DNA from: Xiphias gladius
Lineage: Eukaryota; Chordata; Actinopteri; Istiophoriformes; Xiphiidae
Length of the DNA: 64,000 nt
Assembly: GCF_016859285.1 (NCBI RefSeq)
Contig: NC_053416.1
Location: 16,262,501-16,326,500, forward strand
Direction of reading: 5' to 3'
Positions 1 through 64,000 of the stretch are shown here, one piece after another. How positions within the stretch are numbered: position 1 is the stretch's first letter; every line of letters starts with the position of its first letter. The position numbers and the translations under genes are program-made. The notes beneath the pieces were generated by a model. That model worked only from the letters and a program-made list of their open reading frames with translations, did not search any database and had not been told where the DNA came from.

Positions 1-9
1 CTTTTGTAG

Positions 10-3001
<2,992 letters not shown>

Positions 3002-4067
3002 TCAACAAGTACTTTACACACACAGAGGGAAACTATTAAACTTGCAACTTGTGTTCATCATTCCTGACAAAACCCACAACAAATTGATTTTGTCATGAGA
3101 AATGCAAAAAAAAAAAAAAGTAAACAATTAACAGCATGACCATTACCAGAAACTTCCAAGCAGAGCAAATTTCATTACAAAACCATCATCTTTAGCAGAT
3201 GGCAAAAAATTGCAGTGTCCCAGAAGTGTTACTGTAAGAATCTGCCAGTAAAGAAAAATACTTTTTATATGCAAATGGAATTCACACCAAGTCTTTTTTT
3301 TAGGTGTAGTCAATTATTTAATCATATTTCAAATTGCATACTTCAACCAGTTTAGTGACACAATGGGTTTCCATAAATTAGTTTTAATTTGTTGTCTGTT
3401 GAGGCAGAGAGGGTGAAACTACTGTTTATGTGAGAATGTGGTAAAGAGCCTAAGCGGTAACACAACTGCATCAATCAGCACATACGGTATGTAACAGAAT
3501 GAAGTCCCTTTCTGTCTTTATATACAAACAAGAGATTTATTCAAACTCAAACATGCTTCAAACATGTATTTCCTTTCTGATTATTGTGTCACTTTCACCT
3601 GAGCATATTTATTAATCTCAACGAGTGTTTTTTGTTTTCTCTGTTTAGTTTTCTTCAGATACTGTAGCTTATATACTTACTTGATTTTAAATTATTTAAT
3701 TTATTGTTGTCTGTGATGATAATTAAATTCTGTATAAGAATAAGCTTCATTGTAATGTGACTCTGATTTGATTGATTAATCATAGTCAAAAGCCATTTAC
3801 AGTTGAGCTACATTTTAAAACCCTGCAGTTGCATCATTCTGATAAGTCATTTTACAAAGTAACTCTGCACACACTACAGCAGTTTGTGTGTAACATCTCA
3901 TCACAACCCATTTTCATGCGGAGCTGCTGAAGTCCCGTTGTGCAGAACAGCTGAAAGGGGATTAAGGCAGAGCATTAAAACTCACATTGAGCCTCGTGCT
4001 TTTCAGCCATCCTGTCCTGAAACATTTCTTTTTGAGTCTGTTATACTGAGCTATATCGTCCGATAAC
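3002..4067. other. ryr1 3' UTR and spacer to the PH-domain gene
   Basis: AT-rich, with no further coding exon recognised. An ATTAAA at 3722-3727 could be the ryr1 polyadenylation signal. The last 200 bases should hold the promoter and 5' UTR of the next gene, but no TATA box or other clear element was identified. Confidence 0.4.
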
Positions 4068-7000
4068 ATGAACGTCTCCGGGATCCACCGTGGGATGCTC
4101 AGGATGTATGGTGAGTTGATTCTCTACTTTGCTGAGCAGCCGTCTTCACAGCTGAGGTGACATTTTGTGAGCAAAAATGATTTCCTCTCTTTTAACCAGC
4201 TATAGGATAGTTTTGCAGTTCTCAGTTCTCTGATGGTAATTTCCAAATTTGATGTCCGTTCACTATCAAGCTTTTATAAATACTGATATTTGTTCATATT
4301 TTTCCTGTTACAATAAGTAGATTGTATCATTTAAGTGGATTCTGCATCAGGGAGGTGCAATGATGTTGAATAATTGTTCAGTGAGATGATAAATGTATTT
4401 TATGTCTCTGTGTTTGCCCAAACTCATTAGAGATTTGTTCCTAAATGACACATCACAACATGTTACGATATTGTTAATAGAGCTGGCAATGGTCTTGAGA
4501 CCAATTACAAGTTTGAGGAAATAATCTTAAAGACTTCCTCCTCTAAATCATCCATTATAAACCAAGTTCAAAATTGATAGATTTTTTTTTTTTCAAAAAT
4601 AAACATGGAACATTGTGAAATTGTTTGCATTCAGTACCCACAGCTGTGTAGCAAACCCTGATGGAAACATAATCTCATGCTGTAGCTAAAAATAAACTTA
4701 ATACACCCGACTAAATCTCAGCTGCTCCTCTACCAACTTTTTTCATCAGCTCTTGGCACTGTGTAATTCTGTTATATGCTTTAATAAAGTGTGTCCATGT
4801 GTTTTTTTACTATATGTACATAGAACGAGTAGATCCAGATGTGTGCGTGTGATCAAGCTAGATCGTGTGCACACGGATCAACATTAATCTGATTGGTTCA
4901 GCCCTACATCCACAGCCCCTTGATCCTCCAACCATCTGACTGCCTTTAATATGTGGGGATGAAAGAATGACAGAGTGTTCATACTTTAATCCAGATGTAC
5001 ACTGCTCACACTGCTGTCATGATCACTGTGACCATGCCTAATGCTGTCTGTAAGCTTTGGGTGTTTTGTGGATATGATTAGAATTGCTTATTACAGCATC
5101 ATTTCTCCAACAAGTACTATTTACTGTTCGATACGATTTCCTGTTATTTCCAACCTGCTTCTCTTATCCAGGTGGATTTATTTTCAAACAGTGGAAAAGG
5201 AGGTTTCTGCTACTAACAGCGGAGGGCAGTCTCCTTGTGTGCCATGATGCATCATCTCCACCCGACCAGCTGGTGCTGTTGCAGAGCAGTTGTGAGGCAA
5301 TTGTGGAAGGCAAGGAGATCCTAGACTTGCCTAAATTACCCTCCGGTGGATGCAGGGATTGCTGCTTTGCTCTGATCCTCTTCCAGAATAAATACCTGCT
5401 GCTGCTGGCTGAAACCCCCACGGACTGCAGGTCTGATGGCCACTGTGCTTTCTCTATCAATTACTCTGCCTCGTTTCGGTACATCGATAATTTTCCCGGA
5501 TCTGGGATTAAACTATTTTGATACAATTACACCAAAATAGTTACTTTTTTTTAACTTACAGTTACTTGGGTGAATAGTTCCAGTATTTTGGGGAAATACG
5601 CTTTTTCCCCTTTTTTTTGCCAAGAGTTTGATGAAAGGATTGATACCACACTCATGTCTGTCCTTTAAATATGAAGCTACTGCCCACAGCCACTTATCTT
5701 AGCTTAGCATAACGATCAGCTTTAACCCCCAACTTGTCGGGAAAATACATATGTATATGCCACTGTCAGCCATGTTTCAACCAAATCAATACAACGTGAC
5801 TGTTTTGAAGGGCACTGACAGACTAGCAGGTTAATAGTAGATCGTCTCGCCAGGCTGAAGTGTAAAAACAACAACAGGAGCGGTCAAGAAATAAATGGTC
5901 CCAGCCAAAAACAAAATAAATAAATTGTCTGGTGCATAAAGCGCGAAAACCACGACTTGTTCCTTTTATACGTCTGTTTTTGTACAGGATAAACAAAAGA
6001 GGTATAACATTAATGGCCTTTAGAGAGACCATCGGGTGGATTTTGTTTTTACCTGTGACAGATCCAGGTTAGTCATTTCCCTTCTTTCTGGTCTTTATGC
6101 TAGGCTAAGGTATCAGGTCCTGGCTTCATATTTAATGGACAGATAAAAGAGTTGTATCTTCACCTCACTCTCAGCAAGAAAGCTCAAAAGTGTATTTCCC
6201 AAAATACTGAACTATTTCTTTAATTTTGCTCATTTTACACATAACCACATAAAGTCCATCTACTGGTCCCTCCTCTTTTACGTATCTGACAAGAAAAAAA
6301 GCACAATCCTGCCCCAGATTCTCATTTTTACCTGACTATGTATTTTCCATTCCTGCTTACCTTCGTCTCAGTAGGACCTCTCACACAGCTAACAACCATA
6401 ACGAGTAGCTGTGTAGCTGGAGGTGTGCAAGAGAGGGCCGGCAACCCTTGGTTTTTGAGAGGCACAAATACTACACATTCCATACCCGCAACCAATCCCA
6501 GTTATTTCACTAGTATGCACTTGATTTGATGTATTTGCCTGGAGGTAATAACAGAATCATTTTTATCACTTTTTAGTCAATGGCTGAATATGCTGAAAAA
6601 AGTGAAAAAGGTGAGTCAATAAGACATGTTTATGAATGTAATTGTTTTGGAAAATATGTAGGCATACCTAACGACTAAGAGCCTAAAGCCATGATAGCGG
6701 CTCTCTTAGGCTGTACTGATACACTGCGGTGCTGACATGAATGTGGTTACCAACTTTCATGGCAATCCACTCAATAATTGTTGAGACATTTCACTCAAAA
6801 CCACAAATGAGATCCTCATGGTGGTGCTAGAGGAAAGACCAAAGTTCTTAGGTTATATGGGAACCATGAACGTCTGTAAAAAAAAATTTTTGTTCTAATA
6901 CGTTTTGTAGAGATATTTAACAGTGTAAACTTTGACCTGTTCATGTCACTGAATGAAAAGTCAGGGGATCACTAAAGTCAGCAAAATTCATCCCCTGGGA

Positions 7001-7983
7001 ACCATGAATGTTTGTACAATGTTTCATGACAATCCATATTTCAGTCTGGACTGACATTGCCAACCCTAGAGTCACGCCGCTAGCGTAGCTAAAAAATGAG
7101 CATTGGAAAACAAAATAATGCAAAATCATTTTCTTTTGTCTCTTTACACTTCCATTTAGATATATTTATTATCTATAGATTTTGCAGTCTTTTAATCAAC
7201 CACTAAATTCCTTGTAATTCTCGGCCAACCCATATTTTTCCTTTACGGTATTCTTATTTTATTTCCCACAGAGTCTTTCATCACCTCTCAGTCCTTGTAA
7301 GAGACATCAGGTACCACCCCCACACATTACTCTCCATGATCTGTTGCCTGAGCAAATACTAGACAAAGCTCCACCAACTCCACCTGTTAGTGACAGAGAA
7401 GCCTCCTCCCCAGGGCCTATTTGTGCTTCCCCGAGGGAGAAAGGTGAGTTTAGGATTTGTGTTTGTTTGTCTGCAACATTTTCTTGTCAGATATAAGATT
7501 ACAGAGTTTAGTGAAACATTTTCAAATACATTGACATTTTTTTCATCGGGCTTTTGTTTGACATGTGTAAATAATAACATGTACGACATGTAAAACATGT
7601 TTGTTTGTTTGTTTGTTTTCAAACCACTCAATCCAACAGGCAGGAATTCTCCCCGTACAAAGTATTACAAAGGAAGTGCACATTCTGTAGGGTGTCTGCG
7701 TCATGGCACTCTCAGTAATGACCAAGCAGTGAGGGCGGTTTATCTGCTGATGGGAGGGGCTGCTGCTTCCTCTGCTATGGGTTACCTAGGCACATGCTCA
7801 CCCTCTAGTCTGGAAGCCAAAGCTCCTGACCTGCCACTCAACACAGATTTCTCTGGCATGGGACCAGCAGGAACGTACCACGCCAGTGGGCCCGCACTCG
7901 ACTCCTCTCACTTTAACAGCTTTGACTTTGAAGTGGCAGACTCTGATTTTGATGCTTTTGATTGTGGGGGGTTTACTTTCTGA
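4068..7983 (+). CDS. PH-domain protein, evectin (PLEKHB)-like, unnamed
   Basis: Five exons: 4068-4110, 5172-5430, 6577-6610, 7272-7443, 7640-7983; total 852 nt, 283 aa. Exon 2 holds most of a pleckstrin-homology domain: the lead strand GGFIFKQWKRRFLLLTAEGS, a middle section with LPSGGCRDCCFAL and the strand KYLLLLAETPTDCR; the short third exon gives the closing helix SQWLNMLKKVKK with its conserved tryptophan. PH domains bind phosphoinositides or proteins at membranes. After it comes a proline/serine-rich linker, then a small-residue stretch (LLMGGAAASSAMGYLG) and an acidic aromatic tail (FNSFDFEVADSDFDAFDCGG). Evectins also pair an N-terminal PH domain with a C-terminal glycine/alanine-rich segment, and their PH domain has a similar PP-G-x-(S/C)-(R/K)-D block, so I place it near them. 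I do not recognise the gene. The ATG (AACATGAAC) is the only in-frame start in exon 1. Confidence 0.75.
5568..6222. mobile_element. MITE family A, copy 1 (interrupted)
   Basis: Ends are imperfect inverted repeats: GAATAGTTCCAGTATTTTGGG at the left and the reverse of it (CCCAAAATACTGAACTATTTC) at the right, followed inwards by GAGAGTT..ATGAAA and its complement. The same ends recur at 31540-31727, 38736-38818, 41884-42352 and 43292-43858. No transposase is encoded, so I read it as a non-autonomous DNA transposon. It lies in intron 2 of the PH-domain gene and contains a 127-bp insert also found at 10203-10329. Confidence 0.6.
5710..5836 (+). repeat. 127-bp repeat, copy 1
   Basis: From TAACGATCAGC to GGTTAATA this matches the reverse complement of 10203-10329 base for base over the whole 127 bp, as far as I can read. 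The flanks differ, so the boundaries are sharp. Confidence 0.85.
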
Positions 7984-9061
7984 TGATGTGCTGCATGGCG
8001 GCTATGGATATGGACAGCTTTAATGATGATGTTAAATGTACCTGATAGATTTGTCAAAATGACAGAATTATATGAAGGGTTTCAATTCAAGATTATTAGT
8101 TTGATCGTTATAGATTGTTCTTAGTTGCTAACTCTGTCTGTCTTTGTGTCGTCTGGTGCTGAGCGGGTAGTGTACAATGGGTTTTTGGAGGTTAATCACT
8201 GAAAATAGCTGCCTGCTGTGACTGAAAACAATGCAATGAGAGTGGTGAGAGTGAACCAGAACAGGGAAGCTGTGGGCCAACAGACAACGAAACAATGAGC
8301 TGTTGCTCTCTCCTAAACTCCGTAATGCAAGAGTGGAGCTGCAAATTCAAAGTGATAATTCTCTGTAGGTTCATCACTATGAGGGACCCCTTTCACATTG
8401 TCATTTGATACATGGTTGTGATAAAAATATCGACTATAGCCGCTTTAAAAAACACATCCTCTTTTTTACCTTTAGTAAAAAGTTCAGTAAGGCAAAGTAA
8501 AAAGTTTTCACTCTGTGATTTTGAATTCTTTAGTATGACCTGTAACACCTATGTTGTGATATGGACAATGTGATAATTATTGCAAAAATGTATTTTGTGC
8601 ATATTGCCCACCCCATGTGCATTGTTTGTGCATTAATTGCACTATCAACACTATCAGTGATTGTGAATGTGATACGAACTTATGATAATTCATAATATGC
8701 TATGTATGTGTTTCAAACTGATACAAGCCATGAATGAACCCTATATGTTAACTATGGCATGGACACTAATAGGAGATTTGCAATATGACACGCTTTTGTA
8801 CTATTTCAATATAATGTTTTAGGAGTATTAAACATATTTTCTAACCTCGAGTGGATTAAAATAGAGCTGTATCAGATAGTTCATTTAGTAGCGGTTAACC
8901 TCTGACTGCGGACAAATTAACAGGCTCCTCCAAATCTCAGCATCATCCACTTTTGTTCATGTAAAGTGTTTCTTTCAAATATCCAGCTGTTATGTGCTCA
9001 TGTCCTTTGTTTGATTAAAAGCAAATTTATGTTGTCTATTTGAGCCAATTTCGCTTGTATA

Positions 9062-9067
9062 AATAAA
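9062..9067 (+). terminator. Poly(A) signal AATAAA of the PH-domain gene
   Basis: A canonical AATAAA lies about 1.08 kb after the TGA at 7981-7983, on the same strand and before the next gene. The bases from 7984 to here read as non-coding 3' UTR. Confidence 0.45.
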
Positions 9068-9085
9068 ACTGATAAAAAGATTTTC

Positions 9086-10060
9086 CAGTTTGACTTGCTT
9101 TTCTTCATACTTAACATAGATACTTAACATGATTCTGTTACTAATGACCGATTTTAGTTAGATATGGTAGTTTTATGGATATGGTCTCTTCCATATACTT
9201 AAAACTCACCAAAGCTCTCAACAAAAGTCATTTTTTCAACTTTCTCTTTGTGATCTTTGCCGTCTGAAAACTTCCACAATGTACAGTCCTCTCTAAATCC
9301 AGCTAAACTCTAATGAAAAAAAAAAACAATCTAAAAAAACATTGACTAAACAACATTAGATTATTTTCCAAAAAACTACAGGACTTATCTAAACACACGA
9401 AGCGAGTCACATGGCTCTTGGGAAATGCTCTGTTCCAAGGCTGTATTTTTAGTTTTTTTCATTTCTGTACAGAAACCAGAAGTTCTGATTTCACTTCGGC
9501 TCTCTATGTATGGTCAAATCATCTGTGTTTTGTGCTCTCTGTCAAATCTTTTGTCGTCATACTGCGATATAGTCGACATGTATTCATGGTCCTGTGTGGA
9601 ACTAAAGAATTGCCTATTTTTCCAGCTAAGCACTCATCAATAAAAACCATCTACATTGAGTGTATTCTAAGTAATTATTGTCAGGTTTGTTTACACATGC
9701 AAATGTAACGCACATTTAGATTAATGTACACACTCACAAATCTCAGTACACATCTGGTTCCTCTAAACATTCACTGATTGAGAAACCGGCGCGCAACGCT
9801 CGACACAAATTGTGCAAATATTGTTACCATAATTCCCCCCAGAGATAAGCGGTGCCCAAAGGAAGATTTCTATCTCGTCTCATCTTCTACTCTCTGCTCC
9901 GGGTCGCCGCATACTCCGCCGGCAGCCCAGTAGCCACGCCTCGTTTGGCAAGTGTAGTGGGTAGTGGTAACAGCAGTGGTAGCAGGGCCCTCCCTCTGTC
10001 TCTGCAGATAAATATTCGCAGCCTGCCTATTCCAGGCATGGATGACGGTTGCACGCAGCC
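9086..10060. other. Spacer and likely sms promoter/5' UTR
   Basis: No coding exon is seen. The stretch 9780-10060 is clearly richer in G+C and CpG (for example GGCGCGCAACGCTCGAC near 9790) than the AT-rich sequence before it. That fits a housekeeping promoter for sms, whose start codon follows at 10061. No TATA box was identified. Confidence 0.45.
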
Positions 10061-13000
10061 ATGGCACTGCGACATTATACTCTCGACTTCAGCCTCTCTA
10101 CGGCAGGTAAGACGAGTGCGATGGGCGGCTGCTGCAGTCAGTGCATCCAGGTTACAGTCACTGCTTTAGGGCTGCATGCTAGCTAGCTGGCTAGCGTGCT
10201 AATATTAACCTGCTAGTCTGTCAGTGCCCTTCAAAACAGTCACGTTGTATTGATTTGGTTGAAACATGGCTGACAGTGGCATATACATATGTATTTTCCC
10301 GACAAGTTGGGGGTTAAAGCTGATCGTTATTCCAGGTGAAATGTTTCATTTCAGTGTCTTTTACATGGACGCATGTTGTTACACATGTACTTCAGTGTCT
10401 GTTCAGTGTCGTTGCTCTGGACAGCGGCTCAGTACCTTTCTGGCTAACAATGCCAATAAAGTACATTCAATTCATCGCTGTCGCATGGGAAGTGGCGCAT
10501 TTTCGGCCATTTTTGAAGTTTTATGCTGTACCTTAAGGCGCTGATGCTGTCCGACCCAGCAATAACCTACCTGTCTCAAAAAGCAATACAGGAAGTGTTC
10601 ATTTCGTCACCAATAATAAAATATATGACCATACGATAATAAAAAATGAACTACATCTAGGTTTTGAATCGCATTTGTTTTGTATTAATGATGGAAGAAG
10701 TATTCAGTTATATCACACAGTGTAAGTGTAACATGTTGGCACACTAAGTTGGTTTGGGTGGGACTGATATTAACTGCTACATACTCTGTTGGGAAGTTTA
10801 ATCTACAATAATACATCATATTGTATAAAATGATCGTGTGTTTTGTACAATAAAACTTAATCCGAAAAGTAACTAGTAACTATATCTGTTACATAGATGT
10901 AGTGGAGTAAAAACTACGTTATTTTTCCCTCTGAAATGAAGTAAACAAAGTAAGCAAACAATGGAAATACTCTCTTTTTTTATTAACAGAGGGGAAACCC
11001 TTCTTATCTGGCAAGAATGTGGTTTCATGAAATATATATACCAGTATTATTACATTATTATGCAGAGTAAGGGTGCATAGTGATTTAGCACATTTATTGC
11101 TTCAACTTCTGAGTATTTCCATTTATTGCCATTCGATGCCTGTACTCCACTACATTTTGTATAGCTTTACTCATTTATTTGACAGCTAAAATAACTTGTT
11201 ACATTGCTGGTTAAGATTTACTCATGTAAAATGCAGTGCTTTGTTTTGCAATACATTAAACTACTCAGCAGTAAATATAGTAGTTAAAATTAGTTCAGCA
11301 TTGACCAGCTACAACATCAATATGCTGTTTACATGTTAATACATCTTTAATAATTTAGGGATAATCCAGAGGCATAAAGTTTAATGATACTGCACTGTCA
11401 GGAGCCATCCCACCTGCATAATGAGTACTTTTACTTTCATAATTAGGTACATTTTGTCAATAATACTTTTCTTATGCATAGCTTTGAATGAACTTTTACT
11501 TATAATGAAGCATTATTACATTGTCATGTTGCTACTTTTATATATGTAAAGGATCTGAGTACTTCTTCCACCACTGATGCAGAGAATGTGGAGTAGGGGC
11601 AGATTATTTTTCATGGCTTCATCCTCTTTTCCCAGTTGACTCTGCTTCAACAGTTCCTGGCCTGCTGTCAATATTTCATGAGCAGGAAATGACAGAGACT
11701 GTCCATGATACAAATGGGCATGGATACCTTGCTACTTTTGTAGGCAAGAATGGCCGGTAAGAACAACATTTTTGTTTACCCCACAATGTTGTTGTTTTTT
11801 TTTTAAGATTTGTGTTTTCTTTGGTGGTACTGTACAGATGTAGGTATTTCCAGAAAAATCTCAGTGTTGTGTAGTTTATTACATAATATTAATTTCACAT
11901 TTTATATAAACATGCACATCAGATTTTAATACTGCCAGATGGAACCTACTGTTTTATTTTAAGTATAGAGTGCTTTTAGTTAGATTACCCTCTGGAAATG
12001 AATAAATTGTGAATTCAAATCGTTAGGGTTCCCTTTTCTTGTTTGGAAGAGTTCTCTTTGTAGTTTTTTTGCTTTTGTAGTGACTCCCTATTCTACAAAA
12101 TAGAATGCCATACATCCTTTTGGGGTGTATGGCAGACCCAACAGTTGACTTGATAATCGGAATTTATTTTCAGACTTTGAAAGACTACAGAAAGCGACTT
12201 TTTCTCCAAAATCTGTTGGCAGGCGACAGATTTTTTTTTACATTTGTCCTGATCAACTGAAGTAGCTGTCTTAGTTGTATCCATTACAAAGTTGGTGCTG
12301 AGTTTGACAAGCTACCTGGATGGATGAATCTGACCTCGCCATTGTTGTACAAGTGGATATGGAGGAGGCCAAAATATGGTTAATTGCATAAAGGCTGGCT
12401 TGAGTTAACCCAAGAAACCAATGCAGAATGAAACTGTTGGCTGGGCAAATTTAAGACTGCTTTAAGTAATTGAGATAACTCCATGTTCATGACTTGACTA
12501 AAATACAGATTGGAGACATCCTGTAAAGCTGACATCAATTCGATGTGAAGAAGATAGAGACAGTTATGTCCCTGAGTATGAAACGCCTCACATTATGCAT
12601 ATCATATGACACGTACACAGATTCTGACGTATGTAGTACCGGTGAATGTGTTTACATGTGCACTGGTACTCCAATCATCAGGTTTTTGTAGTATCCCAGT
12701 TATGTGTTGCACATGTAACCATCATTACCACTGAGATGTTTAAATAGAAACCTGGATACTGTTATAATCATGTAAACAGGGATATAAATAAACCATCTTT
12801 CTCATGTTCCATGTAAACATCATATCGTAAATATTGTCAAAACCAAAACAAGACTCAAAATTGGGATGCTAAATATTTCATCCTAAAAGGGATAACCTGC
12901 AGCCCTGAATTGTCATTTGTATAGAGGAAGTTGTGGGTCAAATGTCTGTGTTGTATGGTCTGAATTAACCATAAATGCGTGGTCTTGTTTTTAAGCAGTC

Positions 13001-16000
13001 CTCCACTATAATTTTAAGTCAAATCGCAATTTGGAAACAGCTTTGGTACAGTGTTTGGTTTCTGTGTTTCTGTATGCCACTGACTAACTGGTTAAATTCA
13101 CTGATCCTAAGATTCAACCAGTATTGACTGGCCAAAATTATACTGGTACCAGACACACACAATGAGTGACTGTTTGCTCTCAGAGCTCTGCTGGAGAAGT
13201 TCAGGCTAGCCTTACATGTCTTACAGTTTACAGACGGTGTCATAGTTACAGACGCACTGGTGCAGTATTCACAAAGGATCTTATCTTACCACTGGGAGTC
13301 CTCAGAACTATTCACAGAGCTGCTGAGATGAGTTTTCAGTAACGAACAAAGAGAATTGCTAAGCTAAAAGACTGGAGTAGATTGACCTCCTCATTATGTT
13401 CTCAGTGGTTGGTGTTGGACAGGTCTGACTGATCTGTGTCAGTGAACAGGAGCATGCAGAACAAATGAAATAATATATTTAGATGAACAGAAGGACAGAC
13501 AGAAAGCTTCCAAAAAAAAAAAAACTTTTACAGAAACCTCTCACACCACTCTTGCAGTATGCCGTCCGGCTTGAGTGCGTCTGGTGAAGGTTTGATAGTG
13601 TGACGCAGAAGCAATGTATTTAGCCATATTTAGGTGAAAGTAAGACTGTTGGGTACATACAGAGAACGTAAAGAGTGATGCAGTGGATGTATTGATTCTT
13701 CCCACTGTGAGTTCTTTGCAAAGGAAGAAACAACAAACCTTTTACAACTATCTTCAGGACAACAGGGTGTGAGTTTTTGAAAATGTGATTTTGGGTGATG
13801 TATCAGTTTAGTAAAATTAAATGTTCTAATCACTTTATGGGTTTGCATCCATCTCTTCATCTTCACTTCATTTTTCAGGCTTGTTATTCTGCGTGTGCAC
13901 TCCCATGGGTTGGTCACCATTGATCTGCAGTGTTACGAAGAGGACAACATTGCACAACTAGACAATGTATGTGATTTTAAAAAAAAATACACAACACTTT
14001 TTTTGCGTTACCTAAAAAAAACTAAACCAAACCAAACCCAAACTAAAGCATGCAAATATGTCCTGTGATGTAATGTTATTACAACTTGGTAACTATACAC
14101 AAAAGCACAACTTATATAGGATTACCTGGAAACATAAAATGAGGCCCACTGTCTAACATTACTGCCTTCACATGTTGTCTACTTGCCTCCAGTACCCAAC
14201 CACAATCTTTCCCTCAGACAGATATTTGGCAATCCTCTCGAAATACAACTGTGCCCTTCATTGCTATTGAATAGCAAGTTGATACACGCAGAGAACAGTA
14301 AACGATACAAACGGTAGCTGCTGCATTGTTCACTGCCAGTGTGTTTAGGCATTGGCTACAAGTATCCCACTAGTTGACGAAAATTGTTGTGCACTTAAGC
14401 TTTTATGGTGACCCGAGTATTTTCTTCGCAGCTTTTAAATGCACTGGAAACGAAGCTAAAGGTTCTCCTAAATGGCAATATCACAAGAATTAAAAGGTAA
14501 GTATCTGGAGGTTTGTGGCTTTGCTCATGTAGTAGAAAGGTGATCACTGTATTTCATTTCATTGATTAATTGTACTCCCCCCCCCCAAAGGCTCCCTGCT
14601 CTCGTGCGAGGGGCAAAAGTTGACCGATACTGGCCCACAGCTGACGGCCGACTGATTGAGTATGACATTGACCGAGTGGTGTACGAAGAAGATTCTGCAT
14701 ACCAAAACATAAAAATATTGCACTCACAGCAGTTTGGAAATATCCTAGTACTCAATGGAGATGTTAGTAAGTGTATACAACACTACAATACATGGCTTAT
14801 ATGTCATTTTGAGACACAAGATACGGTCAGTTTAGCCCCATCAACTGAAAATAATGTTTTTTTAAGTACACTCTTAACAGGGTGTTAAAAGTGTAATAAT
14901 GTTCTTGATTATACTTTCCTCAGTAAATTTAATGGTGATTATTTTGTTAGTTTCTATTATATATAAGTGTGTAAATTAATCATTTACCCTACAGACCTGG
15001 CAGAGAGTGATTTGGCCTACACCCAAGCCATCATAGGTAGCGGAAAGGAGAATTATGCTGGAAAAGAGGTGCTGATATTAGGAGGAGGTGATGGAGGCAT
15101 CCTCGCTGAGGTGGTCAAACAAAAGCCAAAGATGATCACCATGGTGGAGATATCCTTTATGGGTTCTATTCTGCTGAAATTTGTCTTTTTTTAATCCCAG
15201 TATTGTGACTTTAACTTTACCTTTAGGCAATTTAGTTATCCCTCACAGTGTTATATTAATATGCATAATTGTACATCCGCATCTGATTGATCCTTCCTTA
15301 ACAAAGTGTGTACATTGACCAGAAGGTGATAGATGGGTGCAAAACGCACATGAGAAAAACCTGCGGCAATATCCTTGACAACCTGAAGGGAGATTGTTAC
15401 CAAGTGAGTGCTGAATAAATATACAGCGACGAGTGGGGAGAATTAACAGTGTGTGGATCACTTTTTAAAGACAACAGGGGGCGTGGTTGTTAATCAGAGC
15501 TACAGTGATGGAATAAGAGTGTGAAAGCATCGACACAAGCGGAAGTGAAAGAATTTTCACCCTATTAAAAGGCAGCGATAAATCATCTTTATGTCTTTTG
15601 TGTCTTATACTCTCCCTCTGGTTTTAAAAACCGGAGTGAACACATGGAAAACCCGGAACAGCAAAATGATTCTATGATCTATAAAAAAAACAACTTTGCT
15701 CCTTAATATTTGTCACTTTATCAGACCTGGTCCTCTGAAGTTAACATGCTCCAGAGAAGATTCAGCATAGTTTACCACGGTGATTTACCCTGGTTAAAAG
15801 TGAGCCAGCTTCGTGATTCGTGGGTTAATCCAAAAGATAGATGGATAATAATCTTGCTGGTGGAGGGCCGCCTCCAAAACATACTTTGTCTCTGATTGTG
15901 CCAAAGAACTGAAAGATTTGTCGATTTAGATTGGAAACGAGCAAGATAAATGTGCATGTTTAATATTATTGTATAGAGCATATGTGAAAATGTATGTATT

Positions 16001-18283
16001 AACCATATTTTCCAAATGAAAGAAACTTAACAAGACAGTTGAGTGGATTCTCCTTGTCTCATGCATTACAGATACTAGTTGAGGACTGTGTCCCTGTGCT
16101 GAAGAAGTATGTCCAGGAGGGACGGACGTTTGATTACGTGATTAATGACCTCACTGCAGTCCCAATATCCACAGAGCCAGAAGAAGGTTTCTGTATTTTA
16201 CCTATGTACACACGCACACACATACACACACACACACACACACATATACTGTATATATATGTGTGTACAGGGTACTGTATTTTACTGTCGTTTTTGCACA
16301 CTTTATTATGTTGCAGATTAAATTTTTAATGGATTCTTTTGCTCAACAATCTACACTCCATAATCCATTATGACAAACTGAAAATATGTTTTTCGAATTT
16401 TTGCAACTTTATTAAAAATCAAAATCTCTCACTTACAAGAGTATTCCCTTAGTTCAGTACTTTTTTTCATTAATTCAAGTCTGTACAAGCTTTGCACACC
16501 TGCATTTGGGCAGTTTTCCCATTCTTCTTGGCAGATCCATCACACTGGATAGAAAGCGTCCGTGAACTGCCATCTTCAGGCCAGATGTTCTATGGGTTTT
16601 AAGTCCAGGCTTTGGCTGGGTCACTGAAGGACAGTAAGAGACTTGTACCGAAGCCACACCAGTGTTTTCTTGGATGTATGTTTCCGGTCATTGTTGTGCT
16701 GAGAGTTGAACCGACCCCCAAGCCTCAGGTAGCGTGAACTCTGGAGCAGTAATAACTTGGAGTGCGACAGAAAGGGACTGAATACTTTTGTAAATAAGAG
16801 ATTTCAGTTTTTGACTTTTAATAAAGTGGCAAACATTTCTAAAAACATGTTTTCACTTTGTCATTATGGGTTACTGAGTGTGGATTGATGGGCAAAAATG
16901 GCAATTCTATCCAAGCCACTGTATGTATGCATAATCTAAGGTATTGGATAAATGCAGCACAAAGATGTTGTTGTTCAACCTATTTCTGAACCTGTCTTGA
17001 CTGGTTTTTGTAGACTCAACATGGGAGTTCCTGCGTCTCATCTTAGATCTGTCAATTAAAGTTCTGCACCCTACCGGGAAATATTTCACACAGGTGAGTC
17101 TTGTCCTTTAATAACTGCTAAGTATGTCTTGTGTAAACTGTTGGTATTGGTACTGTTAATATATCAATACACGTAGTTGTTCAGTGGGCATTAACTGAGA
17201 GGAATCAGAGGGCAGATAGAGATGCTTTTTAACTTTTTCCCTCCATTCCCCCTTACCTATTTTTACTGAAAACGTTTGCATCTTCTGGAGTACCTTACTT
17301 TGTTTGATATATTTCCTGCTGAAAGAGGCTATTTGGGCAGTAAATATTGCAAGGAGAGAACACAGCACAGTTAAACCAGTTGTATATCAGTCAAGGAGAG
17401 AACTGCAGTGCTATTTGATGAGAGAGATGAAATTGCTTCCTTGCTCTAAGCTTTATGGTCAGCGTTTTAATATAAAGTTTAGTTTTAAACTGTCAAACTG
17501 GAATATCTTACGGAATGGGAAATCAAGAAGGGGAAAGCCTCTTAATTTTATTGTGGCTAAGCACTGGAACACACCACTTCCACTTATAACCCTCCAGCTA
17601 TGGTTGAAAAAAGGAAAAGAAACTTATTAGCTACAGTATGTGTGTCTCATGACTTTTTATTTTTTTTTCCTGACACTGGTGATCAGGGTAACAGCGTGAA
17701 TCTGACAGAGGCACTGAGTCTGTATGAAGAACAGCTGGGAAAGCTTTCATGTCCTGTGGGCTTCTCCAAAGAGGTGGTGTGTGTGCCCTCCTACTTGGAG
17801 CTGTATCCTTTCATCAGTTCTAAGATTTTTGATATGCTAATGTTGTAATTCACAAACCAACCACAGTGATTGAATTTATTTACAACCCTAAAAATGTTTT
17901 CTATTATAATGTTTTACTGTCTTATTACTGTTTGGATCTTATTCTTGTAGATTTGGGTCTTATTTATGTTGGTAATAATAACCATGTGCTCACAAAGTTA
18001 ATTTCTTTTTCTTTTTTCTTTTTCACATAACCTGGACCCTTCATTTTTTTCACCCTGCCAGGTTTTGTTGCAACAATGTTCTAATTTTAGAAATGACTTT
18101 GTTGAGCACAGATATGATGGACAAAACTACAAGACCCAAGTTGAGATAAATTGAAATGATCCTTTCCCACATTCCCAAACGGGGACAAAGCCATACTGTA
18201 CATTTTTGCTTTCATATTTTGTTGTGTACAATCCTTAATTGTACTGTGTCAGATGGGTTTTCTACACCATATGGAAAAAGTAA
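10061..18283 (+). CDS. sms: Spermine synthase
   Basis: Cytosolic aminopropyltransferase converting spermidine plus decarboxylated S-adenosylmethionine to spermine and methylthioadenosine. Eleven exons: 10061-10106, 11636-11756, 13879-13966, 14432-14496, 14591-14766, 14995-15149, 15314-15403, 16072-16186, 17014-17093, 17687-17802, 18253-18283; 1083 nt, 360 aa (human 366). The start GCCATGGC is a strong Kozak site. N-terminal part (exons 1-4) is the AdoMet-decarboxylase-like dimerisation domain; exon 5 gives [16 protein letters not shown]; exon 6 the nucleotide-binding loop [16 protein letters not shown]; exon 7 [10 protein letters not shown]; exon 8 the catalytic-site block [14 protein letters not shown]; exons 10-11 the closing [13 protein letters not shown] and WVFYTIWKK. 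Two introns (after exons 6 and 10) are U12-type. Identity rests on near-continuous match to human SMS from memory; very sure. Confidence 0.97.
10203..10329 (-). repeat. 127-bp repeat, copy 2 (inverted)
   Basis: Reverse-complement partner of 5710-5836. It sits in sms intron 1, about 100 bases after the end of exon 1. Confidence 0.85.
10690..11577. mobile_element. hAT-like MITE in sms intron 1
   Basis: The right end reads GAGTACTTCTTCCACCACTG and the left end reads GATGGAAGAAGTATTCAG, an imperfect inverted repeat. The CAGTGGTGGAAGAA terminus is shared with the element at 27630-28229. No transposase frame is visible. The left boundary is approximate. Confidence 0.45.
11757..13878 (+). other. 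sms intron 2
   Basis: A 2.1-kb intron. I see nothing recognisable in it beyond short A/T runs; its open frames are short and resemble no known family. Confidence 0.7.
15150..15313 (+). other. U12-type AT-AC intron in sms
   Basis: The intron begins ATATCCTTT, the exact minor-spliceosome donor, holds the branch site TTCCTTAAC at 15294-15302 and ends in GTAC, 11 bases after the branch site. Removing it joins MVE to [10 protein letters not shown], as in spermine synthases. Neither GT-AG alternative restores that reading. Its length is 164 nt. Confidence 0.95.
16208..16244. repeat. (CA)n microsatellite
   Basis: About 18 near-perfect CA units in sms intron 8, followed by a short alternating TA/TG tract. 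Confidence 0.9.
16340..16900 (-). mobile_element. Tc1/mariner relic, deleted transposase
   Basis: The two ends are long inverted repeats. The left end holds CAATCTACACTCCATAATCC and ATTATGACAAACTGAAAA; the right end holds the complement of CATAATGACAAAGTGAAAAC. Between them the - strand still reads the C-terminal third of a Tc1 transposase: HNDRKHT (the DNDPKHT block), then, after a stop, PSQSLDLKP and [13 protein letters not shown] (the EEWxKLPxxRCxKLV tail). The N-terminal two thirds are gone and stops and frame changes are present, so it is dead. It sits in sms intron 8. Confidence 0.85.
17803..18252 (+). other. U12-type GT-AG intron in sms
   Basis: The donor is GTATCCTTT (17803-17811), the U12 consensus of the GT-AG subtype. 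A branch-like TCCTTAAT at 18232-18239 sits about 13 bases before the acceptor CAG that ends at 18252. Splicing joins PSYLEL to WVFYTIWKK. The branch site departs from TTCCTTAAC at its first and last bases. Confidence 0.88.
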
Positions 18284-18517
18284 AGACCTCCAGTTTTCTC
18301 TGCTTGAATCTCCAGCAGCTGGAATGTGAATGCTCTAGTTCTTCTGCTTCTGCTGTAGCCTGAAGGGTGCGTTCAGACTGAATGTGACATGGAAATCACA
18401 GGCAACACAAGGTTTGGATAAATGCATTGTTATGTGGGCTTTAAAATTTTGAAAATAGGAGTGGATCTGGAGAAATATAGAGTAGAGTTCTAGCAATGTG
18501 AAATCTGTCTTATATAC

Positions 18518-18569
18518 ACACAACACACACACACACACATGCGCACGCACACACACGCACACACACACA
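18518..18569. repeat. CA-rich microsatellite
   Basis: Interrupted CA repeat with CG-containing units, directly before an A run and the hairpin at 18578. Confidence 0.85.
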
Positions 18570-18577
18570 AAAAAAAA

Positions 18578-18636
18578 CACCATTCAGCCCCAACATTAAA
18601 ACCGGTAACTGGTTTTAGTGTTGGGGCTGATTGGTG
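18578..18636. repeat. Near-perfect hairpin 3' of sms
   Basis: Left arm CACCATTCAGCCCCAACATT with ALAAACCGGT-like continuation is mirrored by a right arm ending GTGTTGGGGCTGATTGGTG. The arms are about 29 bases each with three mismatches, one of which would be a G-U pair in RNA, and almost no loop. It begins 295 bases after the sms stop codon and may lie in its 3' UTR, or may be a small palindromic transposon relic. The right part of the left arm reads TTAAAACCGGT. Confidence 0.75.
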
Positions 18637-21600
18637 TAGGTCTTGAGTAGTCCATCCTTACGCAGGCACACTCCACACATACACACGCCGGTCTGTGCCT
18701 ATTATCAGTGAGCTACAGCTGTGACCACATCACTTTGCATTCAGTCTGAAGACATCTCAAGGGATACAGTGACAGTTTTATTATCCCCTATCTGTGGACC
18801 CCATTCTACCTTAATCTTACTTCTCTTTCTACCTTTTTTGGTTGTGTTTTACCATTGTTGTTTACTGCAATCTATAAGTTGTATTTCATTTGTGTTACTT
18901 GATTTGGAATGTCCATTTGCATGTGCTCTGAAGGAACTGTTAGATGTTTAAACACTGATATGATACACTGATAATGTGGTGTAACTCATTTTCAACAAGT
19001 GTGTGTTCTCTCTTGTTTGCTTTAGCTTTTTATTTTCCCTCTTGAGTTATGAGCTCCAATCGTGTGATAGGCCAATCTATAGATTCAGCCCAGCTGTAGT
19101 GAGTTGCTTTTAAGCTCTTTTTTTGTTACTGCCGCTCAAATGTGATTTGATTCTTTCAGGTTGTATCAAGGCAATGTGATCATGCCCAGTGAGACTGAAG
19201 TGTTGAAGTCCAAATGTGTTTTAAAAGGGAAACAGTTCCACCACTTTAATGCCACCTCTGTGCTTGTGCTGTTTTTATGTCATGTTTTATTAGCACCTTG
19301 GTTTCTCCTGATATATTTTAAGTTTTTTACGACTGTATTAGGTGCATGTAAAGGACAGTGAATGTAGCTTGCATATACAGTACACAGCACGTTTACGCGT
19401 GATCAACCCTGTGGGACTCAGTTACATTTATTTATTCTATATAAGTTCACCAAATGCTGTTCTGTCCCACTTGAGATCATTTTTGTGACCATCTACGATT
19501 AAAACATTTTGGGGGAAAAATGTCTTGACTTTTTTTCCCAAAAGAAATGAAAATGATGAATAAAAATCAAGGATACCCTTTGACTATTTTAAGAAAGCCT
19601 CTCAGTATAAGTGGGGAACAGGAAAATAATGTAGATATAGCACGAGCAATTGATAAAGTTTTGCACAGTTTATTTGTTATGCATCACATATATTATTACC
19701 AGCGTGTTCAGCGTGTTCTGCAAATATGTCATTAGACTAAGATGATTAGTTGATAACAGAAAATTAATTGGTTTTCAAGCAGAAATACCAATGTTTCACA
19801 GGTTCCAGTTTCTGAAATGTGAAGATTTCCAGCTATTCCTTGTCTTGTAAGATAGTAAACTATTTATTTTTTTGGTTTTGGACAGTTTGTTCAAGAAAAC
19901 ATGCAGTTTTAAAGAAGTCACCTTGGCTCTGAGAACTTTTTATGGTCCAAACAACTAAATAATAGAAAGAAGATAGGGCAGCACATTAATCTGTAGTGGA
20001 AATGATTATTAGTTGCAGCTGTAAATTAGACTATTGCCTCCTCAACTGTCAGTATTAAGTGGTCAGCTGGTGTGGATCCTTACAGGATGACAGTGTAATG
20101 GGATTTTTGCTGCAAACTGTAGTAGTAGACTATAGTTGACTATAGCAAATGAGAACAGAATGTCACTGAAGCTAAATGACAGTTGTATTCAGCGCTGCTG
20201 TGTATCTGAAGACGAAACAGATACGTCACCTTGTTGTCTGGTCAGGTTTTAACACACTTTCTGTTATAATTATTGAAAATACCAAAATTGAACAGCATCA
20301 CAATAAAAGGTTGTTAGGATCCCCTGGAAAAAAGCAGTAAAAGTGGAGCATAGTATTAGTTCAGGCAGAGAACTGGAGTTGTGCTTGCAGTAGTTGAATG
20401 GCATCACCTGTTTCATTCAGACTGCATCAGCTGCTTGAGTTCCAGCTGACCAGTAACGCTCAGTCATATTCACACAGGGGTACAGGCAGCCGTTATCACC
20501 TAATACTAAGGCCCTGTACAACCGTGGTATACCTACACGTTTATTTTCACTTATTTTGCCCGATTAGGCCTCTTCTCAGTGTGTACAGACTGTGCTTGGT
20601 TGGCCTCTCCTGTTGTATTCTGTTGTATCAGAAACACTGACCTCAGGTGGTTGCCTGCATAACTTCACCCACCTCCAACCTGCGCAGAGGTCTAATAAGC
20701 CAGAACAACGTGAAACTCCTGTGAGACCCTTAACCAAGATTTAATGTTCTTAATGTGTTTATCAGGGGGGGTTCATTCAATCAGCACTACATTGCTGCTT
20801 GGATTCTTAATACTTACAGACAGTATAACCAAATCTTACTGACTGAACAAAATATATTTGAAATCAAGCTAAAAAAAAAACACCGCAGTGCTGAATTAAA
20901 GTTGTAGCCACAGTAAAGTATTGTTCTGAGTTGAAGTTCACAGACAAAAAACTTCTCAAATAAGCTATGTGAGCCAGGTCCTGTGCCTACCCCGGCAAAA
21001 CTACAGCAATGCTTTTGGTATGTTAGCATAAATGTGCAGTGTCTATATCACATTTAATACAAAGTGCTACCTGATGATAATCCCTACTCCTACGTGCCTG
21101 CGTGTGAATCGTCTTCTAGCCACGCCATATGTATCCTTCTAAGGATAGAGGTCTTGGTCCGATACTTTCACCCACAGTGAAAATCTACTCTACTGGATGG
21201 ATTGCCACTTTACAGACACTCGTGTTCCCCACAGGATGAAGCCCGAAGACTTTTGCAATCCCCTTACTTTTAAACTCGTCAAAGTCTTCACTTTTCCGCC
21301 AACAGATTTGGATTTAACATTAGCATGCAGACAAGCTAAGTCTAGTCTGCTTTTCTAGCAAGTTACTCCACATGTGAGCGTAATTCCCTGTATATGAAAC
21401 TGCTGTCATTTATAGTTAATATCTGAACACTGAGCAGAAATAAAAAGGGCATACTCTTGAGTTCTTCATTTAAATTTTATCATATAGATCCCACTTGAAA
21501 CCTGGCAGTAAATATTTTTTAACTTGAGGTGTTTATTGAGCTCCACTTTGTATTTGTAGCTGTATCTGTCCGCCTAATTGAGGTTATCCCAACATGAAGC

Positions 21601-22112
21601 AACAGTGCTTCAACAGTGCAGCTAAGTTAATTTTATTAACTTGTAAATCTATTAGAGATGTAGATGTAAGGATTATATGCAGGATATGGGAGTATAAAAT
21701 ATACTGAGTTTTTTGGACAATTTCCTTTTGGTGTTGCTTGAAGGCTACAATAACTATTCTGTGAAGTTGCCTAACATTATTGAATCCAACACATGTTAGA
21801 TTGGACTGGTACCAGTCTAGTGGCTTGTCCTGATGTTGACTTGTTGACCATGAATCAACATCAATGCATGCAACGTACCATTGTAATATGACCCTAACCT
21901 CATATCGATAACATCACTGTACAAAAGTAATAAAGGTTCGTGTGAAGTGAATGTATTAATGTAGAAAAGTGTGTAAAAATCAAATGCCATGCATTTTGGC
22001 TTTACATTGCCCATTTAGTCATATAACACATACATTACTTTCTATTAATTTACATTATGTACAGGTATTTCTAAATAAGAGCTATTTAACAGTCTGTTCT
22101 GTCCTTTTTGGA

Positions 22113-25100
22113 TCAGAGTGCTTGTTGGTTTCTGTATTGCCTGTTGATCTCGTTGAGGATCACATCCATCCCGGGGTCTTCATCAGCTGTGATTGCTCTG
22201 TCGTCAAATGGGCTACCTATAACAGGACTACTGTCAGTATTTCTCATAAATACAAGTTGTGGCGAACGATATAATAACCTAATGCACATAATCTCATAAA
22301 TGAGACCAAACATATGTCCAATCAAGGTAACAATAGAAATATTCTAAGAGCTGCAGCAAGAGATAAAACTTGTTTTTACATAGTTGGGCAGGTGGAGTAA
22401 AGTCCTGCTACTAAGGCCTACAAAAAACTTGTATTAAGTGTCTGAACTAGTAGTCTAATTGTCAAAATTTGTCATGAGTGACTAAACATCTCACAGTCAG
22501 GTGGCTGTAACATAAAAAGCTTAGAGTGTCTTCACTTACTAATGCCATTAATCTGCTCTGAAGAGTCGCCGACAAGAAAAGTCGAGGAGCTAGATGAGTT
22601 GTTGGACTGGGACGACTTTGAGGAATGAAGAGATGTTAGTCTGGTCACTGACGACTTCTTCACAGTCTTCTGTGTTGCAGTGCAACTCCATTCTGGGAAA
22701 AGATGAAGGTGAAATGTGACATAATCATCCAGAGTTTGATGTTTGATTAACTACCATCATCATGCCTCTAATGGACTTGAATCTTTAACTTTGGAGGAAC
22801 AGATGTCCACATTCAGAGGAATCAGAAACCAAATAGAGCGGAACAGGAGTGTCGGAAATGTAAAGGTTAGACTAGCAGGACTGGTAGAGCTGTGAAATGG
22901 GAAGTGAACATATCTAACCCGAGTTCTCTGCTAGTCTCATTCTGCCGCAGCACAGGTAGATCCTCCATTGCCTCCTCACATTATCCTTCACTAGACAGTG
23001 GAACACAAATATAAAGAAACCTACAAAACAGAAACAGCACTTTTTAAATGCCGCACCAAACCTTTTACAGTGTGGAGCACAATGTCATCAGTTTGGACAT
23101 ACAGGTACAGGACATAGACATGGACATGAAAAAAACTTTAACTTGAAAGTAAGAGTCCCCTGTATAATGCCTGCACAGTTTGTCTGAGTTTGTCGTATTA
23201 AATCATTTTACAGTTGTCTTTCATTTAGGGGTGTGTTAGATGTCTATATATATATATATTTTATATTTTCTTTTTTTTACTGAAAACTTTCAAAGTGCTT
23301 AATGGAAGTCCTGTTTTATTGTGGACTGGTGCTGCTACCACACAACTTTACTTGAACACTTTGTAAGTGGGAGTGCACTTGCATGAGTTGCTTAAATTTT
23401 TGGTCAACTTTCTCATCACATTTTTTGTCATTCCTATCTGTAATTATAACCTTGTACCCATTAAATTGATTGCTGAAATTAGGGAATGAGATGATGTTTA
23501 CAGGTGGTTCAGTGGTTCAGATAATTAGATAATCTGGCTAAAAATGTCGGCATGTCTACAACCCGTCTGATTGGGATTCTTGCCCTGTCCGAATTCGTTG
23601 TAGTGATGTTGCCACATTCCCACATCAGCGACTGGTAAATACAATGTTAACATAAGCGATTCTAATGATGTCCAAAACTATACACTAATAATCCCTGAGT
23701 TAAAACCTGACCCAGTTTGGGTCAGTGTAGCACAGATGCCAATACTGGGCTAATTTTACCCAATATTAATGGTGCTATTATTATAGTTATTATTATTTTT
23801 TATATTACTGTTGGGTTATTTACCGAACCTAAAACATAATTATTTGAGCCTGTGTTACGCCAGAACAACCTTTCTTTTTCGCTGGTTTTCTACCCATGGG
23901 TCCCAGGTAAGGTTGGTGCTACAGTATATTGATGCAAACAGTTTTTGCCCACTGATTTTAATGTGTAAAAATAAAACACCCATTTTGTAGAACAGTCAGA
24001 TCTTCCTCCTACTGCTATGGAGTCCCCATGATTACAGAAATGCCCTTATGACCTTACCCAGGTTTTATTGGACCCACTATTATGTGGAAATTCAGACCCA
24101 AATGAGTGAACTCACCTTGCAAGGAATTAAAGATGGCAAAGAGGTACATAAATGGCAGGTTAACGGGCCCCCATGCGAAAAAGGCAAAGCCCCAAGTGAG
24201 GCCCAGGAGGATGGTTATCCCCGCCACACTGCGCACATCCTGCAGTGTGGTGCGGTGCCGCACATTGTGAGGGTTCTGCCTCTTTATCCGACACAGCTGG
24301 ACCAACACCACAATGAACATGATGAGGTTGAGGAGAAAAATGACGCAGAAATAGGCCACCACAGCCACATAGAAGGCAATGTCGTTTTTCAGCCAGCAGC
24401 TTCGGGAGAGGACAAGAATGGGATATAATTTAAGGGTTAGTTTTTTGTTTTGTGTTAGTTTTATTTCATGTATCTTGGTGTTTGTGGAGTATTTTTAGTT
24501 CATGTAGAATAATGTGCATATAACTGCAAATAAGGCATCTAAGTAAAAACTCACAAGTCATCACTAGTGCCCTCAGTAAACTTCCCATAGGAGATAAGAC
24601 CGTAATTATCCTTGTCAATCGCAATGACTACAATGACCACAATCATCGGGATGCCCCAGCCGGCCAGTGAGAACTTCAGCATGTAGCGTGATATGTAGCT
24701 GTTAAAGACTTTCACGAGGGCCAGGTACATGTGAACCGCCTCAAGTCCCATCCAGGTGAAGGAAACCAGTAGGAAGTAGTGGAGGAACCAGGCAGTGGAG
24801 ATGCAGAGGCCCACAGTGTCTGGGTAGAGTGCCAGCCAAGCATCCACCAGGAAGACCAGGTTCAGGAGCAACAGAGCCAGGCAGAGCTGGATCAGGATTT
24901 TGGATGGAATGTCCTTACGCAACTTCCTGCATGGTTCAAATGGTTTAGACAACTTGAAACATCTCACTGGACTCCTCTCAGTGAATGATGCGTTAATCAT
25001 AAAAGGTGCTGTGAGAAAAAATCTGCATATTTCTAGTTTTTGTGAATTTTGCACATTCTTTCATTTTTAACCATAATCGAGTTTTATTAAAAAATATTAT

Positions 25101-26392
25101 AACTTTATAGTTATATAGCCAGAGACCAAGGTGTTTCAACATTGGTGGCATCCTTGTTGTAAATTAAAAAAGACACTTCACCTCAATAGTAATTATAAAT
25201 GTTGGGTGTGTCTGTAATTTATCTTATGACTCTAAATACTCACTCAAAGGCCAGGTAAGTGAGGAGGGTGACAGACAGGAAAATGGCAGAGATTCCACAG
25301 CCAATATATGTGATAAAAGTAAGGATGGTGGCCTGGACACGATTGGTTAGAGGTTGTCTGGAGAGGTCCTGGGAGAAAAAGAAGAAGAAATAAACACAAG
25401 TTACAGCAGAGTGGAAGTGGTTAGAATTAGGATTCAAACTACTATTGGATTATCACCAAACAATGAGAAAACTGATCATCTCCTCACCAGCAGTATAGCA
25501 AAACTGGTTAAATGGTTGCAGCCACAAACCGTCTCATTGTCTGTGCTGTTTTGGACAGAACAGCCGTTAGGATTCCAGCCACCTGACCCATCTGTCAGTA
25601 GAAAACACAGATAAAACATATTTTCCGCTTTGTTTGTTTATATTCACTTAAATCCGATAGACACTTTGAAAAAGAAAACAAATTTTAAAAAAACTTACTA
25701 TTAAACGTAAAGTCCCAGAAAACACATGTAGCCACAAAAGGAACCTGTAGTTTGGGAAAAGGCACAAGAGCCTGTATCAGTTACAATCTATGATTGGACA
25801 TCATGCTTTTTTGTCACCGTTGAGAGTGATAGTTTTTGAAAAAGGACTCACCGGAATGGGCTCTGTGTTCCTCAAGTGAATTACAACATCGTCCTTCAGT
25901 CCTGTGATTGACTGGTTGGCCACACTCGCACCCAGGATCCCACTATTAAGTTTGCGTTGTCCCAAAGATCTGTCCTGCACGGCCCATTAGAGACAACGCC
26001 AGTTATCAGTTTGTAAAGAGAATGTTTCAGTATGTAATTTAAAATGTAGCCCTTCACTTCCCTTTAAACAAACACTGAATCAGGGATATGAAATTAAAAA
26101 CACAGACAATAAGAGTAACACATTTCTGTATTGTATTCAAAAGCCAAGAGTCTCAGCGTTCTGTTTCTCCTTAGCTGATGACAATGGATATCCCACTTTG
26201 AATGGGACGTTGGTTGACTGTATAGACCTGGAACACTGTGCTCTTCTGGTAGAAATTGAACTGGACTCGGGAGACCAGCTGCTGTTCCTCAGAGGTTAGG
26301 TCCTCTGTGAGAGAGGGGGGCAGCCTAATGGAGCCCTGAGGGATGGAGGAATCTGCTCTCACACTCCTCCTCAGCCTGGGATCCCCACGGAC
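22113..26392 (-). other. adgrg2: adgrg2 exons 17-26: GAIN, GPS, seven helices, tail
   Basis: Exons: 26228-26392 (ends STVFQ; donor GTCTAT), 25852-25974, 25699-25744 (CVFWDF), 25488-25591 (GGWNPNGC and GPS CNHLTSF), 25244-25368 (helix 1), 24555-24926 (helices 2-4), 24116-24399 (helices 5-7), 22919-23020, 22536-22692, 22113-22230. The GPS keeps the His-Leu-Thr needed for self-cleavage and the exposed TSFAILL agonist. The last two exons give a Ser/Thr tail; the second-last has two possible donors. Confidence 0.88.
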
Positions 26393-29300
26393 CTGCAGCA
26401 CACATGGGACATGGACACAGAGGCACAGGCTTAACCAACAGATTTTTATCAACAGAGACTTTTAACACCACTCTTTATTTGGGGCAACCGACATGAGTCT
26501 GTCAGAGGTCACTATTTGCAATTGCTGAGCTGCAGAGGTTCAAGTCAATTCTTCCTCAAAATTGTGTTAGATTTTAAAAGAAACAAGTGTAATCCAGGGA
26601 TGTACCCGCAGAAATCATATCAGAAGTCATGTCATTGTGATGAAAATAAGTAGGTTGGCTGCCAGAATATCTGACCTAGTTCATCTCACTGAATGTTTTC
26701 AGGCAGAAACAGCAACAGCCTTTCCACATTTGTAGAATATACTGAATGTAGCTAACATTCAGGTTATCTATTAATGAAGGGTTTTGTTTTTTTTTTGGTT
26801 TTTTTTTTTAGATATAAGATAATTGTTGAATTTGATTAAAGGACCAGTGTGTAGGACTTAGCGACATCTAGTGGTGAGGTTGCAGACTGCATCCAACTGA
26901 ATAAACCTCCCCTCACCCCTCCCTTTCCAAGTGTGTACAAGAACCTATGGTGGCCTTCAGGCAACGTAAAAACCTCTCTAGAGCCAGTGTTTGTGTTTTA
27001 TCCGTTCTGGGCCACTGTAGAAACATGGCTCGGGGGAAGAAGACCTGCTCCCTATGTAGATGTGAAGGGCTCATTCTAAGCTAACAAAACACAACGACTC
27101 TTAGTTTCAGGTGAGTGTACACTAATGAAAACATAATTATGAATATTATATTCCATTTCTGCCAATAGACCCCCCTAAATCCTACACACTCATCCTTTAA
27201 AAGCAATTCTTTATAATTTGTGTACAAATATATGTATACATTATGTTGGAGAACAATTTCTAATTTGAGACATGCAGCAGAACATTTCGAAACTATTTGG
27301 GTAATAAACTTTAGTCTTTCTCTAGTCTTTCTCAGCAGACAATTGCACTTGCCATAGCAGGTAAAACACGTGTGGAAAAATTAACGAAAACAAGAATTTT
27401 GTTCCACCGAAATGTCTTAGTAAGCCACGCTAGCAAAATACCGCAGCCCTTGAACTGATGAACCTAAGCGGGAAGCAGCCATCAACTATCATTCATTAAT
27501 TACTCGTGTACTTTTCATAGTTTGATAAGTCAGTATTTCTGCCGTGAAAAACGTCTGTTAGCTTTGACAAGTTAGTCCAGAGTTTCTGACTGTTACTGCT
27601 GTTTCAAAATGTAGCTGCAGGTGCATTATCAGTGGTGGAAGAAATACTCCTTTACTTAAGTAAAAGCACTAATACAACCTGCATTCAAAATTCTACTTAA
27701 GTCAAAGTACATAAGTATTGTCATCTAAATGTACTTAAAATATTAAAAGTAAAAGTGCTCATCTTGCGGAAAAATGTCTCATATTATTACGTATGACATT
27801 ATTAGATTATTAATACTGATGTATCAGTGTAGAGAGCAGCATTTCACTGTTGCAGCAGGTTGTGGAGCTGCTTTGTCTACTTCATAAACAGTTTGGTAGT
27901 TTAGTCCAGTGTCTCCAGACCTAGAGGTCAGGCCCCCTCCAAAGGGTCACAAGACAAATCTGAGGGTTTGTGAGATAATTGATTGGAGAGGAAGGAAGAA
28001 AAAAAAAAAAAAAAATTCTGCTACACTAATCTGTCCTCATATTTTGGTCTTTTCTCCAATCTTAATGTATTTCATAAACTTATCTTTTTTTTGTAAATCT
28101 TAATCTGAAACGTAACGGCTAACTACAGCTGTTAAACACAGCTATATAGCAAACAAAAGAATAGCAAATCGAAATACTCAAGTAAAGTACAGTACTTGAG
28201 TAAATGTACTAAGTCACTTTACACCACTGTTAAGTATGCAGCATTTTATCTAGACCTGAAACTTCATTTGATTTATTTCAATTGTTTGGTATTCCAAACA
28301 TTGTATATACAACTCTAAAAAACCAACATCTTCCAGAAAATATCTGTAAAATAGTAACCAATATCCAACAGGCTGGCACTTCCCTAGACAGCATCACAAA
28401 TGTTGTGATGTATGTCCTATAAAATACCTTATACAGATAGTATAAAGTGAAACATTCATGCCATACCTGAACATTAGTGGGGTCTGAGATGGAAAAAAAT
28501 GTTTCCTGAAAGTTACTACCATCTGCTGGTTTCACAGACAAAGCCACAGCCGGGGACAAGAGGGTCTCAGGCTGTTCATCAAGGACCAGCTTCAACCCCA
28601 CTTTATCAACAATCCCTATAATCCTGATGAAATAGAAATGATTTAGTATTGCGCACAATAGCAATGATTCTAATATTCACTGAGCCAGTTCGTTCATACT
28701 GTTGGTTCCCAACCCCTGGGCTGCAGACCAGTTCAAAGCCACACTTTGAGGAAGTGATATGATCCGCTGACGAAAAGTAGCACAATTCTATAGCTGCATA
28801 GGCTATGTTTGTGGTAAAATTATGTTGAACTTTTTGCAGACCACGCGGCATTTTTCATCATCCTGCCACACCCCCGACGAAAGTAGGTTAATAGTTCACC
28901 ACAGAAAACACAATATTTCAGCATTACACACTGCATAAAATCTGCAAAAAGGCCACCACAAAGTAACAGACTAATGGGAGACTCCCTGTCTTAAGTTATA
29001 TTTCAATATGTCTGCAACAAAATTGTCACTATAAAAAAGGTAAGACGTGCATAAAAGATTGGGAACCCCTGAGTTATGCCATCTAATTTCTATTGCAGTA
29101 CACAATATGTTAGAGAATTTCAGATAAACAGATCTGTAACCTGTTTGAGGAGTCGGCCAGTGTCTCAGGAGACGCGCCCAGCAGATTACTGACAATGTGG
29201 ATGGAGGTGTTTCCCAGAGCCAGGCTGACTGTCGGGCCTGACAGCAGACTCTCCAGCTGAAACACCAGCTGATCCACCTGGCTGGAGTTCAGTTGGGACA

Positions 29301-32300
29301 CGTCTCTGGTCAGCTCAAGGAGTGCGTTGGCTTGGCTTTCAGCTGCAGTCAACAAAATTTGAAAGGGTCACTATAATGATGCTATAACGATGTAAATGTT
29401 GCGACAGAGTTGTACACGGTGCCGAAGTGATGGCAAACCTGTGTCGGTGGCTGTCGGGGTCACAGGAACAGATACATTTGCCGTGGTGGTGGTTGTGTTG
29501 AGCGTTGCCGTCACTGTGACATTAGCAGCAGCGGTGGTGGCATTGAGGGGAGCAGCTGTTGTGCTCGGCGGGGATGAAGTTACATTTACAGACGAGGTGC
29601 TGGTGTTTGGTTGTATGGTTGTCGCATTTGGGCTGGGTGTCGTAAATGGCTCATGAATACACTGCTCTTCCAGATCTACAACCACATTTTTTCCATTCTG
29701 ACTATAAAGAAAAAAAGGACAAATTAACATTTTGGGGAGAAGACATTTGTAAGAATTTTACATCAGGTGTTACATTTTGATCTACTAGAATAAAAACAAC
29801 CCTGAACTGAGTTACTATCATGTACACTGAGTTTGTAAAGATGTGGTTCAGTAAGTGCAGAAGATAGGGTGGTAAGAGGATCATACAAACCAGGTGAGGA
29901 CGTTTGTCTCTTCTATTGTCATACAAAACATGGCAGGCTTAAGGTTAATGCTAAACAATGTGAACTGGGACGTCAGTAGACTGTCATTGACTTCTGAATT
30001 TCCACATATCGCTGTGTGACATTTCAGAAAAAACAAAAATGCAAAGTTTTACAAGACAGACCTGCAGTTATTCTTCTGACTGTATGAACTGATGCTGCTT
30101 TGACTTGTTTCCCTGTGGTTCACATACGCACCTGCTCGAGTCACCAGTCCATTAAAACGGATCCGTTTATCAAACTGAAACAGATTCCACACAGCTTCTG
30201 ACACAGTACAGATGGGAACCTCACGGGCAAAGCCTAAAATCACTCTGCAGCTTCGAAGACTAGAATTAAAAAATCCGAGGTGCACAGATTTCAGTGGCTG
30301 TTAAAATATTTCAGATGTATTAGTGCATAGAAATGTTGTGTTTCAATAGAATTAGACTCACTTTGTTGCTGTGCCTCCACAGGACAAATTGGCATCCTGT
30401 GTAGAAATTTCCATTTTAGTCAAACTATCTTAGTCATTATGTTAAAGTAACACAGAGGTGCTTTTTCGGCATGAAATGTTCACAAAGTGTAAATGTTGCC
30501 AAATGTTGTATTTCATTAACAAACTGCTCAAGAAGCGTCACAAAAAGAGAAAAAGTGGACAAGTGTCATAGAGTTGCACTTGTACTTATTTTTGGATCAT
30601 ATGGGCAAAAGGCTTGATTAAGTTTGGATTAGTTTTGGAAAGTTTAGGCAGTATGATTTCGCTTTGGTGGCTGATTACCTTGTATTCTGATGAAATGATG
30701 GACAGTGGACATGAAAAACTGCAAACGAACATCACAAAGATTGTGAATTATTTTTAAATTAATAAAAGTGTATTCATTCATATTACATTTTATTTTCAAA
30801 TGCTGCAAAAATGGTAAAACTCACTTTTTTAGAGAGCAATTTGGTGCCTGGTTTAGCTTAGAAATCTGTAAAGATTCAAGTTTTATTATAGTATTATTAC
30901 TATTACTAAGTATTATTATAGTTTGATGCAACAAGAATTATTTGATGCAAAAATTGATAATTAAAGACAAATAACTCAAATATAAAGGTACGCATATATG
31001 CATATTCTGTGTCTGCACTGGAACTTACCAGGGACAAGACATATGAAAAGCTCATCTCGGGATCTTGTATTGACATTTGAAAAGTGTAGTATGCATCTAA
31101 AAACAAAGAAGCAAAAGCAGCTTTATTAAAAGCTTTAGGACTATATGAATCTAGATAATAATCTGGTGGTTTTGTTAGCTGATAAAACACTAACCAGTTC
31201 TATTGCAGTAAGCAGAGCAGGTGCAGTTGTTTTTCTCCGTATCTGAAACAAAGTCAAATCATGTTGGTTGGCTGTATACAAATATCAGTGTGAACAGAAC
31301 CAGAACAAAACAGAGAAAGATCTTGATTTTAGGGTTTTACATAAGATACTGTGTCTTAATTTCAAGTTCTTTATAGAGCATTTAACCCATTTTACATAAT
31401 CACATTTGACCACATTAAAACATTATTTTAAATATGACTGAGGAGAAACACACACCTAACCTCCAACCACATGGTAAAAACATGTTCCTCAAAACTTCCT
31501 TTGCAAATCTGTGGAAAAATTTGAGGAAAAATGCAAGTACTGGTTGGCAGATTTGTTCCATTCGGGCAGCGTCTGGCTAGCTGTTTCTCCCAGTTTCCAG
31601 TCTTTATGCTAAGGTTATTGGCTGATGACTGACCGATATGAGAGGGGTATCCATCTTCTCATCTAACTCTAGGCAAGAAAGCAGCAAAGTGTTTTTCCCC
31701 AAATGTTGCGCTATTTCTTTGAGACCCTGAAATAGTTCTGTAGCCTCACAACAGCCCTCACAATTTGGCGTCCGAGTTCATGGATTTCAGGTAGGGTCTC
31801 TGTTTGGACGTTTATTACAATATACTGTATAAACTCATACAATGTTTCAGTAAGAATAATGTCCTGAATGGCCATGTGTGGACTATATAAATATGCTTTA
31901 CAGGGAAAGGGGGTGAATATATATTAACTCAAAACCAATTGGGTTTTTTTTTGGTTTTTTTTATCTGTAAGAATTGTGTAAAACTTGTAAAGTCTCCTTT
32001 GACATTGTGGGTTATTGTGTGTAAATCAGTGACAAAAAATTCAAATTTAGTCCATTTTGAATTCAAGCTGAAACACATTAACAGGTGTTTAAAAAATTAA
32101 AGGGGTTGAACACTTCCTTTACTTTGAAGATGTTTAATTGTGCAGAGCTCACCTGGACCACAGTTGCCTTGACCTTCCACATATTCAGCCCCGGAGTCTT
32201 TACTTTTGAATGATATATACATATACAAAAATGTCATTGTGCTCTGGTATTTCTTGTGTTATAGTTCATTCAATGAATAATTTGGGAAGTTAAAAAAGGA

Positions 32301-35300
32301 GGAAAACACGAACATTATAAAAACCAAACGTCTTACCATGATGCACTGGCTGGACCCGTATAAATGCAGCTGTTTTCCTCTTGTGAATTGCTATTACACT
32401 CATTTCGTAGCGGACCTGTTCAGTGACACACAGGGTTCATTTATGAGAACTTGTTAGGTAGGTATTTATGTATTTCAGCGTATTCAGCACTCACCTAGTC
32501 TATCTGCTCTTTTTCCCACCACGTGGATGTCAGAGGAAGTTTTACTGGCTGCACAGAGAGTACGGAGGATACAACATGGAGGTACTCTCTGCTTCAGCTG
32601 CAGCGTCACAGAACACCTTGTGTTTCTGAAGTATAAGGTCAGTGTTACCAACAAAGAGATTCCTTACACTCATTTCAGCCATTTAAAAAATTGCGTGTGT
32701 TGTTACTTACCTTATTGCAGTCTTTGTGGCGCATGAAACATCAGTGCCCTGTTAAAACATAAATCAATCTTGATTCACATGATCCTTCTGTTCATACGCT
32801 GTAACCCACAGATGCATTTAAACGTTAACTTACTTGAAACGGGCCAGTTGTTTTGTCATTACTGAGCCCACTGAAAAATAAACGGAGACAGCGTTATTGA
32901 ATAACAAGATTGATTTAAACCAAGTCTACAGTATATAACTTTTGAAAGACGAGATCTCGCATTTTTCCTCTTGTAAATAAAAAGTTGAATTCATAAGCAA
33001 TAAAAAACACTCTTGCTACAGCCTTACTCGGTCTGGTATGACCAGTAGTTTATGGTGGCAAACTGAAGCCAGATATGCCTGTATATCTGACTCAGTTCAC
33101 TGACTTTATGCTTCTTCTCTACTTGTGCTGCTGATGCTCTACATTTTTTCATGCCATAGATGAACATTTTAATGGCTTTATTCCAAATATAAAAACAAGA
33201 ATTATGTGTCTCAAGAGGATCTTGGGAAATGAGGGAAAATTCAGTGTGCCATCATCTTGTGATTGCAACTTGTGGCCACAGTGGAAACGGTTCAGGAAAA
33301 CAGAGAGCGTCAGCTTCTTAGCCTCATTAATCCAATAAATCACAGGGTAAAGGTAAAAGGGAGTTGCTCCTACAGTATGGACTTAATAACAATTAGTTCA
33401 CTGTTACATCAGCACAACTACAATGACAGTGCACAGCAGAAGATACTGGTCATTACTTTCTCTCCTCTCCACAGTGTAGAAAAAGAAGCATTTTGTACTA
33501 AATCGTGACTAATATCAAAACGGTGGGAACTTTATTCTGTCATTCATTCATTCATTCACTTTTTAAAGAAATCATTGCACTGATACCTGGTTTGTGTCAC
33601 ACTGTCACTGACTTGACGAGATACCCGCTGTTTGTTTGAATGACTGGAATTTGATTCCTTCGATGGTACGTCCTTTCCTCTATCATCAGGCATCTGAGTG
33701 ATCAGGCTGGTGTCCGGTAAGGAGGCTGTCGAGCTGTCGCTCTGCATTGGAGCTGCTGTGCTGGATCGATCTGTCGTAGCTGTACTAGTTGTGTTGTTGC
33801 TTTTGAATGTTGTTGCTGCTGTGGTCATGAGAGGCGTCTCATTTGAAGTGCTTGCAAATGTAGTTTGTGGAGAGGTAGTTGCTTCAGACACAGACACACA
33901 GTTCTCTAGCTTGGTTTCAAACACTTGGCCAAGCTTAGAAAAAAAGAACGTGATGCTCATTACATTTAATCACAGGATACACACATCATAAATCCGGTGC
34001 TTTAATAAGCAAGCTGTCTATAACCAGTTTCCCAACATACCCAGTCCTTAATTTCAGATTCCTCCTTCGTCCTTCCAGTAACATCCACACTGACGTCGAG
34101 AAAGTAGTATACTGCCACAAGAAGGAAAGAAACAACATAGTTGGGGGAGGCCCATTTTAAAATACAGTCAAAATGAATGCAGCAGTGGATGAGATATTCT
34201 TGAATCCAAAAATGACAGGGTCCTGCTTTGCCCACAATGCAACCAACAGGAACATTTTTAGACTCTGCGCGTCCGGTAAACACTATGCTATGCTCATGTT
34301 ATAAATTTGTAGTCTCTAAGCCCAAACTGACATAACCCAGAGGACATTACCCACATCCACATCCCAGGACCACAGAACACATTATACGACTGTTTCGTAA
34401 CTAATTTGTTGATCCTAAGGGCAGTTTTCAAACCTCATATCAGCTTCAGCTGAACCTCACAATGCATTTTTACACAGAATGAGGACTCATCTCTTATGGT
34501 GAAGTTGCTTTAGGAAAGGTTCTCTTCACCAGTCGCTATGGACAGGTACATATGACCACGACAGTAGTGTTTTAAGAGTGACTTGAAAAAATATGAACCT
34601 CAATGTCTAAAATATGTGGGGTTTCCCCTTTTATATTAAAAGTGACATCGTTCCATATGTGCAAGCAGTGTGTGACCATCAGCAGTGGGGAGATGGGGAT
34701 GAAAAAGCTTGTGAAGAACAGTTGCAGCTCGTCAGAGGCTTAAAATGGACATTTGGCCTTCTCCGATGATTCTTGCAGCTTTTGCAAGTTTACCTAAGGT
34801 CTGTGCAGTTGCTGTAGGAAGCGGAAGAGGCAAAGAAGGAGCAGCAGAAGTCTGATCACAGGAAGTCTGACCTGATGGGACAAAAAATTGTCATCAGCCT
34901 GCACAGAACAAATGACTAAGATGACATCCAAACTTCAGCTTCATTACTTCCGTTTCACGGTGGTTATTGTGACCCACAGCCATAATACTGGATGGTAAAC
35001 ACTGGAAGTCATGACAATGTTATTGTTCACTGTAATGGACCAGATTCAGTGTACACATTCAGATTCCTTAACTTTATATTTCAATCCAACATGGGGTTGA
35101 CTGATGTGTATATAGGTTTGTGGGAGATTTTAAAGACTTATACTGTATTATAACTTAAGTAATATTAGTAAGGAAGTAAAGAAAACAAACATAAATATAA
35201 AATATATTAATACATTTATAAAAACAAATAAATAATCACAAAATATAGTATTATTTCTATATATTCCATTTGGATCTCCCTCTATACACTTGTACATAAT

Positions 35301-35719
35301 CATACTTTTGCCAACTTTAGTTTCCTAAAAATAGTTGAGGAGATGTTTAAATACACTAATTTTCTTAGATTGTTTCTGTTTATCATATTTTACACCTTCT
35401 TCAAGTAAAGGAAACTACCATAACAAGTTACAGTGTAAATTAGAAAGGAATTTAACCGATTCGCTTGTGTGTGTTATGTAACTGAATGACTAGCATGTCA
35501 GATATGTCATACACTGCAGTTTATAAAGAGAGGTGAAGAGTTGTTCCTCCAGATAAGGTGGCCAGTTGTCAGATGCCTCTGTTTATTGTCTGCAACCAAC
35601 CTTCTTTTTTCCTTTTTGTTTAGCTGTCATAGCTGATGTCAGACCTTACCTGCCAGGAGGACGAGCAGCAGTATCTGCAGCCAGGGTAGATGTCTTACAT
35701 GTGAGCCTGGCTTTTTCAT
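22113..35719 (-). CDS. adgrg2: Adhesion G-protein-coupled receptor G2-like
   Basis: Cell-surface receptor, cut at its GPS site, signalling through a tethered agonist. My model has 26 coding exons on the - strand, 3417 nt, 1138 aa, every phase matching. Order in the protein: signal peptide, SEA-like segment, mucin stalk 1, cysteine-rich linker, mucin stalk 2, GAIN domain, GPS, seven helices, serine-rich tail. The helices carry blocks typical of ADGRG2: [55 protein letters not shown] and [21 protein letters not shown]2 fits better than ADGRG6, which reads differently after helix 5; ADGRG4 is the other possibility. Mammalian ADGRG2 acts in epididymal fluid handling. The ATG at 35719-35717 ([10 protein letters not shown]) precedes a strong hydrophobic core. 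Neighbour sms is also near ADGRG2 on human Xp22. Confidence 0.88.
26836..27200. mobile_element. TTAA-ended MITE (family B), copy 1
   Basis: It starts TTAAAGGACCAGTGTGTAGG and ends with the complement of TTAAAGGATGAGTGTGTAGG, so inverted repeats of about 21 bp with two differences, both starting at TTAA. Internal blocks (GCGACATCTAGTGGTGAGG, CCCCTCACCCCTCCCTTTCC) recur in copy 2 at 38361-38733. TTAA targets suggest piggyBac-type mobilisation. It lies in an adgrg2 intron. Confidence 0.7.
27630..28229. mobile_element. hAT-like MITE with CAGTGGTG ends
   Basis: The left end CAGTGGTGGAAGAAATACTC and the right end ACTTTACACCACTG form short inverted repeats, with inner repeats of ACTTAAGTAAA / AGTACTTGAGTAAA. 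It contains an A run at about 27999-28015. The 8 bases on each side do not match, so a target duplication is not visible. It lies in an adgrg2 intron. Confidence 0.6.
28467..32202 (-). other. adgrg2: adgrg2 exons 9-16, cysteine-rich linker, mucin stalk 2, GAIN start
   Basis: Exons: 32153-32202, 31195-31242 ([12 protein letters not shown]), 31029-31096 ([14 protein letters not shown]), 30362-30396 (35 nt), 30062-30259, 29439-29701 (Thr-rich stalk with many N-x-T sites), 29141-29342 ([24 protein letters not shown] helical part), 28467-28623. All phases agree. Exon 9 needs the acceptor CAAAAG ending at 32203, which gives a cysteine at the junction. Confidence 0.75.
31540..31727. mobile_element. 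MITE family A, partial copy 2
   Basis: It carries the right-hand part of family A: GGCTAGCTGTTTCTCCCAG, CTTTATGCTAAGG, CATCTAACTCTAGGCAAGAA and the terminus CAAATGTTGCGCTATTTCTTT. The left end is missing. Confidence 0.55.
32337..35719 (-). other. adgrg2: adgrg2 N-terminal exons 1-8
   Basis: Exons in transcript order: 35650-35719 (signal peptide, core [11 protein letters not shown]), 34794-34871, 34041-34111 ([18 protein letters not shown], resembling the start of a SEA domain), 33587-33933 (opens [12 protein letters not shown], then a Thr/Ser-rich mucin stalk with a basic KQRVSRQ near its end), 32834-32870, 32711-32748, 32546-32625, 32337-32415. The last three are small and rest mainly on splice sites and phase; 32546-32625 is the least certain. 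Confidence 0.6.
33538..33560. repeat. (CATT)n short tandem repeat
   Basis: Five tandem CATT units just beside the donor end of an adgrg2 exon. Confidence 0.8.
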
Positions 35720-37602
35720 TCTGTGTTTTAACAAATAAAGTCATTTAAACCCTTATTAAAATTTTTATTGACCTGCATGCCATGAAAAATGTCTGGTTTA
35801 AGCTTCATTGTAGTAGCATTTGACACTTTTTACACCTATTGTTGTACAACAGTAGAAGAAAAAAGTCAGAATGAGTCATACAAAAAACTTCAGGAACATA
35901 GCCCATGCTAATGAATGCTGAAGGTCTCTCCTGTGGTTATAGGTCATTAAATGTATATCTTCAGTTCTGGTCATTCTGTCAATTAACCATATCTTGTAAC
36001 AGCCTGAAGAAATGAATAATGCCCAATCAAACACTTGAATGCATTCTTGTTCAGACACACCTTTGAGTAAAATCAGAGCACAAAACAACTGAACAAACAC
36101 ATTACCTTTATCACAGCTTTGGGAACTGCAAATATTAATATACATAGTAATTCATGCTGTAGTCTAAAGACACACATAAGGGTTGCCACAAACAAATAGT
36201 GAATGTTTGCTCGGGCCAGAGCTCTTCAGAGCTGTTGACATCTATTGTGAAGCTGTGTTGCAATAAATTTGGAAGTACCGTGGCAGCAGTGGACTTGCAT
36301 TTACCCAACTCCCTCAGCTTTGCCACCTGCTTTTAAATTTTAGATATTTATGTTTATTTAAAAACCACAAAGTTCACTTAATAAGTGGACTGATTCTACA
36401 AATGAAAAACTGAGTAAGTTTCATTATACCTGAAGACCAACACAAGCTGTCCAAAATATCAATAGAATTAGAATTAAATATTTACAAAAACCGATCTATC
36501 CACTTGTTAACATGAGATTTCGTGGCACAGAAGCGAGGTTCAAGTAAGGTACTGGTATTGCTGGGCTATGACCTAATGGTAGAAGGGAGAGAGGAAGAAT
36601 AGAGTCAATAAGAATAAAAAGCACTACTCAGTGAGGAGTGAATCTTTGCAAAAAGCTAATCCAACATCAGCTGTGTAATATACAAAACTGATAGTGATTG
36701 AGGAGAGGAACAATGTTGCCTTCTCCAGCAAATCCAGATGTGCTTCTTCAGATCACAGATGTAGAGAGACAGATAAAGTCATACTTTTGCATCAACAGCA
36801 CAAATCCATTAACCTCCATGGAGGTCCTGAATATGATTTGGGTATCACTCTACCAACCGCATTGTTGCTGTTGGTGCATCCAGTGCATCCTCTTTTATGT
36901 TCTTAGAAATTTTATCAGCAAATTGGGTTAAAACTTGACAAATCAGATAAAACAGCACATTCCTTAAAACAGCAGAAAAGTCACTGAAAGAAAAACGTAA
37001 AAGAAGCTAATATGACAAAAAGGAAAGAAAACATGGAAACAGATCCCTTAAAATTGATTTGAAATTAGGTTAGAGGTTAAAAAAAATTGATCATAGGAAT
37101 TGATTAGATATATCTCTGTATCTAAATAAACTATCTTGGTGAATAATCTTGAATCAAATCAGAATTATCAGTGATTTTTCAGGTGAGCTGCTCATCCAAA
37201 TTAAGAAAAAGGAGACACATCAACAACACAACCACCACCAGCACTTTACCTGACAGACGGGGCAAATGTGTGCCGGCATGAAGATCCCCCAAAACAACTG
37301 CTGGCAGCTCCCATGACTCTGTCTTCATTTACATGAAGCAAAACTTCACATGGGTAAAATCCAAACTTGAAAACAAAGTCAAACAACAAATATTAGACGA
37401 ACATTTTCTTCTCTCAATAGACACAAACCTGGCTATTGCTGCTGGCAGGATACTGTGTAAGTTCACTGTGACTATCTCATGTAGGATCAATACCAGACAC
37501 ATGTGGCACGCCCCTGAAACATCAGCCGAAACAGGTCGATGTCGCATACATCCACTACGCAAGTCTCACTCAACAACTTTGCACCTGCTGAACAGGAAAT
37601 GA

Positions 37603-37634
37603 TTTCTGATCTGGTGTTAACACCAGATCAGAAA
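37603..37634. repeat. Perfect 32-bp palindrome
   Basis: TTTCTGATCTGGTGTT is followed directly by its exact reverse complement, with no loop. Confidence 0.9.
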
Positions 37635-38360
37635 GGGCCCACTTTGTAACTTTTGTCAAAAAAGTGTCCTCTAAACTACTAATTTCCCTGTAGAGTAGGT
37701 TTTGGAGAAAGGAGATTTGACTTTTTCTTTTTTTGTTTGGCAGTCAAGGTATGCCTCAGGGTTAGGTGTGTCCTAAACCTGTGAGTGTAAACATGCCTGT
37801 AAACAAGAGTTTCCAGGGTAACACTACAGAGTTAAAAAAAAAAAAAAAAAAAGAGTCCTGGTATGGAGACATTCACTACTGCGTGCGAAGGAGTAACGCA
37901 CCAGCAGCACTATAACTCTGTCACGTTATGGACCTGCTTTTTAGGACTCTGAATGCGAGGAGCTTGTCTGTCACGCAATGCTTCATTTATTTCTTTCCTT
38001 GTTGTGGCTCTATAGCAGCTTTTCTGATCTGTAAAGCATTAAACATGATTTATCAACATTAAAACAGTAATTTCAGACAATTCATAAACCCTTCTAAGTT
38101 CACCTTATTGTATAATGGTACCAAATAGATTTGATGATTTGAAGTGGAATCGTGAAAGCTGTAGCATCTGCACGCCGGGGGGATAAAGATACCCACATAG
38201 CCAGATTTTCACATTTTACTATTCATTCCAGCAGAGGGGCTGGGAGACAAAAGTGGTGGCAAAGCAGGCGCAAATAGCTTCCTTCAAGGTAAACAACCTT
38301 TGTGTGGCTAATCCCTTCTGTTTGACATGAGGTGTGAAAAGGCTGACAGTCTTCATCTGT

Positions 38361-38733
38361 TTAAAGAACCAGTAGCGGCATCTGGTGGCGAGGTTGCAGC
38401 TCGCAACCAACTGAGTTAACCTCCCCTCACCCCTCCCTTTCCAAGCATGTAGGGGAACCTACGGTGGCCTTCAGGCAACGTAAAAACACCAAAGGCCCTC
38501 TCTAGAGACCAGTGTTTGGGTTGGCTGCTGCAGAAAACATGGGGATGCAGCACAGCAGGCTCCCTGAAAGAGGACCCACTCCCTACGTGGATCTGAGGGG
38601 CTCATTCTAAGCTAACGAAAACACAACGACTCTTAGTTTCAGGTGAGTGTACACTAATGAAAACACAATTATGAATAACATATTCCATTTCTGCCAATAG
38701 ACCCCCCCTAAATCCTACACTCTCGTCCTTTAA
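38361..38733. mobile_element. TTAA-ended MITE (family B), copy 2
   Basis: Same order of blocks and same TTAA ends as 26836-27200: CATCTGGTGGCGAGGTTGCAG, CCCCTCACCCCTCCCTTTCC, CACAACGACTCTTAGTTTCA and AAATCCTACAC near the right end. It has a few indels against copy 1. Confidence 0.7.
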
Positions 38734-38735
38734 AG

Positions 38736-38818
38736 TGGTGTCAATCCTCCCATCTAACTCTTGACAAAGAGAGCAAATAAGCCTATTTCACCAAATGTGG
38801 AACTATTCCGTTAAAATA
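38736..38818. mobile_element. MITE family A, fragment 3
   Basis: Only the right terminus is left: CATCTAACTCTTGACAAAGA, AATAAGCCTATTTCACCAAA and GGAACTATTC. It abuts the family B element. Confidence 0.5.
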
Positions 38819-40738
38819 CCTTAAAATTTTATACAGTGATTTTCTGTGGAGAAATAATGACTCCGCAGTGAGCCTTTTGAACAAGGCCCTGGCCATGTTT
38901 CATCACTTTTCCATTGCAAGCACTCATTGCATTAGCAACCAATTCCCTCCTTTAAATCTGACATACTGATGGCTTCATCTACCGCAGCAAAATGTCATGT
39001 AACTAAGTATAACTGATTCTATGGCATGTAATCCCCTCCCTCCATATTTTCTCCAACTTTCCAATCCTCATCAACTAATGACCATTTTACATAAATTAGT
39101 TTAAAATGCAGTCGGCTTATGTACTATAGTGTATAGCAGGTAATTGTGAGGACAAGGTCTTGAATAGAACAGAATAAGCAATAAAAAGCATTGATGAATC
39201 AAATTATTACTATCACACACTCCTAATATAGGGTTAAAAGCCCCCACAACCAGTACATAAAAGCTTGCATCCTGAGCCGCATTCCATAGTATTATTATCT
39301 TATTCGTATTATTTTATGTAATGTCTAATAATGTCACTTGTGTGCCTGCTGCAATCTTTTTATGATTGCCTGCGTGTACGTTTCATGTGTCCTTAGTATT
39401 TTTGCTTGTAAGGTCATACATTTGTATTCCTTTCTTATGTGCATGTTTTGTGTGCTGTACACTTAATTGTTATATGGGCTGATGTTTGTCTGGTCTATAC
39501 ACAGCTGCAATTAGTTGAGAAAACAATCTCAGCACAAGGTTCATTTAGTAGCCGTTCTGGAGCCTCTCTCTCTCTCTCAGCCCCCGCAGCAGGTGTTTAG
39601 TTTAAAAGGAGACAACAACAACAAAAAAAAGACTGTTTGCTAACTGCTCAGCACCAAACAGCAAATAAAGTTACCAAGTAGCTGGTGGACATAATAGAGT
39701 CTTAAGCAGCTGAAGAGTCAAACGTTTCCCTCAGGAGTCCATAGAGACTAAACACGCAACTAAATAAGTAAATACTGGACACAGGCCAGATGGCCATGAA
39801 AACGACTCCAAATAAATGTTGCTCTGCACCTGTTGGATTTGTGTGTAGGCCAAGTTTGCCACATCAGCTTACACTGAAAGGTGATGAAACTTCAGAGCAC
39901 TGCTGCCCCCGACTGGCCAAAATAATCAATTGCTCTAGGTTCTCAGAAAAAATGTAAACGTGAACGTCTGAGATTTTCCTGACAACTGCACAAACCCTCA
40001 TCTGCGGCTGAAGATCATGTGAGATCAAAAGCTCCAGAATGGCGACTAAATAGACCTTGGTGTGAGATTTGTTTTCTAACTCCTGTTTTCAAGGTCAAGA
40101 ATGAACTTGCATGTCTGCCAATTGGACTTCTTTAAATTCTGCATTTTCCTTTGTGTGCTTTAATCTTTTTGGTCTGCTTCTTGTCTGGCTTGTTTCTTTC
40201 TTTTAATGTGTAGCATCAACCCACAGGGACTGCAGATAAAAATGAACCGTGTTAAATCTGGCACATTTACATCTCATTGATGTTACTTAAACATGCTGCC
40301 TGATGATTGATTAATAAAATGTAAAGCTTTACCAGAAAATGATTATCTTGACATGCATCTTTAAGAGTATACATTTATTTTGTAAGACAATATACAGTAA
40401 TTATACAATTTGATGTTTTGTGTCTAATAACACAATTAAAGAAAATCCTAAAAATGTAAATATATTTGTTTGATTAAACCTTTTTCTCTTATAAAACAGG
40501 CATGCCAAAAACACACATAAACATCCGCAAAAATAACAGCCATTCAACTGAACACTTCTTAAGTTTAAGACATCATGCAAGATATCTATGCTCAACAGCA
40601 AACATGTTGCAAACTTGAGGTCGTATCCCATCGAGTACTGTAAGTTAGTTTATTGCAGCCTGTCAGTGTTACACTGTACAATGGTGAAAATAGTCACAAG
40701 AAAAAGTACACTGTTTATTCTGCTGCATAGTTAATGCA

Positions 40739-41716
40739 CTATGCATACAAACTCCAGTAAATGACGTTGAAGAGCAGGTAAGCCAGGGGAAATATGACTC
40801 TGGAGTAAGAATCAATCATGTAGCTGTTGCTCATGATGAAGCTGAGGTTTTGTTTGAACGGGTGCTTGCGGCGTAGCCTGGTGCCTTCTGTGGGTGCGGA
40901 GACAATGGAGTTTCGTGACTGGGTGTTCCTCTCTGTATTTGGGGTGCTGGAGACCTCTGGGAAAGGAGTCAGGTCAATTTCATTGTCATGGAAACAGCCG
41001 TCAAAGACCATAGCCTCGGTGGCGTTGAAGGAGGTGGGGATCTGCAGCGACAGGGGGAGGAGTGGAGAGTTAGACTTTGATGCCAGCAAGCTTCAAATCG
41101 GAATGGTAGGTGGGAAATTACTTCCTGTGGGTCTGACAAGTCACACGAGATTTAAGAAGTCAATAGAGGCCGCAAAAAAAAAAAAAGAATATGAATGACC
41201 TTTGCCCTTTTGAGCTTCTTCATCTCCTCCACTGTGGTGAAATAGTTGACAGCAGCGTACTCGATGACAGACAGGAAGACAAACAGGAAGCTTGCCCACA
41301 AGTAAATGTCTACAGCTTTGACGTAAGACACCTGTGGCATAGAGGCTGAGACACCAGTGATGATGGTGGACATTGTCAGAACCGTGGTGATGCCTGAAAC
41401 CAAACATCATTACTATTAAAAATGTTGCCTGACAAATACCGTCCATCGTTTGGATGGATCATGCTATATACTACACTTGTGATTGTAAGTCGGCAGATCA
41501 GAAACATCACCACTCTATAGTCTACTGGTAAACAATAGGTCCAATCAGTCCGATCATGAACAGAGTTTTTCCATGTTGCATGGAAAAACTCTCCAAATAA
41601 ATATTATAACCAGACTAATTGCAGTTAGTCAATATTTTTGGATAATTCTATATTTTGTGTCTGATTCAATTCCCGAAGCAGCAAACCATTTAGACATGAA
41701 ACTGTGTTTTTACAAG

Positions 41717-41768
<52 letters not shown>

Positions 41769-44489
41769 AGCAAAATATAACTAAGTTTTCATCCAACCTT
41801 AAGCTAAAATTTAAAAAAAAATTAATTTAAATAAATTTAATTCAAAATAAAATAATTTTATCGAACCATAGCACCAAAATCATTAAAGGAATAGGCTGAC
41901 ATTTTAGAAAACTTGCTTATTTGCTCTCTTGCCGAGAGTTAGACGAGAAGCTCAACATTACTCTCATGTCTGTCTGCTAAATGCAAAGCTTAGGAAGAAG
42001 GGAGTCTCTGCTGGTTGTCTGGCAACCTCTTTTTTCACGGCAAGACTACAGGAAGTCACTGCACCCGGCCAAGAAATAGCCCTGCACATAACCCACCGTA
42101 AAACCAAAAATTATAACTTTTACACTATGCTTTTTGAACAGAATAAACAAATGAGATATAAAACATTAATTAGTGAGCTTTAGAGGTGCCAGCCTAGCTG
42201 TTTCCCTGTTTTAAGTCATTGTGCCAAACTAAAAATAAGCAGCTGCTGGCTACTCCTTCATACTTAGCATATAGACATGAGTGTGGTATTTATCTTTTCA
42301 TCTAACTCTCAGCAAGAAAGCCTATTTCTTGAAATGTAGAAATATTCATTTAAATAAAACAGAAAATCTCAGCATGGTGCCATTTTTGTGCCAGTTTGGA
42401 TGAAAATACAGATTCATGGTATCATTTGAAAAAAATTACTTTCAAGTCACTTTCAATTGTGTATAATAGGAAATGTGTGTTTTTCACAGGAGGCTGTTTG
42501 TTCAACGTGTTAATGGCCGTGTGGACACATGGTCTCAGTACCCAGAGAGACACGGGCGGGTACCGCCCTCCTGTCTATCCAGAAAGACACCCAGGACAGC
42601 ATCACCATCAGCATTGTGGGAAAGTACGTCTGAAGCATGAAGAAGAAGATATGCCTCCTGAGAATGAAGTTTATGTAGAGCCGATTATACCAACCTGAAA
42701 AAGAGATAAATAGACAGAAAGTGGAAGCGGGGAGTAGGGCATAATAACAGGGAGTGGCAACGGAAAACAAGACAATCACTCTGGAAAATGTCTAGATCGG
42801 ACATTATATAACAACCTCTTAGAGCGGATAGGTCCCCACAAGATTATTTCACACTGAGAAGAAAATCTCCATGGCCCCTTTCTATCTTTCTTTCTCGCAC
42901 TGAAAATGTGACCTTAGAAGCAGGCAGAGTTTCAAAAAGTGGGCTTAGCAGTCAGTCATACAACTCTGAAGTCCTTAAATCAGAAGCAATGTTACATTAA
43001 AGACATGGTGGTTTTCTTACATATGATCTTGAAATTTAACAGAGCCGTAGGAACTTCAAAACGGATCTCATAAAGCTAAGACTTTGAATTTTATTTAGTA
43101 ATGGGGTCTTATTTAACTGTCTCTCACAGAAATGAGGTTTCAATATTTTACGATTTTCACAAAGAATAGAATTTAAGCTATACACTGAAATATACGCACA
43201 TGCACTCACACACACTCACACGTACCCACACACACACACCATCTGTCATCACATCTTAGCAAATCAATGCTTCGATCTTCTGCAATGTATTTAAAGGAAT
43301 AGTTCAACATTTAGGGAACTGTGCTTATTCGTTTTCTTGCCAAGAGTTACATGAAAAGATTGTTACCACTGACATGTCGCTCTTTTTCATTTGAAGCAGG
43401 AGCCTGCAGCTGCTTAGTTTATCTTAGAATAAAGAGTAGAATCAGAGGGAAACAGCTAGCCTGGCTCTATCAGAAGGTAACAAAACCCCCCTACCAACAC
43501 ATCTAAAGTTCACTAATGAATGGGTTATTTATCATTTGTTTAATCCATGCTGAAACCAGTGTAAAATGTAAAGTGTAAAAATGAGAATTAGAGGGTTTTT
43601 TTAAGGGGGTTATGTGCCAGAGCTTAGGATAAAGAGTGGAAACAAGGGGGAAACAGCTAGCCTGGTAAGGTTAACGGGTAACAAAATCAGATTTGGTACC
43701 TTCAGACAGACCCAGGCTAGCTGTTTTCCCCTGCTTCTACTCTGTATGCTAAGCTTCATATTGAGAAGAGAGTTATGAAAGTTGTATTACTCGTCTCATT
43801 TAACTCTCAGCAAGAAAGTAAATAAGTGCATTTCCCAAAATGTCAAACTATTTCTTTAAAGTGAAAGTTCAGGATGTTCAGACCTACAGTGTTACTGATA
43901 CGTCATTACAGAGCACAGTCAGTCAGAGTTGATTCACTGAGGTAGTAGAGCTCTGCAAAGATGGGCCCAGTTAATGAGTCTGAGACACCATCATGATACT
44001 GATGTGAAGGTGAAGAAAATATAATACTGTGTATAGGTATAAACATCTCAAACTTTTCTTTTTAAGAAAAACAGTGTTTTATTATGACATAAGTGATTTG
44101 ATAAGAACAGGAGCTCTCCGGTTGTCCCCAAACCGGGCACAGCTCAGAGGGCCCCACAGATCCAACCTCACATACCAGTACTGCTGTAGAAGGCAAGCCC
44201 AAAGGAAGGCTGGAAGTCTTCAATAAAAAACTGAGAGAGCACGATCTCGTCAGTCCTTAATGAATCGTTCCCGTTCTTCCAGTAGAGCATGAGGTCGTTC
44301 TCATTGTAAGCATCTTCAAGAGAGGAGAGAAGGACGGTGTGTGGGAGGGGGGATGACACCTTCACATGTTGCCTCTCTTAGAAGAGTCATGGACGTTTTT
44401 CTCAGAGGAGAGGAGAGAGCGCTAGGAAATGGGACTCACGACCCTCCTCTGAGATTAAGATCCATGCTTCATCCACTCAATAATGTGAG

Positions 44490-44536
<47 letters not shown>

Positions 44537-45198
44537 AGCAGGCCAGAGAGACAAATGAACCCCCAGACTCTAAATTGATAGTAATCCCAACTCTATCATC
44601 AATTATGACCAACCTCAAGTTTGGAGCAGAACAGAATGACCCCTGGATAATTCTGCATCAGAAAGACAGACATGTATAATGGAAAGAGATGGAACTGATT
44701 GAGGATTATGATTATTTACTCTATGCAAAAAGGAAGATGGTGATGGTTACTGTGTGTTTATTAAGTGACGCATTGTGGGCTGTAATATACAGTGTGTGCT
44801 TCTGTGCCATTGGTATAATGCTCAAAGACATCCAGTGTTGTTTTTGACCAGCAACATGGATACTGTTGAAATATTTACTAGGCTAAAAGCTATCTTTAGT
44901 CAACGCCTTTAAATCACAAAACAGTGTATTAAAGGTTGTGTAACATGTTTACCAGCAAAGCATAGCAAGCAAGCAAATGATTTAGCCTTCCCAGGCCCAC
45001 AGTTGTGAAACTGCAACATCTATTTGAAACTGTCTTGTAGCACCTATTCCTGACTGAATGTAGATAGATACTACATATTCCAACACCCCTGACTCTGGAC
45101 TGTATCACTGTAAACATTTTCGGTGGGAAAATATTAATACTGTAAAACATACCACCTTCAAACCTCAAACAACATGGCTGTCTCTGACTAACACCCCC

Positions 45199-45263
<65 letters not shown>

Positions 45264-48200
45264 GCCTAATAATCTATTGACTTTTTGAATTAAACTGGTG
45301 ATATATTTAAGTGCTGAAACTCGCTTTTGCAATTTTGCAGTATTTTCCCAAAATCCTCCAAAAGTTTAAAAAGAAAAATAAATATTCTACATCAATAAAA
45401 GGGATGCTTGGGTTTCAGAGATTTTTAGTAAATATTTAATGCAGGAATTAACATAATTCTCTAGAGACTACACTGGATATCCTATCAGGCATTCGCAAGC
45501 AGCAAGGCCCCACTGTAGTTTGATACTCACAGCTCTCCAGCTCCAGAGAGCAATTCTGTGTGTCCAGAGGGAAACTACTGAAGTCCATTGAGCAAAGTGC
45601 GGTCACGGTGATCCTAAAACACAGCTTACAGTTAACACAACGCCCACATAAATCAAGCAGTCATTCAACATCGGCAGTTGTGTTCACTGGAAATGTTATA
45701 TTTGCATTGATGGGTGACTTTCAGAGTATAGCTGCGTAGGGATGACTATGGGGATGACACTATATTGTCGACATCTGTGGGTGAAATGGATATGATAAAT
45801 GTAATTCTGAAAGCTTACAGGCCATCTTGTCATATTCCCTTCAGGCTCTGCTCACTAAACCCTGCTGTAACCTGTCTTGACGGACGTCCTTTTCGAAGCT
45901 TTTTAATTTTTAATAATATTTAAATTATGACTCATTGAATTAGATTCAAAACCATACGTCAGTCTAAAGCAAGACTATGTAACCTTTGAAAGTAGAACTG
46001 ACAACCAGAACTGAATTCATATGCAACAAAACACACCCCCTGTTCATGTCAATACACCCAGGGGTTTTGTTGCTACAGTTGTACCTGGTTCAGTATTAAC
46101 GGTAGCTTGTGGTGGCCAGTGTCTGCAAACTTTAGCTGTAGATGCTGTGCGACTGACATGGATGAGTAAATTTGCTGACTTTGCTGCTCCTCTCCACATT
46201 TGCTCATGTCACACTAGATTTTAAAATGTCACAGATAAACCAAAGGACATCTTTAAAGCAACTGCCTAAAGAAGAATTCAATGTGCCATGAATCTGAAGC
46301 CAGCTTTCCAAATCTAGCACAAATTTTGAAAATAGAGAAAATCAAATAATAATACATTAATTTTCACACCTCAGTGGAGTATAAAACCATTTTTGAGATA
46401 TTTCACCTTTTCAAAAAAATGCGTTGAACTGATATTTAAAATGCGAATGGATGGAGACACAGTTTGAAATAGTGGCAACAGTTGCAGCCATTCATTCATC
46501 CGGTCTCACTTTAATCGTTCCTACTTTGATGGTAGTCTCTTTATGAGTATCGTAAGAGAAAACTTTTGCTTTTACCTGACACTGTAGAGGATGTTTCCGT
46601 CAGGATAAACCCTCAGCATGATGTTCTCCATGGTTGTATCATGGATGAAAGAGCGTTTAGAGTGGACAAAGAATACATCAGGAACCCAAATTTTCTTCAC
46701 AAGACGTGCATCGAAGGTACGACTCTTGTTGTTGCTGGAGGGGAAGGCCAGGCGATCATCCTGCCAGTAATGCCTCAGGTACAAAGTCATGGTGAAGTCC
46801 TGGGAAAAAAAAAAAAATGTTGCTCGAGCCCAATATAGAAGAGGAGACACTTTACATTGTCTAACCTCAGAAACACTAGAGGCACATACCATGTTTACTT
46901 CGGATATGCTGTCAATGCTCTCCACCTGGACGTCGATGCCGACAGGAATAGCAGAACCTGCAAAAGGTCAAACGTTGTAATGGATCAGCTTTAAGCAACA
47001 GTTGGATCACATCCTCCATGAATACAGTACATAATCTGCCAGCGATTATGTACTGTATGTGCAAATCCCACTGCTGAGCTATAGAACATAAGCCACATCT
47101 TACAGACAACAGGGACAAAAGGTTGGATGAGAGTGATGACCCTGACATCATGCCGGTTCATAAGCGTGATTCACTCATATCATCTGTCAATAAAAGACGG
47201 TATGGCTACAGCATCACTTCAAGAGTTACACACAACGGACAGAAAGGGGTTAATACACAGCAGTAATTCTCATCTCTTCTACTCTGAGGTTCACTAAGGA
47301 AGCACAGGTAAGATGCTACAAAATCCTTGAGGGGTTCAGAAATATTTGACATTTCAAACCTGTACTCAGCTTTTCATTTTCTGGATGAGCTATATAAGTA
47401 TCGAGACAGTATTATGAGGTTCGTGGCTGCGAACTATTTCAGAGAAACTACATAGATTGAATGCTTTGAGAAGATTACTAATTGTACTGCTGTCAAAATC
47501 TGCAACTGAATCACCTCATTTACATAATTTGACCAACATTTGTGTGACAGCTAACATCAGGGTACAGCTTTAGTGTTGGCAAAACACCAACAAATCCTTT
47601 CAAAATTAGACTTTTGCATACAGGCAAGAGATCCAAAGCTGATTTTGCCGTATTTATGAAATCTGGCCTTTGGGAATAACTGGCTCACTACAACAACCTA
47701 CGTGGATATAACATCCCTTGTGTAACGTAGTCGACATGTCTATGTAGTCTAAGTAGAATGTGGTCTCTATATTCTAATCTATGCAGATGAACAAAACGCT
47801 AATTTGTTTATCAGTTTAGGTTCTTTAACTGCCTGTGTCAGTAAGAGTCTGAAGCTATACCAGCAGGCACCAAGACAAACAATCACTGATGCTGACAATC
47901 CTGTTAGTGGGCATTTTAGTTCATGTGACCCGGAGTAAACCCACAAACACTCTTTACAGAAGGGATCAGAGCCAGGAAAAAAGACAGGCTTTTTGTTGCC
48001 TGTTTCCGGTGTGACAGCGAAAGTGAGGAGCCAGCCCATCACTGAAACACTGCAACAAAGCGGTTCAACTTGTACTGCAAGCATGTAACAATGCTACATT
48101 AAATACAACCACATTGTACTAATACATAAATACCCAATGCTGTGTATAGCATTATGTCATCGTCCACTGGCAGAATACTGTAAACATATGATGTGTACTA

Positions 48201-50451
48201 TAAACATCCTATTCTCTCTGCGCCATTATCTAATGAAGGTAAGCACTGAGAACCATCAGTATCGTCTACAGTAGAGTAGTGAAGTGGGAGGGATTATACC
48301 GGGCAGCCAGGGTCCGTTTTGTTTTACAGTGTTACGTTACTGAATCTTTTTCTGCTCTGTGATGGGCATGAAACGCACCAGTGGCAACTAAGAAGTAAAC
48401 GTAAACAAGTCTGACACAAAACTTTGAACAACACGTCAAAGCTACAAGACTGTACATGCAACGTTGAGGAAAAAGATCAACTACAAGGAGCGAGGAAGTA
48501 CGAAAACAGTAAGCCCGGAATGACATTCATATTTCAGTAACAGCTGATAGATAGAGTCGACTCAAACAGAGGCAGTTCTTTGACTCGGATTAGTTTAGGA
48601 ATCAGAAATGTCTCATTGGCCAAGAATCTTCCAAATGTTTGGAAGTAAATGTCAAAAATTTTTGGAGTCGACTCTTCAATTCCTTTATTATTTCTCTCTT
48701 ATTTCTCTATTATTCCATAGACTCTATTCTTTTAAACAAAATGTAATATTTTACAAGTAAATGAAAAGGTATTCACAAAGCAAATTATTGACTACAACAG
48801 CAGCAGCAAATTTATTTAGTGATGTGCATCTGAAAGTAGAATGATAAGTGCTAATGGAGTTCTTAAATGTGCAAGAAGAAATCCGTACACATACCGGTAC
48901 ATAAGATATAAAACATAAAGCATCTGGGGAAACTCTCCACCACCAGCAATTTGCTGATTTTGTAAGACCTTATGGTATGCAAAGAAAACAAAGACATGAG
49001 AGTTGACACAGTGACATAGGAAGTGTGTTACAGTTGTGCCAACTTGTCGCAGGGCAACACCCCCACAATGTATAACAACAGGTGTTTTATGTAATGGCTT
49101 TTGTACAAGAATACGTATATTTCTGTGTTTCTAAAAAACTGGTTATATGGAAAAATACAAACTTGTCAGTTATGGAAATTAAAATTAAAAATTCTGCCTA
49201 TGAGGATGTAGATTATGACAAACCTTAGGCCTTACAACAGTTTGTTGAATATCCTCTAACATCGTGCTTTTCCCTTCTCTTTTCGGCCCACAGAATTAGG
49301 TACGCAGCTCAGATTATTTTCTGTGTACTACTGTCTGCAGTCATTGTCTCACACAGCAGACAATCTAGGTCACTGAGGGTTTTTTTTGGAAGGCATAATA
49401 CCAAAGACAGCACAGTAACCTACATTAACCTTGCTGAGTTGCCAGGCACATGGTTATTAAAAATAACAAGAACAATTTACATATGAAGAAAAGATGAAGA
49501 AGTAAAATGAAATTGCTTGATTTTTTGGATGGATGTCTATTTGTCTTACCTCCAAAGCCTGGCCGCATTGCAAAGTCATGGTCTTCAATCCGAAGCAGCT
49601 GCTCAGATTTAATTAGCAGAGACTTGGTGCTGTCCAGCTTTTTCATCTTAAGATCCACCCGTCTGACAACCCAAGAGAACAAATAACAGCTTGCATAAAA
49701 ACTCTGTCTCTGTCTTTCTCTTTCTATCACAGACACATACAGAACTGACATCTGGTCGAGGGAGTTAGTGATGGGTAGCGATGATTGGACTTTTAGCACT
49801 CGGGTTACATCCAAAGGCCTTGGTCTAATGAGAGTTCTTTTTCTTTAACTGCACTGACACTGATCTAACACTGTTGTAACTGGGTTGGAGATATTGTGGG
49901 GCCTGTCTCATGAATTTCACCTGAATTGTTTTCTGTCAACAGTTTTCCTAAAACATCTTCATCAAGTGATAAACGTGGACCAAAACTGAGTTTTGAAAGT
50001 GATGAAGTAAATAAACATTTTTTTTTTTTCCATTCAGCAACAACGAATACCAAATCACTGAGTAATATCTACATTACCTCTCACCTCACCTCACCTCACC
50101 TCACCTCACCTCTGAGCTGATCTTACCTTGACTCAATATGACATTAATGGAAACGTCATGGTTCATTACGCAACCATATTTGTGATGACACTGTAAAGCA
50201 GCATACAGTTTCAAATCCTCCCAGAAAACCACAAAATACCAAAAGGTACATTTTAACAGCAGAAGCAGCTCCACAACGAGTCATACAAGAAATCCCCCTT
50301 TCACTCACCCTCCATGCTTTTGCTTGGTCTTCTCTGCGACATACATATCCTTGTGTCTCCTCTTGTTCGTGAAGTGGCTGCTGTCGAGCCGGGTGACAGG
50401 CCACAACCAGGCCAAGCACATCAGTCTGAGGGCCAGGAGGGCCACTCTCAT
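40739..50451 (-). CDS. gabrr3: GABA-A receptor subunit rho-3
   Basis: Pentameric GABA-gated chloride channel subunit of the Cys-loop family. Nine coding exons on the - strand: 50309-50451 (signal peptide), 49550-49662, 46890-46957, 46576-46799, 45531-45613, 44176-44313, 42542-42694, 41200-41393, 40739-41041; 1419 nt, 472 aa. Features: [48 protein letters not shown] (loop A region), the Cys-loop [15 protein letters not shown], then [13 protein letters not shown] into helix 1, helix 2 [20 protein letters not shown], helix 3, a short intracellular loop and helix 4 [50 protein letters not shown] and [15 protein letters not shown] match rho3 rather than rho1/rho2. The first ATG in frame is at 50451-50449 with A at -3; the upstream in-frame codon at 50487 is TTG, not ATG. 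An AG just before it could be an acceptor for a 5' UTR exon. Confidence 0.95.
41563..41591. repeat. Perfect 13-bp hairpin in gabrr3 intron
   Basis: GAGTTTTTCCATG, a three-base loop TTG, then the exact complement CATGGAAAAACTC. It lies 170 bases beyond the helix 2-3 exon, within the intron. Confidence 0.85.
41719..41762. repeat. (AT)n microsatellite
   Basis: Uninterrupted AT repeat of about 22 units in a gabrr3 intron. Confidence 0.95.
41884..42352. mobile_element. MITE family A, copy 4
   Basis: It starts AAAGGAATAGGCTGACATTT, with CTCTTGCCGAGAGTTAGACG, and ends CATCTAACTCTCAGCAAGAA then AATGTAGAAATATTC. The ends are inverted repeats of each other. It lies in a gabrr3 intron. Confidence 0.65.
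43201..43241. repeat. CA-rich microsatellite
   Basis: Interrupted CACA tract in a gabrr3 intron. Confidence 0.7.
43292..43858. mobile_element. MITE family A, copy 5
   Basis: Left end AAAGGAATAGTTCAACATTT with TTCTTGCCAAGAGTTACATG; right end CATTTAACTCTCAGCAAGAA, then CCCAAAATGTCAAACTATTTC. The inside holds two copies of GGGAAACAGCTAGCCTGG and one in opposite orientation, so the copy is rearranged or nested. Confidence 0.65.
44493..44536. repeat. (GA)n microsatellite
   Basis: About 20 GA units in a gabrr3 intron, interrupted once by GC. Confidence 0.95.
45201..45260. repeat. (AT)n microsatellite
   Basis: Thirty uninterrupted AT units after a short C run. Confidence 0.97.
46958..49549 (-). 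other. gabrr3 intron 2
   Basis: A 2.6-kb intron. I find no repeat family or coding match; open frames in it are short and without family resemblance. Confidence 0.6.
50077..50112. repeat. (TCACC)n tandem repeat
   Basis: Six tandem CTCAC/TCACC pentamers in gabrr3 intron 1, about 200 bases from the exon 1 donor. Confidence 0.95.
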
Positions 50452-53378
50452 GATTAAGCTGGGGAAGGAGAGACGAGAGGAACCCAAGCGTTCCTCCCAC
50501 TGTGTCAGTGCTCAGCGGTCTCTGTCCTCTACTGGTACGTCCATGTCCCAGCAGCACTCATTCTGCCCCACCACGCACACGCCCAGCTACTTCTGCGTTA
50601 TCCCGCTCTCTCATCTCCTGTAACATGGTGAACATCAGTCGAGATATCCAGTGCTTAGCCCCAGTGCACAGGCATCCCCCTGGCTGAGTTTGTCACTGTG
50701 CCATCCCTCTGCTTACGTCTCCCGACACAACATGTTCCTCCGACTCCCTACTGTCCCCACCCTATGATTTAAAACCAAATATCAATTTATTCCTATAATG
50801 ACAAAGGAATACCATTAATTCCTCTCTAATCTTCTTATCTGTGGTTGGTGAAATCTTTCAGTAACCTACAAACTGGAGGCAGCAGCCACCAGGGAGGGGT
50901 GGCTGCAGGGATAATACAAGCAGCAGTTTCATCATCATTCTGACCAGATGAAAATAAAAAGCCTGTAGCCTACTTTTACACATTGCAGGATTTTCCCTCG
51001 AGTTGCACCCTGTGGTGGTGGGAGGATGCAAGTGATCCCATCCAGAGGAAACAGATGCAGGCATATGTCTGGGCCATATCTGCAAACATTGCACTTATGG
51101 CTCCTGAGCGGATATCATTGATTCCTATACTGAGGCTTTGAACTGTTCTACCCTAAACAAATATTAGAGAGAATGATTAAGAATATGGCCAGTGTTAGTG
51201 TTTGTACAAATGTAACCATGGTCCCATGCCTAACAACGTCATTCACAACATGGAGTCACAGGACTGCGTCCTCCTTTGCTTTAACCTTCCATTACTGTGG
51301 TTTAGATCTTGTCTAAAGACCACAGGATCCCCTACATTCAGGGCAAATTAAAAGCAGCACTTCCTAATACAATACAATCCAGTTCAACTGTAAATTACAC
51401 CATAATAATAATCAATAAAAAAAATATACAGTCGAATCAATTCTGAAACACAAAGGTAAGCATTATGACATCTCAAAAGTAGCATTTTTTGCAGGGTTAT
51501 TTAATTAGTAATAATTGAATTAATTTAATTTTGTCAATCCCTTGTGTCTGATGTCCTTGCCAAACTGTAGTTAGAATGCATATGATTGTACTGTACTTCA
51601 GCCCATCACTGTATGTGTCACTTCACCACCTCATGGTCACTGGTGGACTTCCGATGGACTCTGGGCAGCTCCACGAGCAGCTGGGACACACCGACAGCAC
51701 CGTGGCAGCTTCTCAGCGGTTAATAAGAGAAGAAGCTTGTTGTCCACTTTCCTCTCCCAGACTCCCATAGGTTGGGAATTCAAAACCAGTGCTGTTCTCC
51801 TTAGGTTGGAAGTTGAACTCAATTTCTCTGTCAAGACTATGCTTAAGCTTTATCATTATTTCAGGGAAACTATTAACTGTACTTTCACGTCCATTTCAAA
51901 GTTTTATACAGTTTTTAACTCAAAATGTATAGTTAATGATACCATACAGGCAAGCCCACGCATTTTTTTTCTGACTACTATTCTAAATGCTCAGAAACTA
52001 ATGCATTTAGATGCTGTACCATGATGTCAACAGCAAGCAGTCCACATATACAGTAGAATTGCAGCATAATATATATTAGTATAATATATGTTTAACATGA
52101 CAGATTTCTTTACCTGCTAATGGTCTATCTGAACAAAAGAATGAATACTTGTAACACAGATGGAGAAACTTGCTCAGAATCAATAATAAAATCAAAACAT
52201 GGACAGCATGACTCCGCTCTAGTGGCACGGTCTGTTTAATCTGGGATTTAAGTTGATTTGAGGGCAAACATGAGCAATGTCATCTTAAAGAATCATGCAC
52301 GTGGACCTCGCTTCACTTGTACATGTGACCCCACAACTGCTGGACAGCAGGCAGCCATTCACATTTGGAAGTGAAATCTCATCTGTGCCCTCTAGAAGTC
52401 ATCATTTTTGAAAATATATTAACAACTGTATAGTGCATATCTATTAATGAACATACCTTGTGCTTATGCCAAAATATCAAAATAGCAGCATTATCATAGA
52501 TATATTCCACACTTTTTGTAAGTTCTAAAGGACAAAGATTTTTCTCCAGCATTACTGAAATTGTTTTTCTGCTCTAAATCACAAATACCATCACATCCTT
52601 CTATTTTCTATACCCTGTAACTCTTATTTAAGATCACGTGGGACCGAAGTCTCTTCCAGCTGGTGTTGAACAAAAAAGGAAACACCTGTATATAAAACAA
52701 GATAGTGATTCATTCCAGTCTGGGACAATATTTAATGTCATTAAATGTTGAATTTATGCATCAGGTTAACAGAATGAATGAAAGTTGCATTTGTTTTTCA
52801 CAATGGATTTTGTAAAGTGTGATATCATTTAATCTACAATTACCTGTAGGTTTGGATTAAAGCCCTGGTATCCAGAAAAAGTGCTAATAACATAACATTT
52901 TTTCAGGATATACAGGATTCTCACAGGATTGTCACACTACTTTTATCCCTGATAGAAGTACCGTGTTGTCCTGTTTAACTTATTTCATGCACCTTAAATG
53001 TTTTCCTCTACTTCTTCTTGTTCCTGCTGAGAAAATTACCTCTTGTCAGTATTGAGGACATGTGATTTGTAGGAGCTCCTTTCTTTCAAGATAAAATCAT
53101 TTTTTAGACATGTACTAATTTTGTGAATATAAAAAAAAAACATTAGGTTATACATGTGTGTTTGTAAACTATTTTCAGTGCAGGTGATGTGTGGTGGAGC
53201 ATTCACAGGGAGAATGGTTAAACTTTTACTTGCCTGGTTAAATAGTCAGTGTTTCATTAGTGTTAGGGAGGCTGTAAAGTGGAATCGCACAGACACAGTT
53301 CACTGCACACCAGTGTGCTTTCACACATGCCTGCCAAATACCGCTACAGGATCAACACCTCAGCGCAGGCCATCTGAC
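50452..53378. other. Divergent spacer between gabrr3 and hhla2
   Basis: The two genes point away from each other here, so both promoters should lie within this 2.9 kb. The gabrr3-proximal part (50450-50720) is moderately GC-rich. I see no coding exon, no clear TATA box and no named repeat. Confidence 0.5.
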
Positions 53379-56300
53379 ATGGCAGGCACATGTGGACTCG
53401 CGATTGTGCTTCTAATTTTCTTGGAGAAATTGTTACTGACAGACTCAAAAGGTATTGTAACATATGACTTCTGCTCCTAATATTTGCAGATGAGCAGTTT
53501 GCTCTGGCTAAAGGGAATTTAATAGATGAGATTCATATGAGTTACTGCTGTGTACTATCCACCTACAGTAAGAAAATGCAAATTGACATGGTAAATTACC
53601 TGATTTATTTGGTTTCATTATCATTGGTGAGCTAATTTTAACTTTGCCATATCCAAATATATGATGGCAAAAAAAAGCTGTACTAGGGTTAGAGTAATAC
53701 CTGAGACAACACCTGAATACCAATGTGGGGATGCCATTTTATGCAAATGATGGCATTCTTTGCAAAGATCTGACGGGGGATAAGGTTTTATCCCATTGAA
53801 AAAGCTCTTTATAGTTACAAAATGTGTTCATTTTGGCAAACGGTGTATTGAGTACCTTGAGAGTATGTTAGCGGACAGTATGTATTTCAATGTAACAGTA
53901 CTGTGGTACCATCAATACACTGATTATATCAATTTGTTTGCTTCCTCATGCTTGCAAGGATGAGGCAGGCAGCATGGAAAGCACTGCAATAGTCATAGAG
54001 TAAATTAGAAAAGTTACTGCTCTTTGTCACCTCCGCTTTAAAAGGTGAGCTCATCCACTTAAAAACACTTTATCTGTCCTTTGTCATTCACAATATGTCA
54101 AAAATGATTTTACAGCTCAGTAGTTCATGTATTGTCCCTAGTGTGTTGTCTGTGAGCAGCAGCGTGCGTTGAAGAGTGACAGAAAGCTTTAAAAAATTAC
54201 AGCTGTCCCAAACAACATTAGTTTGTCTTCATATATCCACATGAGAAGCAAACACAGCTGCAGCTGTGTCCTCAGCGCCCTGCACGCTGCACACATCTGG
54301 GGAAAACACTGAGCACACATTAGGGGTGAAGTGTGACTCTGTTGAAAAAAAAATATTCTAGTAAAATGAACAGCTCAAATGTTTATTAGACATCAGTTGA
54401 GCTCTTTTGTCAGAATTTTGCACTTCTCTTCGGCATGGTTTCGCGGTGTAGTGAATTGTCTGAAATGGCCGCCTCAGTGGAAAGGTGAAAAAGTCGATGG
54501 TTATGGTTTGTCGGTTTTACGCTTAATAGTTCCATATGTTAGAGTTGAACGGTTGTTCAGCTAGTTCCGTTGTCTACAGGCTCCTGAAAATTGCAAAGCT
54601 AAAGAAAACCCCATTGATGTGGCTGAGAAAAGTTACACAACAATGCCTGCAAGAATATGTAATTATGAAGGGAATCAAAAGAAATGATGGTAACTTTTCT
54701 TGTTATTGTCATACTGCAAATATTAAACTTAAAAGACCAATTTTGGAACATAAAACTAAAACATGAAATGTTTATGTCTTAAAATATGGCTGTCAAATAG
54801 ACTTGTAAGTTCAGTCTTTACTTACTAATTATATGGAAAGAATATACATTTGATCAAATCAGTATTTGATTTAACTTCCAAAATAATGCTCATGATATTA
54901 TTTTATAAAAGCTTTTTGCAGGAAAACAACAATGAAACTGGGACAGGTGGTCGGATGTACCAATACTTGAATTGTTAAGTTATAATGATCTTGAAAATTG
55001 ACAGTACTTTTACCATCTCAAACTCATATTACCAGATACCAATGTCACCTGTATCATCCATGACGACTGCATCCTGCCCTGTAGCTTCAGACCCACTGGC
55101 ACTGTGGTGATCCACTGGTACAAGCAGCAAATCCCCGTCCACAGCTACTACTACAACAAGGACCAGTTTGGACTCCAGAACAAGCACTTCAGTGGAAGGA
55201 CTTGCTTGTTTAACTCGCAGATCCCTCATGGCAATGCCTCCCTGCTCCTCAGGAGGGTCAAAGTTCAAGACAAGGGCAGGTACAAATGTTACACGAGCAC
55301 AAGAAAGGGCAACCAGGAGATCTTTATCAACCTGGAGGTGAAAGGTCAGTACAATGTTACAGCATGGCACTCAGTATAACTTCTTCTTTGGTTTAAAATG
55401 GATGAATTCAGCACTGATGAGGTTTTGAGCAGTAGAAGCGTCTCCATTCATAAATTACCTTCAAGGTCGTGATAACGAGGTGGAACATTTGGCACTCTTT
55501 CTTTCCACTCCTGCCCAGCAAGCAGACTGGCTTTTTCTTGTGTCTTAATGGCAACCTAAACTGTTAATGGTTAATTGTCATGGTATAATATAGGAATCTA
55601 TTTTGTTTTACACTCGGTTTCTACTTTATTAGATAAACCTAACTTACACTGTTGCAGTATAATACAACAGCATTGCAAAAAAATCAATTTCTATTAACAG
55701 TTTCAGAGAGGCATTGATGTAGTTTGTGTTGCAACTGAGTGTATTTTTAAGGACAGGAAGGACATTTTGGTCGTTACTGGGATGTCCTGGCATGAGGAAG
55801 GGAACTACAATCTCTACCAAATCAGTGGTGATGCAGTAAATAAGAGATTTATAGGATTGTTGTATTTTGGCAGAATTTCCGACAAATCCTTAGTGGAGAC
55901 GAATGCCAATAACATTCACACAAAAAGTGGAGTTTGACTCATGAGCAGGACACTGTGAGGTCCATGTGAAGAAATGTCTCCACTGCAGAGTCTAACAGTC
56001 CAGTTTTCAAAATATAAGCTTATTCCATCAACTGAGTGCTAACACCAAGTCTCGGGATACAGTCTGCACTAGCTTACCTAGCAGCAAGTTAGCTGTCTGC
56101 CCTACTAACCTGCAGTATAGCCAGTGGAGCAGGGCATTAGTGTGCAGCAAAAATGCACCACCTGCAGGAGATTTGTTGAGCTGCTGTGCTAAAGGCCAGC
56201 ACTGCTTCGGAGAATTAATACATTTTAGGTTACAGTAGATGCACTGAGACAGGGTGCGTACTGTAAGACTATGTGTGAGTGACAGAACGGGATGCACAAA

Positions 56301-58626
56301 TCCCACTTCACCTGACTGTTTTTGACGCCATGTTCCCTTCAAAACAAATGAGCATATGAGTGGCAGACTAAGCTGTTTATTTCTGGTTGCCAGTGCCACG
56401 AATTTCATCATATGCCCATTAAATGCTCACCCTGTTGTCTTCTCTGCGTTTCTTCTAGCTCTCATCCAGTCAGTGATCATGGAGATGACTGATGAGATGG
56501 TCACCTGCTCCTCTCACAACATCTACCCCATCCCTCAGGTAACATGGGCTACAGACCCCAGCTCTGCCCAGGGAGCTCTAGAAAATTCAACCATTAAAAC
56601 CACAGACCACAAGGGTCTTTTCACAGTGGAGAGCACCCTGAGGATTCTAGGTAATCTCTTCAACCATACCTACTTCTGCTCTTTCATATCGGCAGACAAG
56701 ACCCAGGTGTGGACTGCCTCTCAGAAAAACCAAGGTGCATTTTGGTTATACAATGATATAGTTTTCATAAAGAGGATGACTTCTGACAAATGAAAAGCAA
56801 CAGAGTTGTGTGTAAACTATTTTTCAGAGGATATGACCCAGGAAGAGGGTCATGCACTGTCCATCCCATGCATCGCTCCGCACAGTCTCCAGAATTTCTC
56901 CCTCACCTGGACCTTCACCCTGTCCAGTGAGCCCACAGTTATCTTGAGATATGACAGCAGAACCAGACACATTTTCAACCTGTGGGAGGACCAAGCTGAA
57001 CTGGACCAGGACCTGCTTATGCTGGGAGATGGATCTCTTCTGCTTCACAAACCAGACAGCGAAGAACACTCTGGGAAATATACCTGCACGTTCTCAGGCC
57101 TGCAAAGCAGACACACTGTTCAAACCAAAGTAAACATCACTGTAGCATCAATAAGTGAGTATTAGATTGATCTGTTTCTGGGGAGATGTAATCTCTGTAA
57201 ATAAATGCTGGAAGGAAAATAGGAGTAGTTCACAAAAAAAAAAAAGTGCCATGTTTGCTCTGCAGGTGTGGATGAGCAGAATGTGCAGAGGTCATGGTGG
57301 AGCACTGCAGCTTCTGCGGCCTTTGTTTTGTTCACCATCATTGTAACTCTCCCTCAGTGTGTAAGGCAAAGAGGTATGTGAGATAATCAGTCTGTATCAA
57401 ACCTTTTAAAAGCAAGTAAAACTTCCATGTACAAGTTGCAGCTGTGAGACAGAATTCCATGACTCAAAGCTGTAAAATAATTCTTTGAATTTAGCAGTGC
57501 TGTCTGCTGTTATTTTATGGTCATACGAATTAGAAAGCATTTGGAGAGCGCAAATCCCCATCACTGCCAAAGTTGCACTATAATCGGTCTGCATTTTTAA
57601 TGGTTCAGCTCAGTGAAACAGCATCTGGATCTGCATCTGGATCCAGATGTGCATCAATATATGCATTAGTGATAGACAGTCGTGCTGATTTATGGAGGAT
57701 GGGACTTGGTGTTTCCCAAGAAAGAACTGTAATATTTGAAGTCAGTCAGACTCATGAACAGTTGAATCATTTTCAAAGGCAAAATGCGTTAAGATTTTGC
57801 AGGATGGTTTGTAACTTTTTTGGCAACTGCACAATGTATTCAAGAATTATAGACTATGTTCAGAATAGCAGGAATTCAGAGTGGTGAAAGGGAATTGCAA
57901 AAAACTTAAATGGTTACTTATTTAGTTTTTTAAAACTTATTTAGTTGGAAATCCAGGAAGAGTCAAAAGTGGAGCAGTTAAGTGCTTTATTAAATGACCA
58001 CAGGGGGGCACTGTCCATAGCAGAAACTAATCCATTCATTAGGCCCATGGTCAAACTTTCCTCCAAATTTCACTGAAAACTAAATCAGTATTGAGATATC
58101 CTACTAACTAAGAGACAAAGAAATTGAACCAAAAATAGTGGAGGTAATAATAATGCAAATTCAGTTGCACAAACTGGCTTCAGTATTGACAGATCAAAAA
58201 ATTAATAAAAGTATAACCAATATCATGTGCAAAATCTCTGTGTCTCTTTCTCTTAGCTATTGAAAAAACTGTTGAATGATTCTTTTTTGTGTGTGTGTGT
58301 TTTTTTTCCTTACTGGTACAGCAATGGATACCAGGACAGCTTCACATAGGTACAACGGAGCAGGACTTGTTGAAGGTGGACTTGACAAAGCTCTAAACAC
58401 CACAGCTTCATCCATAATCGTACAACATGGAGTTGAATGCAACAGGCTACAGCTACAGTTTGAAGCACAGGATGAAACGGCAGGCAGTTCGCCAAAAACA
58501 GCAGAAAACTTTACTGTGGCTTTACTACCAGATACTAAAGTAGAGCAAGAAGAAACACCAGAAGGGCCACCTGTGGGAGGAAATGATGGGCTGCAATCCA
58601 ATAGTCTGGAGAGGGATGGATTTTGA
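53379..58626 (+). CDS. hhla2: B7-family ligand HHLA2 (B7-H7)
   Basis: Single-pass immune ligand on antigen-presenting cells; in people it binds TMIGD2 (activating) and KIR3DL3 (inhibitory). Six exons: 53379-53451 (signal peptide, core LAIVLLIFLEKLLL), 55036-55344 (Ig V), 56459-56734 (Ig C), 56828-57154 (second Ig V), 57266-57373 (stalk and membrane helix FVLFTIIVTLPQCV), 58322-58626 (cytoplasmic tail). Total 1398 nt, 465 aa. V domain 1 shows CILPCSF, VVIHWYKQQIPVHSYY, NGN-type HGNASLLLRRV and DKGRYKCYTS, which align with HHLA2 from memory. C domain: VTCSSHNIYPIPQVTW and YFCSF. V domain 2: LSIPCIAP and HSGKYTCTFSG. The V-C-V order is typical of HHLA2. The tail of about 105 aa is long and has a single tyrosine. 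Human HHLA2 and GABRR3 are both on 3q11-q13, supporting the call. Confidence 0.9.
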
Positions 58627-58886
58627 AACTTTGAGCCCTGCCTCCATACACCATGAACCTATTGCACCAAGTCATTAAAGTATATGGCCGTAAATGAGCA
58701 ACAAGCAGTGGAGGATAATGCACAGAAACACCTATCAACTACCTCCAACAGAGAGCCCCATCCAGACCAAACAGATTTAATTTGGTAAAATTAATTAAGA
58801 GCATATGTGCCTAGCCATGTCTTTCACATTAGTATACAGTACAGGTATCGCATACTGTGAGTGTGTGCTTGTTTCCCTGCTTTTCA

Positions 58887-58892
58887 AATAAA
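58887..58892 (+). terminator. Poly(A) signal AATAAA of hhla2
   Basis: A canonical AATAAA 261 bases after the TGA at 58624-58626, followed by A-rich sequence. Confidence 0.65.
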
Positions 58893-60151
58893 AAACAAAC
58901 TTTCTGCAGAATTATCTTTGCTGTGCTCACATTTGCCAATTTGGTACCAGGTAAGTAATTACAGAAGAAACTAAACACGCTGCTTTACTTTAGAGTGTGT
59001 GAATAAGTCTCTAAGGAGTTGCCTCCCGCTTACTTCAGCAAAAACTCTAACTTTGACAGCCATTAGACCCTTCCATACACCGTACAGTACAATATAGTAT
59101 TTTTGCTAGTTATCTGTTTTGTTTTGTTTTTTGTTTTGTAAGAAGTGGGCCTCACAATAGGCACCTCAGGTTTGATATGGATGGGTAGGTATAAGACCAG
59201 CATGCACCCGGGAGGCAGCATGAGCCGTGATTTATTTTTCTGTTGTTCGTTTGCTTGCTGAGGTTAAATACCCCACGAGAAAACCACAAAAGGTCTGTGT
59301 GCACGATGGATTCAAGTTACAAACATGACACTGCCTAAAGGTGTCCAGACGAATGCCGACATTACACCACAGCCATATAATTACATTCTCAGTGGCATAT
59401 CAAGGAATCAAACATCTTGTTTTGTGGTTTCTAGTGAACCTTAAGCCAATTTACAAAGTAAAGTAAATTTGGTCATCTAGATAAACCCTGCAAACATGTT
59501 AGAAATCCCAAGTATCCAAGTGCAGGGACAGGTGAGAAGCAGCAGACAATAACATGGTGAGGTATTCACAAAGTTTTTCTTTGTTTAAAGGAAAGTCACT
59601 TAAATAAGAGAGAACAAAGTGAAACATGAGTTGATGAGGCCAAAGTCTAGGTTGAAGATAACAAACATAAATGATCCACATTTAACACCAAAACCTGCCC
59701 ATCGACTTTAGCCCCTTGTGATTGGGGGAGACACTTGAGAGTTTTCACACTGTGACTCAGACCTCCCAACGATTACCAGAGTCGATCACACACCCGCTCC
59801 CACAATCTGACACCATTTTTTTCCTCCATCGTTCCCCCCTCTTCCTTACTTTTTCCACAGTCTCTGCTCAGAATCACTCTACACATGGTTTCAGTATATA
59901 GTTTTTAAAAATGCAGCAACACGTAGCAGTTTGCAGTGAATGTTGGTGTGGTAACTTTCCAATCTTACTTTTTTTTTTAAACATCTTTGGACAGGAAGTG
60001 GAGTAACATTCCAGCGCTCTATGACAATTAAATTCTTGTGTTGGCAATAAATTTCAAGAGCCCCAGCTTTCGAATGAGACCCTCCTGAGATTTATATGTG
60101 TCATTTTATTTTCCTGAAATTGTAAATAATGAAAGAGAGAAAGGCAGATAG

Positions 60152-60152
<1 letters not shown>

Positions 60153-60190
<38 letters not shown>
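60153..60190. repeat. (GT)n microsatellite
   Basis: About 18 GT units. Confidence 0.95.
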
Positions 60191-60191
<1 letters not shown>

Positions 60192-61114
60192 TTACGATAA
60201 AGACCCCGGCTCTGTGTCTGGAAGTAATCATCTCATCCAGGCTGCAATCCACAGCCCCCTCCCTATGACGTAATTGAAGTTTTTTTGCATGATGGTTCAG
60301 GCTTTTTCAGTGGGAAATCAGGGGATTTTTCCAAAGTAACTTTTCATTCATTCTGCTCTCTGAACTTCCTACCTCAGTTTTTACATGTTATTTATCCATG
60401 ATTAATCAAGATGTTAATGGTATGATCAGTTTTTAAAAAAAAAGCTAGAGCCAACAATGATCAGATATGCTCCATGTTGCAGTGTGGGTAATGTCTCTGA
60501 CTCGGGGTTTTTACTCTTTGCCTTCACAGTTAAGAGGGGGAGTGAGACTGGCTCTGTTTCAAACACAGCGATGGATGGGGCCTCCTCCCGCCTCCACATA
60601 CTGCTGAAACAACAATCTAGGAGTCAATATTTTTCTTTTTTTCTACAACTTGGAGCACTAATGCCTACTCTGGCTTTTTCTTGTATAGAAAACACACATT
60701 GTGGGAAGGCTCCTCTGTGTGAAAACAGGGCAAAGTCTAGTTTTTCTGTAAAAGAATTGATCAGACAGCCAGAAATCTGTTCGCACAGTCACATGGCAAG
60801 TACAGATTTGCAGTCGTTCACTCAAACCCAGTGCTGGAATATGGTATAATGATAACAGGATACTGTAGCTTATTGATTGTTGCGAGGTCAGAGGTCAGAA
60901 GTCAGGATCACCTAGAAAAAGAAAAACAAATCTCCTGAGCTGGAAGGGATTAAACATGCTGATGAACACTTATAAATAAAGCTAATAGGGTGATAATGCT
61001 TCCTTCATTTCGTCCTTCTTGCCTTTTTGCTCCTTTTTGCTTCTTTATATAACAGCAATTCTCTACCTAACCAGAGAGAGGCAGCAGCCGCTCCTGATCC
61101 TGATCCTGAAAAGT

Positions 61115-61150
<36 letters not shown>

Positions 61151-61166
61151 GCTCTCTCTCTCTCTG
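61115..61166. repeat. (CA)n(CT)n microsatellite
   Basis: About 16 CA units followed by a short CT run, directly upstream of the inferred 5' exon. Confidence 0.95.
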
Positions 61167-61169
61167 TAA

Positions 61170-61370
61170 TGGGGAGGAGGACAGACTGAGCAGAGAGTTG
61201 AGGTGGGTGGGGAGGCTCAGGGTGGGGGTCTCCTGCCTGATCCTTTGTCGTGGTAAGACTTTACGCTGCAGTTTCATCCACAAGGAGCGGACTTCAACTT
61301 CAACAACAACAACAAAAGACACACGCCAAAAACATCCGGCACAACTATGTGACCGGGACAGAAAACTAAG
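61170..61370 (+). other. Probable non-coding first exon of the last gene
   Basis: A locally GC-rich stretch ending in a donor AAG|GTTAGT at 61370/61371, in front of the coding exon at 63639. Both the transcription start and the link to that exon are inferred. Confidence 0.35.
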
Positions 61371-61775
61371 GTTAGTCGCTTTACTTTTACGCTCAAGTCG
61401 ATTTCAGCCAGTTCCTAAATTTCCTGGTCGATACTAGCAGTGATGCTCGGGACAAAAAAAAAGACATTCATTCATTGCGTTTAACTCACATCACCATGTC
61501 AGACTTTACAGCAGCTTCTAAGTTGAGGTAATTACGTTGCTTATCACAATCTACTGAATGAAATACAATGATGTTGACAAATAACATAAGCAAACAATCA
61601 CAGAAATGCCAGGAGAAAAAAATGACTTTTGTAACTCAGGGAAATGTAAATGTGTCAAGAAATGTGCAAAAAGTGAAGAGAATGAATATGGAGCTGGCAC
61701 AGTGGCTTTGTGAGGAGGCTAAAAGGTGGTGATTTTTTCACAGATGGTGTTTATCTCATTGCTGGAAACACGAGC

Positions 61776-61778
<3 letters not shown>

Positions 61779-61806
<28 letters not shown>
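61779..61806. repeat. A-run
   Basis: About 27 A in a row without a visible SINE or retrocopy body in front of it. Confidence 0.9.
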
Positions 61807-61808
<2 letters not shown>

Positions 61809-62584
61809 TGCATGACAGCCAACAGTGGCTATCAGCAAGTCTTCAAACTGTTGATTACAACCCCACGTGTGTTTGTGTGTACAGTGTGTGTACACATGTA
61901 TGTGAGTGAAGGAATTTTAGAGCTGAAATAACTAGTAACTAATCGATCAATTAAACGCTGAAGTCATTTCACCCCCTTCTCTAATGTGATATTTGCTGCT
62001 TATCTGTGTTTTCATATGTTGGGTTTTGGATTATTGGTTGGACAAAACAAGACGTTTTGAAGACATCACCTTTGGCATTGGGAAAATGGGACAGGCCTCT
62101 TTCACTATTTTCTGACGTTTTACAGACCAAACGATTAATCGAGAAAGTAATAGAGATAGAGATAATCGTGAGGTGCAACCCCAATTGATTCTCCTAATTC
62201 CCTGTCGGAATTTGTTCTTTTCAAGTAACTAGACACTGGGTTTGTCTGGAGAATGAGTGAGGCTTGTAAGGCAACGACAGTTTGAGCCTTATGCAAAGTG
62301 AAAAATATTTGTCTGCTCAGAGTTAACACACATTAGACGAAAGCCAACTTATCAGTGGCCATTCCTCAAACTGTTTACATCTCCCTTATGATCTACACTA
62401 CTCTTCCAGCCTGTAATCAGTAAAAACTCTTGCTCCTCACATGAAACCCCCCCCCTTCCTTCAGGAGATCTGGAAAATGAACTCATGCTGATTGATTGTG
62501 TGACTGTGTAAAAGGATACCCTACTTCCTGTAGGCCCTAACTCCAGACAGCAGGACCAGAAAATCTTGGATCAGACATCTTTCT

Positions 62585-62607
62585 CTGTGTGTGTGTGTGT
62601 GTGTGCG
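62585..62607. repeat. (GT)n microsatellite
   Basis: About ten GT units with one GC. Confidence 0.9.
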
Positions 62608-63638
62608 TCTGCACTGTCTGCAGATTCAGGAAACTGTAACGTCTGACTTTTAAAATCCCTCTATTGTATCACTGGAACCAATAATACCCTCACTTAATAG
62701 GATTTTTCTGAGTTTCGACCTTGAGTGTGGGGACTTGAAGAGGTATTTCTTAGTTTTATTTGATGTATTTATTTCTCTTAGCTTTCTTTTTTTTTTCCTA
62801 GAGGAGAGAGTTAGACTTTCTTTTTCTGCTGTTCGCTGCTCAACATCTTCATTTAAAAAACTGGCTGTTGAAGAATGCTAGCAACATTTTTTTAATCAGT
62901 CATTCTATTAATTATCTGTTTGATTAATTGATCATCATTTAGTCAGTTAAACTTAAAAAATGTCCTCTAAAGTTAGTTTAAAATCAGTCTTAAAATTGCT
63001 CACTTTGTCTGTCAATCAGTCAAAAAGTCCTTTTAGTATTGTTGTTTAAAATTGTGATCAGCCTTTTGTCAGTGGAGTAATAATAATTAGCATGAGCTGC
63101 AGGACATCGCAGGTCCTCAAGCAGGCCCAGTCCAGGATTAGCCAGCCTGAACCTATAACTTTGGCTACTGCCTCAATGAGTCCGGGGCTCTGAGGGAATA
63201 CTTTCGAGGACTGGTCATAAAAACTTTCCTCGGGATCTGTTTTCCTACTTAGTCTTTAGGAAAGTTTTTTTTTCTTTCCATTTAAATATGCACATCTAAA
63301 ATATCTGCTTGAACTGAGGCATTGTTGTATTGAGTTTTGAAGGATAAGTTGAGGGACCACAAGGCATGGATTCAGCTTCCTGTGATGCATTCATAGCTTC
63401 TGCTTCTAGATTGAAAGATGCTACTGTATGATTTTGCAGGAATACTAATGCAGGGTCTTAGGAAGGAAAGTTGAACAGTATTTATTTGTATTCCAATAGG
63501 TAAAATTAGAACAAATCTGTTTTATAGGAGGTTTAACTCTTGGTGACAATATTAAAAAATACAAGATGTTGCTATTTTTTTGCGGTCTGTTCATGTTTGT
63601 GAGTTTCATATTAATTCTCTCCCCTTTCGTCTTCTTAG

Positions 63639-63762
63639 GGAACAAAGCATACAGGGCCCAGGTGAATCCTGCATCCTCAGAGTGAATCAGAGAAGGAGGT
63701 CAGTGGGATGAACAGCATGCTTCCTCAGAGGAGTGCAGTCGCCACACTGGGCTACGGCTCAG
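63639..63762 (+). CDS. First coding exon of an unrecognised gene (partial)
   Basis: A good acceptor (CCCCTTTCGTCTTCTTAG) at 63638 and donor (TCAG|GTAAGA) at 63762/63763 bound a 124-base exon. The ATG at 63708-63710 (GGGATGA) opens 18 codons, MNSMLPQRSAVATLGYGS, ending in phase 1; the 69 bases before it would be 5' UTR. The sequence continues beyond the window and I cannot name the gene. Coding status is inferred from splice sites and the open frame only. Confidence 0.4.
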
Positions 63763-64000
63763 GTAAGACAACATTCAAGTACGATTTTTCTTGATATTAT
63801 ATTGATGTGATATTTAGATGGATCTTTGGTACTGATCATCTGTGTGATTCAGCAGTGAATCTCAAGGTAATCTACAATTATAGATTATACAGTCCACATC
63901 TAATATTTGATTACATCTCCCTTAAGCTGTGTCCAAAGAACAGTCAGCACAATGACAATAAACAAGATCATTTTAGCTGGCTAACATCACGTAAGTGTGG

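Follow-up and report, generated by a model that had tools for sequence, protein, structure and literature searches.

Two U12-type introns, one AT-AC and one GT-AG, predicted in the spermine synthase gene of the swordfish

The 64-kb stretch of Xiphias gladius DNA analysed here (the window, at its full length) carries a complete spermine synthase gene, sms, on its + strand, whose exons join into one open frame (Table 1). The identity of the gene was established both by similarity over its full length and by the presence of SMS domains: a phmmer comparison aligned the product with the human SMS structure 3c6k over residues 3-360 (E 2.7e-178), and the Pfam domains Spermine_synth, SpmSyn_N and Spermine_synt_N all scored over their cut-offs. 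A single gap of 2 residues is found in the alignment to 3c6k, far upstream of the junctions left by introns 6 and 10, and the human protein is matched without gaps across both of them.

Other features of the window can be described more briefly. Downstream of sms, on the opposite strand, there are exons of a secretin-family 7TM receptor (24054-25060, -), an exon at 46575-46967 (-) encodes a neurotransmitter-gated ion-channel ligand-binding domain, and 55002-57162 (+) holds exons for a protein of the immunoglobulin superfamily that has V-set and C2-set domains. The names of these neighbours come from 19 of the 267 open frames, chosen by eye, which makes the annotation of the window a partial one. 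No RNA genes over the Rfam cut-off were found in the 64 kb. Within sms itself, intron 8 contains inverted arms of 39 nt at 16389-16844 (+), 82% complementary and 378 nt apart, within a stretch resembling a putative remnant of a small DNA transposon; the donor of this same intron, GTTTCTGTA at 16187-16195 (+), reads as a weak U2 site (6/9) and not as a U12 site (5/9).

Table 1. Coordinates of the sms gene in the window and of the elements assigned to its two candidate U12-type introns
Feature	Position	Strand	Basis
sms coding span, 11 exons, 360 aa	10061..18283	+	joined exons, phmmer, Pfam
sms exon 6, encodes the Asp of GGGDGG (residue 198 = human D201) and closes with ...MITMVE	14995..15149	+	
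Intron 6, U12-type AT-AC (predicted), 164 nt, phase 0	15150..15313	+	frame, motifs, shift test
Intron 6 5' splice site ATATCCTTT	15150..15158	+	9/9 to RTATCCTTT
Intron 6 branch site TTCCTTAAC, with 15301 as putative branch A	15294..15302	+	9/9 to TTCCTTRAY
Intron 6 3' terminal AC, 12 nt past the inferred branch A	15312..15313	+	
sms exon 7, directly 3' of intron 6	15314..15403	+	frame, human alignment
sms exon 8, holds the NDLTAVP Asp 273 (= human D276)	16072..16186	+	
sms exon 10, reads up to ...VCVPSYLEL, whose final codon is split	17687..17802	+	frame, human alignment
Intron 10, second U12-type intron (predicted), GT-AG, 450 nt, phase 2	17803..18252	+	donor, branch site, end
Intron 10 branch site ATCCTTAAT	18231..18239	+	8/9 to TTCCTTRAY
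sms exon 11, completes C-terminus and stop	18253..18283	+	frame, human alignment

U12-type introns are known for a 5' splice site with the consensus RTATCCTTT and a branch site with the consensus TTCCTTRAY, and both strings were used here for scoring. A sequence-only reading of the window had proposed that an AT-AC intron of the minor spliceosome at 15150-15313 splits the active-site domain of spermine synthase, that its donor, branch site and terminal AC follow the U12 consensus exactly, and that its removal restores the reading frame. All of this was borne out: the boundaries proved exact, the 164-nt intron is U12-type by those sequence tests that discriminated between the classes, every position of the donor ATATCCTTT and of the branch site TTCCTTAAC agrees with the consensus, the terminal dinucleotides are AT and AC, and the human SMS alignment has no gap near the junction. 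The 12 nt that separate the inferred branch A from the 3' end fall within the range of about 10-16 nt expected for these introns. The pyrimidine content before the intron end did not distinguish intron 6: it amounts to 10 of 12 bases, with 9-12 in the eight introns of the other type, in a 12-base measure that takes in the branch site. Moving the whole intron by +1 or +2 leaves the mRNA identical, and moving it by +3 leaves the protein identical, so that sequenced reads alone could not choose among the first three placements; AT-AC ends occur only at the placement 15150/15313 among these read-equivalent shifts.

In the protein, intron 6 falls between the residues corresponding to human E220 and I221 (217 and 218 in the window), and thereby between the active-site residues D201 and D276. 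The numbering can be followed from the Q of VEIDQ, which is Q223: the Asp of GGGDGG stands 22 residues before it (D201) and that of NDLTAVP 53 residues after it (D276). With one of these residues encoded in exon 6 and the other in exon 8, the earlier description of the intron as splitting the active-site domain is a fair one.

The sequence-only reading had made no mention of a second U12-type intron in the same gene, which bears on what it had said about sms dosage. Intron 10 has the donor GTATCCTTT, which scores 9/9 to the U12 consensus, a branch site one position short of the consensus, a branch A placed 14 nt before the end and a terminal AG, that is, the donor, branch site, spacing and end looked for in a U12-type GT-AG intron. 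Its removal completes the C-terminus, whose counterpart in human SMS is LWVFYTVWKK. When the donors of all ten sms introns are scored in this way, only two of them, those of introns 6 and 10, reach 9/9, and the other eight score between 3 and 5 of 9. The branch score of intron 10 is not distinctive by itself, as intron 4 also shows an 8/9 match, but one that lies 25 nt from the end of its intron. With both introns counted, sms should be expected, from its sequence, to call on the scarce minor spliceosome for two separate splicing events.

Genes for RNAs of that machinery were searched for in the swordfish genome (690.8 Mb, 1298 contigs) under Rfam cut-offs, and matches over the cut-off were obtained for U12 (contig C3, 125 bits), U4atac (contig C13, 98.6 bits) and U6atac (contig C21, 131.4 bits), together with a second, partial U6atac match on contig C1 that stays below its cut-off (32.2 bits against 33). 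Control genomes gave 0/14 matches in each of the U12, U4atac and U6atac searches. In the minor pathway, U11 and U12 recognise the donor and the branch site, and U6atac then replaces U11 at the donor. The guide of the swordfish's own U12 snRNA, GTAAGGAA, can form 8 of 8 pairs with the branch site of intron 6 around a bulged A, and 7 of 8, one of them U-G, with that of intron 10. Likewise, 6 base pairs can form between the AAAGGA of its own U6atac and the TCCTTT of the intron 6 donor, and this RNA can pair over 8 bases with the donor region of intron 10. RNAduplex returned only modest energies for the branch sites (-8.6 and -7.3 kcal/mol) and put the bulged A elsewhere than anticipated, for which reason explicit base pairing was scored instead.

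How often such motifs arise by chance was estimated with 60 first-order Markov simulations of the 64-kb window, covering both strands and with no requirement that a frame be restored. An exact donor followed by an exact branch site and a matching end in range appeared in only 2 rows over all 60 runs, a rate of 0.033 per 64 kb. If one mismatch is allowed on each side, the simulations give a mean of 9.2 rows, and the real window gives 11 on both strands, intron 6 included; relaxed matches are thus roughly as frequent as chance predicts and say nothing, whereas an exact donor with an exact branch site is informative. The scan of the window required TTCCTTAAC with at most 1 mismatch, a tolerance under which intron 10 was not recovered; it was spotted by reading and scored afterwards. 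A further exact GTATCCTTT is found at 62519 on the minus strand, without a paired U12 branch site under the scan rules, and is probably a chance occurrence.

These numbers bear directly on the simplest alternative, namely that the motifs of intron 6 arose fortuitously within a pseudogene or an intron of the ordinary type. The 9.2 relaxed rows per simulated window show that imperfect motif pairs are common by chance, but the exact pair is rare, its position coincides precisely with the junction in the protein, and all 11 exons read through in one unbroken frame; for the exact pair to coincide with that junction by chance would, judging from the sequence, be far less likely still than the simulated rate, and we give this explanation almost no credence. 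A different objection is that an intron with AT-AC ends need not belong to the minor spliceosome, there being a divergent AT-AC subclass whose splicing falls to the major (U2) spliceosome, as put on record in the title of Wu and Krainer 1997, which appears in PMC2831892. Against membership of intron 6 in that subclass speak its donor, which matches the U12 consensus at 9/9 and the U2 consensus at 4/9, and its branch site, at 9/9 and capable of full pairing with the U12 snRNA. Removal by the U2 machinery is consequently very improbable, if slightly less so than the chance match.

Splicing might also make use of other sites, such as an AT-AG intron at 15150-15322, which would keep the frame and delete I-D-Q, or an ordinary GT-AG pair. 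A scan with allowed dinucleotides, taking donors from 15060-15229 and intron ends from 15235-15399, does contain 138 site pairs that keep the frame and are free of stops, 15150-15322 and 19 GT-AG pairs among them, and AT-AN ends are known for minor introns according to PMC8280824. However, the MVEIDQ of human SMS results only from the AT-AC placement and its read-equivalent shifts, and the AG at 15322, with 21 nt between it and the branch A, is farther away than is usual for U12 introns. We rate this option, too, as extremely unlikely. On the sequence we hold it as nearly certain that 15150-15313 is a genuine U12-type AT-AC intron, the sixth of the ten introns of an intact sms gene, and that intron 10 is one of the U12-type GT-AG kind.

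Judged by its sequence, intron 6 is a perfect U12 AT-AC intron and is ordinary in kind. It shares with other introns of this class (A-type) the donor ATATCCTTT, the branch site TTCCTTAAC, the short distance from branch to end and the AC terminus, and differs from them in nothing of substance, its phase 0 being the under-represented phase for U12 introns. Intron 10, for its part, has the GTATCCTTT donor, the TCCTTAAY branch core, the AG end and the phase 2 of U12-type GT-AG introns, from which it departs in having A and not T at the first position of the branch site; its T at -1 agrees with an excess described for U12 introns in PMC7367187. The rarity of the AT-AC subtype had been overstated in the claim that it forms a small minority even among U12 introns, given that Table 2 of PMC7367187 lists shares of 22% in zebrafish and 26% in human. 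The same source gives 12% for each of two pufferfish, the human share is put at about 26% in PMC10639083, and PMC8280824 quotes a figure of 24%.

The presence of two such introns in one gene also has precedents. According to PMC7367187, U12 introns are clustered in the same genes beyond chance, significantly so in 21 of the 21 genomes tested, and in zebrafish PMC9501576 counts 662 U12 introns in 612 genes, from which it follows that at most 50 zebrafish genes have more than one. Compared with genes with clustered U12 introns, sms pairs one intron of each terminal subtype. The two swordfish introns are further examples of a known intron class, and they may well be listed in U12 catalogues already. 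In a search of the main texts of open-licence PubMed Central papers, none was found that joins spermine synthase with a U12-type intron or the minor spliceosome.

From the gene model, removal of intron 6 by the minor spliceosome would place the E that matches human E220 directly before the I-D-Q that starts at human I221. Were the intron retained, translation would run through 14 foreign codons to a stop ahead of exon 7, giving a product without D276, and the mRNA would probably be open to nonsense-mediated decay. Retention of intron 10, the last one, would swap the last 9 residues for 14 different ones and bring in a stop that lies within the intron; as no coding-exon junction would follow that stop, decay should be less likely. 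We infer from this a difference in decay between retention of intron 6 and of intron 10, which stands as a prediction.

The dosage of sms had been said to depend on minor-spliceosome activity. A U12 intron must be removed for the full product to be made, but in taking this removal as the limiting step the claim goes beyond the observations; as a hypothesis, SMS output might be limited by minor splicing. In the zrsr2-mutant zebrafish of PMC9501576, the 218 retained U12 introns were shorter (median 451 vs 1398 bp), and GT-AG and AT-AC introns did not differ in that study. The sms introns, of 164 and 450 nt, would accordingly fall in the sensitive size range. Loss of CENATAC, by contrast, shows a strong bias to A-type introns (PMC8280824). 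By analogy, both the size range and the CENATAC bias would be reasons to test SMS, and not evidence that it responds. A more ambitious reading would have sms output set by minor splicing, with the A-type intron 6 as a switch responsive to U6atac and CENATAC, with a retained intron 10 yielding a product of almost full length whose tail is changed, and with minor-spliceosome disease or stress lowering spermine; we consider this scheme unlikely.

Defects in spermine synthase cause Snyder-Robinson syndrome, as stated in PMC3585406. If weak minor-spliceosome activity led to retention of both introns, disorders of the minor spliceosome could be tied, in a way open to testing, to this metabolic enzyme through polyamine balance.
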